Made by a program: the position numbers and the translations under genes. The notes beneath the pieces were generated by a model. The model made no database searches. It was not told where the DNA came from and saw nothing but the letters and a program-made list of their open reading frames with translations. From contig ONHG01000003.1 in NCBI GenBank assembly GCA_900317585.1, forward strand, positions 50,308-114,307: a stretch of DNA of 64,000 nucleotides. The letters are read 5' to 3'. The DNA is from an uncultured Lachnospiraceae bacterium. Its GTDB lineage: Bacteria > Bacillota > Clostridia > Lachnospirales > Lachnospiraceae. Of this stretch, positions 1-64,000 are shown piece by piece. The stretch's first letter is position 1, and each line of letters begins with the position of its first letter.

Positions 1-191
1 ATCATTCTAGGCTCCGGAACACTTACATTGGCAACACTCTGAATTGGTGAAGGTGTGCCGTAATAATCTACACGAAGCTTGTCAAGAATATGTGGATTGG
101 CTCTTCCTGCACGGATGCCTGCATACTCTTCCTCGAGATTATTTAATGTTTTTTCCATTTTATCCTGGAAAGGGTTTAATCTTGAATCCAT
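1..191 (-). CDS. frr: Ribosome recycling factor, 5' part (cut by window edge)
   Basis: Only the first 63 or so codons are in the window; the gene runs off the left edge. The product starts MDSRFNPFQDKMEKTL and continues with EEYAGIRAGRANPHIL and DYYGTPSPIQSVANV, which are diagnostic of ribosome recycling factor, the tRNA-mimic protein that with EF-G splits post-termination ribosomes. The RAGRA stretch is the conserved ribosome-contacting part. A strong AGGAGG site lies 6-7 nt upstream of the ATG. It follows pyrH by 33 nt, and pyrH-frr is the standard bacterial arrangement, so both are probably on one transcript. Confidence 0.95.
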   Translation of the reverse strand, partial: MDSRLNPFQDKMEKTLNNLEEEYAGIRAGRANPHILDKLRVDYYGTPSPIQSVANVSVPEPRM

Positions 192-224
192 ATTATCCTC
201 CTGATATGCATTATATGCAATTTA

Positions 225-920
225 CTATACAGTAACCTTTGTACCGTTAAATTTGCCTGTAAGAGCATTTACAATGCTGTTTTCCTCATTGAGTCCGAAT
301 ACATACATAGGCATCTTGTTCTCAAGGCACATGATAGACGCTGTGAGGTCAACTACTGCTAGCTTCTTCTCAACAACCTCTTCGATTGAAAGCTCATCAT
401 ACTTCTTTGCAGCAGGATTGGTCTTTGGATCACTGTCATATACTCCGTCAATAGCCTTGGCAAGGTAAATACCATCTGCCTCAATCTCAATTGCACGAAG
501 CACTGTGGCTGTATCTGTTGAGAAATAAGGATGACCTGTACCACCTGCAAAGAAAACAACCATATCATGTGCGAAATACTTGTTTGCTCTGTCCTTAGAG
601 AAAAGCTTTGTCATGTTGCCGCACTCAAACGGAGTAAGAACAGCTGTCTTCATTCCGACATATCTGAAAATCTCAGATACATAAATGCAGTTCATAACTG
701 TAGCAAGCATACCAATCTGGTCAGCCTTTGTGCGGTCGATGGTCTCACTGGTTCTGCCTCTCCAGAAGTTTCCACCACCGATAACAATACCTACCTGTGT
801 ACCATTATCAACAATCTGTTTAACCTGTTTTGCAACCTCAATGACGGTTGCCTCGTCAAAGCCGTGGTGCTTATCACCTGCAAGTGCCTCACCACTTAAT
901 TTTAATAATATTCTACTCAT
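225..920 (-). CDS. pyrH: UMP kinase
   Basis: 231 residues, the usual length for bacterial UMP kinase (amino-acid-kinase fold, hexameric, distinct from eukaryotic UMP/CMP kinases). It phosphorylates UMP to UDP in the cytoplasm for pyrimidine nucleotide synthesis. Visible motifs: N-terminal ILLKLSGEAL, the GIVIGGGNFWRGR glycine loop, and DSDPKTNPAAKKYDEL near the nucleotide site. The ATG has GAGGG upstream, inside the last codons of the bactofilin gene, which ends 2 nt before; the two are almost certainly co-transcribed. frr follows. Typical allosteric control is by GTP (activation) and UTP (inhibition); that is family knowledge, not visible here. Confidence 0.96.
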   Translation of the reverse strand: MSRILLKLSGEALAGDKHHGFDEATVIEVAKQVKQIVDNGTQVGIVIGGGNFWRGRTSETIDRTKADQIGMLATVMNCIYVSEIFRYVGMKTAVLTPFECGNMTKLFSKDRANKYFAHDMVVFFAGGTGHPYFSTDTATVLRAIEIEADGIYLAKAIDGVYDSDPKTNPAAKKYDELSIEEVVEKKLAVVDLTASIMCLENKMPMYVFGLNEENSIVNALTGKFNGTKVTV

Positions 921-922
921 AT

Positions 923-1750
923 TTATTTACCCTCGAAAAGCCCCTGAACATCAATATCAGCGTATGTCTGAGAACAGAAGCCCTCAATAACAGCACCGTT
1001 GTTGATCTGTACTGAACGTGACTTGATATTACCCATGATAACCGCTGAAGTATCTACCACAACCGGTCCCTGAACATCAATATCACCCTTTACAGCTCCT
1101 GCAATAACTGCTGAAGATGCTGAAATATTGCCGATGATAACAGATCCTGCACCTATCTTGACAGTTCCTGTTGAAGCAATTTCACCCTCAACCTTTGCTA
1201 CATCAGCGAAAAACTCTGATGAATTTGTGTTACCATTGATTGTTCCTGTAACAACAATCTTGCCATTACACATTACATTTCCGTTGATTGTTCCCTGAAT
1301 ATCAAAAGAACCTGATGACTGCATATCACCTGTCAGTACAGTGCTAGCTGTTATAACAGATGTCTCGTCCTGAACCTCTCCTGAAATAATTGTGTTGTTA
1401 ACCTCAGGAATATTGTTAACTGCTGGTATCTCATTCATTTGTGCAACTTGCTCCTCTTCTTGTAAATTTTTAATTGTCTGTTCTGCAAAATTTTCGCTTG
1501 GTGTAGGCTTAACTACCGGTTGACTCTTTGGTGTCTCATCAACATGCTCAAGTAAACCGTTAAGCTTTGCAAGCTCTGATTCAACATCAACGTTCTCGCC
1601 AATGGTATCTACTACAAGATTCTCTGCGGTAGGTCTTGATGTATTCGCCGCACTGGCATTCGGCTCTGCCTCTCTCTCAGGCGTTTCACCCGGAACGAGC
1701 TCATTAACTGCCTGTGAAAAATCATCCTTAAATTCTTTGAATAATCCCAT
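923..1750 (-). CDS. Bactofilin family cytoskeletal protein
   Basis: 275 residues. The C-terminal ~130 residues form the bactofilin (DUF583) right-handed beta-helix: repeated short turns such as GSFDIQGTINGNVMCNG, GTVKIGAGSVIIGNI and GDIDVQGPVVVDTSAVI. Bactofilins self-assemble into filaments without nucleotide and scaffold cell-wall enzymes in shape and stalk formation. The first ~135 residues are acidic, proline- and glutamate-rich and look disordered, which is unusually long for the family and may be a partner-binding or membrane-targeting arm (it begins MGLFKEFKDDF, a possible amphipathic helix). Start supported by CGGAGG. Lies between a membrane-anchored deacetylase-like gene and pyrH; pairing of a bactofilin with a cell-wall-type protein suggests they work together at the envelope (inference). 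Confidence 0.9.
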   Translation of the reverse strand: MGLFKEFKDDFSQAVNELVPGETPEREAEPNASAANTSRPTAENLVVDTIGENVDVESELAKLNGLLEHVDETPKSQPVVKPTPSENFAEQTIKNLQEEEQVAQMNEIPAVNNIPEVNNTIISGEVQDETSVITASTVLTGDMQSSGSFDIQGTINGNVMCNGKIVVTGTINGNTNSSEFFADVAKVEGEIASTGTVKIGAGSVIIGNISASSAVIAGAVKGDIDVQGPVVVDTSAVIMGNIKSRSVQINNGAVIEGFCSQTYADIDVQGLFEGK

Positions 1751-1771
1751 TAATATTTCCTCCGTTTATTT

Positions 1772-2725
1772 TCATTGTCCAACACTATCTGCTTTGATGT
1801 ATTGAACTTTATATGTACTATCATCAATCGGCAAAATCTCTGCGCCCATATTGTTAAGTGCATCAATTAATGGTCCTATAGCCTCTGCCGTGGTTGAACT
1901 GTTTGAATCATCATGTAATAACACAACCGAATTATTATATTTGGTAATTCCGGAAGTTACATTAGACACAATATTGTCAGTTGTACAGCCATCCGCCGTA
2001 TCGCCTGAGTTTACATTCCAGTCATAATATGTAATATTTTTGGAATTAAGTATCTTAACCAAGTCAACCATATCGACATTGCTGATTTGGTTCATGCTAC
2101 CGCCCGGAAAACGATATATCTGTGGTGTAACACCTGTTAAATTTGAGATATATCCGGAAATCTCTGTCAGATCCTCAGTAAATGACTGTGTTGATTCATA
2201 TATTTTACTGTATGAATTACTATATGAATCCATGGCAATTGTGTGCCCCTCATTCACTATTCGTCTGTAAACCTCTTCATATTTGCCGGAAGTATCGGCC
2301 GTGACAAAAAAAGTTGCCTTGACATTGTATTTTGCAAGAGTATCTAAAATCACTCCCGTGTTATCCCCGGGGATACACTCAAAGGTAAGGTATACCTTTC
2401 TTGCATCCCCTTCATGATACACGTTGTCCTTTGAATCAAGCTGTTTCACAACAGTCTGCTTCGAAGCATCAGCTTTCTCAACCTCGGAGCCCTCATCAAC
2501 CGGTTCTGTGGTATTTACGGTTGACGATACTGCATTATTAAGCTGCAACTCTAATTTGTAAATTCTGGAATTGAGCTTAACAACCATAATTCCAAGTACT
2601 ACAATTGCAAGTAGTGATATTGCCATCCATATTGCAATTGTCATTATAATACTTGTCTTAATCCGGCTCACTCTTTTACGGCGCTGCTGTTGCTGCTCAG
2701 CAATTTCTTTGTCTTTTGAATCCAT
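1772..2725 (-). CDS. Membrane-anchored polysaccharide-deacetylase-like protein, probable pseudoenzyme
   Basis: 317 residues from the ATG at 2725, which has GGGGGA five bases upstream; an in-frame upstream codon at 2779 lacks such a site. Residues ~25-50 form one membrane helix after a basic cytoplasmic stretch, followed by a linker and a NodB-homology domain from about residue 110. The fold is recognisable (VYLTFE, VKATFFVTAD, RFPGGS, YYDWNVNSGD, VVLLHDD). However the catalytic motif TFDDGP reads TFECIP (E116, C117), and the zinc motif HSxSH reads DSYSN (D166, N170), so both metal-binding histidines and the Asp pair are lost. It is therefore probably not an active peptidoglycan/chitin deacetylase but a binding or scaffold protein, next to a bactofilin 21 nt downstream. 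See findings. Confidence 0.85.
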   Translation of the reverse strand: MDSKDKEIAEQQQQRRKRVSRIKTSIIMTIAIWMAISLLAIVVLGIMVVKLNSRIYKLELQLNNAVSSTVNTTEPVDEGSEVEKADASKQTVVKQLDSKDNVYHEGDARKVYLTFECIPGDNTGVILDTLAKYNVKATFFVTADTSGKYEEVYRRIVNEGHTIAMDSYSNSYSKIYESTQSFTEDLTEISGYISNLTGVTPQIYRFPGGSMNQISNVDMVDLVKILNSKNITYYDWNVNSGDTADGCTTDNIVSNVTSGITKYNNSVVLLHDDSNSSTTAEAIGPLIDALNNMGAEILPIDDSTYKVQYIKADSVGQ

Positions 2726-2793
2726 ATGCTTCCCCCGTGTTATGAGTGATTTTGCAACTATCTGTAAATTGATAGTCACATGATTCTTATATT

Positions 2794-2821
2794 ATTTTAT
2801 CATATTTTCGCAACTTGTAAA
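2794..2821 (-). promoter_or_regulatory. SigA-type promoter for the deacetylase-bactofilin-pyrH-frr operon
   Basis: On the minus strand TTTACA (2816-2821), 16-nt spacer, TAAAAT (2794-2799), with TGA directly before the -10 (extended -10). It lies just after the tsf terminator and 69 nt upstream of the ATG at 2725. The 16-nt spacing and extended -10 make it a good candidate; not experimentally shown. Confidence 0.65.
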
Positions 2822-2826
2822 GATAT

Positions 2827-2867
2827 AAAAAATCCGCAAAAGTTTAAATTAGCTTAAACTTTTGCGG
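2827..2867 (-). terminator. Intrinsic terminator after tsf
   Basis: Perfect 14-bp stem (2834-2847 with 2854-2867) and a 6-nt loop, followed on the minus strand by a run of six T. It closes the rpsB-tsf transcription unit 38 nt after the tsf stop codon. Confidence 0.9.
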
Positions 2868-2904
2868 AACAGCATTCGTTTAATCTGCGTATGCAAAAAA
2901 TCTT

Positions 2905-3990
2905 TTAGACTCCTGCCATCTGAGCTGCTACCTCAGCCGCGAAATCCTCCTGTTTCTTTTCCATACCCTCACCAACTTCAAAACGAACCATCTTTGCAAT
3001 AGTAAGATCCTTTGAAACTGACTCAAGATACTTGCCAACTGACTGTTTTCCATCTTCAGCCTTAACATATGTCTGGTCAAGAAGGCAAATTTCCTTTAAC
3101 TGCTTAGAGACACGACCCTCTACTAAGCCATTGAACATCTTCTCTGCTGTGATTGAATCCTTATCTGCCATAGCAAGCTCACCAAGTTTTGCCTTTGCAG
3201 CATCTGATAAGAAATTCCATACATAGTTCATGTTGTTCTTATGCTCGTTGAAGTTGTTGATATCATCATCGCTCCAAAGTTTCTCATTAATAGCCTTGTC
3301 AATTAACTTATTGAGAATAGGCTTTGGAAGAGTTGTAGCATCATTTAATGCACTGTCAACAGTGATCTCTCTAAGCTTTGCAAGCTCATCATCAGAAATA
3401 TCATTTTTGCTGATGTACTGTGGGTTCATAGCTGCAACCTGCATAGCGATATTTGTTATTGCTTCTTTAGCTGTATCATCTGCTGCACCATTTGCTGCGA
3501 TGATAACACCGATTCTTCCACCACCATGGATGTAAGAAGTAACAACATCACCTGTAACCTTTGCAAATCTACGAACAGATAACTTCTCTCCGATTGTAGC
3601 TGTCTTCTCTACAAGAAGCTCGCTAAGTCCGTTTGTTGCAAGAAGAGCGTCGATATCCTCTCCGTTTACACCACCATTTAAATCAGAAGCAAGTGCTGTG
3701 TCAGCTACAGTCTGAACGAACTCCTGGAATGTCTCGTTCTTTGCAACGAAATCGGTCTCAGAGTTAACCTCTGCTACAACTGCAACGTTTCCGTTTACGG
3801 CAACACGTGCAATTCCTTCAGCGGCAATTCTGCTCTGCTTCTTTTCCATCTTAGCTGCACCACTTTTTCTTAATACCTCAACAGCGGCATCCATATCACC
3901 GTTTGTCTCTGTTAAAGCCTTTTTGCAGTCCATCATACCTGCGCCTGTCATTTCACGCAGCTCTTTTACCATACCTGCTGTAATAGCCAT
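2905..3990 (-). CDS. tsf: Elongation factor Ts (long form)
   Basis: 361 residues. EF-Ts is the guanine-nucleotide exchange factor that regenerates EF-Tu-GTP in the cytoplasm. The N-terminal UBA-like domain (MVKELREMTGAGMMDCKKAL) and the core motif SETDFVAKNETF, which contacts EF-Tu, are intact; the C-terminal part ends with QMAGV. Clostridial EF-Ts is usually a little over 300 residues; here about 60 extra residues (roughly 222-280, starting PKPILNKLIDKAINEK and containing NNMNYVWNFL) sit between the core and the C-terminal CLLDQ segment. Start supported by CGGAGG. Second gene of the rpsB-tsf operon, 27 nt after rpsB, followed by a strong terminator. Confidence 0.96.
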   Translation of the reverse strand: MAITAGMVKELREMTGAGMMDCKKALTETNGDMDAAVEVLRKSGAAKMEKKQSRIAAEGIARVAVNGNVAVVAEVNSETDFVAKNETFQEFVQTVADTALASDLNGGVNGEDIDALLATNGLSELLVEKTATIGEKLSVRRFAKVTGDVVTSYIHGGGRIGVIIAANGAADDTAKEAITNIAMQVAAMNPQYISKNDISDDELAKLREITVDSALNDATTLPKPILNKLIDKAINEKLWSDDDINNFNEHKNNMNYVWNFLSDAAKAKLGELAMADKDSITAEKMFNGLVEGRVSKQLKEICLLDQTYVKAEDGKQSVGKYLESVSKDLTIAKMVRFEVGEGMEKKQEDFAAEVAAQMAGV

Positions 3991-4017
3991 TTGATTATCC
4001 TCCGATATTAATCTGTT

Positions 4018-4752
4018 TTATTCCTCAACTGTCTCTTCAGAAGCTTCCTCAGCAGTAACCTCTTCCTCAGCTCCCTGCTTTGCCTCGATAACAGCGTCTG
4101 CCATCTTAGATACAATTAATTTAACGGCTCTGATAGCATCATCGTTTCCTGGGATAACATAATCTAACTCGTCCGGATCACAGTTTGTATCAGCAATACC
4201 GATAAGAGTGATTCCAAGTGCCTGAGCCTCTTTGATACAGATACGCTCCTTCTTAGGATCTACTACGAAGATTGCATCAGGAATTCTCTTCATATCCTTG
4301 ATTCCACCAAGGTTCTTCTCAAGCTTCTCCCACTCCTTCTTGAGTGCGATAACTTCCTTCTTAGGAAGAACATCGAATGTGCCATCCTCTGCCATTGTCT
4401 CGATAGCTTTAAGTCTTGCAATACGGCTCTCGATTGTGCGGAAGTTTGTAAGCATTCCACCTAACCATCTCTCGTTTACATAGTACATACCGCAACGCTC
4501 TGCCTCAGTCTTGACAGCATCCTGAGCCTGCTTCTTTGTACCTACGAAAAGGATTGTACCACCCTGAGCAGCGATATCAGATACTGCATCATATGCCTCA
4601 TCAACCTTTCCTACAGACTTCTGTAAGTCTATGATGTAGATACCATTACGCTCTGTGTAGATGTAAGGAGCCATTTTAGGGTTCCATCTTCTTGTCTGAT
4701 GTCCGAAATGAACACCTGCCTCGAGTAACTGTTTCATTGAAATTACGCTCAT
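4018..4752 (-). CDS. rpsB: Small ribosomal subunit protein uS2
   Basis: 244 residues from the ATG at 4752, which has CGGAGG upstream; a longer reading from 4809 has no such site and is not family-like. Conserved S2 blocks: [60 protein letters not shown] and [16 protein letters not shown]2 is one of the last proteins to join the 30S subunit and bridges head and body. The C-terminus is an acidic tail ([16 protein letters not shown]). The ~115-nt leader between its promoter and start contains a CCGGT/ACCGG stem-loop and is a plausible site for autogenous control by S2-EF-Ts, as known in other bacteria; that part is inference. Confidence 0.97.
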
Positions 4753-4862
4753 TTTATTTACCTCCGTTTGGTTATTAATCTTCCGTGTGTTTCCAAATAG
4801 ATCAGCCACCGGTAAGCGTTATCCGGCACCGGCGATCATCCGCACACGTGCTTTATAGTATT

Positions 4863-4896
4863 TAAGCCTTTGGAATTATAACATACCAAAGGCTTA
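4863..4896 (-). repeat. 11-bp inverted repeat flanking the rpsB -10 box
   Basis: TAAGCCTTTGG (4863-4873) and its exact complement (4886-4896) flank the extended -10 of the rpsB promoter. No T-run follows on the minus strand, so it is not a simple terminator for the upstream gene. It could be an operator or the end of a 5' transcript hairpin. Confidence 0.75.
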
Positions 4897-4903
4897 TGTG
4901 CAA
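4875..4903 (-). promoter_or_regulatory. SigA-type promoter for rpsB-tsf
   Basis: TTGCAC (4898-4903), 17-nt spacer, TATAAT (4875-4880) preceded by TGT, i.e. a consensus -10 with extended -10 element. It lies about 123 nt upstream of the rpsB start and right after the last gene of the flagellar operon, so it separates ribosomal from flagellar transcription. Among the strongest promoters in the window by match. Confidence 0.85.
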
Positions 4904-4914
4904 GCAATATTTTA

Positions 4915-5520
4915 TTATTTTTGTGTAAGTATATTAATTATATCGTCATATGAAGCTCCATAAGGTATCTCATGGCTGCCATCAGCTATAAACTGATCCA
5001 CACCCTTTTGTCCCATATAAGCCCTGAATTTCTCTGCATCATCAATAATACCTGCCGCCTGTAATCTTTCAGCAATCATCCTGCAGGTATCTCCACTGCC
5101 AACTGTAACTGTGAAGGTGGTATTCTGCTGTGGCTGTGCAGCATCTGATGCAGCACTGTCCGTTGCAGCAACATCCGAAGGAGCTGTTGTATCAGCATCC
5201 GCTGTACCGGCGATATTGTCTGCATCGGTATTGTCGATGCCGGTCTGTGTATCCTCAGCCGCTGACGTGTCTGCTATTGTTGTATCCGGCTCTGATGTGT
5301 CTGTTTTTTTATCTGATTTTTTATCAGTTTTATTATCGGTCTTTTTATCGTTCTTCATCCCGGATGAGTCTTCTGTTTCAACCATTCCGAGAGCCTTTGC
5401 CTTTTCAATTATTTCCGAATCTGACATTGATGAACCATGATTGCGATATCCCACCATCATTATAAAAACGGCAAATATAATCCCAAGTCCAAGTCCACGA
5501 AGATAATATTTTAGTCTCAC
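4915..5520 (-). CDS. Membrane protein with MltG-like LysM-type tail domain, no catalytic domain
   Basis: 201 residues from a GTG at 5520 with GAGGG eight bases upstream; this start avoids overlap with the preceding gene, which stops at 5522. Residues ~8-28 form a membrane helix, followed by a lysine/aspartate-rich repetitive linker (KKTDNKTDKKSDKKTD) and an alanine/aspartate-rich stretch. The last ~65 residues (TFTVTVGSGDTCRMIAERL, AGIIDDAEKFRAYM, GSHEIPYGASYDDII) resemble the small LysM-like domain of the MltG/YceG endolytic transglycosylase family, but the catalytic YceG domain is absent. It is the last gene of the flagellar operon. Function unknown; peptidoglycan binding near the motor would be a guess. 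Confidence 0.75.
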   Translation of the reverse strand: MRLKYYLRGLGLGIIFAVFIMMVGYRNHGSSMSDSEIIEKAKALGMVETEDSSGMKNDKKTDNKTDKKSDKKTDTSEPDTTIADTSAAEDTQTGIDNTDADNIAGTADADTTAPSDVAATDSAASDAAQPQQNTTFTVTVGSGDTCRMIAERLQAAGIIDDAEKFRAYMGQKGVDQFIADGSHEIPYGASYDDIINILTQK

Positions 5521-5521
5521 T

Positions 5522-6487
5522 TTATTTTCCCTCGTTATATAAATCAATCACTAGCTTAACCTCACCCTTGCCAAGCCCAAGTTCTTTTGCTATTTCCACG
5601 ATATTTTTTCCTGATTTGTAAAGTCTCAGTATCTGCGGATTATGGTTAATTTCTGAAATATCATAAACCCTGCCGCTCTGCACATCTGTGTCTGACAGAT
5701 TCCGGGATTGCATTGTTGTATTTGAAGCTGTCATATTCTGTGCTGTCATATTTGAAACCGCCACATTCTGAACCACTGCATTTTGAGCTGCCATATTTGG
5801 AACCACTGTATTTGGAACTGCAGTATTCCGAACCACCGTATTTTGTGACATTATATTTTGTGCTGCTGCATGCTGTGACATCATATTTTGTGCCGATACA
5901 TTCTGGGTTTTTACGCTTGCTGTGTTTTTTGTTCCTGTAACAATATCTGAAGAAGCAATGCCTCTGCTCTCAGTTACCGCCTGACGATTTGATACAGGTG
6001 CAGCATTAACCACCGGCTTTGCATTTAACACTGTTTTGTTTGACAGATTATTGATTTTGGATGCTTCAACCGGTTCAAATGTTTTTTTTGCCTGAGCAGT
6101 AATTTTTTCAATATTACCGGACAGACGTGTGAGCTCTTCATGTTTATCGTTGAGCATACTGTATAAAAACATTATCTCATTGTGAGATTTATTAATCGAA
6201 TCCAAAACCGTATCAGAATACTCATTTATAGCCATAATCTTCGAATTTGTTTCTTTTTCCAGATTTCTTTTAGTCTCATCCGTTTTCGAGGCAATATGCT
6301 CGTCTAACATTCCGTCTATCGCCAACTCAGCATTTTTGATCTCTTTTTCTGTTATAACCTTTAATTCTTCAGCGCTCATATCCGCAATTTTATCCAAATC
6401 GTTTTTAGACAGCTTATCCTTTACCATAAAGCTGCCTATCAAAAAAACTATTCCTACCAATATGAGTGTTATTTCCAAAGTAGTCAT
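5522..6487 (-). CDS. DUF6115-type membrane protein with HTH-like tail and pentapeptide-type repeats
   Basis: 321 residues: N-terminal membrane helix (residues ~4-22), then a ~130-residue helical coiled-coil region, a low-complexity region of 13 consecutive five-residue repeats, and a C-terminal segment (EINHNPQILRLYKSGKNIVEIAKELGLGKGEVKLVIDLY) that looks like a small helix-turn-helix. Proteins of this kind (DUF6115) are found next to sigD in Lachnospiraceae flagellar operons; the biochemical role is not known. Start ATG at 6487 with a GGGGA-type site. It sits between sigD and the MltG-tail-like gene, so its expression follows the flagellar operon. Confidence 0.75.
   Translation of the reverse strand: MTTLEITLILVGIVFLIGSFMVKDKLSKNDLDKIADMSAEELKVITEKEIKNAELAIDGMLDEHIASKTDETKRNLEKETNSKIMAINEYSDTVLDSINKSHNEIMFLYSMLNDKHEELTRLSGNIEKITAQAKKTFEPVEASKINNLSNKTVLNAKPVVNAAPVSNRQAVTESRGIASSDIVTGTKNTASVKTQNVSAQNMMSQHAAAQNIMSQNTVVRNTAVPNTVVPNMAAQNAVVQNVAVSNMTAQNMTASNTTMQSRNLSDTDVQSGRVYDISEINHNPQILRLYKSGKNIVEIAKELGLGKGEVKLVIDLYNEGK
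5711..5905 (-). repeat. 13 tandem 15-bp units encoding xNxxx repeats
   Basis: Exactly 195 bases encode 13 five-residue units, beginning QNVSA QNMMS QHAAA and ending QNMTA SNTTM; position 2 is Asn in 12 of 13 units. The units are degenerate at DNA level but keep frame perfectly, so the array is selected as protein. The amino-acid period of five recalls pentapeptide-repeat proteins, although the central residue is not the usual Leu/Phe. Confidence 0.9.
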
Positions 6488-6507
6488 ATTATCCCCTTCA
6501 TCATGTA

Positions 6508-7275
6508 TTAATCTGTTGTCAGAATATCCATATACGGTCCCATAACCTTGCGCATTTTTATCAGACCCTTGGTATGAAGCTGTGAAACTCTCGATTCCGA
6601 CACATCAAGTATATTGCTTATCTCCTTCAGCGTCAAATCCTCATAATAATACAGCTCAATAACCTTTCGCTCTTTTTCAGTGAGATTATCAAGAGATTTC
6701 ACCAGCATTGTCTTAAGCTCTTCCTTTGCGACAAGCTCTTCAGGCTGTGTGAAATGTGAATTGTGTGTGGCATCCATCACCGGCTCAGGTCCTGCCTCCG
6801 TAAACTCATCAAGTGAAACGACATTCGTAACCTTAAGCTGTGACTGCCAGTTGCACAGCTCTTCTCCTGATATGTCAAGCTCCATGGCAAGCTCCTCATC
6901 ACTTGCAGTTTTGCCGGTTCGAAGCTCAACCTGCTTGATAGCCTCGTCAATTTTGCGCTGTCGCTGCCTCACAGTTCTTGGAATCCAATCCATTTTTCTT
7001 ATCTGATCAAGTATTGCTCCTCTGATTCTCAGGCTTGCGTATGTCTCAAATTTGACATTTTTCTCCATGTTAAATTTGTCAATTGCATCAATAAGGCCAA
7101 AAATTCCATAGCTCACAAGATCTTCGTATTCAACATTGTGTCCCAGATACATGCTAAGACGTCCCGCAACCAGCTTCACCAGTTGTGCATATTCAATTAT
7201 GAGCTGTTCCCGTAATGCTGGTGTGGGATTCTTGCGATAATCATCCCACAGCTTCTCTTTATCTACTATTTTCAT
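6508..7275 (-). CDS. sigD: Flagellar RNA polymerase sigma factor (sigma-28/FliA family)
   Basis: 255 residues. Region 2 (LVKLVAGRLSMYLGHNVEYEDLVSYG, IFGLIDAIDKF, FETYASLRIRGAILDQIRKMDWIPR) and region 4 (LTEKERKVIELYYYEDLTLKEI, VSESRVSQLHTKGLIKMRK) match FliA/SigD. It directs transcription of late flagellar and chemotaxis genes such as flagellin. Region 3 is shortened as in the family. Start supported by GGGGGA. As in Bacillus subtilis it sits near the 3' end of the long fla/che operon, so its level depends on read-through of about 30 kb. No gene for its anti-sigma factor FlgM is in the window, and no clear TAAA-N15-GCCGATAT promoter was seen here. Confidence 0.95.
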   Translation of the reverse strand: MKIVDKEKLWDDYRKNPTPALREQLIIEYAQLVKLVAGRLSMYLGHNVEYEDLVSYGIFGLIDAIDKFNMEKNVKFETYASLRIRGAILDQIRKMDWIPRTVRQRQRKIDEAIKQVELRTGKTASDEELAMELDISGEELCNWQSQLKVTNVVSLDEFTEAGPEPVMDATHNSHFTQPEELVAKEELKTMLVKSLDNLTEKERKVIELYYYEDLTLKEISNILDVSESRVSQLHTKGLIKMRKVMGPYMDILTTD

Positions 7276-7325
7276 TGTTCCCCCTGAGTTCGGCAGACCG
7301 GTATAATATAATAAAATCCAATGAT

Positions 7326-7616
7326 TTATTCATCAGAATTTCCGTCATCTGAACCGGCTGATGTGCCATCTATATGGTCACCAGCTGTGCCATCTGCCTT
7401 TTCGGATTCATTTTCATTCGTATCCTTGTCAGCCATTACATTTAATGCTTTATCAAGCACAAGCTTCATAGCACCACCTATTACATAAAATATAACCAGA
7501 ACCGAAAGAAGTCTTGTGGTAAATGTCATCAAATCAACTCTCTGCTGCAAAGAAAGTATGCTGCATACAAAGCCCGCCAAAAGCATCACAAGCGGAGGCA
7601 AAAATTTACTTTTCAT
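7326..7616 (-). CDS. Small membrane protein of the flagellar operon, unknown function
   Basis: 96 residues with two predicted membrane helices (about residues 5-23, FLPPLVMLLAGFVCSIL, and 33-55, TRLLSVLVIFYVIGGAMKLVL), then an acidic, serine/glycine/aspartate-rich cytoplasmic tail. The start is an ATG with AGGTGAT upstream, overlapping the end of cheD by design (1-nt gap). Position between cheD and sigD is conserved for small uncharacterised proteins in Lachnospiraceae flagellar operons, but no family assignment can be made from the sequence alone. Confidence 0.7.
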   Translation of the reverse strand: MKSKFLPPLVMLLAGFVCSILSLQQRVDLMTFTTRLLSVLVIFYVIGGAMKLVLDKALNVMADKDTNENESEKADGTAGDHIDGTSAGSDDGNSDE

Positions 7617-7617
7617 A

Positions 7618-8103
7618 TCAAATCACCTTTTCTGATTTACCGACAGCTTTAATTATATAATTTCCCGTCTCACAGTCAAGTATAACAGTTCTTCCATAGT
7701 TTAGTCCAGTATCTTCTGCTTTTAATGGAATTTTTAATGAAGAAAGCATCTGTTTTGCCATCTCGGTATTTCTATCGCCAACACATCCAATTGCTGTGGT
7801 GCTTGCCATTTCGAACATTTTCGCTCCACCGGCAATTTTGGCAACAAGTCTCCTTGGATTTGCCCCAGCCTTAACAATCTGATTGTAAAGCTCTTTGATA
7901 CCGGTGTCTCCAAATTTTGCAATGTTTGTATTATTGCGCAGCTTTGTACTGTCAGGCAGCATATAATGCACAAGCCCCCCAACCTTGATAACAGGGTCAT
8001 ATAAAGTCAATCCAATGCATGAACCAAGTCCAAGTGTAGTCAGGCAATCCGGTGCTTTAGCTATCTGTAAATCAGCCATCGCTACTTTTATTGTTTTTGC
8101 CAT
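7618..8103 (-). CDS. cheD: Chemoreceptor glutamine deamidase CheD
   Basis: 161 residues, usual length. CheD deamidates glutamines on methyl-accepting chemotaxis proteins and, in Firmicutes, is docked by CheC in an adaptation feedback loop. The catalytic Cys sits in TTLGLGSCIGLTLYD and the His in GGLVHYMLPDS; a conserved Thr precedes the Cys. KIAGGAKMF and IGDRN-like CVGDRNTEM are further family blocks. GGAG lies 12 nt upstream of the ATG. It follows cheC by 14 nt, matching the functional CheC-CheD pair. Confidence 0.94.
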   Translation of the reverse strand: MAKTIKVAMADLQIAKAPDCLTTLGLGSCIGLTLYDPVIKVGGLVHYMLPDSTKLRNNTNIAKFGDTGIKELYNQIVKAGANPRRLVAKIAGGAKMFEMASTTAIGCVGDRNTEMAKQMLSSLKIPLKAEDTGLNYGRTVILDCETGNYIIKAVGKSEKVI

Positions 8104-8117
8104 AATATAAGCTTCTC

Positions 8118-8738
8118 CTACATACTGATTCCCAAAGCCGATAAGATATTGTCATACGAATCAGGGTCAGGCATCAATATAAAATAACCATTCATCATAA
8201 CCTCGTTGCCAAATTCCGTTTCAATAAATAATGCATTGTCTCCATACTGTCCAAACTGTACAGCCGGAACACTGAGTATTGAGGCTGCCATATCAACTGC
8301 AATATACGGAACTGACGGTTTGATTCTAAGATTTGTAAGTGTTGAAAGTGCAGACAGATATGATCCGGCAATAATATTGCCTATTTCCTTCATTGCCGAA
8401 AGATCCATCTCATCGAACGGCTCATTATATTCAGGAGCTCTTCCCATAAGCTTATTCACCAGAAAATGAGCTGCTGGAATTTTCATAAGAAACATCATGC
8501 TGCCTGATATATCCTGCTCCACTTCAAGAAAAATACCTACTATGGTTTCTTCCTCGGGACAGATTGCATCGCCAATCTTTGTTGCGTCCACAAGCAGCAC
8601 CTTCGGTACCTTCATAGACATAGATGTGCCAAGCATGCCAGCTATTGCTGTCGTTGCATTTCCAGCCCCGATATTTCCAAGCTCTTTAAGCACATCCATA
8701 TACATTTCATTAACATTGTCTAAAGAAAATCTGCTCAT
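8118..8738 (-). CDS. cheC: Chemotaxis phosphatase CheC
   Basis: 206 residues. Two copies of the CheC/CheX/FliY active-site pattern are visible: LKELGNIGAGNATTAI near residue 15-30 and MKEIGNIIAGSYLSAL near residue 115-130, each with the key Glu and Asn. CheC dephosphorylates CheY-P and is stimulated by CheD, whose gene follows directly. Start ATG with AAGGATAA upstream. A 13-bp hairpin lies in the 69-nt gap between this gene and cheW, which could set the cheC level relative to cheW (inference). Confidence 0.94.
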   Translation of the reverse strand: MSRFSLDNVNEMYMDVLKELGNIGAGNATTAIAGMLGTSMSMKVPKVLLVDATKIGDAICPEEETIVGIFLEVEQDISGSMMFLMKIPAAHFLVNKLMGRAPEYNEPFDEMDLSAMKEIGNIIAGSYLSALSTLTNLRIKPSVPYIAVDMAASILSVPAVQFGQYGDNALFIETEFGNEVMMNGYFILMPDPDSYDNILSALGISM

Positions 8739-8768
8739 AAAATATTTATCCTTATACTGTAAAACTCA

Positions 8769-8797
8769 TATAGTGAGGCAGCTACTGCCTCACTATA
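8769..8797 (-). other. 13-bp stem-loop between cheW and cheC
   Basis: TATAGTGAGGCAG and its exact complement are separated by only 3 nt. On the minus strand it is followed by TGAGTTTTACAG, a weak T-run, so it could be a partial terminator, an RNase processing site or a 3'-end stabiliser for the upstream cheW mRNA. Confidence 0.7.
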
Positions 8798-8807
8798 CAT
8801 GGTTCAT

Positions 8808-9278
8808 TTAATTATTTTCTTTTTCTCCTACGATAGCACCAATCTCCAAAAGTGAAATCAGTTCATCACCATTTTTACCAATTCCATTTATAAAGAGTTC
8901 TTCTCCTGTAGATGAAGCATCAATATTCGGTTTATCGATTTCATCGACCACAAGCGTAACAACCTCGCATACCTCGTCAACAATAAGACCAATCTCACCC
9001 TTTTCCTCAAGCTTCAATATAATAATCCTTGTCTGAGATGTATATACATCATCATCAAGTCCCATTTTGATTCTGGTACTCATTACAGGAACTATATCAC
9101 CTCTTAGGTTAATAATACCCTTAAAATACACCTGAGCCTTTGGAACACGTGTAATTTTCTGCATTCTGACAATATTGTCAACATATCCTATATCTATACC
9201 AAATTTTTCTTCTCCGACTTTGACGGAAATATATTGCCTGATTTCTTTTTCCTGTACATCAAATTCATTATCTGCCAT
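8808..9278 (-). CDS. cheW: Chemotaxis coupling protein CheW
   Basis: 156 residues from the ATG at 9278, with TGGAGG eight bases upstream; a TTG five codons earlier contains that site itself and is unlikely to be used. CheW links receptors to CheA. Family pattern: QYISVKVGEEKFGIDIGYVDNIV, RVPKAQVYFKGIINLRGDIVPVM, EIGLIVDEVCEVV. It is encoded directly after cheA (15-nt gap). The N-terminal dozen residues are acidic. Confidence 0.95.
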   Translation of the reverse strand: MADNEFDVQEKEIRQYISVKVGEEKFGIDIGYVDNIVRMQKITRVPKAQVYFKGIINLRGDIVPVMSTRIKMGLDDDVYTSQTRIIILKLEEKGEIGLIVDEVCEVVTLVVDEIDKPNIDASSTGEELFINGIGKNGDELISLLEIGAIVGEKENN

Positions 9279-9293
9279 GTATCCGTCCTCCAA

Positions 9294-11405
9294 TTACATA
9301 AGTGTATTGACATCAAGTATTAAAGCCACATCACCGTCTCCGAGAATAGTTGCACCGCTGATGAGCTTGTTTCCATTAATATACTTGCCAAGAGATTTGA
9401 TTACTATCTCCTGCTGTCCTACCAGGTTGTCCACAACAAGTCCCGCCTGCTGGTCACCCTTTTGTACAATAACAACAGTAAGGTGATCAGGCTCTTTCTC
9501 CTGCGGTTCAATATCGAGCATCTTATCAAGTCTGATAATAGGAATAACACTGCCACGGAGATGAATAACCTCTTGGGCCTGGACATACTTTATATCCTCA
9601 ACAGGTATATCCTCAATGTTAGATATGGAACCGAGTGCAATAGCATATATCTCATCCCTTATTTCAACCATAAGAGCCTGGATAATTGCAAGTGTAAGAG
9701 GAAGCCTTACTGTAAACGTGGTTCCCTTTCCGAGCTCTGTAGATACAGATACATCACCGCCCAATTGCTCAATTCCCGACTTCACAACATCAAGACCTAC
9801 ACCTCGGCCGGAAATATCTGTAATCTTTTTAGCCATTGAGAAGCTTGGCATAAACAGGAAATTGATGATATCCTTCTGAGATAAATTCTCAGCCTGGTCT
9901 GCAGTCACAAGACCTCTTTGTATAGCCTTACTCTTGACAGCCTCCGTATCAATACCGTTACCGTCATCACCCACCTTGATAACAACATTGTTTCCCTCCT
10001 GATATGCATTCAGGAAAATTGTACCAACCTCAGGCTTTCCTCTTTCGAGTCTGACCTCATTACTCTCAAGTCCATGATCCGCTGAATTTCTAAGCAGATG
10101 CTGCAGTGGATCTCCAATCTGATCTACTACGGTACGATCCAGCTCTGTATCCTCACCTGTAATTACAAGCTCCATCTTTTTATTAAGTGTACGCGATAAA
10201 TCCCTGATCATTCTAGGATACTTCTGAGTCACGCTCTCAATAGGAACCATTCGAACCTTCATTACTGACTCATGAAGATTTGTGGTAATTCTCTCAAGAT
10301 ATTCTATCTGCTCATGGAATGACTGGTTATTTCCGTTAGATCCGTCCGAACCGCTAATGGCAACCAGACTGTTTTTCGCAATAATAAGCTCTGAAACCTG
10401 ATTCATAAGCATATCAAGCTTTTCGATGTCAACTCTGACAGTTCTGCTGGTGGCAGCTTTTTTATGGTGAACAGCCTGTTTTTGTGCTTCTTTTGCAGGA
10501 GCTTTTTCATTCTGGGCTTTAGCGGTCTTAGGGGTCTCTGCAGGAACATCTGCTTTAGGCGCAGTTGTCTCCTCCTGTTTAGGAGGCTCCTCTCCCTCGA
10601 CATGGAACGTTGTCAGCTCGCGGCCTACAACCTTTTCTATCTCTGACACATCTGCTGCAGCCTTTTGTATTTTCTCAAACGACTCTTCTGTTGCCACAAA
10701 AAAGCTGAATGACAGCTCAAACTTTTCATCCTCTATATCCTGTGAGCTTGGTCTGTAAACCACAATCTGTCCCATTTCTTCAACTGCTCTGAATACAAGA
10801 AATGCTCTTGCAGCCTTAAGTAGGCAGTCAGATGCAACTGTAACTGTAACACCATATATTTTCTGTCCCTGTGCAATAGCCTCATCCACAAGTTTCTTTT
10901 CGTTGTCAGTGAGCTCAATTTCTCCGAGAGCGTCTGACTGATTTTCACTTTGTGCCGAATCCGGCTGTGCCTGTGCAGCCGGCTCCTCCTTTGGAGTATT
11001 GTCTGCAGGAACCTCACCATTTGCCTTTGCAATAAAATCGTTCAGTTCCTTAATAATAACCTCATTATCCTCTGTTCCCTCATCCGAGGTTTCTTTAATA
11101 TTCTCTACATAACTGTCGATAGCATCAAGGCATTTAAATAAAAGGTCAATCATAGAGCTGTCAACCTTAATCTTGTCGCTTCGAACCTCCTGAAACACAT
11201 TTTCCATATCATGTGTGAGATGCTGCATTCTTTTGAATCCCATGGTACCTGCCATACCCTTTAATGAGTGGGCTGCACGGAAAATCTCATTTATGGTATC
11301 CTTATTCTCCGGCTCCTGCTCGAGAGTCATAATGCAATCTGACAATGTCTGGATATGTTCTGAACTTTCATCAATAAATATTTCGAGATACTGGCTTACA
11401 TCCAT
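9294..11405 (-). CDS. cheA: Chemotaxis histidine kinase CheA
   Basis: 703 residues with all five CheA domains. HPt: phosphoacceptor His46 in AAHSLKGMAGTMGF. P2-like region ~170-265 (GQKIYGVTVTVASDCL), then a long Ala/Lys/Glu/Pro-rich linker (~270-325). Dimerisation from ~330. Catalytic ATPase boxes: NSADHGLE (N), DDGNGID (G1), GRGVGLDVV (G2), GKGTTFTVRLPLT. C-terminal CheW-like domain with LRGSVIPIIRLD. It phosphorylates CheB and CheY. Start ATG with GGGGG upstream, 1 nt after cheB ends. cheY, its main target, is not present in this window. Confidence 0.97.
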   Translation of the reverse strand: MDVSQYLEIFIDESSEHIQTLSDCIMTLEQEPENKDTINEIFRAAHSLKGMAGTMGFKRMQHLTHDMENVFQEVRSDKIKVDSSMIDLLFKCLDAIDSYVENIKETSDEGTEDNEVIIKELNDFIAKANGEVPADNTPKEEPAAQAQPDSAQSENQSDALGEIELTDNEKKLVDEAIAQGQKIYGVTVTVASDCLLKAARAFLVFRAVEEMGQIVVYRPSSQDIEDEKFELSFSFFVATEESFEKIQKAAADVSEIEKVVGRELTTFHVEGEEPPKQEETTAPKADVPAETPKTAKAQNEKAPAKEAQKQAVHHKKAATSRTVRVDIEKLDMLMNQVSELIIAKNSLVAISGSDGSNGNNQSFHEQIEYLERITTNLHESVMKVRMVPIESVTQKYPRMIRDLSRTLNKKMELVITGEDTELDRTVVDQIGDPLQHLLRNSADHGLESNEVRLERGKPEVGTIFLNAYQEGNNVVIKVGDDGNGIDTEAVKSKAIQRGLVTADQAENLSQKDIINFLFMPSFSMAKKITDISGRGVGLDVVKSGIEQLGGDVSVSTELGKGTTFTVRLPLTLAIIQALMVEIRDEIYAIALGSISNIEDIPVEDIKYVQAQEVIHLRGSVIPIIRLDKMLDIEPQEKEPDHLTVVIVQKGDQQAGLVVDNLVGQQEIVIKSLGKYINGNKLISGATILGDGDVALILDVNTLM

Positions 11406-11406
11406 T

Positions 11407-12468
11407 TTATTTTACCCCCACGTTTTTTGTGATTGTTTCGGCAACCTTAGACAATGCAACAACCTCATCCACAACGCCGGCCTCATAAATAGCTCTTGGC
11501 ATCCCATATACAATGCATGAATTCTCATCCTGTGCAATTACATGTACGGATTTTTTCTTGCCAAGTGATAATATACCGTTTGTTCCATCAGCACCCATAC
11601 CAGTGAGCACAACGCACACTGCCTCATCAAAGCCCGTCTGGCCCAGCGAATCAAACATAATATTCGCACACGGCTTGAGTCCTCCGATAGGTGGCATGTC
11701 GCTATATCCAATCACATGTGCAGCACCTTTTCTTTTTACCACAATGTGTTTTCCTCCGGGTGCGATATAGACAACACCCTTTTTCAAAAGTTCGCCGTCT
11801 TCTGCTTCTTTAACCTGAACTTTACTGAGCTCATTAAGTCTTGCAGCCATGCTCCTTGTAAAGCCGGCCGGCATATGCTGCACAAGTACGACCGGTGCAT
11901 CAATATCAGCCGGGATCTTTGGTATAACACTCTGGAGTGCTTTTGGTCCTCCTGTAGACGAAGCAATCGCGATAATCTTGTTTTGTCCAGGCTTCTTAAG
12001 TCTGTTTACTGAAGCCGCCGCTGTTTTATCAGCAGCCACTACCAGAGATGGCTTTTTTAAATGAACTCTTGCTTTTGTTGCAGCATACAGTACATCAAGC
12101 AATGCTTTTTTAAAAGCGTCGCCTTTTGCTTCGATTATGTTACTTGGCTTTGTAACAAAATCTATAGCTCCAAGCTCCAATGATTTTATAGCTTCATTCG
12201 CACCCTCAACAGTAAGTGTGCTCGCCATAACAATATTGACCTTTATCTTTTCCTTTTGAAGCTGCTGCAATAATTCAAGACCATCCATCCTTGGCATGTT
12301 GATGTCCAAAACCACTCCGTCATACTTTTTGGTGCGGAGCTTTTCCAATGCTTCAAGACCATCCTTGCATGTGTCTGTTACCTTAAATTTATTGTCTGAA
12401 TTGATTATATCACACTCTACCCTTCTCAGGAGTGCAGAATCATCAACCACTAAAATTTCTAAACTCAT
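11407..12468 (-). CDS. cheB: Chemotaxis protein-glutamate methylesterase CheB
   Basis: 353 residues from the ATG at 12468 (GGAG seven bases upstream); an upstream in-frame codon at 12519 lies inside the preceding gene and is rejected. Receiver domain with DDS (residues 9-11), phospho-acceptor Asp55 in VVLDINMPRMDG, then linker and the C-terminal esterase with catalytic Ser in ASSTGGPKAL, His in VQHMPAGFT and Asp in GMGADGTNG. It removes methyl groups from receptors, giving adaptation. Located between the PilZ gene and cheA. Confidence 0.96.
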   Translation of the reverse strand: MSLEILVVDDSALLRRVECDIINSDNKFKVTDTCKDGLEALEKLRTKKYDGVVLDINMPRMDGLELLQQLQKEKIKVNIVMASTLTVEGANEAIKSLELGAIDFVTKPSNIIEAKGDAFKKALLDVLYAATKARVHLKKPSLVVAADKTAAASVNRLKKPGQNKIIAIASSTGGPKALQSVIPKIPADIDAPVVLVQHMPAGFTRSMAARLNELSKVQVKEAEDGELLKKGVVYIAPGGKHIVVKRKGAAHVIGYSDMPPIGGLKPCANIMFDSLGQTGFDEAVCVVLTGMGADGTNGILSLGKKKSVHVIAQDENSCIVYGMPRAIYEAGVVDEVVALSKVAETITKNVGVK

Positions 12469-12472
12469 AAGA

Positions 12473-13201
12473 CTACTCCATTTCTCTGCGCCGTATTCTT
12501 CTCTCTTCCTCAAATACATAACGCACTATTTTCTCTCGATCAGCAATCTTCTCAAAAATAAACCTTATCCTTATAAAATATCTAGTCTCATCGAGGCTCT
12601 TTTCACAATTCACAACACAGCCGAGTATGTCAAAGACCTCATCTGTATCATTTACATTCAGCATAAAGCGGACCATCAGAAAGCTCCCCAGCTCAATCGG
12701 TTTATTGTCGGAGCAACGGATACCTCCACCGCTTATATCAAGTATAACCGAATCATACCACGGGGATTTTTCTATCCATGCAGTACCCTTATATATCATA
12801 TCACAAAAAGCCGCTTCACTGTTATAGATATTTTCATCATATTCCAACATGCTGTAGCGCATATTAATCATACACGGCATTCTGAAAAAATCCCGCCTTT
12901 GTATTCGCTTTAACTCATTTACCAGCTCTACGACAAGAAAATAAAGATTTTCTTTTTTATAACGCTTTCTGACTATTGCACTGCCTTCTAAAAGAACTTT
13001 ATCCGACGTATATAGTATAAAGCTAAACGGCTCTCCCACCTGGAGAAGAACTATCCTGCCGGCAGAAACCGGCATAGTAATCTCCCACATTTTCTCTGAA
13101 ATCAGATCCGAAAACATGCTTTTATACACTGCATCATTTTCCGCATTGGTAAGAGAAATATCAAGTTTATCTCCTGGCAAAATTTTCTTTGTAAAATCCA
13201 T
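12473..13201 (-). CDS. PilZ-domain flagellar brake protein (YcgR/YpfA type)
   Basis: 242 residues. The N-terminal ~110 residues match the YcgR-N beta domain (KILPGDKLDIS, GRIVLLQVGEPFSFILYT). The C-terminal PilZ domain shows the c-di-GMP signature: RRDFFRM (R-x3-R-like, ~residues 101-107) and DISGGGIRC (D-x-S-x-x-G-x). Such proteins bind c-di-GMP and slow the motor at MotA/FliG. The position in the operon between flhG and cheB is typical of clostridia. Start ATG with GAGGG upstream. The terminus is highly basic (RRIRRREME). Confidence 0.88.
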   Translation of the reverse strand: MDFTKKILPGDKLDISLTNAENDAVYKSMFSDLISEKMWEITMPVSAGRIVLLQVGEPFSFILYTSDKVLLEGSAIVRKRYKKENLYFLVVELVNELKRIQRRDFFRMPCMINMRYSMLEYDENIYNSEAAFCDMIYKGTAWIEKSPWYDSVILDISGGGIRCSDNKPIELGSFLMVRFMLNVNDTDEVFDILGCVVNCEKSLDETRYFIRIRFIFEKIADREKIVRYVFEEERRIRRREME

Positions 13202-13213
13202 ATCAACCCTCTT

Positions 13214-14089
13214 TTATTGTTTCTTTAAAAAGCTCGAAAAGATATGCGCGATTGATTTTTTAACTGTATTCTGTGCCGGTTCATTTCCTAGCAGCTTTTC
13301 GGCAATATCATCATAAGCCCTGGAAGCCTTGGAAAAGGGTTCACATATAGAAACAATCTGTTGCTGTCTGACGGCCTTTTCAACCGACACATCCGATGGA
13401 ATATATCCCAGATACTCAAGTCTTCCCTTCAAAAACTGTATTACCACAGAATTGATTTTATTGTATACTATATTAGCATCATCCCTGGATGTAACTTTAT
13501 TTGCTATTACTTTAATTCTGGTATTATCCGGCACAAAATTCTTTCTTTTATATAATGCTTTAAGCAGTGAATACGAATCAGTAATAGACGTCGGCTCCGG
13601 CGTCGTAACAAGAATAATCTCAGAACTTGATGCCACAAACTCCATTACCTGATCTGATATTCCTGCCCCTGTATCAATAATAATAAAATCATACATACTG
13701 TTGAGCTCATCAATTTTATGTACAAGAAAATGTATCTGTTCCGGTGTCAGATTATTCAGCCCGTCAACACTTGATCCTGCTGATATAAAATCAATGTCAC
13801 GCGGTCCTCTTGTTATGATATCTTTAATCGTGTGTCCATCATACATCATATCCGCAAGTGTATATTCAGGAACAACTCCAAACATGACTTCAACATTTGC
13901 CAGTCCAAAATCAGCATCAAATATAATAACCCTTTTTCCGGCCTGACTGAGTTTTGCGGCAAGATTGACGGAAACATTCGACTTACCAACCCCGCCCTTG
14001 CCGCTTGTGACGGTAATAACCCTGGCAATATCAACGAAATTCTGATTTCTAAGCTTTATAACATTTCTAAGCTGTTCGGCCTGATCCAT
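13214..14089 (-). CDS. flhG: FlhG (YlxH/MinD-like) flagellar number/placement ATPase
   Basis: 291 residues from the ATG at 14089; AGGAGG lies nine bases upstream, and the A of the flhF stop TGA is shared with this ATG. ParA/MinD family: deviant Walker A TSGKGGVGKSNVSVNLA, IIFDADFGLANVEVM, FIIIDTGAGI. The N-terminal QAEQLRNVIKLRN corresponds to the DQAxxLR motif that stimulates the FlhF GTPase. With FlhF it controls flagellar number and location at the membrane. The C-terminus (SIAHIFSSFLKKQ) is an amphipathic helix, probably the membrane-targeting sequence as in MinD. Confidence 0.95.
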   Translation of the reverse strand: MDQAEQLRNVIKLRNQNFVDIARVITVTSGKGGVGKSNVSVNLAAKLSQAGKRVIIFDADFGLANVEVMFGVVPEYTLADMMYDGHTIKDIITRGPRDIDFISAGSSVDGLNNLTPEQIHFLVHKIDELNSMYDFIIIDTGAGISDQVMEFVASSSEIILVTTPEPTSITDSYSLLKALYKRKNFVPDNTRIKVIANKVTSRDDANIVYNKINSVVIQFLKGRLEYLGYIPSDVSVEKAVRQQQIVSICEPFSKASRAYDDIAEKLLGNEPAQNTVKKSIAHIFSSFLKKQ

Positions 14090-15327
14090 CAAATTCTGCC
14101 TCCTAATAATTGTTTTACAATTTTCTGGGTATCAAATATCTCAATATCGTCAGGTACATTTTGTCCGTCGGTAGCATATGATATATTCGCGCCTGAATAC
14201 AGCTTTATATTCAGAAGATTTCCATATGATGAAGTCTCATCAAGCTTTGTAAAAATAAGCTTATACTCGGCAATTTTACCGTAAGCATCCACTATAGCTT
14301 TAAGATCATTATACTTGGTTGTCGCGCTGACCACCAGATAAACACTCTTGTCATAATCCGGCTCAATTCCGGCTATAAGATTTTTAATATCACTCTTCTG
14401 CTCTTCGTTTTTGTGGGAAAAGCCCGCAGTATCCACAAATATAACATCAGCCTGTTCATGTTTTTCTATTGCATCATTCAACTCTTCCTTTGAATATATT
14501 ACAGACATAGGGGCATCCAGTATATTTGCATATGTGCGAAGCTGTTCTGTAGCCGCAATACGATAAGTATCGGCTGTAATAAATGCAATTTTTTTATCAT
14601 GCTCTACCTTAAATTTAGATGCAATCTTTGCTATTGTAGTAGTTTTTCCGACACCTGTCGGTCCTACAAAAAATACAACCTTTGTTTTTCCCGGTGTAAG
14701 CTTTATTGTATCCGGCTGTCCAAAACGCAAAATAAGCTTCTGATATACATTTGACAATATAACATCCATGCTGTTGCCGGGACGCAGAAATCTTTCTATT
14801 TCTTCAAGAATCTGATTTATGTATTTTTCATTTACATCGTTATCAAGAAGTGTTCTGTATAATATCCTTACAAATTTAAGCTCGTCACCATTTTGAGATT
14901 TTAAAACCGGCTTTTCGAACCCTTCGACCATAGCTGCCAACGAATCCAATCTCTCCTTTTCGCTGAACACCTTTGTGTTTTTAGCCTCATATGACGACTT
15001 TTCACTTGTCTCAGGCTTTTTGCTTTTTTCTTCGTTCAGATCCATTTTCTTGTCAAAGGCAGCCTCAAATGAAGCCTGATTAACTGGTTTAAGCGGTGGC
15101 AGAGGTATTTTCTCATCAGCCCTGATATCAATAATTCCTGTCGGCCTTGCCTGCTGTTTTTCATCCATTGCAGCTGTCACCTCATATGTGGAACTTTTAA
15201 ACATTCCGAAAAATCCCTTCGGCTTTATTTCCTTAACATTCATAATAACGGCACTGGATCCAAATGCCTCTTTTGCCTTTTTTATGGCCTCTTCTTTTGA
15301 ATTACCTGTAAATTTATTAATAGTCAT
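14089..15327 (-). CDS. flhF: Flagellar SRP-type GTPase FlhF
   Basis: 412 residues. N-terminal basic region (MTINKFTGNSKEEAIKKAKEAF), a variable linker, then NG domain with FVGPTGVGKTTTIAKIAS (G1), ITADTYRIAATEQLRTYA, VFVDTAGFSHKN (G3) and IFTKLDETSSYGNLL (G4, TKLD). FlhF is the third SRP-GTPase and recruits early flagellar parts to the assembly site. Its stop codon overlaps the flhG start, an arrangement consistent with equimolar production of the interacting pair. It starts immediately after flhA (no gap). Confidence 0.96.
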   Translation of the reverse strand: MTINKFTGNSKEEAIKKAKEAFGSSAVIMNVKEIKPKGFFGMFKSSTYEVTAAMDEKQQARPTGIIDIRADEKIPLPPLKPVNQASFEAAFDKKMDLNEEKSKKPETSEKSSYEAKNTKVFSEKERLDSLAAMVEGFEKPVLKSQNGDELKFVRILYRTLLDNDVNEKYINQILEEIERFLRPGNSMDVILSNVYQKLILRFGQPDTIKLTPGKTKVVFFVGPTGVGKTTTIAKIASKFKVEHDKKIAFITADTYRIAATEQLRTYANILDAPMSVIYSKEELNDAIEKHEQADVIFVDTAGFSHKNEEQKSDIKNLIAGIEPDYDKSVYLVVSATTKYNDLKAIVDAYGKIAEYKLIFTKLDETSSYGNLLNIKLYSGANISYATDGQNVPDDIEIFDTQKIVKQLLGGRI

Positions 15328-17370
15328 TTATGCAGTCACCATTCCTACCGACTGAAGCTCAACATTGGATTCAACCTCATTATATGAAATAACAATAAGA
15401 TCCTTAAAATAATCTTCAGTCAATTTTTTAAAGTACATTCTCACAATAGGAGATGTAATAATAATAGCACTCTTTCCCAAACTTTCCAACTTCCCAATCT
15501 CAGTTTCTACAGATTTCATGATTGCCTTTGTCTTATCCGGATCCAAAGCCAGATAAGAGCCCTGCTCTGTCTGTTTTACAGAAGACATAATTTCCTGTTC
15601 CACAGTCGGATCAAGGGTAATAACACTCGTGGTCTCATTTGCCGGAAAATATTTACTTGAGATGGCTCTCTTTAAGCCCTGTCTTACATACTCTGTAAGC
15701 ACATCAGTATCTCTTGAGGTCTGCGCATGGTCTGCGAGAGTCTCAAATATTGTCAGCAGATCCCTTATAGAAATACCCTCAGTAAGAAGATTCTGCAATA
15801 CTTTCTGAACCTCTCCAAGTCCGAGCAGCTTAGGGATAAGCTCATCAACAATAACCGGGTTAGACTCCTTAAGATTGTTAACAAGATTCTGCACATCCTG
15901 TCTGGTGAGAAGCTCTGCAATATGTGAACGGATAACCTCTGTAAGATGTGTTGCAATAATCGAAGGAGGATCCACAACAGTATATCCAAGACTTTCCGCA
16001 CGCTCTCTCTGGCTTTCTGTAATCCAGATGGCCGGCAGATGAAATGACGGTTCAAATGTAGGAATTCCGGTAATCTCTTCCTCCACATACCCCGGATTCA
16101 TGGCCATATAGTGATCAAAAAGTATCTCTCCCTCCGTCACCTGTATACCCTTTATCTTTATAATATACTGGTTTGGATTAAGCTGGATATTGTCCCTCAG
16201 ACGAATGATAGGTACCACAGTTCCAAGCTCCAATGCTATCTGGCGCCTGATCATCACGACACGATCAAGAAGATCTCCGCCCTGATTGACATCAGCAAGT
16301 GGAATAATTCCGTAACCAAACTCAAGCTCAATAGGATCCACCTGCAGCAATGACACAACATTTTCGGGCTTTCGTATCTCCTCAGCATCATTTTCCGCCT
16401 GTGCTGTTTCCTCCTCGATACTTTCTATTCCGGCATTCTTTTCAATCCTTTTGGCAGTTACAAAAAATGCCACTGCAAGACCTATGAAAAGCCACCACTC
16501 ATTGCGAAGAGGTGTGACAACTCCCAGGAAAATAAGCACCGCACCAACTATATAAAGCACCTTTGCCGTTCCAAAAAGCTGTCCCAGCAGTTCTGTGCTG
16601 AAATCCCTTTCATTTGAGCCCTTAGTAACAAGGATACCTGTTGAAAGTGATATCAAAAGTGATGGAATCTGCGAAACAAGTCCGTCACCTATGGTTAAAA
16701 GTCCAAACTTCTGTATGGCCTCACCTGCAGCAAGTCCCTGAAACATCACTCCCATGACAGTTCCGCCTACAAGATTTATCATAGTGATAATAAGACCTGC
16801 AGTAGCATCTCCTTTTACATACTTTGTAGCACCATCCATGGCTCCAAAGAAGCTTGACTCCTTTTGAATCTTCTCACGCCTCTCCTTTGCCTCCTTGTCA
16901 GTAATCGCACCTGTATTAAGATCCGCATCTATAGCCATCTGTTTACCCGGCATGGCATCGAGCGTAAATCGCGCAGTAACCTCGGCAACTCGCTCTGAAC
17001 CTTTGTTTATGACAACAAACTGGATAATAATGAGCACTATAAATACAATTGCTCCAATAACCAGATTTCCTCCACCGACAAACTGTCCAAACACATTTAC
17101 AACAACTCCGGGATTTCCGGTTGAAAGAATAAGACGTGTAGATGACACATTCAAAGAAATCCTGAAAATAGTAGTAAATAACAAAAGTGTCGGAAAATAT
17201 GACATATCGAGCACTTCTTTTACAAATAAAACACTGAATAGAATAATAAGAGCCACCGAAAGATTAAACGCCAGCATTACATCAAGTAAACCGGAAGGAA
17301 TAGGCACAATAAAGAAAATGACTGCACAGAGCAGATAAATTCCAACACCAAGATCGGATTTTTTTAACAT
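15328..17370 (-). CDS. flhA: Flagellar export gate protein FlhA
   Basis: 680 residues. N-terminal half with about eight membrane helices and the FHIPEP-family cytoplasmic loop (TLDAMPGKQMAIDADLN, RREKIQKESSFFGAMDGA). C-terminal cytoplasmic domain (~330-680) forms the nonameric ring that docks export chaperones. Forms the proton-driven gate with FlhB and the FliPQR channel. Start ATG with AAGGAGG. It follows flhB by 39 nt and abuts flhF. Confidence 0.96.
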   Translation of the reverse strand: MLKKSDLGVGIYLLCAVIFFIVPIPSGLLDVMLAFNLSVALIILFSVLFVKEVLDMSYFPTLLLFTTIFRISLNVSSTRLILSTGNPGVVVNVFGQFVGGGNLVIGAIVFIVLIIIQFVVINKGSERVAEVTARFTLDAMPGKQMAIDADLNTGAITDKEAKERREKIQKESSFFGAMDGATKYVKGDATAGLIITMINLVGGTVMGVMFQGLAAGEAIQKFGLLTIGDGLVSQIPSLLISLSTGILVTKGSNERDFSTELLGQLFGTAKVLYIVGAVLIFLGVVTPLRNEWWLFIGLAVAFFVTAKRIEKNAGIESIEEETAQAENDAEEIRKPENVVSLLQVDPIELEFGYGIIPLADVNQGGDLLDRVVMIRRQIALELGTVVPIIRLRDNIQLNPNQYIIKIKGIQVTEGEILFDHYMAMNPGYVEEEITGIPTFEPSFHLPAIWITESQRERAESLGYTVVDPPSIIATHLTEVIRSHIAELLTRQDVQNLVNNLKESNPVIVDELIPKLLGLGEVQKVLQNLLTEGISIRDLLTIFETLADHAQTSRDTDVLTEYVRQGLKRAISSKYFPANETTSVITLDPTVEQEIMSSVKQTEQGSYLALDPDKTKAIMKSVETEIGKLESLGKSAIIITSPIVRMYFKKLTEDYFKDLIVISYNEVESNVELQSVGMVTA

Positions 17371-17409
17371 ATTCTATTCCTCCTTTCTCTTATTTGTTAT
17401 TTCAAATTT

Positions 17410-18567
17410 CTAATGATTTTCTTTGTAAATCATAGCAAGTATCTCAGCCACCGACTGATAAAGTTCCGGTGGTATCTCCGCTCCAAGCTCCACGTTATGA
17501 AACAGCATTCTTGCAAGAGGTTTATTTTCAACTATACGGATATTATTATCCCTTGCAATCTCTTTAATCTTCATTGCAACATAATCCTGTCCCTTCGCCG
17601 TCACGACCGGTGCCTGATTGGTATCTGCATCATACTTTATGGCAACAGCAAAATGAGTCGGGTTTGTAATTACAACATCAGCCTTCGGTACATCCTGCAT
17701 CATTCTGCGCTGTGAAGCCTCCTGCATTCTCTTACGCTGCTGACCCTTTATTGCAGGGTCCCCTTCAGTATTTTTGAACTCATCCTTGACCTCCTGCTTT
17801 GTCATCTTCATATCCTCGTTGAACTTGTGTTTATTGTAAATATAATCCACAATTCCAACAATCAGATATACTATGCTTATTTTAAGCCCAGTGTTTATTA
17901 TTATATCACCAACCAGTGCCACCGCTCTTTTGAGGGGGAGCTCATACAAAATAAAAATATCATTCTGATGAGATTTGATTGATGAGTATGCCATGTATAA
18001 AATCACACCTATCTTGAGCACAGACTTAATCAGCTCAAAAATGGCATCCTTTGAGAAAATACGCTTAAAACCGTTTATTGGATTAAACTTATCAAGCTTC
18101 GGAGCCATGGGTTTCGTGGTTACCTTCCAGCCGACCTGGACAATACTCACAAGTATAGTAACAACAACTCCAAATATAAAAAACGGAAGGCATGTAAGTA
18201 AAAACTGCAAAATAATGTCATTCATAAAATTCCTGACAGTAACTGAAGACATATCTTTTTGAGTCTCATTCAAAAAATCAGGCATCCTGTTATATATGTA
18301 AGAAAAAAATCCCAATAGCTTTTCACCTACAAATGACATAAACACCTTCAGTACGAGAAAAAGTACAATAAGGTCAAATGCAGCCGTAAGCTCCTTACTT
18401 TTTGCAACCTTACCCTCATCTCTTGCATCTCTTAATTTCTTATCGGTAGCAGGTTCGGTTTTCTCACCGCCCTCACCATCCGCAGCAAACCACTGAAGAT
18501 TATAATGCAGGACAATATTTAATTCATTATCCGTATAGCTTTGTGCTTTTTCAGTACATTCCCTCAA
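17410..18567 (-). CDS. flhB: Flagellar export switch protein FlhB
   Basis: 385 residues as drawn. Four membrane helices, then the cytoplasmic domain with the autocleavage motif NPTH in VVITNPTHFAVAIKY; cleavage there switches export from hook to filament proteins. The typical FlhB opening QWFAADGEGGEKTEPATDKKLRDARDEGKVAKSKEL-type block starts near residue 25 (split: QWFAADGEGGEKTEPAT then KKLRDARDEGKVAKSKE). The drawn TTG start at 18567 overlaps fliR by 17 nt with GGTGG about nine bases upstream; no ATG exists before the conserved block, so the exact start is uncertain. fliR and flhB are fused in some clostridia, here they are separate but overlapping. Confidence 0.93.
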   Translation of the reverse strand: MRECTEKAQSYTDNELNIVLHYNLQWFAADGEGGEKTEPATDKKLRDARDEGKVAKSKELTAAFDLIVLFLVLKVFMSFVGEKLLGFFSYIYNRMPDFLNETQKDMSSVTVRNFMNDIILQFLLTCLPFFIFGVVVTILVSIVQVGWKVTTKPMAPKLDKFNPINGFKRIFSKDAIFELIKSVLKIGVILYMAYSSIKSHQNDIFILYELPLKRAVALVGDIIINTGLKISIVYLIVGIVDYIYNKHKFNEDMKMTKQEVKDEFKNTEGDPAIKGQQRKRMQEASQRRMMQDVPKADVVITNPTHFAVAIKYDADTNQAPVVTAKGQDYVAMKIKEIARDNNIRIVENKPLARMLFHNVELGAEIPPELYQSVAEILAMIYKENH

Positions 18568-19330
18568 TTATTGATACCACCATTGTTTTTATCTCGGTAA
18601 TTATAAAATTGGCAATACTTGGAACGAGATATATTGTCAGAAACAAAACAACAAATCCGACAAGAATCTTTATCTGTATACCAACAGAAAACATATTCAT
18701 CTGTGGCGCAACCTTAGCCATTATACCAAGTATACAGTTAAAAATCATTATACATGCAAAAAAAGGTAAAAAAATTCTAAATCCAATAATAAATAAATCG
18801 CCCACATATTTTGTCATGGAAGACATCAGATGCTCAAAATTAAACTGTGCTCCTCCAAGCGGTACAACCGAAAATGAGTCACACACTGCCCTAAGCAGGT
18901 AATCATGCATATCAGACACCAGAAGCAGTGCAAGAATGACGTAATAATAGAAATTGCCGGTAACGGTTGTCTCTGAATTCATTGAAGGGTTAAACTCTGT
19001 AGCCATAGACAAGCCGATATCCATATCAATAATATTTCCGGCAAAAATAACAATGGAATTACAAATATTTGCTGCAAAACCAATCAGCAGACCTGTAATT
19101 CCTTCTTTTACAACCAGCACCGCGTAACCTACCGCACTGACATAGGAAAGCTCTGGTCTTTCTATGATATTGTACATAAACACTGCCGTAATTGCCGATA
19201 ATCCAACCTTTAGCCGGCTGAGTACAGCATTATCCCCGAAAAAAGGGGCTATATATACAAAAGAAGCTATACGCACCAAAATAAGTAAAAAATATTCAAA
19301 ATTAGCAACCGAAAATGAATAACTAACCAT
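18551..19330 (-). CDS. fliR: Flagellar export channel protein FliR
   Basis: 259 residues, six predicted membrane helices, family blocks FLLILVRIASFVYIAPFFG, GLLIGFAANICNSIVIFAG and GFRIFLPFFACIMIFNC. One FliR completes the FliP5-FliQ4-FliR1 helical core of the export gate. Begins 6 nt after fliQ; the last codons overlap flhB. Confidence 0.94.
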   Translation of the reverse strand: MVSYSFSVANFEYFLLILVRIASFVYIAPFFGDNAVLSRLKVGLSAITAVFMYNIIERPELSYVSAVGYAVLVVKEGITGLLIGFAANICNSIVIFAGNIIDMDIGLSMATEFNPSMNSETTVTGNFYYYVILALLLVSDMHDYLLRAVCDSFSVVPLGGAQFNFEHLMSSMTKYVGDLFIIGFRIFLPFFACIMIFNCILGIMAKVAPQMNMFSVGIQIKILVGFVVLFLTIYLVPSIANFIITEIKTMVVSIIEGMY

Positions 19331-19336
19331 ATCTCT

Positions 19337-19615
19337 TTATCCCATGCTCAGATAATAACTGAATTTTGACCATAAATCAGTCATGAAACCTGACATATTA
19401 TCAAGCATCCATGCTCCGCAAAGCATCAACGCAATAAAGATTGCAAGCATTTTGGGAACAAATGTAAGCGTCTGTTCCTGAATTGACGTAACTGTCTGAA
19501 AAATACTGACTATCAAACCAACAATTAATGAAACAAGCAAAAGCGGAGCTGATGTGATAATAATATTATATATAGCTTCCTTTGCTATATCCAAAACTGC
19601 CTCCTGGGTAATCAT
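19337..19615 (-). CDS. fliQ: Flagellar export channel protein FliQ
   Basis: 92 residues, two membrane helices (about 18-42 and 52-75), family pattern LLLVSLIVGLIVSIFQTVTSIQEQTLTF-type (seen as GLIVSIFQTVTSIQEQTL). Four copies form part of the export core. Start ATG with AGGAGGTGG; 11 nt after fliP. Confidence 0.96.
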   Translation of the reverse strand: MITQEAVLDIAKEAIYNIIITSAPLLLVSLIVGLIVSIFQTVTSIQEQTLTFVPKMLAIFIALMLCGAWMLDNMSGFMTDLWSKFSYYLSMG

Positions 19616-19626
19616 AAGTCCACCTC

Positions 19627-20523
19627 CTAGTAAAACGTCTTGACAAGATTACCGATAATTAAATCCCATCCATCTGCCAGAATAAAAAGAAGTATCTTAA
19701 ACGGCATCGAGATGGTCGTTGGCGGAAGCATCATCATACCCATCGACATGAGCACAGATGAAACCACCATATCAATAACAATAAATGGAATATATATTAA
19801 AAAGCCTAATATAAATGCTGTTCTAAGCTCACTTAATATAAAAGCCGGAACAAGTGTAGTAAACGGAACATCCTTGTAATCATCATATTCCTTACCGGAT
19901 ATATCTACAAACAGCTTAATATCCTTTATCTGTGTCTGTCCGTACATAAACTCCCTAAAAGGACCCTCTGCTTCTTTAAAAGCCTCCTGCTGGGTAATCT
20001 TTCCCTCATCTAAAGGCTTAATTGCCTTTTCATTGATAGTAGAAAAAGTCGGCCACATAATAAAAAGTGTCAAAAACAATGCCAGACCGACAAGCACCTG
20101 ATTGGGCGGTGCTGTCTGCGTTCCAATGGCTGTTCTGACAAAATGCAGGACAATTATAATCCTTGTAAACGATGTAAGCATTATGAGAATGGAAGGTGCA
20201 AGAGAAAGTACGGTAAGCACCAAAAACATGCGGATAGGTGTAGATAACGAACCAGACTCATTATTGTAGTATATATTAAGTCCATCCGTCTTATCTGATG
20301 TGGCATTGGCAAGATCCTTGTCCCCTGCATCCATGCTTGTAACATCCTCCAAATCTTTTGTAACATCATCAGTGGATATGTCACTTCCGGATGTAGTCTG
20401 ACTCGCCGCAACACTCGTCGGATTAAATATACATAATGAAAATGTAACTATGAGAACAGCAACTGCAAAAACAAATGAAGCCTTACAATATACTGTCTTA
20501 AATTTCTTCATGAATCTATTCAT
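19627..20523 (-). CDS. fliP: Flagellar export channel protein FliP with long N-terminal extension
   Basis: 298 residues. A signal peptide (MNRFMKKFKTVYCKASFVFAVAVLIV) is followed by ~55 Ser/Thr/Asp-rich residues before the conserved FliP part (IRMFLVLTVLSLAPSILIML, TRIIIVLHFVRTAIGTQTAPPNQVLVGLA split over helices 1-2, and ILFILADGWDLIIGNLV at the end). Five copies make the channel. The mature extension is longer than in most FliP. Overlaps fliO by 8 nt. AGGAGC lies upstream of the ATG. Confidence 0.95.
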   Translation of the reverse strand: MNRFMKKFKTVYCKASFVFAVAVLIVTFSLCIFNPTSVAASQTTSGSDISTDDVTKDLEDVTSMDAGDKDLANATSDKTDGLNIYYNNESGSLSTPIRMFLVLTVLSLAPSILIMLTSFTRIIIVLHFVRTAIGTQTAPPNQVLVGLALFLTLFIMWPTFSTINEKAIKPLDEGKITQQEAFKEAEGPFREFMYGQTQIKDIKLFVDISGKEYDDYKDVPFTTLVPAFILSELRTAFILGFLIYIPFIVIDMVVSSVLMSMGMMMLPPTTISMPFKILLFILADGWDLIIGNLVKTFY

Positions 20524-20902
20524 GTTTGCTCCTGTTATCGTATTTTTGCTTCAATCTGCCATATATTTCGGCAAAAGGATCCTGCTTATCATTTTGATTG
20601 TCAGGATTCATAAAAGATAAATCCTTCAGTTCTTCCTGTTTAAGCTCAGTCAGATAATGAACCTCATCCTTTCCTATAGATACAACAAGGTATTTTTCAC
20701 CGGCCTGAACTATGCTGATCATTTTATTATTCCCAGCGCTTATAGTCTCGATAATACGGAGATTTTTGTTAAAGCTCCGTCCTTTCTGAATACCGGCCAT
20801 CCATCTTGTGGTAAAATATGTAATTATAAGGACAAAGATAAAAATAACCAAAACAGTTATAAGCTGAACAAAACTGTCTAAAGATGATAAAATCAATATC
20901 AT
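20516..20902 (-). CDS. fliO: Flagellar biosynthesis protein FliO/FliZ
   Basis: 128 residues: one N-terminal membrane helix (~13-31, LITVLVIFIFVLIITYF) and a small cytoplasmic domain (RIIETISAGNNKMISIVQAGEKYLVVSIG, shown here in two parts: RIIETISAGNNKMIS and AGEKYLVVSIG) typical of FliO/FliZ, the assembly chaperone for FliP. It overlaps fliP by 8 nt. In Bacillus-type operons cheY lies between fliY and this gene; here fliY is only 30 nt upstream. Confidence 0.9.
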   Translation of the reverse strand: MILILSSLDSFVQLITVLVIFIFVLIITYFTTRWMAGIQKGRSFNKNLRIIETISAGNNKMISIVQAGEKYLVVSIGKDEVHYLTELKQEELKDLSFMNPDNQNDKQDPFAEIYGRLKQKYDNRSKHE

Positions 20903-20931
20903 TTTTTAACTTCCTATACTAATTACGCAAA

Positions 20932-22110
20932 TTAATTAATCGCTTTTGTGGCATTGATTATCTCTGTAATTCTCACGCCAAAGCTTTCTTCAATAACAAC
21001 GACCTCACCCTTTGCGACAAACTTGCCATTGACCAGTACATCAACAGGCTCGCCTGCAAGCTTGTTGAGCTCGATAATCTTTCCCGGTCCGAAATCAAGG
21101 ATTTCAGAAATAGACTTTTTAGTACGTCCAAGCTCTACTGTTACCTCAAGCGGTACATCCATAATCAGATCAATGTTCTCAGGCTGATATGCCTGATTAG
21201 GCATCGCACCAAACGGTGTGAACTGTGCCGGCTGCACATTTACAGACTGTCCCATATTATTTTGTCCCATCATGTTTGAATTCATCATATTAGGGTTCAC
21301 CATGTTAGGATTAGCCATGTTTTGATTCATCATATTCTGATTCATTGCATTTTGGTTGTTCATATTATTATCAACAGGCTGCTGTGGTGCTGCGGCTGCA
21401 GTATTTGTGGCCGCAGCCTCCTCTTTGACATTCTGTGAATCAAGCTCCATATTTTCAGTAACACCCTTACACATATCCTTTACAAAATCAGGTGGGTACA
21501 ACTGCATTATTTCACTGTCCACAAGGTCGCCAATTTCCATTCTAAACGAAATTTTGACAAATTCATTTGCGAGGAAGCTATCGATCTCGCCCTCATCCAA
21601 TGTATTTTTCAGATCAACAACCTCTGCAATAGGCGGACTGATGTCTATTGTACGATTAAGCATTGAAGATAATGAGGTGGCGGAAGATCCCATCATCTGG
21701 TTCATAGCCTCACTGATTGCGCTCAGATGAAGCTCTCCTATCTCTCCACTTATGTTGGTACCGTCTCCTCCCATCATAAGATCCGTGATAACTTTTACAT
21801 CCTTTTCTTTAAGGACAAGAATATTACTTCCGTTAAGTCCCTGTGTATATCCGATTTTAATAAATACACATGGTCTTTCGTAATCATTTACAATATCATC
21901 CCAGCTTGAAAATGAAACTACAGGTGTAGAAATCTCAACTCTTCTGTTTACAAGGGAAAACAATGTTGTTGCTGCTGTTCCCATGCTGATATTGGCAATC
22001 TCGCCTATGGCATCCTTTTCAGCATCTGTCAATAATTCATCGCCAGAACCGGAAGTACCGTCGTTATTTAATAATGCATTAATTTCTTCCTGCGATAAAA
22101 CTCCATCCAT
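20932..22110 (-). CDS. fliY: Flagellar switch phosphatase FliY (CheC-FliN fusion)
   Basis: 392 residues. The N-terminal CheC-like phosphatase domain has both active-site patterns (IGEIANISMGTAATTLF and ISEAMNQMMGSSATSL). A ~55-residue Asn/Met/Gln-rich linker follows (AMNQNMMNQNMANPNM and more), then a C-terminal FliN/SpoA domain (DVPLEVTVELGRTKKSISEIL, LNKLAGEPVDVLVNGKFVA). FliY is both part of the C-ring and a CheY-P phosphatase in Firmicutes. Start ATG with GGAG; 6 nt after fliM. Confidence 0.95.
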   Translation of the reverse strand: MDGVLSQEEINALLNNDGTSGSGDELLTDAEKDAIGEIANISMGTAATTLFSLVNRRVEISTPVVSFSSWDDIVNDYERPCVFIKIGYTQGLNGSNILVLKEKDVKVITDLMMGGDGTNISGEIGELHLSAISEAMNQMMGSSATSLSSMLNRTIDISPPIAEVVDLKNTLDEGEIDSFLANEFVKISFRMEIGDLVDSEIMQLYPPDFVKDMCKGVTENMELDSQNVKEEAAATNTAAAAPQQPVDNNMNNQNAMNQNMMNQNMANPNMVNPNMMNSNMMGQNNMGQSVNVQPAQFTPFGAMPNQAYQPENIDLIMDVPLEVTVELGRTKKSISEILDFGPGKIIELNKLAGEPVDVLVNGKFVAKGEVVVIEESFGVRITEIINATKAIN

Positions 22111-22116
22111 GATTTA

Positions 22117-23094
22117 TTACTCCTCTCTGACTACCGATGTTATCCTTACTGCATATTTGTCTCCGGTTGTTCCCGGTAGTGCAGTGAATTTTTTGATATT
22201 ACCAACATAGATATCCAACTCATCATCTACATTTCTGTCCAGTCTTATAATATCTCCCGCAACAAGAGACGAGAAATCCCTAACTGATATAACACTCTTA
22301 CCGAGCACAGTCCTTACCGGAATCTGCGCTTTATGGATAAGGCTCTCTATCGCATGTCTATAGTTGGAATCATCCTGATTCTGTATGTTTGAATACCAAT
22401 ATCTGGTATTTAACTTTTCAATAACAGGCTCAAGCGTAATGTATGGGAGACAGACATTCATAAGTCCCTCAACATCGCCAATCTTAATATTCATTGTAAC
22501 AATTGCAATCATCTCACTCGGCGAAATAATCTGAGCATACTGCGAATTGGTCTCAATTCGTTCCAGATGAGGCTTTATATCAACCACATTCTCCCAAGGC
22601 TCAATGAGCAGGTTAATACATATAACAAGAATCCTCTCTATGATCAAAAGCTCTATTTCTGAGAAGTCCCTGGTTTTTTCCAGACTGTCTCCTCTTCCGC
22701 CAAGCATTCTGTCAACAATGGCATATCCAAGACCTGCCGCCATCTCAACGATGATATTACCCGTTAATGGGGCAAAATTGACAATTCCAAGCAATACCGG
22801 ATTTGACAGTGCATTAGAAAACTCCGAATATGTAACTGCCTCTGAATTCATCACTTCTACCTGTACAGATTTTCTCAAATAAACTGGAAGATTAGTAGTA
22901 AGCAGTCTTCCATAATGCTCGAATATTATTTCCAGTGTCCTTAAATGTTCCTTGGAAAATTTGGATGGGCGGGCGAAATCATAGTCTTTAACCTGCTGTT
23001 CATTATTTTCTTTTATTTCATCTACATCCAGCTCACCGCTGCTTAAAGCATTGAGCAGGTTGTCTATTTCGCTCTGGGATAAGACATCACCCAT
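22117..23094 (-). CDS. fliM: Flagellar motor switch protein FliM
   Basis: 325 residues. The N-terminal peptide MGDVLSQSEIDNLLNAL is the CheY-P binding EIDALL-type motif. The middle CheC-like domain lacks the phosphatase residues, and the C-terminal SpoA domain (VRTVLGKSVISVRDFSSLVAGDII) binds FliY/FliN. C-ring component. Start ATG with GGTGGTGAT upstream. A stem-loop lies in the 80-nt gap from fliL. Confidence 0.96.
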   Translation of the reverse strand: MGDVLSQSEIDNLLNALSSGELDVDEIKENNEQQVKDYDFARPSKFSKEHLRTLEIIFEHYGRLLTTNLPVYLRKSVQVEVMNSEAVTYSEFSNALSNPVLLGIVNFAPLTGNIIVEMAAGLGYAIVDRMLGGRGDSLEKTRDFSEIELLIIERILVICINLLIEPWENVVDIKPHLERIETNSQYAQIISPSEMIAIVTMNIKIGDVEGLMNVCLPYITLEPVIEKLNTRYWYSNIQNQDDSNYRHAIESLIHKAQIPVRTVLGKSVISVRDFSSLVAGDIIRLDRNVDDELDIYVGNIKKFTALPGTTGDKYAVRITSVVREE

Positions 23095-23125
23095 CTGTTA
23101 ATCACCACCTGTGCTTATAATAATG

Positions 23126-23155
23126 ATATGGCTGCTGAAATTTGAACAGCCATAT
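23126..23155 (-). other. 9-bp stem-loop between fliL and fliM
   Basis: ATATGGCTG and its exact complement CAGCCATAT with a 12-nt loop, followed on the minus strand by ATTATTATAAG. No strong T-run, so it is more likely an RNA-stability or processing element than a full terminator. Confidence 0.6.
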
Positions 23156-23174
23156 TTATACATAATCTGCCAAT

Positions 23175-23696
23175 TTATTGTGTAAGTGAAGATACAATAT
23201 TGACATCAACAATATAATCTGCTCCAAAATCCTTTTGAAGTTTTTTCAGAATTTTATCATGAACTGCACTCTTATCAGCATTATACTGTTCCATGCTGTA
23301 TTCACCGATAACATCTGTAACTTCCTTAAGGATAACATTCTTTTTAGTTGAAAGATCCTCTTTGTACTGCTTATAGCCATCGCTTTCCTTGTTTAAAGAA
23401 AGTGATATGCCGCAAACCAGTATATGCACGCTGTTATCATCAGAAGGTGCAAAACTGAATGTGAGATTCTCCCCATCCGCATTTAAGGCATAATCTGCAA
23501 TCTGCTCCTGTGGAATCTGTGACGCTGATGTTGCCGCTCCGCTCTTTAAATCGAGTGAAATAGCCTGACATACCTGATCTATAAGATTATTTGCTTTTTT
23601 CGTCTCAGGTAATATTGTGAAAATAAGCAATGCTGTAAGCACAAGATTTGCAAATACAAGTGCAAGAATAAGAACTGAAATCAAATTTTTTTTCAT
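23175..23696 (-). CDS. fliL: Flagellar basal-body protein FliL
   Basis: 173 residues: short cytoplasmic start, one membrane helix (~4-28, LISVLILALVFANLVLTALLIF) and a periplasm-side domain ending in VDVNIVSSLTQ, as in FliL, which associates with the stator. Similarity outside topology is modest, so the call also rests on its place between motB and fliM. Start ATG with AAGGAA. Confidence 0.85.
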   Translation of the reverse strand: MKKNLISVLILALVFANLVLTALLIFTILPETKKANNLIDQVCQAISLDLKSGAATSASQIPQEQIADYALNADGENLTFSFAPSDDNSVHILVCGISLSLNKESDGYKQYKEDLSTKKNVILKEVTDVIGEYSMEQYNADKSAVHDKILKKLQKDFGADYIVDVNIVSSLTQ

Positions 23697-23719
23697 ATCT
23701 TTTCCTTCCCAAAACTAAA

Positions 23720-24544
23720 TTAATTATTCAAATCCGAATTGTACGAATTATATACTTTTATCTCTACACGCCTGTTTCTTGCGCGTCCGTCAGCTGTTGT
23801 ATTATCCGCTACCGGATCATAGTCACCTCTGCCTGACGACTTAATATGAGACGGATCCAGATTTGTGTTGGTTCTGATGTAATCAGCCACACTGAGCGCA
23901 CGATACATCGAAAGCACATCATTACTCTCAAACCTCGACCTTGAAGAAACAGGTACATTATCCGTATGTCCCTCAACCTCAATCAGATTATTCTGATATG
24001 AAGCCAAAATTGTTGAGATTTTATTTACAACAGGATATGCTTCCTGCATAATCTCAGCTTTTCCGGATTCAAAAAGCAATGCTCCGTTAAGACTAAGCTG
24101 CACATATTCAGCATTAAAATCCACATCCACCGCATCCTCAAGACTGGTGTTTTCGAGCTGCTTCTCAATCTCCTCAGACATCTTTTCCGATTCTGAAAGT
24201 TCCATCTGTTCATACTGTTCCTCGACATTTTTTTCCTCGCCCTCAGTGGTACTCTCTGTATGAGACTTCGAATTGGCCAGGTCATTGTAATACTTGTCCA
24301 AGAATTCAAGCTGACTGACTCCGGCACCAACAAGCTTTCCATCCCCTATAGATGTGCCGCCTGCCGGCATAATACTTATACTGCTGGATAATGACGCTAT
24401 GACGAGCTGGAACTTTTCCGCATCTACAGTTGACATAGAAAACAGAAGCACGAAAAAGCAGAGTAACAGGTTCATCAGATCAGAAAACGTGGATTGCCAC
24501 GCCGGTGCACCCTTCGGTGGATCCTCTGGTCTTTTCTTAGCCAC
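23720..24544 (-). CDS. motB: Flagellar stator protein MotB
   Basis: 274 residues from a GTG that shares one base with the motA stop; GGAGGTGAGG precedes. N-terminal membrane helix with the proton-binding Asp in WQSTFSDLMNLLLCFFVLL (Asp ~22). A charged, Glu-rich plug/linker follows (EEKNVEEQYEQMELSESEKM), then an OmpA-like peptidoglycan-binding domain (NLIEVEGHTDNVPVSS, VADYIRTNTNLDPSHI, SGRGDYDPVADN, RARNRRVEIKV). Anchors the stator to the wall. Confidence 0.95.
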   Translation of the reverse strand: MAKKRPEDPPKGAPAWQSTFSDLMNLLLCFFVLLFSMSTVDAEKFQLVIASLSSSISIMPAGGTSIGDGKLVGAGVSQLEFLDKYYNDLANSKSHTESTTEGEEKNVEEQYEQMELSESEKMSEEIEKQLENTSLEDAVDVDFNAEYVQLSLNGALLFESGKAEIMQEAYPVVNKISTILASYQNNLIEVEGHTDNVPVSSRSRFESNDVLSMYRALSVADYIRTNTNLDPSHIKSSGRGDYDPVADNTTADGRARNRRVEIKVYNSYNSDLNN

Positions 24545-25335
24545 TATTCCTCACCTCCACCATCAGTTGAAAGATCCTCTCTCTTATCAGGTGACAGGAA
24601 TGATTTAAGCTTTTCCTCAATCACACGTGGGTTCTCACCAGCCTGTATAGAAAGTAATCCCTCTATAACAATTGTCTTGATGGCAACCTCAATCTCATTA
24701 TTTGCTTTTAATTTATTTGCAAAAGGTGCGCAAAGCCAGTTGGCAATAAGAGAACCATAAAACGTGGTAACAAGCGCGACCGCCATGTTAGGACCGATGG
24801 TTGAAGAATCCTCAAGGTTCTTTAACATGTTAATAAGTCCTATAAGAGTACCAATCATACCCCAGGCAGGCCCCTGCTCGCCCCAGAACTCCCAGAATGT
24901 AATGGTTTTCTTATGTCTGTCCTCCATGCTTATCATGTCTGTCTCAAGTATTCCACGGACAAGCTCTGCATCCGTACCATCAACAACAAGCATGATTCCC
25001 TTTTTAAGGAACTCATCCTCTATACTGTTTGCTGCTTCCTCCAGCGCTAAAAGTCCCTCTTTACGACTGACATTGGATAATTCAATTATTTTATTGATGG
25101 TCTCACCCGGATCCACTGTCTTCTCCTTGAACGGAAGTGCGATAGATTTGAGTCCCGCAATAAAACCGGGCAGCTTGTTCGAGCACATAACCGCACTTAA
25201 CGAACCACCGATTGTAATGATTGCAGACGGTGCATCAAGGAAATTTATTAACGCTCCGACTCCACCATTTTGAATGATACCAAATAATACCATTCCAATA
25301 CCAAGTATTACTCCTAAAAGAGATGCTATATCCAC
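24544..25335 (-). CDS. motA: Flagellar stator protein MotA
   Basis: 263 residues from a GTG at 25335 with GGAAGGTG upstream. Four membrane helices and the family blocks FLDAPSAIITIGGSLSAV, FWGEQGPAWGMIGTLIGLI and STIGPNMAVALVTTFYGSLIAN. Cytoplasmic loop with charged residues for FliG contact. Has its own promoter and is separated from flgE by a terminator, so stator and downstream genes may be expressed apart from the hook genes. Confidence 0.96.
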   Translation of the reverse strand: MDIASLLGVILGIGMVLFGIIQNGGVGALINFLDAPSAIITIGGSLSAVMCSNKLPGFIAGLKSIALPFKEKTVDPGETINKIIELSNVSRKEGLLALEEAANSIEDEFLKKGIMLVVDGTDAELVRGILETDMISMEDRHKKTITFWEFWGEQGPAWGMIGTLIGLINMLKNLEDSSTIGPNMAVALVTTFYGSLIANWLCAPFANKLKANNEIEVAIKTIVIEGLLSIQAGENPRVIEEKLKSFLSPDKREDLSTDGGGEE

Positions 25336-25387
25336 TTATATACACCTTCCCTGTTTTAAATTATTGGTCAAAAAGACCTTCTAATTG

Positions 25388-25416
25388 ATTTTACTAAATT
25401 TTGAGAGAAATGTCTA
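25388..25416 (-). promoter_or_regulatory. Candidate SigA-type promoter for motA
   Basis: TAGACA (25411-25416), 17-nt spacer, TAAAAT (25388-25393), 53 nt upstream of the motA GTG and directly after the flgE terminator. Good spacing with two mismatches in total. Confidence 0.55.
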
Positions 25417-25436
25417 TGTATAATTTGACATTTTCT

Positions 25437-25481
25437 ATAAAAAACACAAAATATTGGGGAACGACGTATATCGTCCCCCAA
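25437..25481 (-). terminator. Intrinsic terminator after flgE
   Basis: An 11-bp GC-rich stem (25454-25464 with 25471-25481, one G-U pair) and 6-nt loop, followed on the minus strand by TATTTTGTGTTTTTT. It lies 16 nt after the flgE stop and divides the long operon. Confidence 0.8.
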
Positions 25482-25497
25482 GTCCTGTCAAAAATTA

Positions 25498-26934
25498 CTA
25501 TCTCTTAAGATTAATAAGCTCCTCAAGCAGTGTATCTGATGTTGTGATAACTCTTGAGTTTGCCTGGAAACCACGCTGTGTTACTATCATATCTGTAAAC
25601 TGTGACGACAAATCCACGTTTGACATCTCAAGCTGTCCTGAAGCAATTGAGCTTCCGTCTCCTGAGATTTCCACACCGATTCCATCAAAATCGCCGGAGT
25701 TGAGAGTTGTCTGATAACAGTTATCTCCCACTTTTTCAAGACCTGATGCGTTCGCAAACTGTGCTACTGAAATCTGGCAAAGTAAAACTGTATTGCCGTT
25801 ATCATATGAACCATAGATTTTTCCGTCATCATTTACCGAAATGCCTGTTAAAGCTCCAAGAGCTTTTCCTTTTCCGGAACCATCCTTTATGTCTCCGTTC
25901 ATGCCTCCGATTGTAGATGTTCCGTTATTGTTATAGTTCATTGATTTACTGAAATCCACATCTATATCGCTGAATTTACTTCCGTTTTTGGAAGCACTCT
26001 GTGTATTAAGCACTGACAGATTAAGCTTAATAGAATCTGCTGCAGCCGAGGTCGCACTGGAAATGGATGTAAATGTACCTTCACTCTGGTCAAATTTAAG
26101 CGATGCATCTGTAAATATAGACTGTACATCGATAGGATTTCCATTGTAGGAATAATATGTTTTTCCATTCTGACCTGTTGTAGTAATAAAATTACCATCC
26201 TTATCCAGATCAAACAATGATTTTCCCTTTGAATCAACAATATCTGTAAGTTTTACATCATATGTACCATCAGTGTTTGTCTTCTTAATGTTGAACTTTG
26301 CTGAATAGTTGTATCCCAGATCATCAAAGAACGGAATTGTTATAACACGGCCCGAATCCGCTGCCTGGGTGTCATTTTTATCAAGGACACCGGATACATA
26401 TGCCTTTGTTGTAGCCTCCGGTGCTGATGTCTTTGTCGCAGACGACATAACTCTCAGTGCAGACACCTGGTCCTGCATCACATTTCCATTGGCATCAACC
26501 TGCCAGCCCTGCAGGGTATATCCTGTGGAGCTCATACACAGATAACCGTTACCATCAACATAGAAGTCTCCGGCACGGGTAAAGAACCTGTTTGCTCCAT
26601 CACTTACTATAAAAAAGTTTGTAGAATTTTTATCATTTAGTCTAAGATCAAATGGATTACCTGTTGTCTCGGCAGAGCCTGCTCCTGTAATATTAACAGC
26701 AGTTGCTCCCGAAACCACTCCAAGTCCTATCTGCTTTGCGTTCTTTCCACCGGTGCCGGAAGCCGCATTTCCAAAGGTTGCTCCCTCTGTTGTCTGGTAC
26801 ATTATCTCACTAAAACGCACAGATGAAGACTTAAAAGCCTCTGTGTTAACATTTGCGATGTTATTACCGATAACATCCATTCTTGTCTGATGTGTCTTAA
26901 GTCCTGACACAGCAGAGTAAAGTGATCTCATCAT
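25498..26934 (-). CDS. flgE: Flagellar hook protein FlgE
   Basis: 478 residues from the ATG at 26934 with AGGAGG ten bases upstream. The N-terminal rod/hook motif MMRSLYSAVSGLKTHQTRM and DVIGNNIANVNTEAFK and the C-terminal NVDLSSQFTDMIVTQRGFQANSR are the paired helices of axial proteins. The central part is the variable hook domain. An in-frame ATG at 26985 would add 17 residues and has a distant AGGAGG (15 nt); this is judged less likely because axial proteins keep a short, conserved export N-terminus. Confidence 0.94.
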   Translation of the reverse strand: MMRSLYSAVSGLKTHQTRMDVIGNNIANVNTEAFKSSSVRFSEIMYQTTEGATFGNAASGTGGKNAKQIGLGVVSGATAVNITGAGSAETTGNPFDLRLNDKNSTNFFIVSDGANRFFTRAGDFYVDGNGYLCMSSTGYTLQGWQVDANGNVMQDQVSALRVMSSATKTSAPEATTKAYVSGVLDKNDTQAADSGRVITIPFFDDLGYNYSAKFNIKKTNTDGTYDVKLTDIVDSKGKSLFDLDKDGNFITTTGQNGKTYYSYNGNPIDVQSIFTDASLKFDQSEGTFTSISSATSAAADSIKLNLSVLNTQSASKNGSKFSDIDVDFSKSMNYNNNGTSTIGGMNGDIKDGSGKGKALGALTGISVNDDGKIYGSYDNGNTVLLCQISVAQFANASGLEKVGDNCYQTTLNSGDFDGIGVEISGDGSSIASGQLEMSNVDLSSQFTDMIVTQRGFQANSRVITTSDTLLEELINLKR

Positions 26935-27017
26935 AGTTGTTTGTCCTCCTATACTACAGATGGACGGTTTGGCTTTATCTGTCATTCAAAAGCCCCTTGC
27001 CTCCTTAAAAGGTCCGG

Positions 27018-27398
27018 CTACATAATTACCGCTCCATCAATGTTTGTAAATACGTTTGCGTTTGTTTCTTCCTGATCCATTGCAGTGACCACCGTTTTAT
27101 TTGGCACATTGACAATAAATGCAAGATTGTCAACCAGAACAAGTGATTCATTAACGCCCTTCTTTTCCGCCTCTGTAACGCCATTTGTAAGGCGTACGTT
27201 CTGTTCGTCTGACAGATTGATATTTCTCTGGCTAAGTCTTTGAGTGGCATGCTTTGAAAATTTAAGTGGCTTTTGCTTCTGTCTGAGCACATCCTCAAAG
27301 GATACCTCTGAACCCGCATTCTTTTGCGTCTTTGTTCTGTTCAGATACTGATTAGTCATCTGTTCAATGGATGAATATTGATTAATTATATTTTTCAT
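27018..27398 (-). CDS. Flagellar operon protein, TIGR02530 family
   Basis: 126 residues. The block FSKHATQRLSQRNINLSDEQ followed by LVDNLAFIVNVPNKTVVTAM is diagnostic of the TIGR02530 flagellar operon family, found between flgD and flgE in Firmicutes, spirochaetes and others. Its function is not established; an assembly role at the hook is inferred from position only. Start ATG with GAGGTG; 27 nt after flgD. Confidence 0.9.
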   Translation of the reverse strand: MKNIINQYSSIEQMTNQYLNRTKTQKNAGSEVSFEDVLRQKQKPLKFSKHATQRLSQRNINLSDEQNVRLTNGVTEAEKKGVNESLVLVDNLAFIVNVPNKTVVTAMDQEETNANVFTNIDGAVIM

Positions 27399-27424
27399 AA
27401 TTCACCTCATATTTATGAACATCA

Positions 27425-28138
27425 TTATTTCTGAGTATCATTTTTGTCGTTTTCATCTTTTCCTGTTGTATCTTTTTCTTTTGCTGCAAGCTCTTTCATT
27501 TTCTCCTCGTAGCTTTGAAGCTTGCTGTAATCAGAAGCATTGATAAACTGCTTCTCATAATCCGTAAGCCCATCATACAGCTTTCTGATTGCCTCAACAT
27601 CTGCTTTTGATGAGGTTGTAAGGTTTTCAAGCTTAGGAAGCTTTGTGATAAGATTTGAAAAAGTACTTGAATTTACGATTGCATCATAGTACTCATCTGT
27701 TGATACCGAATAAATACTTGAATAATCGTACATTTTTTCATTTATGGATAACTGGATTTTGCCATCCTTGAATGAAATATAATCAACCTTACCACTATAA
27801 TAGCCCGAATCGCTGTCCTCGTCCGTCACAACAACTTCTTTTCCAACCAGTGACATTGCTGCATTCTTCTGAGTCTGCTCTGATGATGCTGACAAGGAAT
27901 CCTTCATTGAAAGCGAAGCCTCAAGCTGTGAGAAAGTAGCCATCTGTGCCACATAATCCGTATTGCTGGTAGGCTCAAGTGGATCCTGATACTGCATCTC
28001 AGCACTTAAAAGCTTTAAGAAATCATCATATCCTAGATTTGTACCGCTTGTCTTAGTGCTGTCAGTCTTTCTGTTCTGGGTTGGTGTTGTAGAGGTTGTG
28101 TCAAGCTTACCGTTTGTCACATTCGCTGTAACCGCCAT
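27425..28138 (-). CDS. flgD: Hook assembly scaffold FlgD
   Basis: 237 residues. The conserved N-terminal block YDDFLKLLSAEMQYQDPLEP and NTDYVAQMATFSQLEAS identifies FlgD, the cap that guides hook subunit assembly. The C-terminal third is helical and charged (KLQSYEEKMKELAAKEKD), replacing the usual FlgD Ig-like domain beyond the Tudor-like domain; this tail is unusual. Start ATG with AAGGAG. Confidence 0.9.
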   Translation of the reverse strand: MAVTANVTNGKLDTTSTTPTQNRKTDSTKTSGTNLGYDDFLKLLSAEMQYQDPLEPTSNTDYVAQMATFSQLEASLSMKDSLSASSEQTQKNAAMSLVGKEVVVTDEDSDSGYYSGKVDYISFKDGKIQLSINEKMYDYSSIYSVSTDEYYDAIVNSSTFSNLITKLPKLENLTTSSKADVEAIRKLYDGLTDYEKQFINASDYSKLQSYEEKMKELAAKEKDTTGKDENDKNDTQK

Positions 28139-28161
28139 ATTTTTCTCCTTTCAAAAATTAA

Positions 28162-29736
28162 TTATGCCATGAAATCAACGGAATTTCCGTTATCTCTCAT
28201 AATCTGTGCCGCAAGCCCTGCCTCATCGGAAGCTGCTTCATTATGGCCAGTTCTGTTTCCGCCATTACTGCTGCTTTGATGAGTAAATTGCTGTCCATCC
28301 TGCCTGCCGTTTTCATTACCTGCATTCTGTTCCAGATTTCGCTCAAATTCATGTGTTGCAATGGTTATCTCCACATCATTTACTCTGATGTTGGCGTCCT
28401 GCAGATTTTCCCTTAAAGCTGCCATCTGTGACTCAAGAGCATTTTTAACAGTTTCATTTGACACTGCAATCCTTGCTGTTATCTCGCTGTTTCTTTCAGT
28501 CACATTTATATACAGCTTTCCAAGATTTTCAGGATTAAGCTGCATTTCTATCACTGATTCACCTGTTGTTTTGGCTATGCTTATCTGATCCACAATCTGC
28601 CTGATAATATCAGTTGTATTAACCGATGTGTATTTAGGCTGCACATCAAAGGCTTCAAAAACGCCCTCAGGCTGCATCTGTTCATTTATCATGGTATGCA
28701 GTACTCTGTTTTCACTCTTATCGTCAAAGTTGCGCTCATCTGATGAGCTGTCGCTGTTTAAGTCAGTCTTCATGACCTGCTTTTCAGATTTTAAGCTAAC
28801 GCTTTCATCACTTACCTGCTGTGATAATGTATCCTCTGCCAAATCCGTCCTATCCCTTTTGCTGTCTGTCGGCTGCATTTCGGTTTCAGATGAATCTATA
28901 CTTTCTGATGACACTGCTGTTTCTGATATGTTTGAAGCTTCAACCTCTGCGGTTTCTAACATACCTTGCGACCCTGATACAGTGTTGTCTTCGGATGCGC
29001 TTATGGTCTCTGATGTACCTATGGCCTCCGACTTTACCTGTGGCTGTTGGAATACCGGTTCTTCAGTCTCATCTGTTACATCAGAAATCTGTACCTTTGC
29101 AATGTCTTCCTCCGCCGAAGCTGTATTTATCTCACCCGGATTGTCAGGCTCCGTAAAAATCTCAAGCACCTGTGGGTTTTCCAGCACTTCCATATTTGAA
29201 ACTGCTTCCAGCAATGCCTGATTTTGCGAGGCAATATCCATCACATCAGCATACAACCCGGTAAAATCACTATTTAACACCAGCTCCTGAGGATTGTTTT
29301 CTATCCCTGTAGCATTTGCAAACAGCGCTGTAAGATTTTCCGGCTGAAGCAGCTCCATTGATGTAATGCCAAGCATCTGCATTATTTCACAAAGCTTATC
29401 CTCCGTTATGTCCAAATCCTCTGTCACCTTTTCAACTATCTGCGATGACACTCTTTTAGTAATTTCATCGGCATCAGCCGTTGACAGTCCGCTGTCATCC
29501 GCCTTTTGAATATCAAACGTCCGCGTAAATACATTGCTGCTATCCTTACATCTCACATCAGCCCTGTCGACACTGCTCTTGTCATTTGTGCCATTGTATG
29601 TCTGCTTTCCAAGTATATTCTTAAAATCAAAGCCTGTGGATTTTGCTGACATGACCTGTTGCACCGTCTTACCTGCTTTTGATGCCGTTGTGACAAGGTT
29701 TAATGCTGCTACCGCAGATAAATTTGTATCTGCCAT
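28162..29736 (-). CDS. fliK: Hook-length control protein FliK
   Basis: 524 residues. The first ~370 residues are low-complexity, rich in Ser/Glu/Asp/Thr, as in the ruler part of FliK. The C-terminal core (VIEMQLNPENLGKLYINV, ITARIAVSNETVKNALESQM, LRENLQDANIRVNDVEI) is the FliK-C / Flg_hook domain that touches FlhB and triggers the export switch. The tail is Asn/Gly/Gln-rich. Start ATG with GGAGG. Confidence 0.9.
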   Translation of the reverse strand: MADTNLSAVAALNLVTTASKAGKTVQQVMSAKSTGFDFKNILGKQTYNGTNDKSSVDRADVRCKDSSNVFTRTFDIQKADDSGLSTADADEITKRVSSQIVEKVTEDLDITEDKLCEIMQMLGITSMELLQPENLTALFANATGIENNPQELVLNSDFTGLYADVMDIASQNQALLEAVSNMEVLENPQVLEIFTEPDNPGEINTASAEEDIAKVQISDVTDETEEPVFQQPQVKSEAIGTSETISASEDNTVSGSQGMLETAEVEASNISETAVSSESIDSSETEMQPTDSKRDRTDLAEDTLSQQVSDESVSLKSEKQVMKTDLNSDSSSDERNFDDKSENRVLHTMINEQMQPEGVFEAFDVQPKYTSVNTTDIIRQIVDQISIAKTTGESVIEMQLNPENLGKLYINVTERNSEITARIAVSNETVKNALESQMAALRENLQDANIRVNDVEITIATHEFERNLEQNAGNENGRQDGQQFTHQSSSNGGNRTGHNEAASDEAGLAAQIMRDNGNSVDFMA

Positions 29737-29758
29737 TCTTCTCCTCCTTTCCTTTTGA

Positions 29759-30658
29759 TTATTTTGTGATGCTGTCAGTATTTGTAGGATTCATAATCTT
29801 TGTGACCTTTGCTGCGTTATTCGAATCCATTTTACCAAGTATATTACCTCTGGACTGTGTATCCATTGCATTAAGAATCTTGGCGACAAGCTCAAAATTA
29901 TCTGTCATGCTGTCAAATATAGCTGCAGCTTCCTTTGGCTTCATCTTCGAATATGTCTGTGCGTAATCCTTGATTTGATCATCCTCCTGCAACTGTTCAC
30001 ACACCTGCTTATATAAGACCTCTGCGTTAGCCGGATCTATGCTCTCGTAGTAGTCCTTATATTCTTTTATATCGGGTGCTTTGTCAGAAAAAACAACCTC
30101 TTCGTCATATTTTTCCTTTTCCTCTTCAAATTTATCCTGCTCATCCTTATACTTGCTAAGGTCCTGTATCTGGGCATTCAGATCATTTATGGTCTGTGCG
30201 TCAGACTGTGATTTTGTGTTAGCCTCATCAAGCTCTTTTTCCAGCTCCTTTATCCTCGCAACAGCCTCATCGACATTTTTATATCCTGAATTTTCGGAAG
30301 AAGACTCAGTTGTGGCATAATCATCACCTGTATCCGGTAAAATTTTGTTTATTACAGGAACATCCTTCAAAGCAGGAGTCAGGAATGTGGAGCCGAAACC
30401 TCCAACATCAGCCTTTATCAGTATTGCAAAAATACCGAGCCAGATAACAATAATCAATATTGTGGCAAGCACAAGCACTATTTTACCTGAGGCTGAATCA
30501 TTATCATCAGAATCTATATCTTCACCGCCATTTTTTTCGAGCTTTTTTTGACGTTTAGCTTCTTTCTTTTCAGCCTTTTTTCTCTTTTTTTCTTCTTTTT
30601 TGTCAGGCTTGGATTTAATATCTTCTTTCGAGTCCTCTACTTCATTTATCTCAGCCAT
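29759..30658 (-). CDS. MotE-like flagellar protein with MgtE-N domain
   Basis: 299 residues: a very basic N-terminus (KKEEKKRKKAEKKEAKRQKK), one membrane helix (~55-78, IVLVLATILIIVIWLGIFAIL), an extracytoplasmic coiled coil (AVARIKELEKELDEANTK, DLNAQIQDLSKYKDEQ), and a C-terminal MgtE-N-like superhelix (MKPKEAAAIFDSMTDNFELV, VAKILNAMDTQSRGNIL, MDSNNAAKVTKIM). This is the YlxF/MotE layout found between fliJ and fliK in Firmicutes. The biological role there is unproven; in other bacteria MotE stabilises MotC/stator assembly. Start ATG with TTGGAGG. Confidence 0.85.
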   Translation of the reverse strand: MAEINEVEDSKEDIKSKPDKKEEKKRKKAEKKEAKRQKKLEKNGGEDIDSDDNDSASGKIVLVLATILIIVIWLGIFAILIKADVGGFGSTFLTPALKDVPVINKILPDTGDDYATTESSSENSGYKNVDEAVARIKELEKELDEANTKSQSDAQTINDLNAQIQDLSKYKDEQDKFEEEKEKYDEEVVFSDKAPDIKEYKDYYESIDPANAEVLYKQVCEQLQEDDQIKDYAQTYSKMKPKEAAAIFDSMTDNFELVAKILNAMDTQSRGNILGKMDSNNAAKVTKIMNPTNTDSITK

Positions 30659-30672
30659 AATTCCTCCAAATA

Positions 30673-31110
30673 TTAATTGTTATATGTAAAGCTGACAAGC
30701 TGGTCAATTTCCTTTGACTCATTGTCTCTTTCTTCCTTTTGAAACTCATCAAATTTCTTTTCGCGCAGCTTTTCATAGGTCTTACGCTCCTTCATAAGCT
30801 CATTGAGTGCATATCTCTTGATTTCAAGCTCATCCTCGGCCTTTTTTACATTGGAAAGCTGGGTTCTGATTGCTGATTTGATAGAATTTATATCCTTTTT
30901 CAGATTGTTTATATCTCTAATGTTAAGCTCCCCGCAGAGCGATTCCTTAAGCCTCGTTTCATATCCCACACGCTTAAGTACAAGCTCATCAAGTCTGTCT
31001 TTTTCAGTCTGATATTTACGGTTTGCTATAGAAAACTCGTTTTTTGCCTGTGTTTCGAGTTTCATTTTTATTTCCAGTATGTTCTGCATGCTGTACTTAA
31101 ACTTTGCCAT
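30673..31110 (-). CDS. fliJ: Flagellar export chaperone FliJ
   Basis: 145 residues, nearly all coiled coil (FKYSMQNILEIKMKLETQAK, LDELVLKRVGYETRLKES, KAEDELEIKRYALNELM), as expected for FliJ, which sits in the FliI hexamer and links ATPase to FlhA. The ATG shares one base with the fliI stop TAA, so it is translationally coupled. The C-terminus is basic and acidic mixed. Confidence 0.88.
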   Translation of the reverse strand: MAKFKYSMQNILEIKMKLETQAKNEFSIANRKYQTEKDRLDELVLKRVGYETRLKESLCGELNIRDINNLKKDINSIKSAIRTQLSNVKKAEDELEIKRYALNELMKERKTYEKLREKKFDEFQKEERDNESKEIDQLVSFTYNN

Positions 31111-32423
31111 TATTCAAATACCTTTTCTAAAAGCTCAAGTTCTTCATCAAAACTGAATTTTTCATCTGTTCCCTGACATAGAAAATTATTAACTGCAGCA
31201 ATTTTTTGAATCGCGTAATCAATATCGGGATTTGAGCCTTTTTTATAGGCACCGATATTGATGAGATCCTCAGCCTCATTGTATGTGGCAAGCACATTTT
31301 TTAATTTGCCTGCCAGGGCCTTATGCTCTTTAGTGGCTATCGAGCTCATAACACGGGAAATACTCTGAAGTACATCAATGGCTGGATAATGATTCTTGTG
31401 CCCAAGCTTACGGTCGAGCATTATGTGACCGTCTAAAATCGAACGCGCCGTGTCTGTAATAGGTTCATTAAAATCATCTCCATCTACAAGCACTGTGTAT
31501 AAACCTGTGATAGAGCCTCTGTCAGCCCTTCCGGCTCTTTCCAGAAGCTTCGGCATCTCAGAATATACACTTGGCGGATAACCTCGCGTAACCGGTGGTT
31601 CTCCGGATGCAAGCCCCATCTCTCGCTGAGCCATCGAAAAACGGGTCAGTGAATCCATCATCAAAAGCACATCCTTACCCCTGTCCCTGAAATATTCCGC
31701 AATACTTGTAGCAGTTTTTGCAGCCTTATTTCTAATGAGTGCAGGCTTATCAGATGTAGCAACAACTACTACCGACCTTGCCATTCCCTCAGGTCCCAAA
31801 TCTCTTTCTATGAACTCTCTTACCTCTCTGCCTCGCTCTCCGATAAGAGCTATCACATTGATATCAGCTCTCGTATTTCTTGCAAACATACCAAGCAGGG
31901 TACTCTTTCCTACTCCGGAGCCTGCAAAAATACCTATACGCTGACCCTTGCCAACAGTAATAAGTCCGTCAACAGCCTTTACACCAAGCGGCAACACTTC
32001 ACTTATTATTTCCCTAGACATAGGATCCGGCGGCGGAGCCTCAATAGGATAAGCCTCCGGAAGCTTTATATCATCACAATCCGCATCCGTAATTCTGCCT
32101 ATGCCGTCAACTGTATGTCCAAGCAGCTCATCACCAACACACACTGAGAGCGGATGTCCTGTATTTTCAACGATGCACCCGGCACCGACTCCATCCACAT
32201 TATCAAAGGGCATCAGAATAAGATGTGAATCACGGAATCCCACAACCTCAGCTGTCACAAAATCACTTCTGTCATTATCAAGAAAAATCTTGCAAAGATC
32301 ATTTAATCTTGCCTCAGGACCCACAGATTCAATTGTCAGACCTACAACCTTGGCAACCTTACCAAAACATTTGTAATACTCGCCATTTATAAGCTGTAAA
32401 TATTTTTCTGCTGTTTTTAACAA
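31110..32423 (-). CDS. fliI: Flagellar export ATPase FliI
   Basis: 437 residues. F1/V1-type ATPase: Walker A in GIFAGSGVGKSTLLGMFA, Walker B-type VLLMMDSLTRFSMAQRE, and the export-ATPase blocks ASGEPPVTRGYPPSVYSEM and LERAGRADRGSITGLYTVL. Powers unfolding/release of export substrates with FliH and FliJ. Start is a TTG at 32423 with GGAAGGG nine bases upstream. Ends in the fliJ start. Confidence 0.96.
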   Translation of the reverse strand: MLKTAEKYLQLINGEYYKCFGKVAKVVGLTIESVGPEARLNDLCKIFLDNDRSDFVTAEVVGFRDSHLILMPFDNVDGVGAGCIVENTGHPLSVCVGDELLGHTVDGIGRITDADCDDIKLPEAYPIEAPPPDPMSREIISEVLPLGVKAVDGLITVGKGQRIGIFAGSGVGKSTLLGMFARNTRADINVIALIGERGREVREFIERDLGPEGMARSVVVVATSDKPALIRNKAAKTATSIAEYFRDRGKDVLLMMDSLTRFSMAQREMGLASGEPPVTRGYPPSVYSEMPKLLERAGRADRGSITGLYTVLVDGDDFNEPITDTARSILDGHIMLDRKLGHKNHYPAIDVLQSISRVMSSIATKEHKALAGKLKNVLATYNEAEDLINIGAYKKGSNPDIDYAIQKIAAVNNFLCQGTDEKFSFDEELELLEKVFE

Positions 32424-32444
32424 TTATGTAGTCCCTTCCTTTTC

Positions 32445-33308
32445 CTAGCTGCACAGGGCTTTAATATCATTCACCAGATTATTAAGCTCCATGTCTATGC
32501 CACAGTCAAAAACTCCAAAGCTTGTCTCTATCTGGCAATCACTCGCCTCAAGATTTGCATCATTAACCACCTCAATATCAATATCATTTCCTATACGCTC
32601 TTTTATCTCATCAAGGTGCGAAAGCATAAACTTATAATTCGTGTGGGCTACATGAATTCTGAATTCCCTGCCCACTTCGACCTTTGATATTGTATTTTTG
32701 ACCAGATGAAGCAGTATCTCCTTGCTCTTTCCAAACTGGATATGGAACACCTTGTCAAATACTCTGATAATTGCCTCAACAAGGTCTGACTCAAGCTCGT
32801 CTGAATATTTTGTATATTCATCCTCCAGGGATGCCTTTTTCTCAGCAAGCTCTCTTTCAATATCAGCTTTTTTTTTCTCAAATTCGTTTTGCTGCTCTTC
32901 AAGTCCATCGGCATAGCCTTTTGACTTATTGTCGGCATATAATATCTGAGCACGCTGTTTCGCCTCAGCCATAAGCCTGTCTGCCTCAGCCTTTGCGTCA
33001 TTTATAATTTTGTCAGCCTCAAGCCTCGCGTTTTCAAGCAGCTTTTCTTTTTCAATATCAGCTTTCTGTTCGATGACCACATCTGCATTTAAGCCTTCAC
33101 TAAACTCTTCATTAGTCTGCCCTACGTCAGTCATCGGATCAGCTGTCTTATTTTCTGCTTCCGTTTCTGCCGCACCGGCATCCATTCTGGTACCAACATC
33201 AGACTTAACAGACTCAAGTATCAGCTTTCTGAGTGCTGAATTATTATTTATTATTCTGACCTTTTTCTGCTCATCAGTCACATAATACTGCTTTAATATA
33301 TTAGACAA
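32445..33308 (-). CDS. fliH: Flagellar assembly protein FliH
   Basis: 287 residues. Acidic/glutamate-rich middle with coiled coil (ENARLEADKIINDAKAEADR, ELAEKKASLEDEYTKYSDEL) and a C-terminal domain (VEVGREFRIHVAHTNYKFML, FDCGIDMELNNLVNDIKAL) like the V-type peripheral-stalk fold of FliH, the FliI regulator. Start appears to be a TTG at 33308, inside the end of fliG (8-nt overlap), with GGAGGTGAT upstream; translational coupling is likely. Confidence 0.88.
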   Translation of the reverse strand: MSNILKQYYVTDEQKKVRIINNNSALRKLILESVKSDVGTRMDAGAAETEAENKTADPMTDVGQTNEEFSEGLNADVVIEQKADIEKEKLLENARLEADKIINDAKAEADRLMAEAKQRAQILYADNKSKGYADGLEEQQNEFEKKKADIERELAEKKASLEDEYTKYSDELESDLVEAIIRVFDKVFHIQFGKSKEILLHLVKNTISKVEVGREFRIHVAHTNYKFMLSHLDEIKERIGNDIDIEVVNDANLEASDCQIETSFGVFDCGIDMELNNLVNDIKALCS

Positions 33309-34305
33309 CTATATCATCACCTCCACCTCTGGAAATAACGATATCTCCCGAATCCTCAAGTCTGCGGATAACAGCAACTATCTTCTGCTGTGCCTCCTCA
33401 ACATCCTTCATACGCACCGGACCCATAAAATCCATATCCTCTTTGATCATGGCCGCAAGACGTTTTGAAAGGTTCCTGAAAATAACATTTTGTACTTCCT
33501 CTGTGGAGCTCTTAAGTGCAAGCTCAAGATCAGCGTTCTCAACATCTCGCAATACTCTCTGGATAGATCTGTCATCAAGCAGCAGAATATCCTCGAATAC
33601 AAACATCTTCTTTCTGATTTCATCTGCAAGCTCAGGCTCTTCAATCTCGAGAGACTCCATAATACGCTTCTCTGTAGAGCGGTCTACGCTGTTTAATATA
33701 TTAACAATTGAATCGATACCACCAACAATTGTGTAATCCTGGTTGACAAGTGATGAAAGCTTTCTTTCGAGCACTCTCTCAACCTCCTTGATAACATCAG
33801 GTGAAGTTCTATCCATCTGCGCAATACGTCTTGCAACATCAGCCTGCTTCTCAGGCGGTAACGCACCGAGAATCATAGCTGCCTGACCAGATGAAAGATA
33901 TGACAGAATCATGGCAATTGTCTGTGGATGCTCATCCTGTATAAAGTTAAGCAACTGGCTTGGCTCTGTCTTTCTGACAAATTCAAACGGACGAACCTGT
34001 AGCGATGCAGTAAGCTTTGAAATAACACCCTGTGCTTTTTCCTCTCCAAGGGCTTTTTCCAAAAGCTCCTTTGCATAGCCAATACCGCCCTCAGCAATGT
34101 ACTGCTGGGCAAGACATACCTGATAAAATTCCTCCAAAACCTCATCTTTATCGGACGGAGATACACTTCTTGTATTTGCAATCTCCAAAGTCAGGCTCTC
34201 AATCTCATCCTCTTTAAGATGCTGAAAAATGGATGAAGCCTTCTCAGGTCCTAATGTAATCAACAAAATAGCAGCTTTTTGTATGCCACTGTAATTATCA
34301 CTCAT
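33301..34305 (-). CDS. fliG: Flagellar motor switch protein FliG
   Basis: 334 residues, usual length. Blocks IQKAAILLITLGPEKASSIF, DEHPQTIAMILSYLSSGQAA, FVFEDILLLDDRSIQRVLRD and GPVRMKDVEEAQQKIV are characteristic. The C-terminal charged residues (EDI, DDRSIQRVLRD) form the torque face towards MotA. Start ATG with GGAG, 6 nt after fliF. Ends GGGDDIVV. Confidence 0.97.
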   Translation of the reverse strand: MSDNYSGIQKAAILLITLGPEKASSIFQHLKEDEIESLTLEIANTRSVSPSDKDEVLEEFYQVCLAQQYIAEGGIGYAKELLEKALGEEKAQGVISKLTASLQVRPFEFVRKTEPSQLLNFIQDEHPQTIAMILSYLSSGQAAMILGALPPEKQADVARRIAQMDRTSPDVIKEVERVLERKLSSLVNQDYTIVGGIDSIVNILNSVDRSTEKRIMESLEIEEPELADEIRKKMFVFEDILLLDDRSIQRVLRDVENADLELALKSSTEEVQNVIFRNLSKRLAAMIKEDMDFMGPVRMKDVEEAQQKIVAVIRRLEDSGDIVISRGGGDDIVV

Positions 34306-34311
34306 AAAATA

Positions 34312-35913
34312 TTACTCCCAATCTTCATTGAGCCAGTTACGTAAAAGTAACGCGGCTGCTTCCGGATTCTCATCGACAAATTTCTCAATAAGCAAGCGTG
34401 TCTCTGACTTCTCGCTATAACCGATATCCTCAAGCGGTTCGTTTGTCTCTGTGGTCTGTTCCAGGAGTGAATCAACAGAAATTTCTTCCTCCTGTGGTTC
34501 CTCTTGTGTTGAGCGTGTGCTCTTAAACACGACAAATCCAAGTAAAGCAAATATAAGAACTGTTATAACAATCTGTAAGATATCACTAAGCGAACGTGCA
34601 TTTGATGTCTTATCTATAAACTCAGGCTGTTCATACACAAGAAAAGAAACCTGCGAAATTCCTGTAGCATTTTGTACTGATGTGATAAGATCCTGGTCTA
34701 CATCAGTAACCTTTACAGGGTCAGCATGTTTTGATTTGTACTCCTCCCATGTTGTATCCTTAAGCTTACCGTCTTTTTCCAATGTACTTTCATCATACAC
34801 CTTGTATCTTGTTGCAACCACTGTGATTGATGAAGAATCATATTTGATGGTTCCTCCATCATTCTTACTTGTTGTTATTTTCTCATCATTGAGATATTTC
34901 TTATCGGAATCAGTGATGGATGACTCGGATGGTGTTCCATCCGGTGTAGTGTAGGTTGTATCATCGCTGTTTGAATCAGTTCCCGGGGTTGCTGCCTGTC
35001 CGTTTGTAGCATCAGACTGATAATCCGATTGGCTATCAAGCAGTCCCGTATCCGTCTGTCCCTCAGGCAATGTGTAGTTTTTCTGTGCAATCTCAGTCTT
35101 GCTGAAATCAATGTCCAGATTCATTCCAACCTCAATGCCGGAAAAAACATTTGATTTTTCAAGGGTTTTCTTGACCTCGGACTTAACCTGTTCCTCAAGC
35201 TTCTGTTTGTATGACAACTGAGATGACGCAATTCCTGCCGACGATTCGGTATCTCCACCGGAATACAGAACATTTGCCTTTTTATCAATAATCGTAATGC
35301 CCTTTGTAGTATCGTTCCCCAAAGCTGTGGCAACAAGTCTTGCTATAGCGTAAGCCTGATCATCAGATATTGAGTCCTTAAGTCCCAATGTAACGGCTGC
35401 TGTAGCCTCCTCATCAGACTTCAGAATCGTGCCATCCTTATCAGGCATGGTGATATCCACACTTGCTTCCTCAATATATTTTTGTTTTTCCAGATGATCC
35501 TTAAGCTTATCCTCCAGATAGACCTGATATTTTTTCTGTTTGTCAGCTTCAGTAGTGGAGAAACTGCCATCAGTGACATTATCTATCGAATACGCCTGAG
35601 CAGGTATACCATTGTCTCCCAAAGCCATAATCGCATTAACCTCATCTGATTTATTAACATAAAATACCAGATTACTGTCCACATCATATGTAATATTGTT
35701 ATCCTCAAGCACATTCTTGATACTCGAGGCATCAGATGCACTTTCTGCCTCCACAAGCTCAACCTTTGTCGGTCTTGAAAGCACAACTGCAAGTATGACA
35801 AGTGCCACTATAACCACCGCGACCGCACTTATCATAAGCGTGCGCTGCTTAGTATTAAATTTTTTCCACCATGCTACCACTTTATTAAGTATAGCTTGTA
35901 TACGTTCAGGCAT
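34312..35913 (-). CDS. fliF: MS-ring protein FliF
   Basis: 533 residues, membrane helix near residues 25-47 (LMISAVAVVIVALVILAVVL) and a second near 445-465 (LQIVITVLIFALLGFVVF). Periplasmic ring-building motifs YQVYLEDKLKDHLEKQKYIE and ASVDITMPDK follow. The region ~290-345 is Ser/Thr/Asp-rich. The cytoplasmic C-terminus (NPEAAALLLRNWLNEDWE) binds FliG, whose gene follows. Start ATG with AAGGAG. Confidence 0.96.
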   Translation of the reverse strand: MPERIQAILNKVVAWWKKFNTKQRTLMISAVAVVIVALVILAVVLSRPTKVELVEAESASDASSIKNVLEDNNITYDVDSNLVFYVNKSDEVNAIMALGDNGIPAQAYSIDNVTDGSFSTTEADKQKKYQVYLEDKLKDHLEKQKYIEEASVDITMPDKDGTILKSDEEATAAVTLGLKDSISDDQAYAIARLVATALGNDTTKGITIIDKKANVLYSGGDTESSAGIASSQLSYKQKLEEQVKSEVKKTLEKSNVFSGIEVGMNLDIDFSKTEIAQKNYTLPEGQTDTGLLDSQSDYQSDATNGQAATPGTDSNSDDTTYTTPDGTPSESSITDSDKKYLNDEKITTSKNDGGTIKYDSSSITVVATRYKVYDESTLEKDGKLKDTTWEEYKSKHADPVKVTDVDQDLITSVQNATGISQVSFLVYEQPEFIDKTSNARSLSDILQIVITVLIFALLGFVVFKSTRSTQEEPQEEEISVDSLLEQTTETNEPLEDIGYSEKSETRLLIEKFVDENPEAAALLLRNWLNEDWE

Positions 35914-35926
35914 TATTCATTACTCC

Positions 35927-36241
35927 TTATATTGACATCTGCATAAGCTGTTTATATGCGTCAATAATTTTATCTCTTACCGCAACTGTATACTGTAATG
36001 CAACAGATGCCTTTGTTTCTGCAACAAGCAGATCATGTGTATTGTCTGATTCTCCGAGGGCAAATCTGATCTCCTCCTGTTCAGCGCTGTTTTGCAGATC
36101 ATTTGTCTCCTCAATGCTTCCCATCACTGCCGACAGCACATCCGAAAACGAATTGCTTTCTTCTGTCTTTTTCAAAGAAGAATTATCCAGAATCGAGCCA
36201 ATCTGATTTGTTGAAATTCCGTTAATACTTGATATATCCAT
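35927..36241 (-). CDS. fliE: Flagellar rod-adaptor protein FliE
   Basis: 104 residues from the ATG at 36241 with AAGGAG upstream. The C-terminal block SVALQYTVAVRDKIIDAYKQ and LMQMSI is the FliE signature; it joins the MS ring to the rod. Middle part is acidic. 13 nt precede fliF. Confidence 0.93.
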   Translation of the reverse strand: MDISSINGISTNQIGSILDNSSLKKTEESNSFSDVLSAVMGSIEETNDLQNSAEQEEIRFALGESDNTHDLLVAETKASVALQYTVAVRDKIIDAYKQLMQMSI

Positions 36242-36270
36242 CAAATCACTCCTTAAAAATCATATAGTCT

Positions 36271-36711
36271 TTACTTACCAATCTGTAAGCCCTTTTCAGC
36301 CATAGCCTTGCTTGATTCAAACGCTGTTGCATTTGCTTCATATGCACGCGTTGCATCAATCAGATTAGTCATTTCCGTCACAGTATTGACATTCGGGTAC
36401 GAAACATAACCATCAGCATCAGCGTCCGGATTTGAAGGATCATATTCCTTAATAAAATCCGTCGAATAATCTGACTTGACACTGCTGACCTTTACTCCGT
36501 TTCCAACTGCCGCATTCTTTGAAGCTGAATAAACCTGGCTGAACGGTGTAACATTTTTCTCTGAAAAAGTAACTATCTTTCTGCGGTACGGACCTCCTGA
36601 TGCCGTAGATGTTGTGTTAACATTTGCAATATTCTGGGCAATAATGTCAGTACGGAACCTTTCCGCTGTCATTCCCGATGCACTTATATTAAAAGATTGA
36701 AATAATCCCAT
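36271..36711 (-). CDS. flgC: Flagellar proximal rod protein FlgC
   Basis: 146 residues. N-terminal SFNISASGMTAERFRTDIIA and QNIANVNTTST, and C-terminal VTEMTNLIDATRAYEANATA are the FlgC/axial protein pattern. Exported by the flagellar type III system. Start ATG with AGGAGG; 27 nt after flgB. Confidence 0.96.
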   Translation of the reverse strand: MGLFQSFNISASGMTAERFRTDIIAQNIANVNTTSTASGGPYRRKIVTFSEKNVTPFSQVYSASKNAAVGNGVKVSSVKSDYSTDFIKEYDPSNPDADADGYVSYPNVNTVTEMTNLIDATRAYEANATAFESSKAMAEKGLQIGK

Positions 36712-36738
36712 CCGGTAAACCTCCTAATCATCCTAAAA

Positions 36739-37128
36739 TCATCCGATTGCTTTCCTCATGCGGTCGAACTGTGAATTTATGCTGCTTGTAAGCCCCTCGT
36801 ACTTAATCTGCTCTGAGGCAAGCTCAACATTCTCCGTATCTATATCTACATTGTTTCCATCCAGCCTGTACGAATAATTTGAGTGATCTGTATATACATT
36901 CGGAGTCAGCTTTGACAAATCCAGCTCTCCAAGCTTACTGTCAAGTGACTTGTGCTTGCACCTTCCAAGCTCCTCGGAAAGCACACTCTCAAAATTAAGA
37001 TCCTTGCGCTTATACCCCGGTGTATCTACATTTGAAATATTATTTGTTATTATTGATTCTCTTTTCCAACTGGCATCTGCTGCCTTTGTCAGGACATTGA
37101 CGTAATCAAACGCTGTAGAATTTATCAT
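36739..37128 (-). CDS. flgB: Flagellar proximal rod protein FlgB
   Basis: 129 residues: DASWKRESIITNNISNVDTP, GYKRKDLNFESVL and the C-terminal NNVDIDTENVELASEQIKYE and SINSQFDRMRKAI mark FlgB. It is the first gene of the flagellar operon, preceded by a 228-bp non-coding stretch with the operon promoter and the codY terminator. Start ATG with TGGAGG. Confidence 0.95.
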   Translation of the reverse strand: MINSTAFDYVNVLTKAADASWKRESIITNNISNVDTPGYKRKDLNFESVLSEELGRCKHKSLDSKLGELDLSKLTPNVYTDHSNYSYRLDGNNVDIDTENVELASEQIKYEGLTSSINSQFDRMRKAIG

Positions 37129-37188
37129 TAATAAGCCTCCATACCTTCCAGATTAATTTATATATTCCATAAGTACTCTATCATATTT

Positions 37189-37216
37189 ATTATAAAGTAA
37201 AATTTACAAAACACAA
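37189..37216 (-). promoter_or_regulatory. SigA-type promoter of the flagellar operon
   Basis: TTGTGT (37211-37216), 16-nt spacer, consensus TATAAT (37189-37194), 61 nt upstream of flgB. The spacer holds a short palindrome GTAAAATTTAC (37197-37207), a possible operator. No sigma-28 promoter is apparent, consistent with the operon being the early class. The rest of 37129-37300 shows nothing more than AT-rich sequence. Confidence 0.7.
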
Positions 37217-37300
37217 GACATTTTTGTTGTTTTTTACACTATATTGTATAATTTTGTCGAATTACGTACTATATATACTCTATTTAATGCCTGATTATTC

Positions 37301-37332
37301 AAAAAAAAACCCATGACATATAAGTCACAGGT
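37301..37332 (-). terminator. Intrinsic terminator after codY
   Basis: 9-bp stem (37309-37317 with 37324-37332, two G-U pairs) with a 6-nt loop and nine consecutive T on the minus strand, 26 nt after the codY stop. It ends the comM-dprA-topA-codY unit ahead of the flagellar promoter. Confidence 0.88.
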
Positions 37333-37357
37333 CTTTTTACTATATTTCTTTACTAAT

Positions 37358-38134
37358 TCAGGAATTTTTATTGCGGATTTTATTAAGCTCATCAAATACC
37401 ACATCATTTACAACCTTAATGTATGTTCCTTTCATACCTGACGAACGTGACTCTATTACGCCTGCACTTTCAAACTTGCGGAGTGCATTAACAATAACAG
37501 ACCTCGTAATACCTACCCTGTCTGCAATCCTGCTTGCAACAAGAATACCTTCATTACCGTCCAGCTCATCAAATATATGAATTATCGCTTCGAGCTCCGA
37601 ATAAGAAAGTGTGCTGATTGCCGAACGGACAATAGCCACCTTTCTCTTTTCTTCCTCATTCTCCTCGTTGACTGAGCGCATCATCTCAAGTCCCACCACA
37701 GTAGTTCCGTACTCTGTCAGAATGATATCGTCTATGTCATACTCTCTCTCACTTCTGTACTCAAACAGCGTTCCAAGCCTCTCTCCCGCAATATCTATCG
37801 GTGTAATGATAGCCTTGTACATTCTTGTATCATCACCAAATCCCAATGTCTCCAGGTTTACATTTTCTTTTGTGGAAAGTATTCCAAGAAGCCTCTCATT
37901 TAAGTCAGAATCAATATAGCCGCCAACTTCGTCAACAATAAGCTCATGCAGCTCATCAACATTTTTGCAAACGCTTGAGCCAAGTACCTTTCCTTTTTTA
38001 CTTATAACAAGAATATCAGAATCAAGTACACCCGTAAGCACCTGACAGATATCGTTGAAAACAACCTTAGAAGAGCTGTTATTGTGCAGCAGCTTGTTGA
38101 TTTTTCGTGTTTTATCTAATAATTGTACTCCCAT
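37358..38134 (-). CDS. codY: GTP/branched-chain amino acid sensing global repressor CodY
   Basis: 258 residues, the usual length. N-terminal GAF domain (residues ~1-150: LLDKTRKINKLLHNN, LISKKGKVLGSSVCK-like DILVISKKGKVLGSSVC) senses isoleucine/valine/leucine; C-terminal winged HTH (LVASRIADRVGITRSVIV, NALRKFESAGVIESRSSGM). CodY represses stationary-phase genes, in some Firmicutes including motility genes. Located right after topA (6-nt gap) and right before the flagellar operon. Start ATG with GAGAGG. Confidence 0.96.
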   Translation of the reverse strand: MGVQLLDKTRKINKLLHNNSSSKVVFNDICQVLTGVLDSDILVISKKGKVLGSSVCKNVDELHELIVDEVGGYIDSDLNERLLGILSTKENVNLETLGFGDDTRMYKAIITPIDIAGERLGTLFEYRSEREYDIDDIILTEYGTTVVGLEMMRSVNEENEEEKRKVAIVRSAISTLSYSELEAIIHIFDELDGNEGILVASRIADRVGITRSVIVNALRKFESAGVIESRSSGMKGTYIKVVNDVVFDELNKIRNKNS

Positions 38135-38140
38135 TAATTG

Positions 38141-40225
38141 TTATTCCTCTCTTTCCGGCATTTTATCAGTCACGTAACCGCACTGCTCATCAGCGCAGGC
38201 TATTTTGTTGCCTTTGACTATCATATATCCTCCACATCTAGGACATTTTTCCTTCACAGGCCTTCCCCAGCTCATGAAATCACACTCCGGATTATCTATA
38301 CAGCCATAGTATTTTCTACCTTTTCTCGTCTTTTTAAGCACAATATCCTTACCACATTTAGGACATGGCACACCAATTTTTTCAAGATAAGGCATTGTAA
38401 ATCTGCAATCCGGAAATCCCGGACATGCCAGAAATTTGCCATGTGGGCCATATTTTATCACGAGATTGCGTCCACACTCAGGACATATCTCATCGGTCAC
38501 CTCATCCTGTATTGTTACCTTTTCAAGCTCCTTCTCCGCCTTGTCTATCGCTTCCTTCAAATCAGGATAAAAATTCTCAACAACCGTTTTCCAGTTTACA
38601 TTGCCATCAGCCACAGCATCTAAAAGAGACTCCATATTTGCAGTAAAATTCTCATCCACTATGGTTGGAAATGAATCCTTCATGATAGAATTAACAACCT
38701 CTCCTATCTCTGTCACATAAAGGTTTTTATTTTCCTTTGTGATATATCTTCTGGCGAGTATTGTTGAAATGGTAGGTGAATAGGTACTAGGTCGTCCTAT
38801 GCCAAGCTCCTCGAGTGTCTTAACAAGAGACGCTTCTGTATAATGTGCAGGCGGCTGGGTAAAATGCTGCTTAGGCTCAAATTCTTCAACAGTAAGCTTC
38901 GAATCCTCTGTCAAAGGATTTTTAAGAACTGGCTGCTTTTCCTTTTTTGCATCATCAGCTGCAGTGTATGCAAGCTCAAATCCGTCAAAAACAAGCCTTG
39001 AGGTTGAGAAGTTAAAAACATAATCTCCCACTGAAATCTTTACGGTTGTCGTCTCATACTCGGATTTCGCCATACGGCTTGCGGTAAAACGCTTCCATAT
39101 GAGCTGATAAAGCCTAAACTGGTCTCTTGAAAGCGAATCCTTAATCTCAGAAGGTACTCTGTTGATATCAGTCGGTCTGATTGCCTCATGCGCATCCTGA
39201 ATATTTTTGCTGCTCTTTCTCACTCCGTCTCCGCTTGAAAGATATTTGTCACCATAGCTATTTGAAATAAAATCCTTTGCCATAGCCTCAGCTTCATCTG
39301 ACACACGGACAGAATCCGTACGCAGGTATGTGATTACACCGACAGTTCCCTGTCCCTTTATATCAACTCCCTCATATAACTGCTGTGCTATACGCATGGT
39401 CTTTGATATAGGAAAATTCAAGGCCTTTGAAGCCTCCTGCTGCAAGGTACTTGTTGTAAACGGAAGCGGTGCCTTATTGGTGCGCTGTCCCTTTTTGATG
39501 CTAAGTACCTTGCATTCTTTGCCCTTTATCTCATCAAGTATCTTATCCATCTCTTCCTTGGATGAAATAGCTATCTTATTGTCGCCTTTTCCATAAAGCT
39601 TTGCTGTAATAGGCTTCTTTTCGCCCTCTACATCAACCGTAGCATCAAGACTCCAATACTCCTCCGGGATGAATGCGTTAATTTCATCTTCCCTGTCGCA
39701 TATGATGCGAAGCGCAACAGACTGCACTCTTCCTGCACTAAGGCCTCTTTTGACCTTTGCCCAGAGAAGAGGACTGATTTTGTAACCGACAATACGGTCC
39801 AAAACTCGTCTGGCCTGCTGTGCGTCAACAAGATCCATGTCTATCTTTCTCGGATGCTTTAACGATTCTTTTACAGCATTCTTTGTGATTTCGTTGAAGC
39901 TGATACGGCTGACATCCTTTCCCTCCAGCTTTAATGCGTGAAGCAGATGCCATGAAATAGCTTCTCCTTCACGGTCGGGATCGGTTGCGAGATATATTTT
40001 TTCAGCCTTCTTAGACTCCTTACGAAGCTTTGCAAGTATTTCTCCTTTTCCACGGATTGTAATATACTTTGGTTCAAAATCTCCGTCCACATCAATTCCG
40101 AGACTGCTCTTTGGCAGATCCCTCACATGTCCGTTTGAAGCCATTACTTCATAGTTTTTGCCCAAAAATTTCTTTATAGTCTTTACTTTTGCAGGCGACT
40201 CTACGATAACCAGATACTTTGCCAT
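38141..40225 (-). CDS. topA: DNA topoisomerase I (type IA)
   Basis: 694 residues. TOPRIM (YLVIVESPAKVKTIKKFLG, YLATDPDREGEAISWHL), active-site Tyr in GVITYLRTDSVRVSD, and three C-terminal four-cysteine zinc ribbons (CPECGRNLVIKYG, CPKCGKDIVLKKTRKG, CPRCGGYMIVKG). Relaxes negative supercoils using Mg2+. The ATG shares one base with the dprA stop. dprA-topA is a widely conserved gene order. Confidence 0.97.
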   Translation of the reverse strand: MAKYLVIVESPAKVKTIKKFLGKNYEVMASNGHVRDLPKSSLGIDVDGDFEPKYITIRGKGEILAKLRKESKKAEKIYLATDPDREGEAISWHLLHALKLEGKDVSRISFNEITKNAVKESLKHPRKIDMDLVDAQQARRVLDRIVGYKISPLLWAKVKRGLSAGRVQSVALRIICDREDEINAFIPEEYWSLDATVDVEGEKKPITAKLYGKGDNKIAISSKEEMDKILDEIKGKECKVLSIKKGQRTNKAPLPFTTSTLQQEASKALNFPISKTMRIAQQLYEGVDIKGQGTVGVITYLRTDSVRVSDEAEAMAKDFISNSYGDKYLSSGDGVRKSSKNIQDAHEAIRPTDINRVPSEIKDSLSRDQFRLYQLIWKRFTASRMAKSEYETTTVKISVGDYVFNFSTSRLVFDGFELAYTAADDAKKEKQPVLKNPLTEDSKLTVEEFEPKQHFTQPPAHYTEASLVKTLEELGIGRPSTYSPTISTILARRYITKENKNLYVTEIGEVVNSIMKDSFPTIVDENFTANMESLLDAVADGNVNWKTVVENFYPDLKEAIDKAEKELEKVTIQDEVTDEICPECGRNLVIKYGPHGKFLACPGFPDCRFTMPYLEKIGVPCPKCGKDIVLKKTRKGRKYYGCIDNPECDFMSWGRPVKEKCPRCGGYMIVKGNKIACADEQCGYVTDKMPEREE

Positions 40226-41304
40226 TATAAACTCCTTATATAGTAATTTGAAATTGATTCCTTAACAAATCCCTTATTTATGAGACTGTTCAAAATTTCA
40301 AAGAGCTCCGCCAATTCATACGGTACTTTTTGTGATAATGTCCCAATACCGATAGGACAAAAATCGAGTAAACTATACACCAATGCCTCCTTTTTATCAA
40401 GTAAATTTTTTCTGAAATCCATCTGTGTACATTCCGTAAGCCTTGTCATTGTTATATCTGAGACAAATTCATCAATATTATAAATTATGTCTGCCCCCTG
40501 CTTTATAAGCCTGTTACAGCCATAGCTGAGCGGATCTGTAATCCTCCCCGGAACCACATATACATCCTTTCCCTGTTCCATTGCAAAATCAGCCGTAATC
40601 AATGAGCCGCTCCTGTTTTTTGCCTCTACTATAACTACTATGTCGGAAAGTCCGGAAATCACTCTGTTTCTCATCGGAAAAAACATTTTCTGCGGTCCTG
40701 TGCCCGGCACAAGCTCACTTATTATGCCACCTGACAGCCTGATTTTATCGTACAAAAATCTATTTTCCCTGGGATAACACACATCAGCTCCCGAACCAAG
40801 GACTGCATATGTACTACCCTCTGCCTCAATACAGCCTAAATGGGCATCTCTGTCAATTCCTCTTGCCATCCCGCTTATTATCTGTATTCCCTGCTTCGAA
40901 AGGGCTCTTGAAAGAGCTCTTGTAACCTCACAGCCATATGCACTTCTGCCTCTTGCACCAACTATCGATACACATTTGCGGTTCTTATCCGGCAGTTTTC
41001 CTATATAGAACAGACTGTACGGAGGATTATTTATATTTCTCAGCTTGTCCGGATACTCCTTATCCTCTATTGTAACAAGATTTATATCCTTCTGCAAAAA
41101 CATAGACCATTCTCTGTCTATATCAAAGCTTTCTGCTGATTTTTTGACAAGCTTTCTGTCCTCGTCCGTGAAAAAGCGTATATCCTTAAGCTCATTTTGT
41201 GACATAAAAAACAGCTTTTCTGCCGTAATACCACAATCATACAGCAGCTTTTTCTTTGCATTGCTTATCTCCATAAGTCCTGAAAGCCAAAGCTTAAATT
41301 TCAT
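40225..41304 (-). CDS. dprA: DNA processing protein DprA/Smf
   Basis: 359 residues from the ATG at 41304 (ATGA overlap with the comM stop), GGGGAGG nine bases upstream. Rossmann-like DprA core: VSIVGARGRSAYGCEVTRAL, GIQIISGMARGIDRDAH, YAVLGSGADVCYPREN, FPMRNRVISGLSDIVVIVE. It binds incoming single-stranded DNA and loads RecA in transformation. C-terminal winged helix (LLDFCPIGIGTLSQKVPYE). Lies with comM; no DNA uptake pilus genes are in the window. Confidence 0.95.
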   Translation of the reverse strand: MKFKLWLSGLMEISNAKKKLLYDCGITAEKLFFMSQNELKDIRFFTDEDRKLVKKSAESFDIDREWSMFLQKDINLVTIEDKEYPDKLRNINNPPYSLFYIGKLPDKNRKCVSIVGARGRSAYGCEVTRALSRALSKQGIQIISGMARGIDRDAHLGCIEAEGSTYAVLGSGADVCYPRENRFLYDKIRLSGGIISELVPGTGPQKMFFPMRNRVISGLSDIVVIVEAKNRSGSLITADFAMEQGKDVYVVPGRITDPLSYGCNRLIKQGADIIYNIDEFVSDITMTRLTECTQMDFRKNLLDKKEALVYSLLDFCPIGIGTLSQKVPYELAELFEILNSLINKGFVKESISNYYIRSL

Positions 41305-42833
41305 CCGCACGCACCTCCCCAAAATTTTTCATTGATGCTTCTGTAGCATATTGCCTCGTTGAGATGCTTTGTCTTTATGTCTTCACAACTCTCCAGATCA
41401 GCGATTGTCCTTGCAACCTTTAATATTTTATGATAAGTACGCGCGGTAAGCCCAAGCTTTTCATACATATTCTCCATATAGCTCTGTTCGCGTTTGTTGA
41501 GATGGCAGTATTTTTCCAGCTTATCCGTTGTTATTTTGGAATTATATAAAAACGTCTCACCTACATACCGCTTTTTTTGTATTTCATGACAGCTTATCAC
41601 ACGCTTTCTGATATCCTCTGAGGTTTCATTTGCCGATGCACTGCTTATCTCATCAAAGCTAAGTGGTGTCGCTTCCACACATATGTCTATTCTGTCAATT
41701 ATAGGCTGCGATACCTTGTCAAAATATCTCCTGAGTGTCGGCTCTGAGCACCTGCATCTTTGCATATCGGGATAATAACCGCAGCTGCAGGGGTTCATCG
41801 CACCAAACAGCAGAAAATTTGCAGGATAAGTCACATTTCTCCCCGCCCTCGAAAGCCTTATGCAGTGTTCCTCAAGAGGTGCTCTCAACAAATCAAGCAT
41901 GCCTCCCTTGAACTCTGCCAGTTCATCCAAAAACAGCACACCGTTATGTGCCAGGGAAATTTCACCCGGGGAAATTTTGGTGCCACCGCCTATAAGAGCT
42001 GCCTGTGTCACAGAATAATGCGGGTTTCGAAACGGTCTGTCAACCTTTAACGTATTGTCGTTGTCCAGTAGTCCGCATACGCTGTATATCTTTGACAGCT
42101 CAAGCTTCTCATTTTCTGTAAGCGGCGGTAAAATAGACGGCATACGTTCTGCTATCATCGTTTTGCCTGCTCCCGGAGGCCCCACAAGCAGTATATTATG
42201 CATACCGCCTGCTGCCACCTCACATGCTCTTTTTATGAATTTCTGACCGTTTACATCTGCAAAATCAGCATATTTTCCACCACAGTCCCTTGAGTCAGTT
42301 ATGCCTGATTTAAAAATGGCATCACTGCTTTCAAGGTTCTCGATTATATCCTTCAAATGGTTTATACCATATATCTTTGCACCACATACAAGTTTCCCCT
42401 CGTTCTCATTTTTATGCGGAATAATAAAATGTTCAATTCCCCTTCCGTATTCATCAAAAACTATCGGAAGAACACCGCTGACAGGCAGTATTTCACCATT
42501 TAAATTGAGTTCACCGCAAAGAGTACACCCCTTTAGCTTTTGCTCATCAATAATACCCATTGCCATCATAATTGCCACGGCAATGGGCAGATCAAAACCT
42601 GTACCGGCTTTTCTTATATTTGCCGGTGAGAGATTGACTGTAATTCTCTTTGCCGGAAGAGCAATCCCGCAATTGTGAAGTGCTGTTTTCACCCGTTCCT
42701 TTGCTTCCCTTGCTTCCGGTGTCAGGTTTCCAACCATATCAAATACAGGCATTCCTGTAGAAATATCCACCTCAACCTGCACCGGAATGGCATTAATTCC
42801 GTCTAAAACAGCCGTTCTGACTGTACTGTACAT
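41301..42833 (-). CDS. comM: ComM/YifB-family AAA+ helicase-like protein (Mg-chelatase fold)
   Basis: 510 residues from the ATG at 42833 (family start MYSTVRTAVLDGI, GGAG five bases upstream); longer readings to 42932 run through the promoter and are rejected. N-terminal Lon-S5 fold, AAA+ Walker A GPPGAGKTMIAERMPS, LAHNGVLFLDELAEF (Walker B), and zinc-like CSCGYYPDMQRCRC. In transforming bacteria ComM is a hexameric branch-migration helicase for recombination. Overlaps dprA by 4 nt. Confidence 0.95.
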   Translation of the reverse strand: MYSTVRTAVLDGINAIPVQVEVDISTGMPVFDMVGNLTPEAREAKERVKTALHNCGIALPAKRITVNLSPANIRKAGTGFDLPIAVAIMMAMGIIDEQKLKGCTLCGELNLNGEILPVSGVLPIVFDEYGRGIEHFIIPHKNENEGKLVCGAKIYGINHLKDIIENLESSDAIFKSGITDSRDCGGKYADFADVNGQKFIKRACEVAAGGMHNILLVGPPGAGKTMIAERMPSILPPLTENEKLELSKIYSVCGLLDNDNTLKVDRPFRNPHYSVTQAALIGGGTKISPGEISLAHNGVLFLDELAEFKGGMLDLLRAPLEEHCIRLSRAGRNVTYPANFLLFGAMNPCSCGYYPDMQRCRCSEPTLRRYFDKVSQPIIDRIDICVEATPLSFDEISSASANETSEDIRKRVISCHEIQKKRYVGETFLYNSKITTDKLEKYCHLNKREQSYMENMYEKLGLTARTYHKILKVARTIADLESCEDIKTKHLNEAICYRSINEKFWGGACG

Positions 42834-42893
42834 ATATTCTCCTATTCCAATTGGGATAAAATGCATAGACAAATGCATAAAAGACATGGCTAT

Positions 42894-42921
42894 ATAATAC
42901 CATACTTTATGATTTTGTAAA
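42894..42921 (-). promoter_or_regulatory. Promoter of comM-dprA-topA-codY
   Basis: TTTACA (42916-42921), 16-nt spacer, TATTAT (42894-42899) with TGG before it (extended -10). Lies between the sigK-like stop and comM. Downstream of it the 9-mer AAATGCATA occurs twice (42859-42867 and 42871-42879), 12 bp apart start to start, a possible operator. Confidence 0.65.
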
Positions 42922-42924
42922 CAC

Positions 42925-43545
42925 TTATTCAAGCATTTTTTTTAATTTTTTCAAGGCAGCTTTTTCTATTCTTGAAACATATGATCTGGATATTCCAAGC
43001 TCCTTCGCAATCTGCCTCTGGGTCAGCTCATCATTGCCGTCTAACCCAAATCTTTTTACAAGAATATAGTATTCACGTTTGGATAGCATCTGTTTCATGC
43101 CATTTTTTAGCTTTTTAAGTTCATTCGCCCGTGAAATATCCTCGAGCACATCATTTTGATCATTTTCTATTACATCAACAAGATGTATCTGGTTTCCCTC
43201 CTTGTCTGTGCCTATAGGCTCGAATATCGACACATCGCCCCTTGATTTTCTCTTGTTTCTGAAATACATCAGAATCTCGTTTTCTATACACCGGATGGCA
43301 AATGTTGCAAATCGGTTCCCATAATCGGGTTTAAACGATGAAACTGCCTTGATAAGCCCTATAGTGCCTATTGAAATAAGCTCCTGTGTATCCTCCTCTC
43401 CTGCTGCATATTTTTTAGTAACATGTGCCACGAGGCGCATATTGTGTAATATCAGTTCATCCCTTGCCTCTTTATCATTTTGCGCAAGTTTATCAAGACA
43501 TATTTTCTCCTGTTCTTTACTTAGCGGTGATAAAAATGTATTCAC
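42925..43545 (-). CDS. SigK-like sporulation-family sigma factor, lacking a pro-sequence
   Basis: 206 residues from a GTG at 43545 with AAGGTG upstream. Regions 2 and 4 closely follow SigK: FLSPLSKEQEKICLDKLAQ, ARDELILHNMRLVAHVTKKY, LISIGTIGLIKAVSSFKPD, RCIENEILMYFRNKRKSRGD, GTDKEGNQIHLVDVI, QRQIAKELGISRSYVSRIEK. In B. subtilis SigK is made with a ~20-residue membrane pro-sequence; here only three residues precede the mature-type start, so it would be made active. A TGATATTAT extended -10 lies ~27 nt upstream, back-to-back with the rluD promoter. The window holds no sporulation genes. Confidence 0.85.
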   Translation of the reverse strand: MNTFLSPLSKEQEKICLDKLAQNDKEARDELILHNMRLVAHVTKKYAAGEEDTQELISIGTIGLIKAVSSFKPDYGNRFATFAIRCIENEILMYFRNKRKSRGDVSIFEPIGTDKEGNQIHLVDVIENDQNDVLEDISRANELKKLKNGMKQMLSKREYYILVKRFGLDGNDELTQRQIAKELGISRSYVSRIEKAALKKLKKMLE

Positions 43546-43600
43546 AAAGGCACCTTGACATTTTTTGCTTATAATATCATATGTAAAAATAATTAATTTG

Positions 43601-43609
43601 TGATATAAT
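43601..43609 (+). promoter_or_regulatory. Extended -10 promoter for the pseudouridine synthase
   Basis: TGATATAAT (TGn plus consensus TATAAT at 43604-43609) ends only 7 nt before the ATG at 43617; the -35 region (43581-43586, ATGTAA) is poor. Transcription would start at or next to the start codon. Confidence 0.65.
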
Positions 43610-43616
43610 CTTTGCC

Positions 43617-44513
43617 ATGGAAAGAATAATTGACTTTAAAACGACCCGTAACGACAACGAAAAAACGGTAGAAGCCTTCCTTAAGGAACATGGTTTCACA
43701 CATCAGGTGCTTGTAAATCTAAAAAAAACAAATAACGGTATCACAAGAAACGGTATCTGGGCTTACACAAACGAAAAAATATCTGCCGGCGACAAAATAA
43801 GTGTTCATATTGTCGAAAACTGCAATTCAGACAATATCCTGCCAATAAAAATCCCGCTCGACATAGCCTATGAGGACGACGATTTCATCGTGATAAATAA
43901 GCCTGCCGGCATGCCGGTGCACCCCTCAATGGGCAATCATGACAATTCTCTTGCCAATGCCCTTATGTATTATTTTAACAGTCAGGGGGCATCATTTGTG
44001 TTCAGGTGTATAAACCGGCTCGACCGCGACACGACAGGACTGACTATAGTTGCAAAGCACGCCCTCGCAAGCGGGATTTTGGGCAAAGCTGTCGCAAGGC
44101 GTGATATCCACAGAACCTATTATGCCGTCTGCAGCGGCTGTACCCCTGACTGTGGACGCATTGATGCTCCAATCGCAAGGAAATCAGACTCAGCCATAGA
44201 GCGGTGTGTAGACTTTGACAAGGGTGAATATGCCATCACTGACTATACAAGGCTTAAGTACAATCCTGATAAAAATCTCTCCCTCGTGAAGCTTAAGCTT
44301 TTGACCGGGCGAACTCATCAGATACGTGTACATATGAAATACATCGGTTTTCCGCTTATAGGTGATTTTTTATATAACCCTGATTATACGTACATGGACA
44401 GACAGGCTCTGCATTCCGGACGGCTTGAATTTATACATCCTGTCACAGGCAAAAAAATAGACCTCATATCCGATATTCCATCAGACATGAAGTCTCTCTT
44501 CAAGCTTGTTTAG
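43617..44513 (+). CDS. RluA/RluD-family pseudouridine synthase
   Basis: 298 residues. The catalytic block FRCINRLDRDTTGLTIVAKH contains the nucleophilic Asp (RLDRDT). VNKPAGMPVHPSMG-type motif (IVINKPAGMPVHPSMGNHD), LLTGRTHQIRVHMKYIGFPL and DRQALHSGRLEF are the other family blocks. An N-terminal S4-like segment (VEAFLKEHGFTHQVLVNLKK) binds RNA. It modifies uridines in rRNA or tRNA; the target cannot be read from sequence. No ribosome binding site precedes the ATG; homologs start at the same place, so it may be read from a leaderless mRNA. Its last 33 nt overlap the opposite-strand DUF5662 gene. Confidence 0.92.
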   Translation: MERIIDFKTTRNDNEKTVEAFLKEHGFTHQVLVNLKKTNNGITRNGIWAYTNEKISAGDKISVHIVENCNSDNILPIKIPLDIAYEDDDFIVINKPAGMPVHPSMGNHDNSLANALMYYFNSQGASFVFRCINRLDRDTTGLTIVAKHALASGILGKAVARRDIHRTYYAVCSGCTPDCGRIDAPIARKSDSAIERCVDFDKGEYAITDYTRLKYNPDKNLSLVKLKLLTGRTHQIRVHMKYIGFPLIGDFLYNPDYTYMDRQALHSGRLEFIHPVTGKKIDLISDIPSDMKSLFKLV

Positions 44514-45080
44514 GGATTTCTTTTCGTAGGGGACCTTTCCCTTAAGCACTTCATTTTTAATATATGAATATGTATAGTCTTCGCCCTTAACCGAGAGCAT
44601 AACTAACAGATACTCAAGAAGTGCTTTCGTATCCTCATGAATCATATAGTGTGCTACACTTTTCTGATAATATATAAGTGCACTGCTGTCAGTATATTTT
44701 TCTTTCTGATAGTTTTTGGAGGCACTTACTCTGTCTATAAACATCTCACAGACGTACTTTATGGGCATTTTCATCCCCTCCATTGGTGTATGGATGTCCT
44801 CCCCAGGCTTTGGAACCGCATAATCAATCCAATACTCCAGATGATGCTTATTGCGCCCTTTATGATGCAGCCAGGCCGCCGAATACCCCTTATCAGCTCT
44901 TTCCGCATTATTGGGACTCATATAGCCCTTATAATATCTGCAGCCCACCAGAAACTCTGTCGGAGTGTATTTCGACAGGTCATGTAGCAGTCCCTGCTTA
45001 TAAAGGCCAATCCGAAAACAGCCTGCCATAACCAGAAGCTTATGATGTGTAATTGTCATAAAATGCCTGATTGCATTCAT
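44481..45080 (-). CDS. DUF5662 family protein
   Basis: 199 residues. Recognised as DUF5662 by HHKLLVMAGCFRIGLYKQGLLHDLSKYTPTEF-type content (seen as CFRIGLYKQGLLHDLSKYT), YYKGYMSPNNAERADKGYSA and AWLHHKGRNKHHLEYWIDY. The conserved HD, HH and DxxK residues resemble a metal-binding HD-type hydrolase, but this is inference and no activity is known. Directly downstream of the GH13-like gene (1-nt gap), so co-transcribed. Convergent with rluD, overlapping its 3' end by 33 nt. Confidence 0.8.
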   Translation of the reverse strand: MNAIRHFMTITHHKLLVMAGCFRIGLYKQGLLHDLSKYTPTEFLVGCRYYKGYMSPNNAERADKGYSAAWLHHKGRNKHHLEYWIDYAVPKPGEDIHTPMEGMKMPIKYVCEMFIDRVSASKNYQKEKYTDSSALIYYQKSVAHYMIHEDTKALLEYLLVMLSVKGEDYTYSYIKNEVLKGKVPYEKKSLNKLEERLHV

Positions 45081-45081
45081 A

Positions 45082-46950
45082 TTATTTTCCCAAAAGTATG
45101 CATATTGACTGCGGACTCACATCCGCATACTGCTGATTTTCACACACAGTCTCATTCTCATAAAACGGAGTCTTAAGGCTGCTGTCGCACACCGCATACC
45201 ATTTCATTCCTTTCTTAAGCTTAGGAAGCGCGAGCTTCTCTCTTGATGAATAAAAATTATATGCAACATAAATATAATCTCTGTCCTCATCGCTATAATC
45301 ACCGCAATACATAACCCCCACACACAGCTTTGTCGGGTCGCACTCGCCTATCCATGCATTCTTACCGTGATAAGAGATGTCAGGATATCCCACCGCCTTA
45401 TAATCGCAAAATTTGTATGGCTTTGCCGACGAAATCACAGGATGCTCATTCCTGAAACGGATAAGTCTCGTCAAAAACCGCACATTCTCTCTCCTGCTGC
45501 TTTCGTTTGCCCAGTTTACCCAGCCTATAGAGTTATCCTGACAGTAAGCGTTATTGTTTCCGCTCTGGGAATTGCAAATCTCATCCCCTGCCATAATCAT
45601 GGGAACCCCCTGCGCCAGAAAAAGCATAAGCATGGCATCCTTCCACTTTATGCCTCTGATATCTCTTACGTATTTCTTCTTAGATGGACCTTCAAAGCCA
45701 TAATTATTGCTGAAATTCCACGACGGTCCATCTGTATTGTTCTCGCCATTGGTCTCATTATGCCGGTCATTATACATAAACAGATCAGTAAGCGTAAAGC
45801 CATTATTGTCGGCTATATAATTGATAAAGCCAATATTTTCCCCCTGCTTGCGCTGCTGGTTTAAAAGCTCATTCATATTACAGTTTATATGATTTAACAT
45901 CATTCTGGCCGGAAACTGGTACTCTGCCCTGTCAATATAGAGATTCTCATATCTTCTGTCCTTCGGAACCACAGACATGTCAAAGCTGTCGTAAAGTATT
46001 TTTGTACGGCTAAGCATTGCATCCTGGATAATAGCTGTAAGAGGCAGCTTGTCTCCGAGCAGCCTGAAGCCGTCAACATGAAATCGCTGTACCCAGTAAT
46101 GCAGCGCACTTAGTATAAGATTATGGTCTGTATTATCTGGAAAATACATTTCCATGATACACTCCATGTTGTTTTTATGAAGCCTTTGTACGAGCCTTGC
46201 AAACTCGTTTGCGGCATCAGACGGCTCATTTGCATAAGATGCCTTTACTGCAAAATAATTTCCCCTTGTGTATCCCCAGAAATTGACCTTTTCATCTGCT
46301 TTGACCAAATGCCCCGGCTTTGTTTCTGTCCGCATCTGAGAATATTTTGGCTTTACATAATCAGGTACAACGTGCTTAATGGGAACCGTCATTTCCTCAA
46401 ATTCATAGACCGGCATAAGAAGCAATGACGTAAATCCCATTTTTTTGATGTACATTATACGGTCTGAAACCGCCTCAAACGTTCCGGCATGCTTGTTCTT
46501 TTGGACTGTATCCATCGAAAAGCCTCTCACATGAAGCTTATACAGCTTCATCCTGTCACGGCCTATCTCCGGCTGGATATCCTTTTTCCAGTCAATGGCA
46601 GGCTTGTCGATGCCGCACTCTATCTCATAATCCTTTTCGGCTCTGTCACAGTCATTCCATTTTTCCCTTCCATATATTATGGTTGCATATGGGTCAATGT
46701 GTCTTACACCATTTAGCAGATAATAATATGAAAATTTCTCACAATCGAAGTTATGAATCCTCACCGACCGAAGCGACCCGAGCGAATATTGTGCCGGCAC
46801 CTCTATATTGTATTTTTTCTTTTGAGCTATGTCTGTAAGGACAATGTTGCACTCATCCTCTTTTTGTGCAGCGAAGGTAAACACTGCTGTATTTCCTTCC
46901 TTGTATGCACCTATTCTTATAAAGTTTCCCTCTGTTAGTCTGAATCTCAT
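45082..46950 (-). CDS. Glycogen-debranching-like GH13 protein with lost catalytic residues
   Basis: 622 residues from the ATG at 46950 (GGATGG upstream; a TTG six codons earlier is less likely). N-terminal CBM48/isoamylase-type beta domain (~1-110), (beta/alpha)8 barrel and C-terminal beta domain as in GlgX/isoamylase. Family blocks are present (HYWVQRFHVDGFR, YNDRHNETNGENN, LFLAQGVPMIMAGDEI, CQDNSIGWVNW), but the nucleophile Asp of GFRFD is Leu298, the acid/base Glu position is Asp321 (LYDSFD), and the HD pair of motif IV is Asn382-Asn383 (ADNNGF). Motif I is also changed (MEMYFPDN). It should not hydrolyse alpha-glucan; a binding or regulatory role is likely. Confidence 0.85.
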   Translation of the reverse strand: MRFRLTEGNFIRIGAYKEGNTAVFTFAAQKEDECNIVLTDIAQKKKYNIEVPAQYSLGSLRSVRIHNFDCEKFSYYYLLNGVRHIDPYATIIYGREKWNDCDRAEKDYEIECGIDKPAIDWKKDIQPEIGRDRMKLYKLHVRGFSMDTVQKNKHAGTFEAVSDRIMYIKKMGFTSLLLMPVYEFEEMTVPIKHVVPDYVKPKYSQMRTETKPGHLVKADEKVNFWGYTRGNYFAVKASYANEPSDAANEFARLVQRLHKNNMECIMEMYFPDNTDHNLILSALHYWVQRFHVDGFRLLGDKLPLTAIIQDAMLSRTKILYDSFDMSVVPKDRRYENLYIDRAEYQFPARMMLNHINCNMNELLNQQRKQGENIGFINYIADNNGFTLTDLFMYNDRHNETNGENNTDGPSWNFSNNYGFEGPSKKKYVRDIRGIKWKDAMLMLFLAQGVPMIMAGDEICNSQSGNNNAYCQDNSIGWVNWANESSRRENVRFLTRLIRFRNEHPVISSAKPYKFCDYKAVGYPDISYHGKNAWIGECDPTKLCVGVMYCGDYSDEDRDYIYVAYNFYSSREKLALPKLKKGMKWYAVCDSSLKTPFYENETVCENQQYADVSPQSICILLGK

Positions 46951-46983
46951 GCAGCACCATCCAATCAATTTTTTATATGTCTA

Positions 46984-47012
46984 ATTATACTAGTTTTGAC
47001 TTTTTTTGTATA
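46984..47012 (-). promoter_or_regulatory. Promoter of the GH13-like / DUF5662 genes
   Basis: TATACA (47007-47012), 17-nt spacer, TATAAT (46984-46989), 34 nt upstream of the ATG. Overlaps head-to-head with the DUF1292 promoter region. Confidence 0.65.
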
Positions 47013-47020
47013 GAATTATT

Positions 47021-47029
47021 TGTTATAAT
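47021..47029 (+). promoter_or_regulatory. Extended -10 promoter of the DUF1292 gene
   Basis: TGTTATAAT (TGn plus consensus -10 at 47024-47029), 71 nt before the ATG. A TTGACT at 46996-47001 is 22 nt from the -10, too far for a normal spacer, so the extended -10 is probably what matters. Confidence 0.55.
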
Positions 47030-47100
47030 ATATTTATTGGGTCATAGTTTCTATGCCCATGCACAATACTGATAATACATTTAAAAGAAAGAGGTATCAT

Positions 47101-47412
47101 ATGGCAGAAAAAGCAACACCTGTAACACCTGAAGAGGCTGACGATATCCGCGTAACACTCGATCTGGACAACGGCAGCGTAGAGTGCAAGGTTATCACTA
47201 TTTTTGAAGCTGATAAACAGGACTACATAGCACTTTTACCATTAAACGAGGACGGCAGCGACAACGAGGACGGCGATGTTTATCTGTACCGCTATTTTGA
47301 GGATGAAGAGGGACTCCCTAGAATTGAAAATATCGAATCCGATGACGAATACGATGCAGCAGCCGACAGATTCGATGAGCTTTTGGATGACGAGCTGTTT
47401 GACGAGCTCTAG
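47101..47412 (+). CDS. DUF1292 (YrzB-like) small acidic protein
   Basis: 103 residues from the ATG at 47101 with AAGAGG upstream. The block CKVITIFEADKQDYIALLPL and GDVYLYRYFEDEEGLPRIEN is typical of DUF1292, a short acidic family of Firmicutes with no known biochemical role, often next to translation or replication genes. Very acidic C-terminus (FDELLDDELFDEL). Its last 4 nt overlap the convergent helicase gene. Confidence 0.88.
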   Translation: MAEKATPVTPEEADDIRVTLDLDNGSVECKVITIFEADKQDYIALLPLNEDGSDNEDGDVYLYRYFEDEEGLPRIENIESDDEYDAAADRFDELLDDELFDEL

Positions 47413-49241
47413 TTCTTTTCTTTACACTCACCAATGAATCGGGAAGCCATGGCTGTTTTATCATTGACTGACTTTACAGAGTATATTGACAGATTTGTCT
47501 TTGCTCTTGTCATTCCCACATAAAACAGCCTGCGCTCCTCCTCGATATCCTTTTCAAGCACTGCTTTCTTATATGGCATTATCCCCTCATTTGCATCAAT
47601 AATATACACATTCTCAAACTCAAGTCCCTTAGAGCTGTGAAGAGTCGCAAGTGTCACGGCATCAGGATTTGTACTCTTATTCTGCGCCAGTATTTTTAAC
47701 CTTGCTGAATATTCCTTTATATGCTCATACCATTCCTCAAAGGTTGCATATCCCTTCGCTCCGGCCTGAATTTCATCAATCACATCAAACAAATCATCCC
47801 TGTTTATATTGCGATACTGTGCATATTCTGTCAAAAAGTCATCATAGCCTATGCCCTTTCTGATATAATTTATACTGGCATATGGGTTCATATGGCTCAT
47901 GAGCTGCATATCATATTCGAGTTTTTCAATACGTTCGGCTATCCATGGCTTTTCATCAAACAGCTTAATCCACTCATCAAAGGCCACATCCGGTTCACAC
48001 AGACTGTCTCTGGAAAGATAGCGCTTTGGTCTGTTCATAATCTGCAGGAAATCACTGCGTTTTCTGCTTCCCTTTGATATCCTCTGATATGTAAATATAT
48101 CGCGCGCAATCCAGTGCTCATATATGTTTGGTATATTGTCCCTTGTTTTAAACGGAATATTATAGCCCATAAGCTGTTCTATAAGTGCTCTGGGCTGCGT
48201 ATTTGTCCTGAAAAGCACCGCAAAATCACTAAAAACAGCTCCATCCTTCATTTTTTTATCTATATCACGTATCAAAAACAGATTTTCATCTTTCCTGTTC
48301 TCAAAATTCACGAAGGCTACAGGCACATCCGACTTGCTGGCTGCGATTATTTTCTTTTCAAATCTTTCCTTGTTGTGAGAAATCAGATTTAAGGATGTAT
48401 CAACTATGTATTTACCACATCTGTAGTTTGTATCGAGAAGAATCCGCTTTGCGTCCGGATAATCCTTCTCAAATCCAAGCATAATCTCCGGCTTTGAGCC
48501 CCTGAACCTGTATATGGACTGGTCATCATCGCCAACTATAAACAAATTATTCTGTGGAAGCGCTAGCATCCTTATAATCTCATACTGCAGACGGTTTATA
48601 TCCTGAAACTCATCTATGAGTATGTACTTATATTTGTTCTGCCACAGCGCAAGGATGTCTTTTCTCTTTGTAAACAGCTCATATGTGTATGAGAGCATAT
48701 CGTCAAAATCGATAAGCCTGCTTTCCCTTAATCTGTTCTCATATTTTTTATAAATATCCCTGAATATCTCCTCTCCGCATACGCTTGAATAGAAATTCTC
48801 AATATCTATACGGCTGTTTTTTATAATACTTATTTCAGCTAAAAGATTGCCGATAAATTCATTTTCATCCTTGTATTCCAAACGATAATATGACATTATT
48901 TCCCTGATAAATTTATATCTTGTCATCTCATCAGCTATATTTGCACTTGTAAACCTGTAGGCATATTTGAGTATGGTAAAAAAGACAGCATGAAAGGTTC
49001 CAAACGACACATTCACCCTCTCATCACCCATTAGCGCATTAAAACGCTCCTTCATCTCGCCGGCGGCTGCCTTTGTGAATGTAATAACAAGAATTTCCGA
49101 AGGATTTACATGATGTTTCTTTATTAAGTTTTTTGTTCTGTGTGTGATAACAGCGGTTTTCCCAGACCCCGGACCCGCCAAAACAAGCATAGCGCCATCA
49201 GTATGTTCGATGGCGCCAAGCTGGGCTTTATTAAAATCCAT
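47409..49241 (-). CDS. UvrD/PcrA-like superfamily 1 DNA helicase
   Basis: 610 residues. SF1 motifs in order: Q-motif NKAQLGAIEH, I VLAGPGSGKTAVITHR, Ia TFTKAAAGEMKERF, II LIDEFQDINRLQ, III VGDDDQSIYRFRGS, IV LDTNYRC, V TLHSSKGLEFENVYI, VI EERRLFYVGMTRAKTNL. A 3'-5' helicase used in repair. It is shorter than classical PcrA (~730) and lacks the long C-terminal RNA-polymerase-binding tail. Start ATG with AAAGGT. Ends in the opposite DUF1292 gene. Confidence 0.93.
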   Translation of the reverse strand: MDFNKAQLGAIEHTDGAMLVLAGPGSGKTAVITHRTKNLIKKHHVNPSEILVITFTKAAAGEMKERFNALMGDERVNVSFGTFHAVFFTILKYAYRFTSANIADEMTRYKFIREIMSYYRLEYKDENEFIGNLLAEISIIKNSRIDIENFYSSVCGEEIFRDIYKKYENRLRESRLIDFDDMLSYTYELFTKRKDILALWQNKYKYILIDEFQDINRLQYEIIRMLALPQNNLFIVGDDDQSIYRFRGSKPEIMLGFEKDYPDAKRILLDTNYRCGKYIVDTSLNLISHNKERFEKKIIAASKSDVPVAFVNFENRKDENLFLIRDIDKKMKDGAVFSDFAVLFRTNTQPRALIEQLMGYNIPFKTRDNIPNIYEHWIARDIFTYQRISKGSRKRSDFLQIMNRPKRYLSRDSLCEPDVAFDEWIKLFDEKPWIAERIEKLEYDMQLMSHMNPYASINYIRKGIGYDDFLTEYAQYRNINRDDLFDVIDEIQAGAKGYATFEEWYEHIKEYSARLKILAQNKSTNPDAVTLATLHSSKGLEFENVYIIDANEGIMPYKKAVLEKDIEEERRLFYVGMTRAKTNLSIYSVKSVNDKTAMASRFIGECKEKN

Positions 49242-49254
49242 ATGATACCTTTAT

Positions 49255-50709
49255 CTATTTATTAGAAAGCTTTTCTATACCATTCTTTATTCTGGCTATA
49301 GACTCCTCTTTGCCAAACACCTCCATAAGCTCTGTAGCTCCGCCCGGTGTCATCTGTTTGCCTGAAACAGCTGTACGGATTGGCCACATAACATAGCCTA
49401 TCTTATACCCCTTTTCTGTGGCATATGCCTTAAGAGTCTCAAAAAGCGAATCATTTGAGAAATCATCACAGCTTTCAAGAATAGGAACCACATCGTTTAA
49501 TACCTCAAGTGATGTCTCTGGGTTCGTCTTCATCTTCTTGTGAGTATACATGGCAATATCATAGTCCGGCAGCTTTTCAAAGAAGTCGATATGCTCCTTG
49601 ATATCAGGGAATATCTCAATACGTGTCTGAACCATCCTTGCTATCTTCTTAAGGTCATAATCCTTTGTGACAACCTCCTTAATGTATGGCAGTGCCATAT
49701 CGTAGAATTTGTCAAAATCAAGCTTCTTTATGTACTCGCCATTCATCCATTTAAGCTTTGTGAAGTCAAATACAGCAGGTGATTTGCTCATATGATGATA
49801 GTCAAACTTCTCAACAAGCTCAGGAAGTGACATAATCTCCTGATTGTCTGCCGGGCTCCATCCAAGAAGCGCCACAAAGTTTACAATGGCCTCTGTAAGG
49901 AAGCCCTGATCCAGTAAATCCTCAAAGGATGAGTGACCGCATCTCTTTGAAAGCTTATGATGCTCCTCATCTGTAATAAGCGGACAGTGTACATATACAG
50001 GCACATCCCATCCAAATGCCTCATAAAGTCTGTTGTACTTAGGTGATGATGAAAGATATTCGTTTCCTCTGACTACATGTGTGATGCCCATCAGGTGATC
50101 ATCGACTACGTTTGCAAAATTGTATGTAGGATATCCGTCAGATTTGATAAGAATCATATCATCAAGCTCTGCATTATCCACTGTGATATCTCCGTAAATC
50201 TCATCCTCAAATGTGGTTGTGCCCTCTGTAGGATTGTTCTGTCTGATAACATATGGCTTGCCGGCCGCAAGATTTGCTTCAATCTCCTCCTTTGACAGGT
50301 GTAAGCAGTGCTTGTCATAGATAGAGATTTCCTTGCCTGCAACAGTTGTTTTAAGACTGTCAAGACGCTCCTTGTCGCAGAAGCAGTAATATGCCTCTCC
50401 CTTGTCAATAAGCTCCTTTGCATACTTCATGTAGATCCCCTGTGCCACACGCTCACTCTGCACATATGGACCACATCCTCCATCCTTGTCAGGTCCCTCA
50501 TCATGGACAAGACCAGTCTCTTCGAGTGTCCTGTTTATAATATCAACAGCACCCTCCACCTGACGTACCTGGTCTGTATCCTCTATACGGAGAATGAAAT
50601 CTCCTCCCTCATGCTTTGCAATCAGATATGCATAAAGTGCAGTTCTCAGATTTCCTACATGCATTCTTCCTGTAGGGCTTGGTGCAAATCGTGTTCTAAT
50701 CTTACTCAT
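49255..50709 (-). CDS. gltX: Glutamyl-tRNA synthetase
   Basis: 484 residues from the ATG at 50709 (GAGGAG nine bases upstream, family-like start [20 protein letters not shown]); an alternative ATG 13 codons earlier at 50748 also has a GAGG. HIGH-type motif [30 protein letters not shown], and KMSKS-type HKLSKR. Class I enzyme charging tRNA-Glu. It is 14 nt upstream of the helicase gene, probably one transcript. Confidence 0.95.
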
Positions 50710-50807
50710 TGAAATGTGCTCCTCTATATTAATATTTTTTGTAACCATTAATAATCCTCTTATAAAATCATCTTACAGTTACTGTTTTAATCATTTTTCA
50801 ACTTGAA

Positions 50808-50813
50808 ATTATA
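50808..50813 (-). promoter_or_regulatory. Possible -10 box for gltX
   Basis: TATAAT on the minus strand (50808-50813), about 100 nt before the chosen gltX start. No good -35 is visible (around GATTAA), so this is weak. Confidence 0.35.
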
Positions 50814-50832
50814 TAACAATATGGACATTTAA

Positions 50833-51981
50833 TCAATCCTCATATTCAAGTTCCATATTAAGCTCGGCAATTTTATTTAAAATCCGGTTGATTTCATTAA
50901 TCTTGTCTCCAACCTGTTCTCTGTGTGACAATATTTCCCTTCTAAGCCCGGTAACAGCTTCAATATTATACTTCATGCGGCCTCTGAGCTTTTGTCTTCT
51001 GCCTATAAGCTCATGCTTCAGCTCTACCATCTCGCGGTGATCTACAATAGCATTTGTATAATTAAGCCATACTCTTGCATCATAAAAATCATTGGTCTGA
51101 AGCACCCGAAGCAGCTTTTTACTGTTATATTCCAAATCCTCATTTGTCTGTCTGAAACGCGCTTTTTCCTTTACTGCAAGCAGATACTGCTCATATATAT
51201 ATATCAGTTCCTTTGAGTTTTTTATGTGATATTTCTCATAAGTGTAATCTATCGTATTTTTCACATTCACATATTTAATCTTGACCCTGTTTTCGAGTAC
51301 AATAGCCCTGTTCTTGTTTACATTACAGCTTCGTATCTGTCTCTGCTGTTCCTGATACGAATAAAACACGAATGTTCCGGCAAAAGCAGCTATAATTGCG
51401 CCGACAAATGTAAAAACTGTTGTATCAACATCAAGCTGAAATCGAAGAGTCATACAAAGTACAACAACTGTCACAAAAAACGCAATAACAAAAACGGCAT
51501 AAATTCTAACCTTCTTTTGCGCTGCCACAGCCTCATCCTTTTCAATGTCAAGCTCCATCTTTTGACTCTCAAGGAATCTCAAATCCCTGTTTATGGCATC
51601 AAGATTTCTCTCGTTTTTTTCAAGTCTTTTTATTGCCCTGGGTATCTCAGCCTCAAGCTCCTGCATCTGCACATACTGACTGTCTGATATTTTGTTTTCG
51701 GTTTTTAGAAATTCCGACCTTTTTCTTTCAAGCTGTGCTATGCTTGCGGCGGCATCGCACATGAGCTTTTTGTCCGGATCCTTCATATTTTCCATACGCT
51801 CTATATCCGTAAGATAATTTGTAACCTGCGCATACTCTTCCCTGGCGGCCTCGAATTCTCTTGCCGCATCTATCATCTGTTCACAGGCATCAACCACCTG
51901 AAACTCTGCTGATTCCTGTTTTATTATTTTTTGCGTATTTTCCTCTTGCTGATTTGTTTTTTTTCGATGTTTAAATAACAT
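50833..51981 (-). CDS. Coiled-coil membrane protein of unknown function (DUF5717/5716 operon)
   Basis: 382 residues. Long coiled coils at ~20-150 (QMQELEAEIPRAIKRLEKNE) and ~220-375, separated by two membrane helices (~160-182, IYAVFVIAFFVTVVVLCMTL, and ~190-210, VFTFVGAIIAAFAGTFVFY) with a very short loop, so both coils face the cytoplasm. No known domain is recognised. Start ATG with GAGG 12 nt upstream, 11 nt inside the preceding TPR gene; last gene of the four-gene operon. It may be the membrane anchor for the other three products (inference from topology and position). Confidence 0.7.
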   Translation of the reverse strand: MLFKHRKKTNQQEENTQKIIKQESAEFQVVDACEQMIDAAREFEAAREEYAQVTNYLTDIERMENMKDPDKKLMCDAAASIAQLERKRSEFLKTENKISDSQYVQMQELEAEIPRAIKRLEKNERNLDAINRDLRFLESQKMELDIEKDEAVAAQKKVRIYAVFVIAFFVTVVVLCMTLRFQLDVDTTVFTFVGAIIAAFAGTFVFYSYQEQQRQIRSCNVNKNRAIVLENRVKIKYVNVKNTIDYTYEKYHIKNSKELIYIYEQYLLAVKEKARFRQTNEDLEYNSKKLLRVLQTNDFYDARVWLNYTNAIVDHREMVELKHELIGRRQKLRGRMKYNIEAVTGLRREILSHREQVGDKINEINRILNKIAELNMELEYED

Positions 51982-52783
51982 GTGAACGATATTCCTCTTT
52001 ATATTTTAAAATAATGTCTGCCTTTTCTCTAGCTGACATATTTTTAATCTCTGCAGCTTTGGCATCTATCAATGAGCTCTCACTGCCCGAATAAAATCCC
52101 TTTATCACATCCTCTAATTTAACAAGCTCCGATTCATCTACCTGGTAATCCTCTACAACCGCATTAAATTTATCATCATTACCCATACATTTGTATGAAA
52201 TAAGACATGACCACAACGATTTTCTGTTTTTGTTGTACTGATAAGCTTTTCTGAAAAAAACCGCTGCTGTTTCGAACAGAAATAATCTTGCATATGCACA
52301 GGCCATGTTGTTATATACGTTGCCGTAAAGTGCTGTATCAGCAGTTTTGGCTTCCTCCGATGACAAAAGCTTCCTATATTCAATAATGGAATTTTGATAC
52401 TTTCCCGCTTCCATAAGACTGTCTGCCCTAAGCTTAGCGCATTCAAATGAACTTTTCCCCTCAAGCTCTCTTAATATATCGTGAACCGATGATATCTGCG
52501 TGGCACTGCAATAGCCTGAATATTCAAGTATTTCAGTGACAAATGCTGACAAACGGCCATTGGTTGATATAATCATTTTAAGATGCTCCGCAAGCTTTTT
52601 AAGGTTTGCCTGATCTTCTATCCACGCACAAAGCTCCTGATTCATGAAGCTTTTATCCAGCAGATATACGTTATTTATAATATAATAATCAAGCTCTTCT
52701 ATCGAATATATATTTATCGACACACCCTCCAGATAAAAGGGCATGGCTGCAATTGGTCCATTGCAAAGTAATAGCTCTCCCAT
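51971..52783 (-). CDS. TPR-like helical protein of unknown function (DUF5717/5716 operon)
   Basis: 270 residues, all-helical in the second half, with two or three TPR-like repeats (YQNSIIEYRKLLSSEEAKTA, YGNVYNNMACAYARLFLFET, AAVFFRKAYQYNKNRKSLWS). The N-terminal ~100 residues (MGELLLCNGPIAAMPFYLEG, NIYSIEELDYYIINNVYLLD) are a separate domain seen in this operon type. No enzyme motif. ATG with GGAGGG upstream, 8 nt after the Hsp70-like gene; ends inside the next gene. Likely a protein-protein adaptor. Confidence 0.72.
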   Translation of the reverse strand: MGELLLCNGPIAAMPFYLEGVSINIYSIEELDYYIINNVYLLDKSFMNQELCAWIEDQANLKKLAEHLKMIISTNGRLSAFVTEILEYSGYCSATQISSVHDILRELEGKSSFECAKLRADSLMEAGKYQNSIIEYRKLLSSEEAKTADTALYGNVYNNMACAYARLFLFETAAVFFRKAYQYNKNRKSLWSCLISYKCMGNDDKFNAVVEDYQVDESELVKLEDVIKGFYSGSESSLIDAKAAEIKNMSAREKADIILKYKEEYRSHVI

Positions 52784-52791
52784 ATGCCCTC

Positions 52792-54030
52792 CTACATAGT
52801 CATTTCATAATGCCACACTTTACCGGAGCTTCTGAAGATTTCTCCAAAGCCCAGGTCTTTAATCTCAATATCAATCTTATCATCCGACACAGGTGTCGCT
52901 GTAATTCTTATTCGCGTAGCCCTGTCAGGTCTCACAGGCATATCTGTCAGCTCAAGCGTCTCTATCTTTGCCTCCCTGCTTTTTGGAAGCTGCTTCCAGA
53001 AATCCACCTCATATGAGTCTCCAATAATAACCTCACACTCTCCTTTAGCCTCAAACCAGTTTGTCCCTGCACTGATTAAATTGTAAAAAGAAAGATTTCC
53101 TCTATCCTTTACCTTAAGGCTCAAATTGAATTTCATCTCATTCTCACCCATATAGACAAAAGGCCAACTGTCTTCATTATCTCTTGTACGCGCAGCATAA
53201 CAGGCCCCCTTAGAAAAAAGGTTGTTTCCCATAAAAACACGGCGTCCGCTGCACAATATAGTTAACGACTGCTTCATCCATGACTGTGAAAATCCATCTC
53301 CAACCAGATACACCGTTGAGACAGTATGGTTTTTTAATGTATCTTTTATAATTCCCGTAAAATAGCTGTCCCAGTCGTTCTCTTTAATTGTATCATACAC
53401 TCTCTCGTCAATTGAAATCACCTGCGGTGTTGTCCTTGTATCACGCTTCAAACCCATACAGCTCAGATTATCCCTATCCTTTTCAAAAAGAAAAACATCA
53501 TGAAGCCACAGAGATTTTTCCTGATTCAGGGTATAATAATAAAAGCTCTCCTTATGGTCTATAATCATAAGCTGCTTAGAATTAAGCCCCAGCTTTGGCA
53601 GCAGACCGACAAACAGCTTCACGTTTTCTTTGGTAAGTTGCTTAAGACATATGGCCAGTCTGTCACACACTGAGGGATTACCCATCTTGGAAGGTAAAGC
53701 AATAAGCTTTTTAATAAATAAAGCAAGCAGGTCCTCCGCCATAAAGACTTCATCTTCAATAACGATTTTTTCCTTAGACATAGCTCTCTTTAGCAGATTA
53801 TCAATGCATACCAGCTCAGCATTTTTTGACATTTTGCGGGCTTCATCACCATAATACCATATTCCCATGTTCTTTCTTCTGGCAAGCACCAAAGGAATCT
53901 GATACACCATTGAACCCGCAATTGTGCTGGCCGTCTCCGGCTCTTTCATATTAAATTGAAGAAAGCTTACCATAGCATATTTATCATTGATATCAATGCC
54001 TATATAGTAAGAATTGCTTTTTCTCTCCAT
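52792..54030 (-). CDS. DUF5716 protein with Hsp70/actin-type (ASKHA) fold features
   Basis: 412 residues. The N-terminus YYIGIDINDKYAMVSFLQF resembles the phosphate-1 strand-turn of Hsp70/actin ATPases, followed by IPLVLARRKNMGIWYYGDEA (compare the Hsp70 TPS-V-F...GxxA segment). Near residue 240-280, STVYLVGDGFSQSWMKQSL and FSKGACYAA match the adenosine-binding motif and following helix of Hsp70. The phosphate-2 region (MIIDHKESFYYYTL) lacks the usual GGGT, so ATP hydrolysis may be weak or lost. A C-terminal beta domain (~300-412) replaces the Hsp70 substrate domain. Directly after the DUF5717 gene (16-nt gap). ATG with GAGG upstream. Confidence 0.75.
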   Translation of the reverse strand: MERKSNSYYIGIDINDKYAMVSFLQFNMKEPETASTIAGSMVYQIPLVLARRKNMGIWYYGDEARKMSKNAELVCIDNLLKRAMSKEKIVIEDEVFMAEDLLALFIKKLIALPSKMGNPSVCDRLAICLKQLTKENVKLFVGLLPKLGLNSKQLMIIDHKESFYYYTLNQEKSLWLHDVFLFEKDRDNLSCMGLKRDTRTTPQVISIDERVYDTIKENDWDSYFTGIIKDTLKNHTVSTVYLVGDGFSQSWMKQSLTILCSGRRVFMGNNLFSKGACYAARTRDNEDSWPFVYMGENEMKFNLSLKVKDRGNLSFYNLISAGTNWFEAKGECEVIIGDSYEVDFWKQLPKSREAKIETLELTDMPVRPDRATRIRITATPVSDDKIDIEIKDLGFGEIFRSSGKVWHYEMTM

Positions 54031-54046
54031 CTGTATCCTTTCCTCT

Positions 54047-57000
54047 TTACATCAGTGTAAATATCTGCTTTGTCAGGCTGTCTTTTTTACGGTATTCACT
54101 GACATTATTGCAAAATGTTTCATCATCAAGCAGTGTATTTGATATTATTATCTCATTTGTAAGATTATATCTGCTGTGGTCAGCTCCACCATATATGTTG
54201 TTGCAGATGAGTCTGCTGCTCTCTTTAATCAATACCCTTCCGTCACTCTCCTGTGTAATATAATACCTGATCATCTCGCCAAAGAACATGACAAAGGTTT
54301 TGACATAAATTCCACCATAAACAGGCTGCAGCTCCTCCTCTGTAAAATCATCCCCATCCTCATCGCGACTGTAATGCAGTACCACACGGCAATTCTCCTC
54401 AGTAGCCATATATTGAAGAAAAACTTTGTCATACAGATAATATTTCTGCACCAATCTGTAGTCAAGCCTTGCAAAAAAATCAAAATACATATTGTGGCAA
54501 ATATAGTTGTCAAGCAAAGCATCCTCTATCTCATATTCTACGGAGGATATTTGACTTTTTACTGACATATGCTTTAAAAGTGCGAGCTTACACGCATCAT
54601 TAAGAGTGCGTCTGCATTCATATCTGTTTTCAATAATATCAAAAATAAAATCACAATCTGAAATATTTGAAATCATATAGTTATTTGCCAGCACTGAAAT
54701 ATACGCCAGCACAAGCATATCATTTCCACCCTTGTCATAATACGACATAAATATTTCGGATATTCCGGTCAAATCCCTGTCTGTATATACAGCCTGCTCA
54801 ATAATCCTTTCATCAAGCCTGACTGATGATACAGAAAACCGTTTTGCCGCATTCCACAAATCTATCATCATATCCGTAGGACCGGAATAGTTATCGCAAA
54901 GATATTTAAGCATCGTATCATTATATTTTCCTGTCATAAATGCCGATGCCGAAAGACTGAGCATAAACTCGTCTTCCTCCTGGCTTGCAGCAAGCGCATT
55001 CTCGCAAAGCGTAACCTTTGAGACTGCAGACATCTGGTCGATTCCATAATCCTGCACAATATCATATGCTTTTTCAAACATATGGTTTTCAACAAGCATT
55101 TCAATCATATATCTTCTCGTTGCAGCAGACAAAAGCTCGCAATCAATGCTCTGCAGAAGCTGCTTTATATCTTTCTCTTTATCATGAATACGATAATATT
55201 TAAGAATCGCAGCAATCATTTTATCCCTGTAGGCGTCAGAAAATTCTTTATTGCAAATTAACTGTTTAAAATATATACTGTCACTTTCCTTAAGTCCTGA
55301 ATAATCCGTAACATTTCTGAGGTGAAATGCTATATATGGAAGCTCGTTTGGTGCATGCTCAAGACACTTATTTAGATACTTTTCCGGATTCATAAGTCTT
55401 TGCATACGATATGAGATGCTGTCCACATACCGGTACCCCTTTTCATCCTCAAACAAGATCACATATCGGTCTGAAAACAACTGAAAATATGCTGTCTGGT
55501 CTATAACCGGCACTATCTGCGGATTCTCCATCTGACTCTGGTAAATAACAGCTCTTACAATATGTCTGTCAAACACTATCAGCTTATATGAAAATATAAT
55601 ATCTGATAAAGAAACAGCTAACTCATCATTGATAAAGCCAAGCTCAAGCATATCGTCATAAAGCACTGCAAGATTATCATCCATATGTGACTGTTTTGCC
55701 TGTTCCATTGCAAAGCGTGTCATTGTACTGCGATATTTATGATATATTTCCGGTTTTTTTGTTTTGGCTGCAATTATATTATTATAAAGCACTGCAAGCT
55801 TACGGTATGGCAGATTATTATCGTACTGAAAATACATCTGCACAATATCAGGAACCGAGGAAATCTGTCTATCCTCCATTGTGATAAGAAATGACTCATA
55901 TAACCCTGTTATTCTCAGCTTAAGCTCTATTGCCTTTTCAAACCATTCATGATATCTGACATCATTCTGCTGTCCCTTAATTAAATAACTGCATATAATA
56001 CCAACGTATTCATCAGACGGACAGACTTCATAGGCTGCTGTCAGTAAATCAAACACTTTTTTTTCAAAACCCGATGAGAGCTCCACCACCTCGAATATCT
56101 GCTCTGCAAGTTCTTTACTTAATGCCTTGTTCTTTACTGCCCATCCTAAAATCCGAAGCTCAAATGTGCCAAGCTCCTTTAACAGATACGGATCCTTCCA
56201 CATCAGATAATATGCCTCTACATACATAAACGGTGATGAGCACCCATTCAGTATCCAATATCTTATGTCCTTTAGCTTACCTGCATCATTATCAAAATAC
56301 TGCTCTCTCAAAAACAGAAGAACCCAGAAAAGAAGACTGCTATCAGGATTTTCATAGAAAATAAGCTCAATCTCATGCGTCATCCTGTCAACATATGACG
56401 GTTCCCGCTCCAGCAGAGTCTTTAAGTACAGATAATATCCCCATACAGGAGCTTTTTTATCACTAAATTCTCTCTTAAAATCATTAAGAATCCATTCTGC
56501 CTCCTGGCGCTGACGGTTTATAATATACGCCTGTGCCTTCATCAATTCATAAAGAGGTTCCTTTGGACAAAGCGCATGAAGATGCTTAAGCTCACCTATT
56601 GTCTCATTTGCCCACAAGCCGGTGACAATTCTCTTTAATCTGTAGCTTTGGTACAGTTGTGTAATGCCAACCACGCTCTTTTTAATATCATTTCTTATGC
56701 TTTTATTTTTGCTTTTATTTTCATTTGCATGCGCTGCAACCTCAATTGTAAATGTCTGATGTACACACTCAATAAAAATACGTCCAAAATTATTGCCTGC
56801 GTGCATACGCTCATTATCAATTATATAACTATAGACATAGGTTTTTCCAATAAAATCATCAAAGGTCAATGCCTGTCTAGACAGCTTAATAAACTCACAG
56901 TCAGTACGGACATGAATCTCCGCATATCCCCAGTTCATGCGCGTAATCTCAAAGCTGCCACTTTGATTTTCAGCTGAAGCCGCAAACTCCTCCTTTGTTT

Positions 57001-57631
57001 TGTCAACCTTTATTGAGACCGGCTTTTTCTTATGAACGCCGACCAAAAACTCTTCCATATTACGTGAAGACGGCTTAGCAGCCATAATCCCACGATAAAT
57101 CATGTTCTCAACAACCATATCTTCCGATATAATATTAAGAAAATTTCTGTTATAGAAAAGATGATATGCCTCTGTCCAGTTATTTTGGGCAAGCTTTGTA
57201 AAATCATCAAGATTTTTAATTACTCCCACAGAGGTTTCTGCATAAAGTTTTGTGATTCTTGCGCAAAAAGAAAGACTGTACTCAATCTGATTACATACAA
57301 TCACAAAGCTGCCCTCGCAGGCATCGCCCTCTACGAGACCCTTACTGTTAAATTGATAACGAATCCTGACTTTCTCGCCCTCGAAATGCGGATTCAGACA
57401 TTCCATCCTCGGATTAGTCGAATAAACTATACCACGGATTTTTATCTGATTCGTACTTTCTATTACAAAGCTTCCCGCTTCGCTTCTTCCCTCAATGACC
57501 GAAAGGTCTATTGTCTCCTCTGAAAACGCCAAAATCGGTTTCGTGCCATTAAATCTGCCGGCAGCTATCTGCCCTATACGTGCTCGCACAATTGTTACCC
57601 CGTTTACGTTAAATGTTGATTTTTTATACAC
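54047..57631 (-). CDS. DUF5717 giant protein of unknown function
   Basis: 1194 residues. Residues ~15-310 look like two or more beta-sandwich modules (KPILAFSEETIDLSVIEG, GSFEITRMNWGYAEIHVRTD). From ~330 onward the protein is an alpha-helical solenoid resembling tetratricopeptide-type pairs (ELMKAQAYIINRQRQEAEWI, VWGYYLYLKTLLEREPSY), and the last ~120 residues turn back to beta. No signal peptide or membrane helix. Drawn start is GTG at 57631 with no ribosome site; a second GTG at 57589 has GGGG eight bases upstream and fits better with the TATAAT box at 57634. First gene of the four-gene operon. Confidence 0.75.
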   Translation of the reverse strand: MYKKSTFNVNGVTIVRARIGQIAAGRFNGTKPILAFSEETIDLSVIEGRSEAGSFVIESTNQIKIRGIVYSTNPRMECLNPHFEGEKVRIRYQFNSKGLVEGDACEGSFVIVCNQIEYSLSFCARITKLYAETSVGVIKNLDDFTKLAQNNWTEAYHLFYNRNFLNIISEDMVVENMIYRGIMAAKPSSRNMEEFLVGVHKKKPVSIKVDKTKEEFAASAENQSGSFEITRMNWGYAEIHVRTDCEFIKLSRQALTFDDFIGKTYVYSYIIDNERMHAGNNFGRIFIECVHQTFTIEVAAHANENKSKNKSIRNDIKKSVVGITQLYQSYRLKRIVTGLWANETIGELKHLHALCPKEPLYELMKAQAYIINRQRQEAEWILNDFKREFSDKKAPVWGYYLYLKTLLEREPSYVDRMTHEIELIFYENPDSSLLFWVLLFLREQYFDNDAGKLKDIRYWILNGCSSPFMYVEAYYLMWKDPYLLKELGTFELRILGWAVKNKALSKELAEQIFEVVELSSGFEKKVFDLLTAAYEVCPSDEYVGIICSYLIKGQQNDVRYHEWFEKAIELKLRITGLYESFLITMEDRQISSVPDIVQMYFQYDNNLPYRKLAVLYNNIIAAKTKKPEIYHKYRSTMTRFAMEQAKQSHMDDNLAVLYDDMLELGFINDELAVSLSDIIFSYKLIVFDRHIVRAVIYQSQMENPQIVPVIDQTAYFQLFSDRYVILFEDEKGYRYVDSISYRMQRLMNPEKYLNKCLEHAPNELPYIAFHLRNVTDYSGLKESDSIYFKQLICNKEFSDAYRDKMIAAILKYYRIHDKEKDIKQLLQSIDCELLSAATRRYMIEMLVENHMFEKAYDIVQDYGIDQMSAVSKVTLCENALAASQEEDEFMLSLSASAFMTGKYNDTMLKYLCDNYSGPTDMMIDLWNAAKRFSVSSVRLDERIIEQAVYTDRDLTGISEIFMSYYDKGGNDMLVLAYISVLANNYMISNISDCDFIFDIIENRYECRRTLNDACKLALLKHMSVKSQISSVEYEIEDALLDNYICHNMYFDFFARLDYRLVQKYYLYDKVFLQYMATEENCRVVLHYSRDEDGDDFTEEELQPVYGGIYVKTFVMFFGEMIRYYITQESDGRVLIKESSRLICNNIYGGADHSRYNLTNEIIISNTLLDDETFCNNVSEYRKKDSLTKQIFTLM

Positions 57632-57633
57632 TT

Positions 57634-57639
57634 ATTATA
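57634..57639 (-). promoter_or_regulatory. -10 box for the DUF5717 operon
   Basis: Consensus TATAAT on the minus strand. It would start transcription near 57627, which suits translation from the GTG at 57589. A TTGACC from the arm of the neighbouring inverted repeat is only 12 nt upstream, too close for a standard spacer; the -35 at normal distance (ACCTTT) is poor. Confidence 0.5.
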
Positions 57640-57650
57640 TAATGATATGA

Positions 57651-57848
57651 GGGTCAAAAGGTATTTTGCCCCTCATTTATGATTAATCAGATTACTACAT
57701 GCTACGCATTCCCGTAATCTGACTACACCTCGAAATCCGCTAATTTCCTGCGTCCACGCAGCAAATTGCTACTTTCTCGGTGTAGTGCGGGTCACTAAGG
57801 TATACATCGAATTGCATGCAAGCATGCATCGATGATACCTTTTGACCC
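57651..57848. repeat. 198-bp element with 13-bp terminal inverted repeats and internal hairpins
   Basis: Ends are an exact 13-bp inverted repeat, GGGTCAAAAGGTA (57651-57663) and TACCTTTTGACCC (57836-57848). Inside are at least four more complementary pairs: CAGATTAC/GTAATCTG (57688-57695, 57714-57721), ACTACACC/GGTGTAGT (57722-57729, 57779-57786), CTGCG/CGCAG (57748-57752, 57757-57761, extended by flanking AATTT/AAATT), and TGCATGC/GCATGCA within 57803-57837. No open reading frame of note. It fits a miniature inverted-repeat element or a structured RNA; fills the divergent gap between two genes. Confidence 0.75.
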
Positions 57849-57870
57849 TTTAATCTGTAAATTATATACG
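57842..57870 (+). promoter_or_regulatory. Possible promoter for the aminotransferase, -35 supplied by the repeat arm
   Basis: TTGACC (57842-57847), 17-nt spacer, TATACG (57865-57870); TATATA at 57863 is an alternative with 15 nt. The -35 lies inside the right arm of the 198-bp element. 47 nt before the ATG at 57917. Confidence 0.45.
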
Positions 57871-57916
57871 ATTTGCTATGCTGTTGCAATGCAAAACAGA
57901 AAGGAAATTACAGCTA

Positions 57917-59005
57917 ATGATAGAACAAAAGGAGCATTTTCACGGCAGTGACCTTGAAAAAATAGAAAAAATATACGGTATAAAGAAAGAAAATATTGTG
58001 AGCTTTGCAGCAAATGTCAACCCACTCGGTGAATCCGGTAAACTAAAGACGGCGCTGTCTGAGCGCATTGATGCAATCACAAAATACCCTGACAGGGAGT
58101 ATACTTCTCTCAGAAAGGCTATCGGCAGCTACTGCAAGTGCGATTACAATCACATAACAGTCGGAAATGGATGCACGGAGCTCATCTCACTTTTCATTCA
58201 GATTACAGCCCCTAAAAAGACACTTCTGCTTGGTCCGACTTACTCTGAGTACGAGCGAGATTTAAGGATAAACGGCAGTGATATCTCATACTATTTTCTT
58301 AAGGAAAAGGATGATTTTAAGATTAATCCGGATGAATTCATCTCTGCAATCACAGCTGATACCGACCTTGTCATCATCTGTAATCCAAACAATCCGACCG
58401 GCAGCCTTATCACACCGGATAAGCTCAAAACGATTTTAACCCACTGTAAAGAGACAAATACTTACGTGATGATAGACGAGACATATATAGAGTTTGTGCC
58501 GGATGTGGATGAGCTTTCAGCAATCCCTCTGACGGCCTTGTTTGACAATGTGATTATACTGCGCGGCACATCCAAGTTTTTTGCCACTCCGGGGCTTCGC
58601 CTGGGCTATGCCATCACATCAAATTCACAAATTCTTACAGACATAAACACAAACAAAAATCCGTGGATGATTAACTCACTCGCCGTTGTCGCAGGTGAAA
58701 CCATGTTTTTGGATGAGGAATATATAGACAAAACAAGAAGCATGATACTTTCAGAGAAAAACAGGTGCAAACAGCTGATAGAGGAATCACATAAATTCAA
58801 GCTTTATCCATCCTATAGCAATTTCTATCTGCTTAAGATACTTGATGAAGGTGTGGATGCACATATGCTCTTTGAGCGTGCCATAAGGCAGGGCATGATG
58901 ATAAGGGACTGCTCTACATTTCCCGGACTCAAGGAGCGGTTCATACGATTTTGTATAATGAAGCCAGAGGATAATACAAGGCTTATTAATTGTCTTACAC
59001 AATGA
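57917..59005 (+). CDS. PLP-dependent aminotransferase (HisC/CobD-like)
   Basis: 362 residues from the ATG at 57917 (AAGGAA ten bases upstream; matches homologs starting at HFHGSDLEKIEKIYG). Fold-type I aminotransferase: VGNGCTELISLF, GPTYSEYERDL, ICNPNNPTGSLITPD, YVMIDETYIEF, and the PLP-lysine in RGTSKFFATPGLRLGYA. The residues resemble histidinol-phosphate aminotransferase and threonine-phosphate decarboxylase (CobD); neither his nor cobalamin genes are nearby, so the substrate is open. Ends before a shared bidirectional terminator. Confidence 0.85.
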   Translation: MIEQKEHFHGSDLEKIEKIYGIKKENIVSFAANVNPLGESGKLKTALSERIDAITKYPDREYTSLRKAIGSYCKCDYNHITVGNGCTELISLFIQITAPKKTLLLGPTYSEYERDLRINGSDISYYFLKEKDDFKINPDEFISAITADTDLVIICNPNNPTGSLITPDKLKTILTHCKETNTYVMIDETYIEFVPDVDELSAIPLTALFDNVIILRGTSKFFATPGLRLGYAITSNSQILTDINTNKNPWMINSLAVVAGETMFLDEEYIDKTRSMILSEKNRCKQLIEESHKFKLYPSYSNFYLLKILDEGVDAHMLFERAIRQGMMIRDCSTFPGLKERFIRFCIMKPEDNTRLINCLTQ

Positions 59006-59093
59006 TGCTAAATGCCTTTATATAAACATAACATATAACTTAGTATATAAATTTTATAAACAGGTGGCTAAAGTATCCTCTAAACCTATAACC

Positions 59094-59134
59094 AAAAAGC
59101 TTCCGAAAGGATTTAATCCAACCGGAAGCTTTTT
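59094..59134. terminator. Bidirectional terminator between the aminotransferase and nfnB
   Basis: A 12-bp perfect stem AAAAAGCTTCCG/CGGAAGCTTTTT (59094-59105, 59123-59134) with A-tract on one side and T-tract on the other, and a small GGATT/AATCC helix inside the loop. It can end both convergent transcripts. Confidence 0.9.
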
Positions 59135-59172
59135 TTATAAAGTAAAACATAGAATATGCTTTAAGCTATATA

Positions 59173-60564
59173 TTATTTTGCAGATAAGAACTCGTCAATA
59201 CCCTTTGCTGCTGCTTTTCCTGCACCCATGGCAAGAATAACCGTTGCAGCACCTGTTACGGCATCTCCACCTGCGAATACACCCTCTTTTGAGGTTGCAC
59301 CTGTATCCTCAGTAGCTACGATACATTTTCTCTTGTTTGTATCAAGACCGACTGTTGTAGAAGAAATAAGTGGATTTGGAGATGTACCAAGTGACATGAT
59401 CACTGTATCACACTCCATCTCATACTCAGATCCGGCAATCTCAACAGGGCTTCTACGTCCTGATGCATCAGGCTCTCCAAGCTCCATCTTGATAAGCTTA
59501 ACACCCTTAACCCAGCCATTCTCATCAACAAGAATCTCTGTAGGGTTCTCAAGGAGATCAAAGATAACTCCCTCTTCCTTAGCATGATGTACTTCCTCTT
59601 TACGTGCAGGAAGCTCTGCCTCACTACGTCTGTATACAATATGTGTCTCTGCACCGAGACGAAGAGCTGTTCTGGCTGCGTCCATGGCTACGTTTCCACC
59701 ACCTACAACTACAACCTTTTTGCCCTTTGAGATAGGAGTCTCATAACCCTCTTTAAAAGCTTTCATGAGGTTATTTCTTGTAAGGAACTCATTAGCAGAA
59801 AATACACCGTTGGCCTGCTCTCCAGGGATTCCCATAAATCTTGGAAGTCCTGCTCCCGAACCGATAAATACAGCCTCAAAGCCTTCTTCCTCCATAAGTT
59901 CGTCAATCTTAACTGACTTTCCGATAACTACATTTGTCTCGATTTTAACACCAAGTGCCTTGACATTCTCTACTTCTGCCGCAACAACCTTGTCCTTTGG
60001 AAGACGAAACTCCGGTATTCCGTAGCTTAATACTCCGCCGGCAGCGTGAAGTGCCTCAAAAATAGTTACATCATAGCCAAGCTTTGCAAGGTCTCCGGCA
60101 CATGTAAGTCCTGCAGGACCTGAACCGATAACAGCAACCTTTTTGCCGTTCTTCTCTGCGGCTGTCTTTGGCTTGATGCCATTCTCTCTTGCTGTATCAG
60201 CAACAAATCTCTCGAGCTTTCCGATTGAGACAGGATCGCCCTTGAAGCCTCTGATACACTTGCCCTCACACTGGCTCTCCTGTGGGCAAACACGTCCACA
60301 TACAGCAGGAAGTGCTGATGACTCTGAGATAATCTCATAAGCCTTTGTGAAATCACCATTTTTAACCTGCTCAACAAATGCAGGAATATTGATAGAAACA
60401 GGACAGCCCTTCATACAATGTGCATTTTTACAGTTTAAGCATCTGCTTGCCTCTGCCATTGCCTCTTCTTTATTGTAGCCGTAGCAAACCTCTTCAAAGT
60501 TTGTGGCACGAACCTTTGGATCCTGCTCTCTGACAGGTACTCTCTTTAATACATCGACTTCCAT
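59173..60564 (-). CDS. nfnB: NfnB: large subunit of NADH-dependent ferredoxin:NADP oxidoreductase (GltD-like)
   Basis: 463 residues. N-terminal 4Fe-4S ligands (EASRCLNCKNAHCMKGCP and CGRVCPQESQCEGKC), FAD site VAVIGSGPAGLTCAGDLA, GIPEFRLPKD, NADPH site VVVVGGGNVAMDAARTALR. On its own this is also annotated as glutamate synthase small subunit, but the partner gene nfnA upstream (1-nt overlap) makes Nfn far more likely. The Nfn complex couples NADH and reduced ferredoxin oxidation to NADP+ reduction (electron bifurcation). Start ATG with GGAGG. Confidence 0.9.
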   Translation of the reverse strand: MEVDVLKRVPVREQDPKVRATNFEEVCYGYNKEEAMAEASRCLNCKNAHCMKGCPVSINIPAFVEQVKNGDFTKAYEIISESSALPAVCGRVCPQESQCEGKCIRGFKGDPVSIGKLERFVADTARENGIKPKTAAEKNGKKVAVIGSGPAGLTCAGDLAKLGYDVTIFEALHAAGGVLSYGIPEFRLPKDKVVAAEVENVKALGVKIETNVVIGKSVKIDELMEEEGFEAVFIGSGAGLPRFMGIPGEQANGVFSANEFLTRNNLMKAFKEGYETPISKGKKVVVVGGGNVAMDAARTALRLGAETHIVYRRSEAELPARKEEVHHAKEEGVIFDLLENPTEILVDENGWVKGVKLIKMELGEPDASGRRSPVEIAGSEYEMECDTVIMSLGTSPNPLISSTTVGLDTNKRKCIVATEDTGATSKEGVFAGGDAVTGAATVILAMGAGKAAAKGIDEFLSAK

Positions 60565-61454
60565 TATTTGTCACCTCCGCAGTTTCCGCAGCCACCGTGA
60601 TGTGTTGCGCCCTCTTCATAGGCAAGCTTAGCTCTGCCTTCCTCTGTCTTATATTGCTGCTGTCTCTTCATAGCCTGATCGAAATCAACAAGATGTCCGT
60701 CGAACTCAGGTCCGTCAACACATGCGAACTTAACCTTTCCATCCACGATCAGACGGCATGCACCACACATACCTGTTCCATCAACCATGATTGGGTTCAT
60801 TGAAACAATTGTAGGAATCTCAAGCTTCTTTGTGAGCAGACATGTAAATTTCATCATAATCATAGGTCCGATAGCTACACAGCAGTCATATGTATTGCCG
60901 GCATCAACAAGTGCCTGAAGCTGCTGGCTGCCGTTACCGTGGAAGCCGTATGAGCCATCATCTGTACAAACATAGAGATTCTTTGCAACAGCTTTCATCT
61001 CATCCTCAAAGAAAAGGATATCCTTATTTCTAAAGCCCATGATGACATCAGCATCCACACCATGCTCTTTAAGCCACTTAACCTGTGGATATACAGGAGC
61101 TGTACCAAGACCTCCTGCGATAAATACGATGTGCTTTTTCTTTGTCTCCTCGAGGTTATCCTCCTGACAAAGCTCTGATGGACAGCCGAGTGGTCCGACG
61201 AAATCCTCTAATGAATCTCCCTCATTAAGAGCCATCATTCTCTCTGTTCCTGCACCGATAGTCTGTACTACGATAGTAACAGTCTCTTTTTCCCTGTCAT
61301 AATCACAGATGGTAAGTGGGATTCTCTCTCCTACCTCATCTGTCTTTGCGATGATAAACTGACCAGGCAGACACTCTTTTGCAACTCGTGGTGCCTTTAT
61401 ATCCATAAGGATAATATTGTCAGCCAATTTTTCTTTTCGAACTATTGGATACAT
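60564..61454 (-). CDS. nfnA: NfnA: FAD/2Fe-2S subunit of ferredoxin:NADP oxidoreductase
   Basis: 296 residues. Ferredoxin-reductase-like fold: IPLTICDYDREKETVTIVVQ, GPLGCPSEL, FIAGGLGTAPVYPQVKWL, and the 2Fe-2S ligand block MNPIMVDGTGMCGACRLIVD and KFACVDGPEFDGHLVDF. Usually called sulfide dehydrogenase or dihydroorotate dehydrogenase electron-transfer subunit. Start ATG with AGGAGG. The C-terminus ends EGATHHGGCGNCGGDK, a Cys/His/Gly tail beyond the usual fold that could bind metal. Confidence 0.9.
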   Translation of the reverse strand: MYPIVRKEKLADNIILMDIKAPRVAKECLPGQFIIAKTDEVGERIPLTICDYDREKETVTIVVQTIGAGTERMMALNEGDSLEDFVGPLGCPSELCQEDNLEETKKKHIVFIAGGLGTAPVYPQVKWLKEHGVDADVIMGFRNKDILFFEDEMKAVAKNLYVCTDDGSYGFHGNGSQQLQALVDAGNTYDCCVAIGPMIMMKFTCLLTKKLEIPTIVSMNPIMVDGTGMCGACRLIVDGKVKFACVDGPEFDGHLVDFDQAMKRQQQYKTEEGRAKLAYEEGATHHGGCGNCGGDK

Positions 61455-61482
61455 AGTCTTCCTCCTAGTTAAATCTTATCCC

Positions 61483-61496
61483 ATTACATATGTAAT
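61483..61496. promoter_or_regulatory. 14-bp perfect palindrome in the nfnA leader
   Basis: ATTACATATGTAAT is a perfect palindrome located 28 nt before the nfnA ATG and 29 nt after the -10 box, a position where a bound repressor would block transcription. No regulator could be named; it is not a classical Rex (TTGTGA-type), Fur or FNR site by inspection. Confidence 0.6.
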
Positions 61497-61525
61497 CTGA
61501 TACTCAATTATTTCATACTTTTTTA

Positions 61526-61554
61526 ATTTTAAATGAAATGATATAATTTTTCAA
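61526..61554 (-). promoter_or_regulatory. SigA-type promoter of nfnAB
   Basis: TTGAAA (61549-61554), 17-nt spacer, TAAAAT (61526-61531), 72 nt before the nfnA ATG. Confidence 0.7.
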
Positions 61555-61636
61555 TATATTTCTTTAGATATTCCATAAAAAAATGTTATATGCTTATGAA
61601 ATTGTGTTATCTTCTGATATTCGTCCGGTACTTTAT

Positions 61637-61682
61637 ATCAAAAACAGGAACCAATTCATGCAAAAAATGAACCGGTTCCTGT
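61637..61682 (-). terminator. Intrinsic terminator after the CobW-DUF1980 gene
   Basis: Stem ACAGGAACC/GGTTCCTGT (61644-61652, 61674-61682), extended by ATTCAT/ATGAA inside, followed on the minus strand by TTTTTGATA. 13 nt after the stop codon. Confidence 0.88.
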
Positions 61683-61694
61683 ATTTATCAACTT

Positions 61695-62639
61695 TTATGA
61701 GAAGTATACAAGCTCATCCTGCGGCTTCTCGGCAGGCTCGATGGAAACCGGATAAAGCACCGGTCCCTTTCCCTTGTACTCTCTTGCAAACTCCACATGC
61801 ACCCTTGCGGTGATGGTAATCCACGATTTGTGAGGGATGCTGCTCTCATCCTCATACTTGCACTTAAAGCCTATAAAGGTCACATCCTCTATACAGCAGG
61901 TCATCGCAAACCTGCCCGGTACCATAACGCCCTTTCTAAGCTTATCAGGATTGTATACAAGAGCAAGAAATTTAACAACCTTGCCGTCGTACTTTTTATA
62001 ATTCTCCATGGCATCCATATACCAGATGGCATAGTCTGCATCAGAAAGCTCAATCACATCCTGATTTATGTCAAACGGCAGCTCCTCCGGACGCTCATCA
62101 ATAGTACCGTCCTTGCGCTCATAGACAATCTGAGCCTTTCGGTTGATATTCTTGATGGTACGCCTTAAGTGGCCTCTGTCTGTATCATCATCTGTCCTGT
62201 TAAATATGACAACATCACTCGCAAATACCTGTTCCTGCATCATTGCGCGCATATTGTTCATATAAAGGTCAAATGTGGTGGAATCAACTGTGGCGAGCGA
62301 CTGCACGATAACCCAGCCCTTTGGCAGCTCGGCCTCTATAATCTTATCAATGCCCCATGTGCCATTGTACTCGATAAATACCTGCTCAGGCAGATACTGC
62401 ATGTTGAGCTCATTCAGCTTAGCTGCTGTAAACTCATCCTCAGAGTCAATCTCTGCAACCTGGAAATTGGCAGCCTTAAGCTTGTCCATATCATACTCCA
62501 CATCGCCATCCTCGCACATAATGATAAGCCCCTTTGAGCCATTAGCGAAATCATTCTCAAAAATGGTATCCTTGATTAGTGAAGTCTTGCCACTGTCCAT
62601 GAATCCGGTAAATAAATATACTGGAATCTCTTCAGCCAT
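61695..62639 (-). CDS. CobW/G3E-family GTPase fused to a DUF1980/YcgQ-like domain
   Basis: 314 residues. The N-terminal G3E GTPase has Walker A FTGFMDSGKTSLIKDT and G4-like FNRTDDDTDRG; the usual metal-carrying CxCC motif is missing (region reads IMCEDGDVEYDMDK). The last ~100 residues (KVVKFLALVYNPDKLRKGVM, VPGRFAMTCCIEDVTFIGFK, WITITARVHVEF, PVSIEPAEKPQDELVYF) follow the C-terminal domain of DUF1980/YcgQ (TIGR03943), whose own partner is a YraQ-type permease. Such a fusion suggests metal or metallochaperone handling. Follows the His-rich CobW gene by 53 nt; terminated just after. Confidence 0.8.
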   Translation of the reverse strand: MAEEIPVYLFTGFMDSGKTSLIKDTIFENDFANGSKGLIIMCEDGDVEYDMDKLKAANFQVAEIDSEDEFTAAKLNELNMQYLPEQVFIEYNGTWGIDKIIEAELPKGWVIVQSLATVDSTTFDLYMNNMRAMMQEQVFASDVVIFNRTDDDTDRGHLRRTIKNINRKAQIVYERKDGTIDERPEELPFDINQDVIELSDADYAIWYMDAMENYKKYDGKVVKFLALVYNPDKLRKGVMVPGRFAMTCCIEDVTFIGFKCKYEDESSIPHKSWITITARVHVEFAREYKGKGPVLYPVSIEPAEKPQDELVYFS

Positions 62640-62692
62640 TTTGTTAGTTCCTTTCTGATTATTGTGTTAATGTGTAACTATTTAAAATATAC

Positions 62693-63826
62693 TTAAGCAA
62701 GTCCGAAGAGCTCTTCCAACTCATGCTCGTGGATATCTGTTCCGATAACAACAATACGTCCTGTATAGTCAGGCTCGCCGTCACGAATCTCATACTCGCC
62801 CGGAACCATATCAAAGTAAATCCACTTGCCGTCTGTGCCCTCTACCATGCCCTTTGAACGTAGAATATTGTCATCCTCTACAAACTGCTTAAGGATTTCC
62901 TCGAGCTTAGCGCGCTCAAACTTGTGAGGAGTCTCCTTGCCCCAGCTTGTAAATACATCATCAGCATGATGATGTCCGTGCTCATGATCATGGTCATGAC
63001 AGCCACAGGTGCAGCCCTCGCCGTGCTCATGATGATGCTCGTGCTCGTCATGGTCGTGGTGATGTTCGTGTTCATCGTGGTCGTGATGATGCTCATGTTC
63101 ATCATGGTCGTGGTCATGCTCATCATGGTCGTGGTGATGCTCATGCTCATCGTGGTCATGATGATGGTGATGATGCTCTGCCTCATCCTGTGCATGACGT
63201 GCCTCTGCAAGCACCTTCATCTCAAGATTGTCCTGACCCTCCATAGTCTTTAATATCTGCTCTCCTTTAATAGCATCCCAGTCAGTAGTGATAACCGAAG
63301 CCTTTGGATTTAAAGCCTGAATCTGCTTTACGCAAAACTCAAGCTGCTCAGGGGTAGCATTCTGGCTACGGCTTAAGATAACTGTTGTGGCATACTCTAT
63401 CTGATTGTTGAAGAACTCACCAAAGGCCTTCATCTGCTTGCTTGCCTTAAGCGCATTTACAACTGTAACAAGTGCATTGAGCTTGACCGGCTGCTCTTTT
63501 TCGATATCTATAACTGATTTCATGACATCTGATAATTTGCCTACGCCGGAAGGCTCGATTAAGATACGGTCCGGATGATACTTAGTAATAACCTCATTTA
63601 AGTTCTTACCAAAATCACCTACCAGTGAACAGCAGATGCAGCCTGAGTTCATCTCAGTAATCTGGATGCCGGCATCCTTTAAAAAGCCACCGTCTATACC
63701 AACCTCACCGAACTCATTCTCTATGAGAACTATCTGCTCACCCTTAAAAGCCTCATCTATCATTTTCTTGATAAATGTAGTCTTTCCAGCTCCAAGGAAA
63801 CCTGAAATAATGTCAATTTTTGTCAT
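62693..63826 (-). CDS. CobW/ZNG1-type metal chaperone GTPase with His-rich loop
   Basis: 377 residues. G3E GTPase: Walker A ISGFLGAGKTTFIKKMI, VLIENEFGEVGIDGG, metal motif MNSGCICCSLVGDF (CxCC). The usual base-specificity NKxD is SRSQ (VILSRSQNATPE). A ~75-residue insert rich in His/Asp/Glu (HHHDHDEHE units) and CTCGCHDHDHEHGHHH precedes the C-terminal domain (GKWIYFDMVPGEYEIRD, VVIGTDIHEHELEELF). Likely a zinc (or similar) insertase/chaperone; which protein it feeds is unknown. Start ATG with AAGGAG. Confidence 0.9.
   Translation of the reverse strand: MTKIDIISGFLGAGKTTFIKKMIDEAFKGEQIVLIENEFGEVGIDGGFLKDAGIQITEMNSGCICCSLVGDFGKNLNEVITKYHPDRILIEPSGVGKLSDVMKSVIDIEKEQPVKLNALVTVVNALKASKQMKAFGEFFNNQIEYATTVILSRSQNATPEQLEFCVKQIQALNPKASVITTDWDAIKGEQILKTMEGQDNLEMKVLAEARHAQDEAEHHHHHHDHDEHEHHHDHDEHDHDHDEHEHHHDHDEHEHHHDHDEHEHHHEHGEGCTCGCHDHDHEHGHHHADDVFTSWGKETPHKFERAKLEEILKQFVEDDNILRSKGMVEGTDGKWIYFDMVPGEYEIRDGEPDYTGRIVVIGTDIHEHELEELFGLA
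62966..63180 (-). repeat. Imperfect 27-bp minisatellite encoding HHHDHDEHE units
   Basis: The coding strand repeats CATCATCATGACCACGATGA-like units, giving four to five copies of the nine-residue unit HHHDHDEHE followed by a Cys/His segment. Such DNA is prone to length change by slippage. Confidence 0.85.
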
Positions 63827-63859
63827 TGTAATTCACTCCTTTTCTTTTCACTAAGTCCT

Positions 63860-63888
63860 ATTTTACTAGCAATAATACAAATATGCAA
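63860..63888 (-). promoter_or_regulatory. SigA-type promoter of the two CobW genes
   Basis: TTGCAT (63883-63888), 17-nt spacer, TAAAAT (63860-63865), 34 nt before the ATG. No obvious Zur or Fur box was recognised next to it. Confidence 0.65.
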
Positions 63889-63915
63889 ATTAAATTTTTA
63901 TTCAATGTCATTTAG

Positions 63916-63971
63916 TTAGGCATCACTTCAGTGGGTTTCTGTCATAGAGAGCCACTGTTTTTTATGCCTAA
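63916..63971. repeat. 56-bp nested inverted repeat near the right edge
   Basis: Outer arms TTAGGCAT/ATGCCTAA (63916-63923, 63964-63971) and inner arms CAGTGG/CCACTG (63929-63934, 63952-63957). On the plus strand the inner stem is followed by TTTTTT, on the minus strand not. A further 10-bp pair ACTGTTTTTT/AAAAAACAGT spans 63954-63999. Confidence 0.6.
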
Positions 63972-64000
63972 AAACTTTAAAAATATTACAAAAAACAGTT

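Follow-up and report, generated by a model that had tools for sequence, protein, structure and literature searches.

The 64,000-nucleotide stretch of Lachnospiraceae DNA analysed here (the window) carries four minus-strand open reading frames, separated by gaps of 16, 8 and −11 nt (Table 1); the close packing described by the sequence-only reading was reproduced in both coordinates and gaps. The first ORF does begin at GTG 57631, giving 1194 residues, but the likelier start is GTG 57589, giving about 1180; relatives of the protein start ~14 residues downstream of the former, and a good ribosome-binding site is found at neither codon. The inverted arms of the MITE-like repeat beyond it extend to 57633 and 57866, and the repeat may carry or have displaced the operon promoter. 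Neighbouring genes, both in the window (hisC-like, gltX and UvrD) and in relatives (valS-, folC- and spoIIA-like, named by eye), give no functional hint.

Table 1. Coordinates of the DUF5717/DUF5716 operon and the adjoining repeat in the window
Feature	Position	Strand	Description
DUF5717 protein, 1194 aa	54047–57631	−	Scaffold with two beta-sandwich domains, a long alpha-solenoid and a beta domain at the C-terminus
DUF5716 protein, 412 aa	52792–54030	−	Pseudo-Hsp70; SBD-beta follows a degenerate nucleotide domain that lacks lobe IIB; lid absent
TPR protein, 270 aa	51971–52783	−	Adaptor
MEM, membrane protein, 382 aa	50833–51981	−	Start overlaps TPR stop by 11 nt
MITE-like repeat	57645–57855 at least		Between DUF5717 operon and divergent hisC-like gene

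The order DUF5717–DUF5716–TPR–MEM is kept in 48 of the 55 named loci that have a full-length fused DUF5717, so the arrangement is not a matter of chance. The seven exceptions are two loci without MEM (L153, L169), two that run out after DUF5716 (L186, L193), two with an opposite-strand ORF call at the place of the TPR gene (L166, L167), and one larger locus (L201).

The predicted proteins

The DUF5717 protein is a clear member of its Pfam families, with an N-terminal match (DUF5717_N) at E 7.9e-279 and a C-terminal match (DUF5717) at E 3.8e-88 (927.7 and 296 bits, respectively, against a cut-off of 25). Its AlphaFold model (pLDDT 86.9, pTM 0.59) resembles, by Foldseek, the beta-sandwich proteins of the central apparatus and SPD-2 as well as TPR-type solenoids, and the giant scaffold claimed earlier is thus borne out as a solenoid with beta-sandwiches. 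The TPR matches of the 270-residue protein lie under the curated Pfam cut-offs; a profile match to this protein is present in 110 of 145 relatives. In one genome (G086, L066:12246-14387) DUF5716 and the TPR protein occur as a natural fusion, which suggests that the two touch directly. Hydrophobic stretches are absent from the DUF5717, DUF5716 and TPR proteins; MEM has two (residues 160–178 and 188–206), forming two predicted transmembrane helices between long charged helical stretches, and has no credible Pfam match.

The DUF5716 protein matches DUF5716_C at E 2.9e-107 (358.5 bits, cut-off 34.7). The AlphaFold model (pLDDT 92.2, pTM 0.87) is an Hsp70 nucleotide domain followed by SBD-beta; its best structural match is DnaK (7kru, E 7.9e-21), and the profile match to DnaK (4rtf) has an E-value of 5.6e-16. 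A search with PF00012 misses the protein even at E 10, while the NBD/SBD-beta fold, profile homology and descent place it in the Hsp70 superfamily; the ASKHA fold proposed from the letters alone is one on which structure prediction, Foldseek and profile match all agree.

The Hsp70 motifs quoted in the sequence-only reading do fall in the correct alignment columns, but most of the active-site residues within them are replaced, and of its two alternatives, ATPase or pseudo-ATPase, the latter is the one supported. Among 34 DUF5716 sequences, K70, E171, P172 and T11 are kept in none (the K70 column may be off by one in some rows), T199 in one and D201 in two; a row labelled DUF5716 that is in fact HspD (L086) was excluded from these counts and from the tree. 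The loss of E171 is less sure than the others, given a glutamate two columns on (E161) that is conserved in 31 of 34. Since some nucleotide-site residues persist, namely D8 in 28 of 34, D194 in 14 of 34 and the first glycine in each of the adenosine and GAA motifs in all 34, weak nucleotide binding may still occur. The catalytic set of an active Hsp70 (K70, E171, D194, GGGT, D201) is not found in DUF5716. Nor is the GrpE-binding lobe IIB, the segment having a median of 56 residues compared with 136 in DnaK of the source genome and 143 in HspB, the orthologue introduced below. The SBD-alpha lid is also missing: the model stops after the SBD-beta strands, with a median of 140 residues beyond the GAA motif. 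Columns conserved in at least 30 of the 34 sequences lie largely beside this motif and within SBD-beta, which may be kept purely as structure. Together, the alignment, the predicted fold and the gene tree show what is, by prediction, an enzymatically dead Hsp70.

PF00012 finds one DnaK in the source genome (87% complete), along with MreB and two weak matches under the cut-off. As the cell keeps an ordinary DnaK, an indirect chaperone role of DUF5716 is possible.

Distribution across genomes

Distribution was followed in 145 relatives' genomes, of which 101 are at least 90% complete; no contamination limit was set on the latter, and adding one of ≤5% leaves 98. Presence/absence rows were partly filled by elimination and checked against tallies. 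Of the 101, 75 have DUF5717, DUF5716 or both, and 73 of these have the pair, which is present in all 53 Lachnospiraceae, of which 11 lack flagellin and 9 lack SpoIVA. The profile searches support the view that DUF5717, DUF5716 and the TPR protein are conserved together. A link to sporulation was considered and dropped, DUF5717 and SpoIVA showing no association (62 genomes with both, 12 with DUF5717 only, 22 with SpoIVA only, 5 with neither; n = 101).

MEM behaves differently. The membrane anchor had been read as part of one complex, with independent occurrence across genomes as the observation that would speak against this, and independence is what is seen for MEM: it is found without DUF5717 in 15 of the 101 genomes, and DUF5717 without MEM in 14. 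It tracks flagella instead, with 74 genomes having both MEM and flagellin, 20 neither and 7 being discordant (a weak flagellin match in G139, E 7.5e-4, was scored absent, and the profile searches for MEM and flagella can miss divergent homologues). On the DUF5717 tree, the only correction for kinship and one covering 34 of 90 family members, the absence of MEM needs five changes; four of the MEM-lacking lineages hold flagellin-less genomes only, and the fifth comprises five flagellin-less and two flagellated ones. On these profiles MEM mostly accompanies flagella and is not an obligate partner of the other three genes. Two other identities were tried for MEM and rejected: as a SLATT 2TM effector, for which, of 32 members, 1 matches in Pfam and 2 in NCBIfam, all weakly, the window protein scoring 16.8 bits against a cut-off of 41; and as a GrpE derivative, since G092, G095, G116 and G123 each have MEM as well as GrpE in their loci.

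A larger locus in related families

The earlier proposal of a Lachnospiraceae-specific device does not hold, for other families of the order (Lachnospirales) carry a multi-Hsp70/GrpE form. This larger locus consists of DUF5717 (two separate genes in most of these families), four lidless Hsp70s (one with a terminal VWA domain), a GrpE fusion and the TPR protein; the run is complete in 13 of 26 loci, and a Pfam scan of 10 of its proteins taken from relatives matched HSP70, GrpE, VWA and TPR domains. The DUF5716 orthologue is HspB, whose three companion Hsp70s in the locus have intact active sites: K70, P172, T199 and D201 are kept in 0 of 13 HspB sequences and E171 in 1 of 13, whereas all listed sites are kept in HspA, HspC and HspD (13, 13 and 12 sequences). 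HspB of G135 matches PF00012 (E 5.1e-18), and that of G092 is not listed by the same search.

In the Hsp70 gene tree, which took in 12 of the 34 DUF5716 rows, HspB and DUF5716 form a clade with support of 100/100, and HspB of G092 adjoins DUF5716, again at 100/100. The clade could partly reflect long-branch attraction; gene order and the G092 intermediate agree with it. At least two GrpE matches occur in 25 of 27 outside-family relatives with DUF5717, in 2 of 28 without it, and in 5 of 90 Lachnospiraceae. On the gene trees, the Lachnospiraceae locus lost GrpE and the catalytic Hsp70s and retained DUF5717, the dead Hsp70 and the TPR protein, the direction (loss, not gain) depending on trees with a midpoint root. 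The operon appears to be what is left of a larger chaperone machinery.

Interpretation and comparison with known systems

We favour, at a probability of about 0.6, a reading in which DUF5716 is a dead Hsp70 derived from HspB, and DUF5717, DUF5716 and the TPR protein would form a non-catalytic, client-binding scaffold similar to yeast Ssz1. By gene order and tree, the ancestor is HspB, an already degenerate member of a dedicated four-Hsp70/GrpE/TPR/DUF5717 locus. On the branch leading to Lachnospiraceae, this locus lost GrpE and its catalytic Hsp70s, and DUF5716 lost lobe IIB. Lobe IIB is the lobe gripped by GrpE, and its loss, itself seen in the alignment, may be tied to that of GrpE. In DUF5717, the solenoid together with both beta-sandwiches would make the platform, the TPR protein would dock onto DUF5716, and the conserved SBD-beta face of DUF5716 would be constitutively available, with no need of ATP, for a client or partner to dock on, in the manner of Ssz1 in the ribosome-associated complex (RAC) of yeast. 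The process served is probably a housekeeping one, independent of sporulation and motility. MEM would be a co-transcribed accessory, important chiefly in flagellated cells and probably a motility-related membrane factor, either bound by the complex or merely co-expressed.

That all four proteins form a single complex, with MEM as its fixed membrane anchor, we consider unlikely. The 11-nt TPR/MEM overlap, the order kept in 48 of 55 loci and the place of MEM after TPR in the larger loci of G095, G116 and G123 (and past a 195-residue ORF in G092) all argue for it, but MEM is found without DUF5717, and DUF5717 without MEM, in the 15 and 14 genomes given above; it follows flagella, and in 8 of 12 loci of DUF5717-lacking genomes it neighbours a valS-like gene, either directly or with one small ORF in between. 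The flagellar association raises another reading, one we judge improbable, in which the operon serves motility, as a chaperone or as a platform for flagellar assembly, and is linked to the flagellum by MEM: MEM and flagellin agree in all but the 7 discordant genomes, the MEM absences on the DUF5717 tree fall mostly in flagellin-less lineages (four of five purely so), flagellin is present in 20 of 21 DUF5717 genomes outside Lachnospiraceae, and the window itself holds flagellar genes, e.g., FliG (33301–34305). Against this, none of the 11 flagellin-less Lachnospiraceae genomes of at least 90% completeness lacks DUF5717 or DUF5716, and DUF5717 is missing from 18 relatives that are flagellated but belong to other families.

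Comparably doubtful is that DUF5716 serves as an Hsp110-like or RAC-like co-chaperone of ordinary DnaK and not as a passive scaffold. The Hsp110 Sse1 (2qxl) and RAC (6sr6, 7x3k) are among its structural neighbours in Foldseek and the genome has one DnaK, but most phosphate motifs and lobe IIB are gone, a J domain is absent from the Pfam matches of the four proteins, and nucleotide-exchange Hsp110s require their own nucleotide. An NTP-dependent conflict (defence) system is very improbable. It shares a theme with the GAP1-N2 systems as presented in the cited part of PMC7159879 (HSP70, GrpE, a reduced second Hsp70, FNIII-TPR proteins), but Pfam finds no GTPase in the four window proteins or in 10 locus proteins taken from relatives, PADLOC matches none of the four window proteins, no plasmid match was found, and the genes are core to the family (53/53). 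Of four relatives' locus proteins, one matches a candidate PADLOC model (PDC-M61B, E 1.7e-6) in its Hsp70 part. DUF5716 has four matches in a phage collection, and the three inspected look bacterial: these records (L212, L213 and L214, marked UNVERIFIED) are taken as bacterial DNA because gltX- and UvrD-like genes occur in L212, just as they do in the window, while DUF5717, TPR and MEM are present in both L213 and L214 with neighbours resembling those of chromosomal loci. L212 also bears a further Hsp70-like gene (562 aa).

Lachnospiraceae are major gut bacteria. The DUF5717/DUF5716 pair is universal in their 53 near-complete genomes, yet literature searches found no published description of the operon, and Pfam, of whose DUF5716_C, DUF5717_N and DUF5717 families the window proteins are members, gives no function. 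Placed on gene trees, the operon is an example of an ATP-driven Hsp70 locus that shed the motors, the exchange factor and the lobe gripped by this factor, and kept its dead subunit. MEM becomes a candidate flagellum-linked membrane protein open to direct testing. More tentatively, and at somewhat less than even odds, the order may carry an undescribed chaperone machine of four lidless Hsp70s, a private GrpE fusion and a scaffold, stripped in Lachnospiraceae to a non-catalytic core that is now a universal structural complex and recruits a flagellum-linked membrane protein in motile species.

Several described systems resemble parts of this picture. The cited part of the work on GAP1-N2 conflict systems describes HSP70, GrpE, a second Hsp70 lacking the peptide-binding domain, and FNIII-TPR fusions (Kaur et al. 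2020, PMC7159879); the larger locus has in common with it HSP70, GrpE, a reduced second Hsp70, beta-sandwich/TPR proteins and VWA, and differs in being a chromosomal core locus of one order in which no GTPase was found and no variable effector seen. CnuD of the CoCoNuT systems is, in the section cited, likewise a degenerate Hsp70 NBD/SBD, whose ATP hydrolysis is considered to be very poor (PMC11090510), but it is tied there to an McrB GTPase and nucleases, neither of which is at the DUF5716 operon. DnaK (PF00012) shares fold (E 7.9e-21) and profile homology with DUF5716, which differs in the absence of catalytic residues and lid. Ssz1, in the part of PMC7083937 drawn on here, is an Hsp70 domain plus SBD-beta without the alpha lid, which does not hydrolyse ATP and is a stable subunit of RAC. 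It binds ATP and has a J-protein partner, whereas in DUF5716 lobe IIB and most residues of the phosphate motifs are gone, and no J-protein is among the Pfam matches of the four operon proteins, its neighbours being a solenoid and a TPR protein. The lidless architecture is nevertheless the same in both, and RAC structures are among the Foldseek matches of DUF5716.

The operon and its distribution

An ORF check bore out the four tightly packed minus-strand genes of the sequence-only reading, at the positions listed below and with gaps of 16, 8 and -11 nt. Pfam identifies the first two as DUF5717 and DUF5716 and finds TPR repeats in the third, at scores under its cut-offs; the fourth encodes a membrane protein (MEM) with two hydrophobic stretches flanked, according to the alignment, by long charged helical regions. 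Alignment of relatives suggests that DUF5717 probably starts at GTG 57589 and not at 57631; a clear ribosome-binding site was sought at both GTG codons and is absent at both. Directly upstream of the operon lies a MITE-like element with inverted ends, of which five copies, itself included, are at least 96% identical across ~210 bases, with 42 matches in total in the 2.57-Mb genome.

Features of the operon, of related genes and, in gene order, of the larger locus outside the family
Feature	Position	Length	Remarks
DUF5717	54047-57631, minus		operon
DUF5716	52792-54030, minus		operon
TPR protein	51971-52783, minus		operon
MEM	50833-51981, minus	382 aa	operon
MITE-like element	57645-57855
MEM of G035	L069:14144-17047	967 aa	long C-terminal tail, partly low-complexity
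MEM of G048	L070:3664-5913	749 aa	long C-terminal tail, partly low-complexity
TPR protein of G095	L103:7060-8475		N-terminal cysteine pairs, membrane segment
DUF5717 pair	larger locus, start	~400 + ~900 aa	mostly two genes
HspA	after DUF5717	~559 aa	Hsp70
GrpE protein	after HspA	~560-645 aa (279 aa in G092)	GrpE domain at end
HspB	after GrpE protein	~470-565 aa	second Hsp70
HspC	after HspB	~546 aa	third Hsp70
HspD	after HspC	~690-735 aa	fourth Hsp70, VWA domain at end
TPR protein	after HspD		closes the run

DUF5717_N matched 112 of 145 relatives versus 0 of 14 control genomes, DUF5716_C 111 and the TPR protein 110 of the 145; DUF5717_N was found in 4/348 genomes sampled from the phylum and DUF5716_C in 10/243 genomes of the class, every one belonging to the window's family (f1, equated with Lachnospiraceae through the named loci Anaerocolumna, Butyrivibrio and Roseburia). 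The genes co-occur: among the 101 relatives at least 90% complete, 73 have both DUF5717 and DUF5716, 26 have neither, and two (G134, G140) have one alone, while in f1 both are present in 53/53 genomes of this completeness and DUF5717 in 85/90 of any completeness. The TPR match is lacking in the DUF5717 carriers G020, G025 and G094, to which elimination adds G134; a single 713-aa frame of G086 holds DUF5716 fused to the TPR protein. Three GenBank phage records marked UNVERIFIED (L212, L213 and L214; MT835719, MT835486, MT835988) resemble bacterial chromosome scaffolds. A literature search on the DUF names and Pfam accessions, whose coverage leaves out most subscription papers and every bioRxiv preprint so that absence is not proof, returned one irrelevant paper and no description of either family; parts of PMC7159879, PMC11090510, PMC7083937 and PMC8115291 were also consulted.

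DUF5716 and the larger Hsp70/GrpE locus

DUF5716 is a pseudo-Hsp70, homologous to Hsp70 and without most of its active-site residues, its lobe IIB and its lid. The AlphaFold model (62 sequences, pLDDT 92.2, pTM 0.87) has DnaK as its best Foldseek match (E 7.9e-21), and a search with a family profile hits a DnaK chain (E 5.6e-16). Single-sequence searches miss this kinship: phmmer gave no Hsp70 among its PDB matches, and the PF00012 profile, run on the window's genome with a threshold as loose as E 10, did not list the protein. Motifs in the DnaK of the window's genome served to place the active-site columns, which carry E. coli DnaK residue numbers. In the alignment, DUF5716 keeps K70 and E171 in 0/34 sequences each, T199 in 1/34 and D201 in 2/34, with D8 persisting in 28/34 and D194 in 14/34; the loss of E171 may be an alignment shift, because a conserved glutamate stands two columns on in 31/34. 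The segment bearing lobe IIB, which GrpE grips in the DnaK-GrpE complex, measures 136 residues in DnaK and 128-145 in HspB, against 52-71 in DUF5716.

Outside f1, DUF5717 heads a larger locus, entire in 13/26 loci (some with extra intervening ORFs, and in several with the GrpE gene assigned by position and length) and cut by a contig end, interrupted, dispersed or damaged in the other 13; in G092, HspD is split and the TPR protein short. Among the named carriers are Defluviitalea phaphyphila and MAGs that bear the label Candidatus Epulonipiscium. HspA, HspC and HspD keep all of K70, E171, T199 and D201; HspB keeps K70, T199 and D201 in 0/13 each and E171 in 1/13, and in G134 an unlabelled 433-aa gene occupies its place. 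Judged by eye, HspA and HspC stop shortly past the substrate-binding beta part (SBD-beta) and HspD has its VWA domain there, so the usual lid is absent from all three. The distribution of GrpE follows that of DUF5717: at least two GrpE matches occur in each genome whose GrpE gene was assigned by position and length, in 25/27 non-f1 relatives with DUF5717 (exceptions G094 and G104), in 2/28 without it (G122, G140) and in 5/90 f1 genomes.

In the Hsp70 tree, built with 12 of the 34 DUF5716 rows and subject to a long-branch warning, HspB and DUF5716 group at 100/100, and the HspB of G092 adjoins DUF5716, also at 100/100. The DUF5717 tree puts G092 beside f1 at 100/100 (f1 itself 93/86), followed by G123, G134 and L201. 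Since the trees place a carrier of the larger locus next to f1, loss of GrpE and the catalytic Hsp70s on the f1 stem is the simplest reading of these midpoint-rooted data. G063 (as L071) is the first f1 branch in the wider tree and pairs with the outgroup G092 in the f1-only tree, so the two agree if rooted on G092. The fused or split state of the two DUF5717 genes changes at least five times on the wider tree. The reduced operon is also found in one MAG record labelled Muribaculaceae (L202).

MEM and flagella

MEM (matched in 108/145 relatives) is separate from the operon core and tracks flagella. Across the 101 relatives, it occurs without DUF5717 in 15 and is missing despite DUF5717 in 14; flagellin accompanies it in 74, with MEM alone in one (G116), flagellin alone in six (G074, G076, G105, G108, G127, G132) and neither in 20, and the counts for FliG are identical. 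On a tree of 34 f1 DUF5717 proteins plus outgroup, MEM absence takes five changes, a count relying partly on the weak G064-G083 join (89/53), and flagella absence six. Four of the five MEM-less lineages are purely flagellin-less genomes; in the remaining one, five genomes lack flagellin and two (G074, G076) are flagellated. These two have FliG at best E-values of 1.5e-38 and 1.9e-38, and almost every other flagellated f1 member gives a stronger match; their flagellar gene set is perhaps different.

In 20 loci where MEM lies outside the operon, a valS-like gene (by eye) is adjacent or one small ORF off in 13, namely 8/12 loci from DUF5717-less genomes and 5/8 from genomes with DUF5717 elsewhere. 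The TPR protein of G095 sits between folC-like and spoIIA-like genes (by eye), a cluster found again in 9/20 MEM loci. No association of SpoIVA with DUF5717 or MEM was seen among the 101 relatives. All 11 flagellin-less f1 genomes in this set keep DUF5717, so the core does not function as a motility device in f1; flagellin in 20/21 DUF5717 genomes outside f1 may reflect an old link.

A predicted DUF5717-DUF5716-TPR complex

The DUF5717 model (43 sequences, pLDDT 86.9, pTM 0.59) has two beta-sandwiches, at ~34-127 and ~205-302. A helical solenoid with a small beta domain inserted in it begins at 308, and another beta domain (~1069-1142) lies at the C-terminus. Its top Foldseek matches are ciliary central apparatus proteins and CEP192 SPD-2, then TPR-type solenoids; the aligned-column count suggests that the N-terminal sandwiches are the matched part, and at these low TM-scores the model points to likeness of fold, with no homology claimed. 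DUF5717, DUF5716 and the TPR protein would form a stable complex, in which DUF5716 may serve as a constitutive binding module, since it has conserved columns in SBD-beta and beside the GAA motif.

The closest working analogy for DUF5716 is Ssz1 of the yeast ribosome-associated complex, which, according to PMC7083937, is lidless, does not hydrolyse ATP and acts within a complex; the likeness is one of analogy, not of membership.
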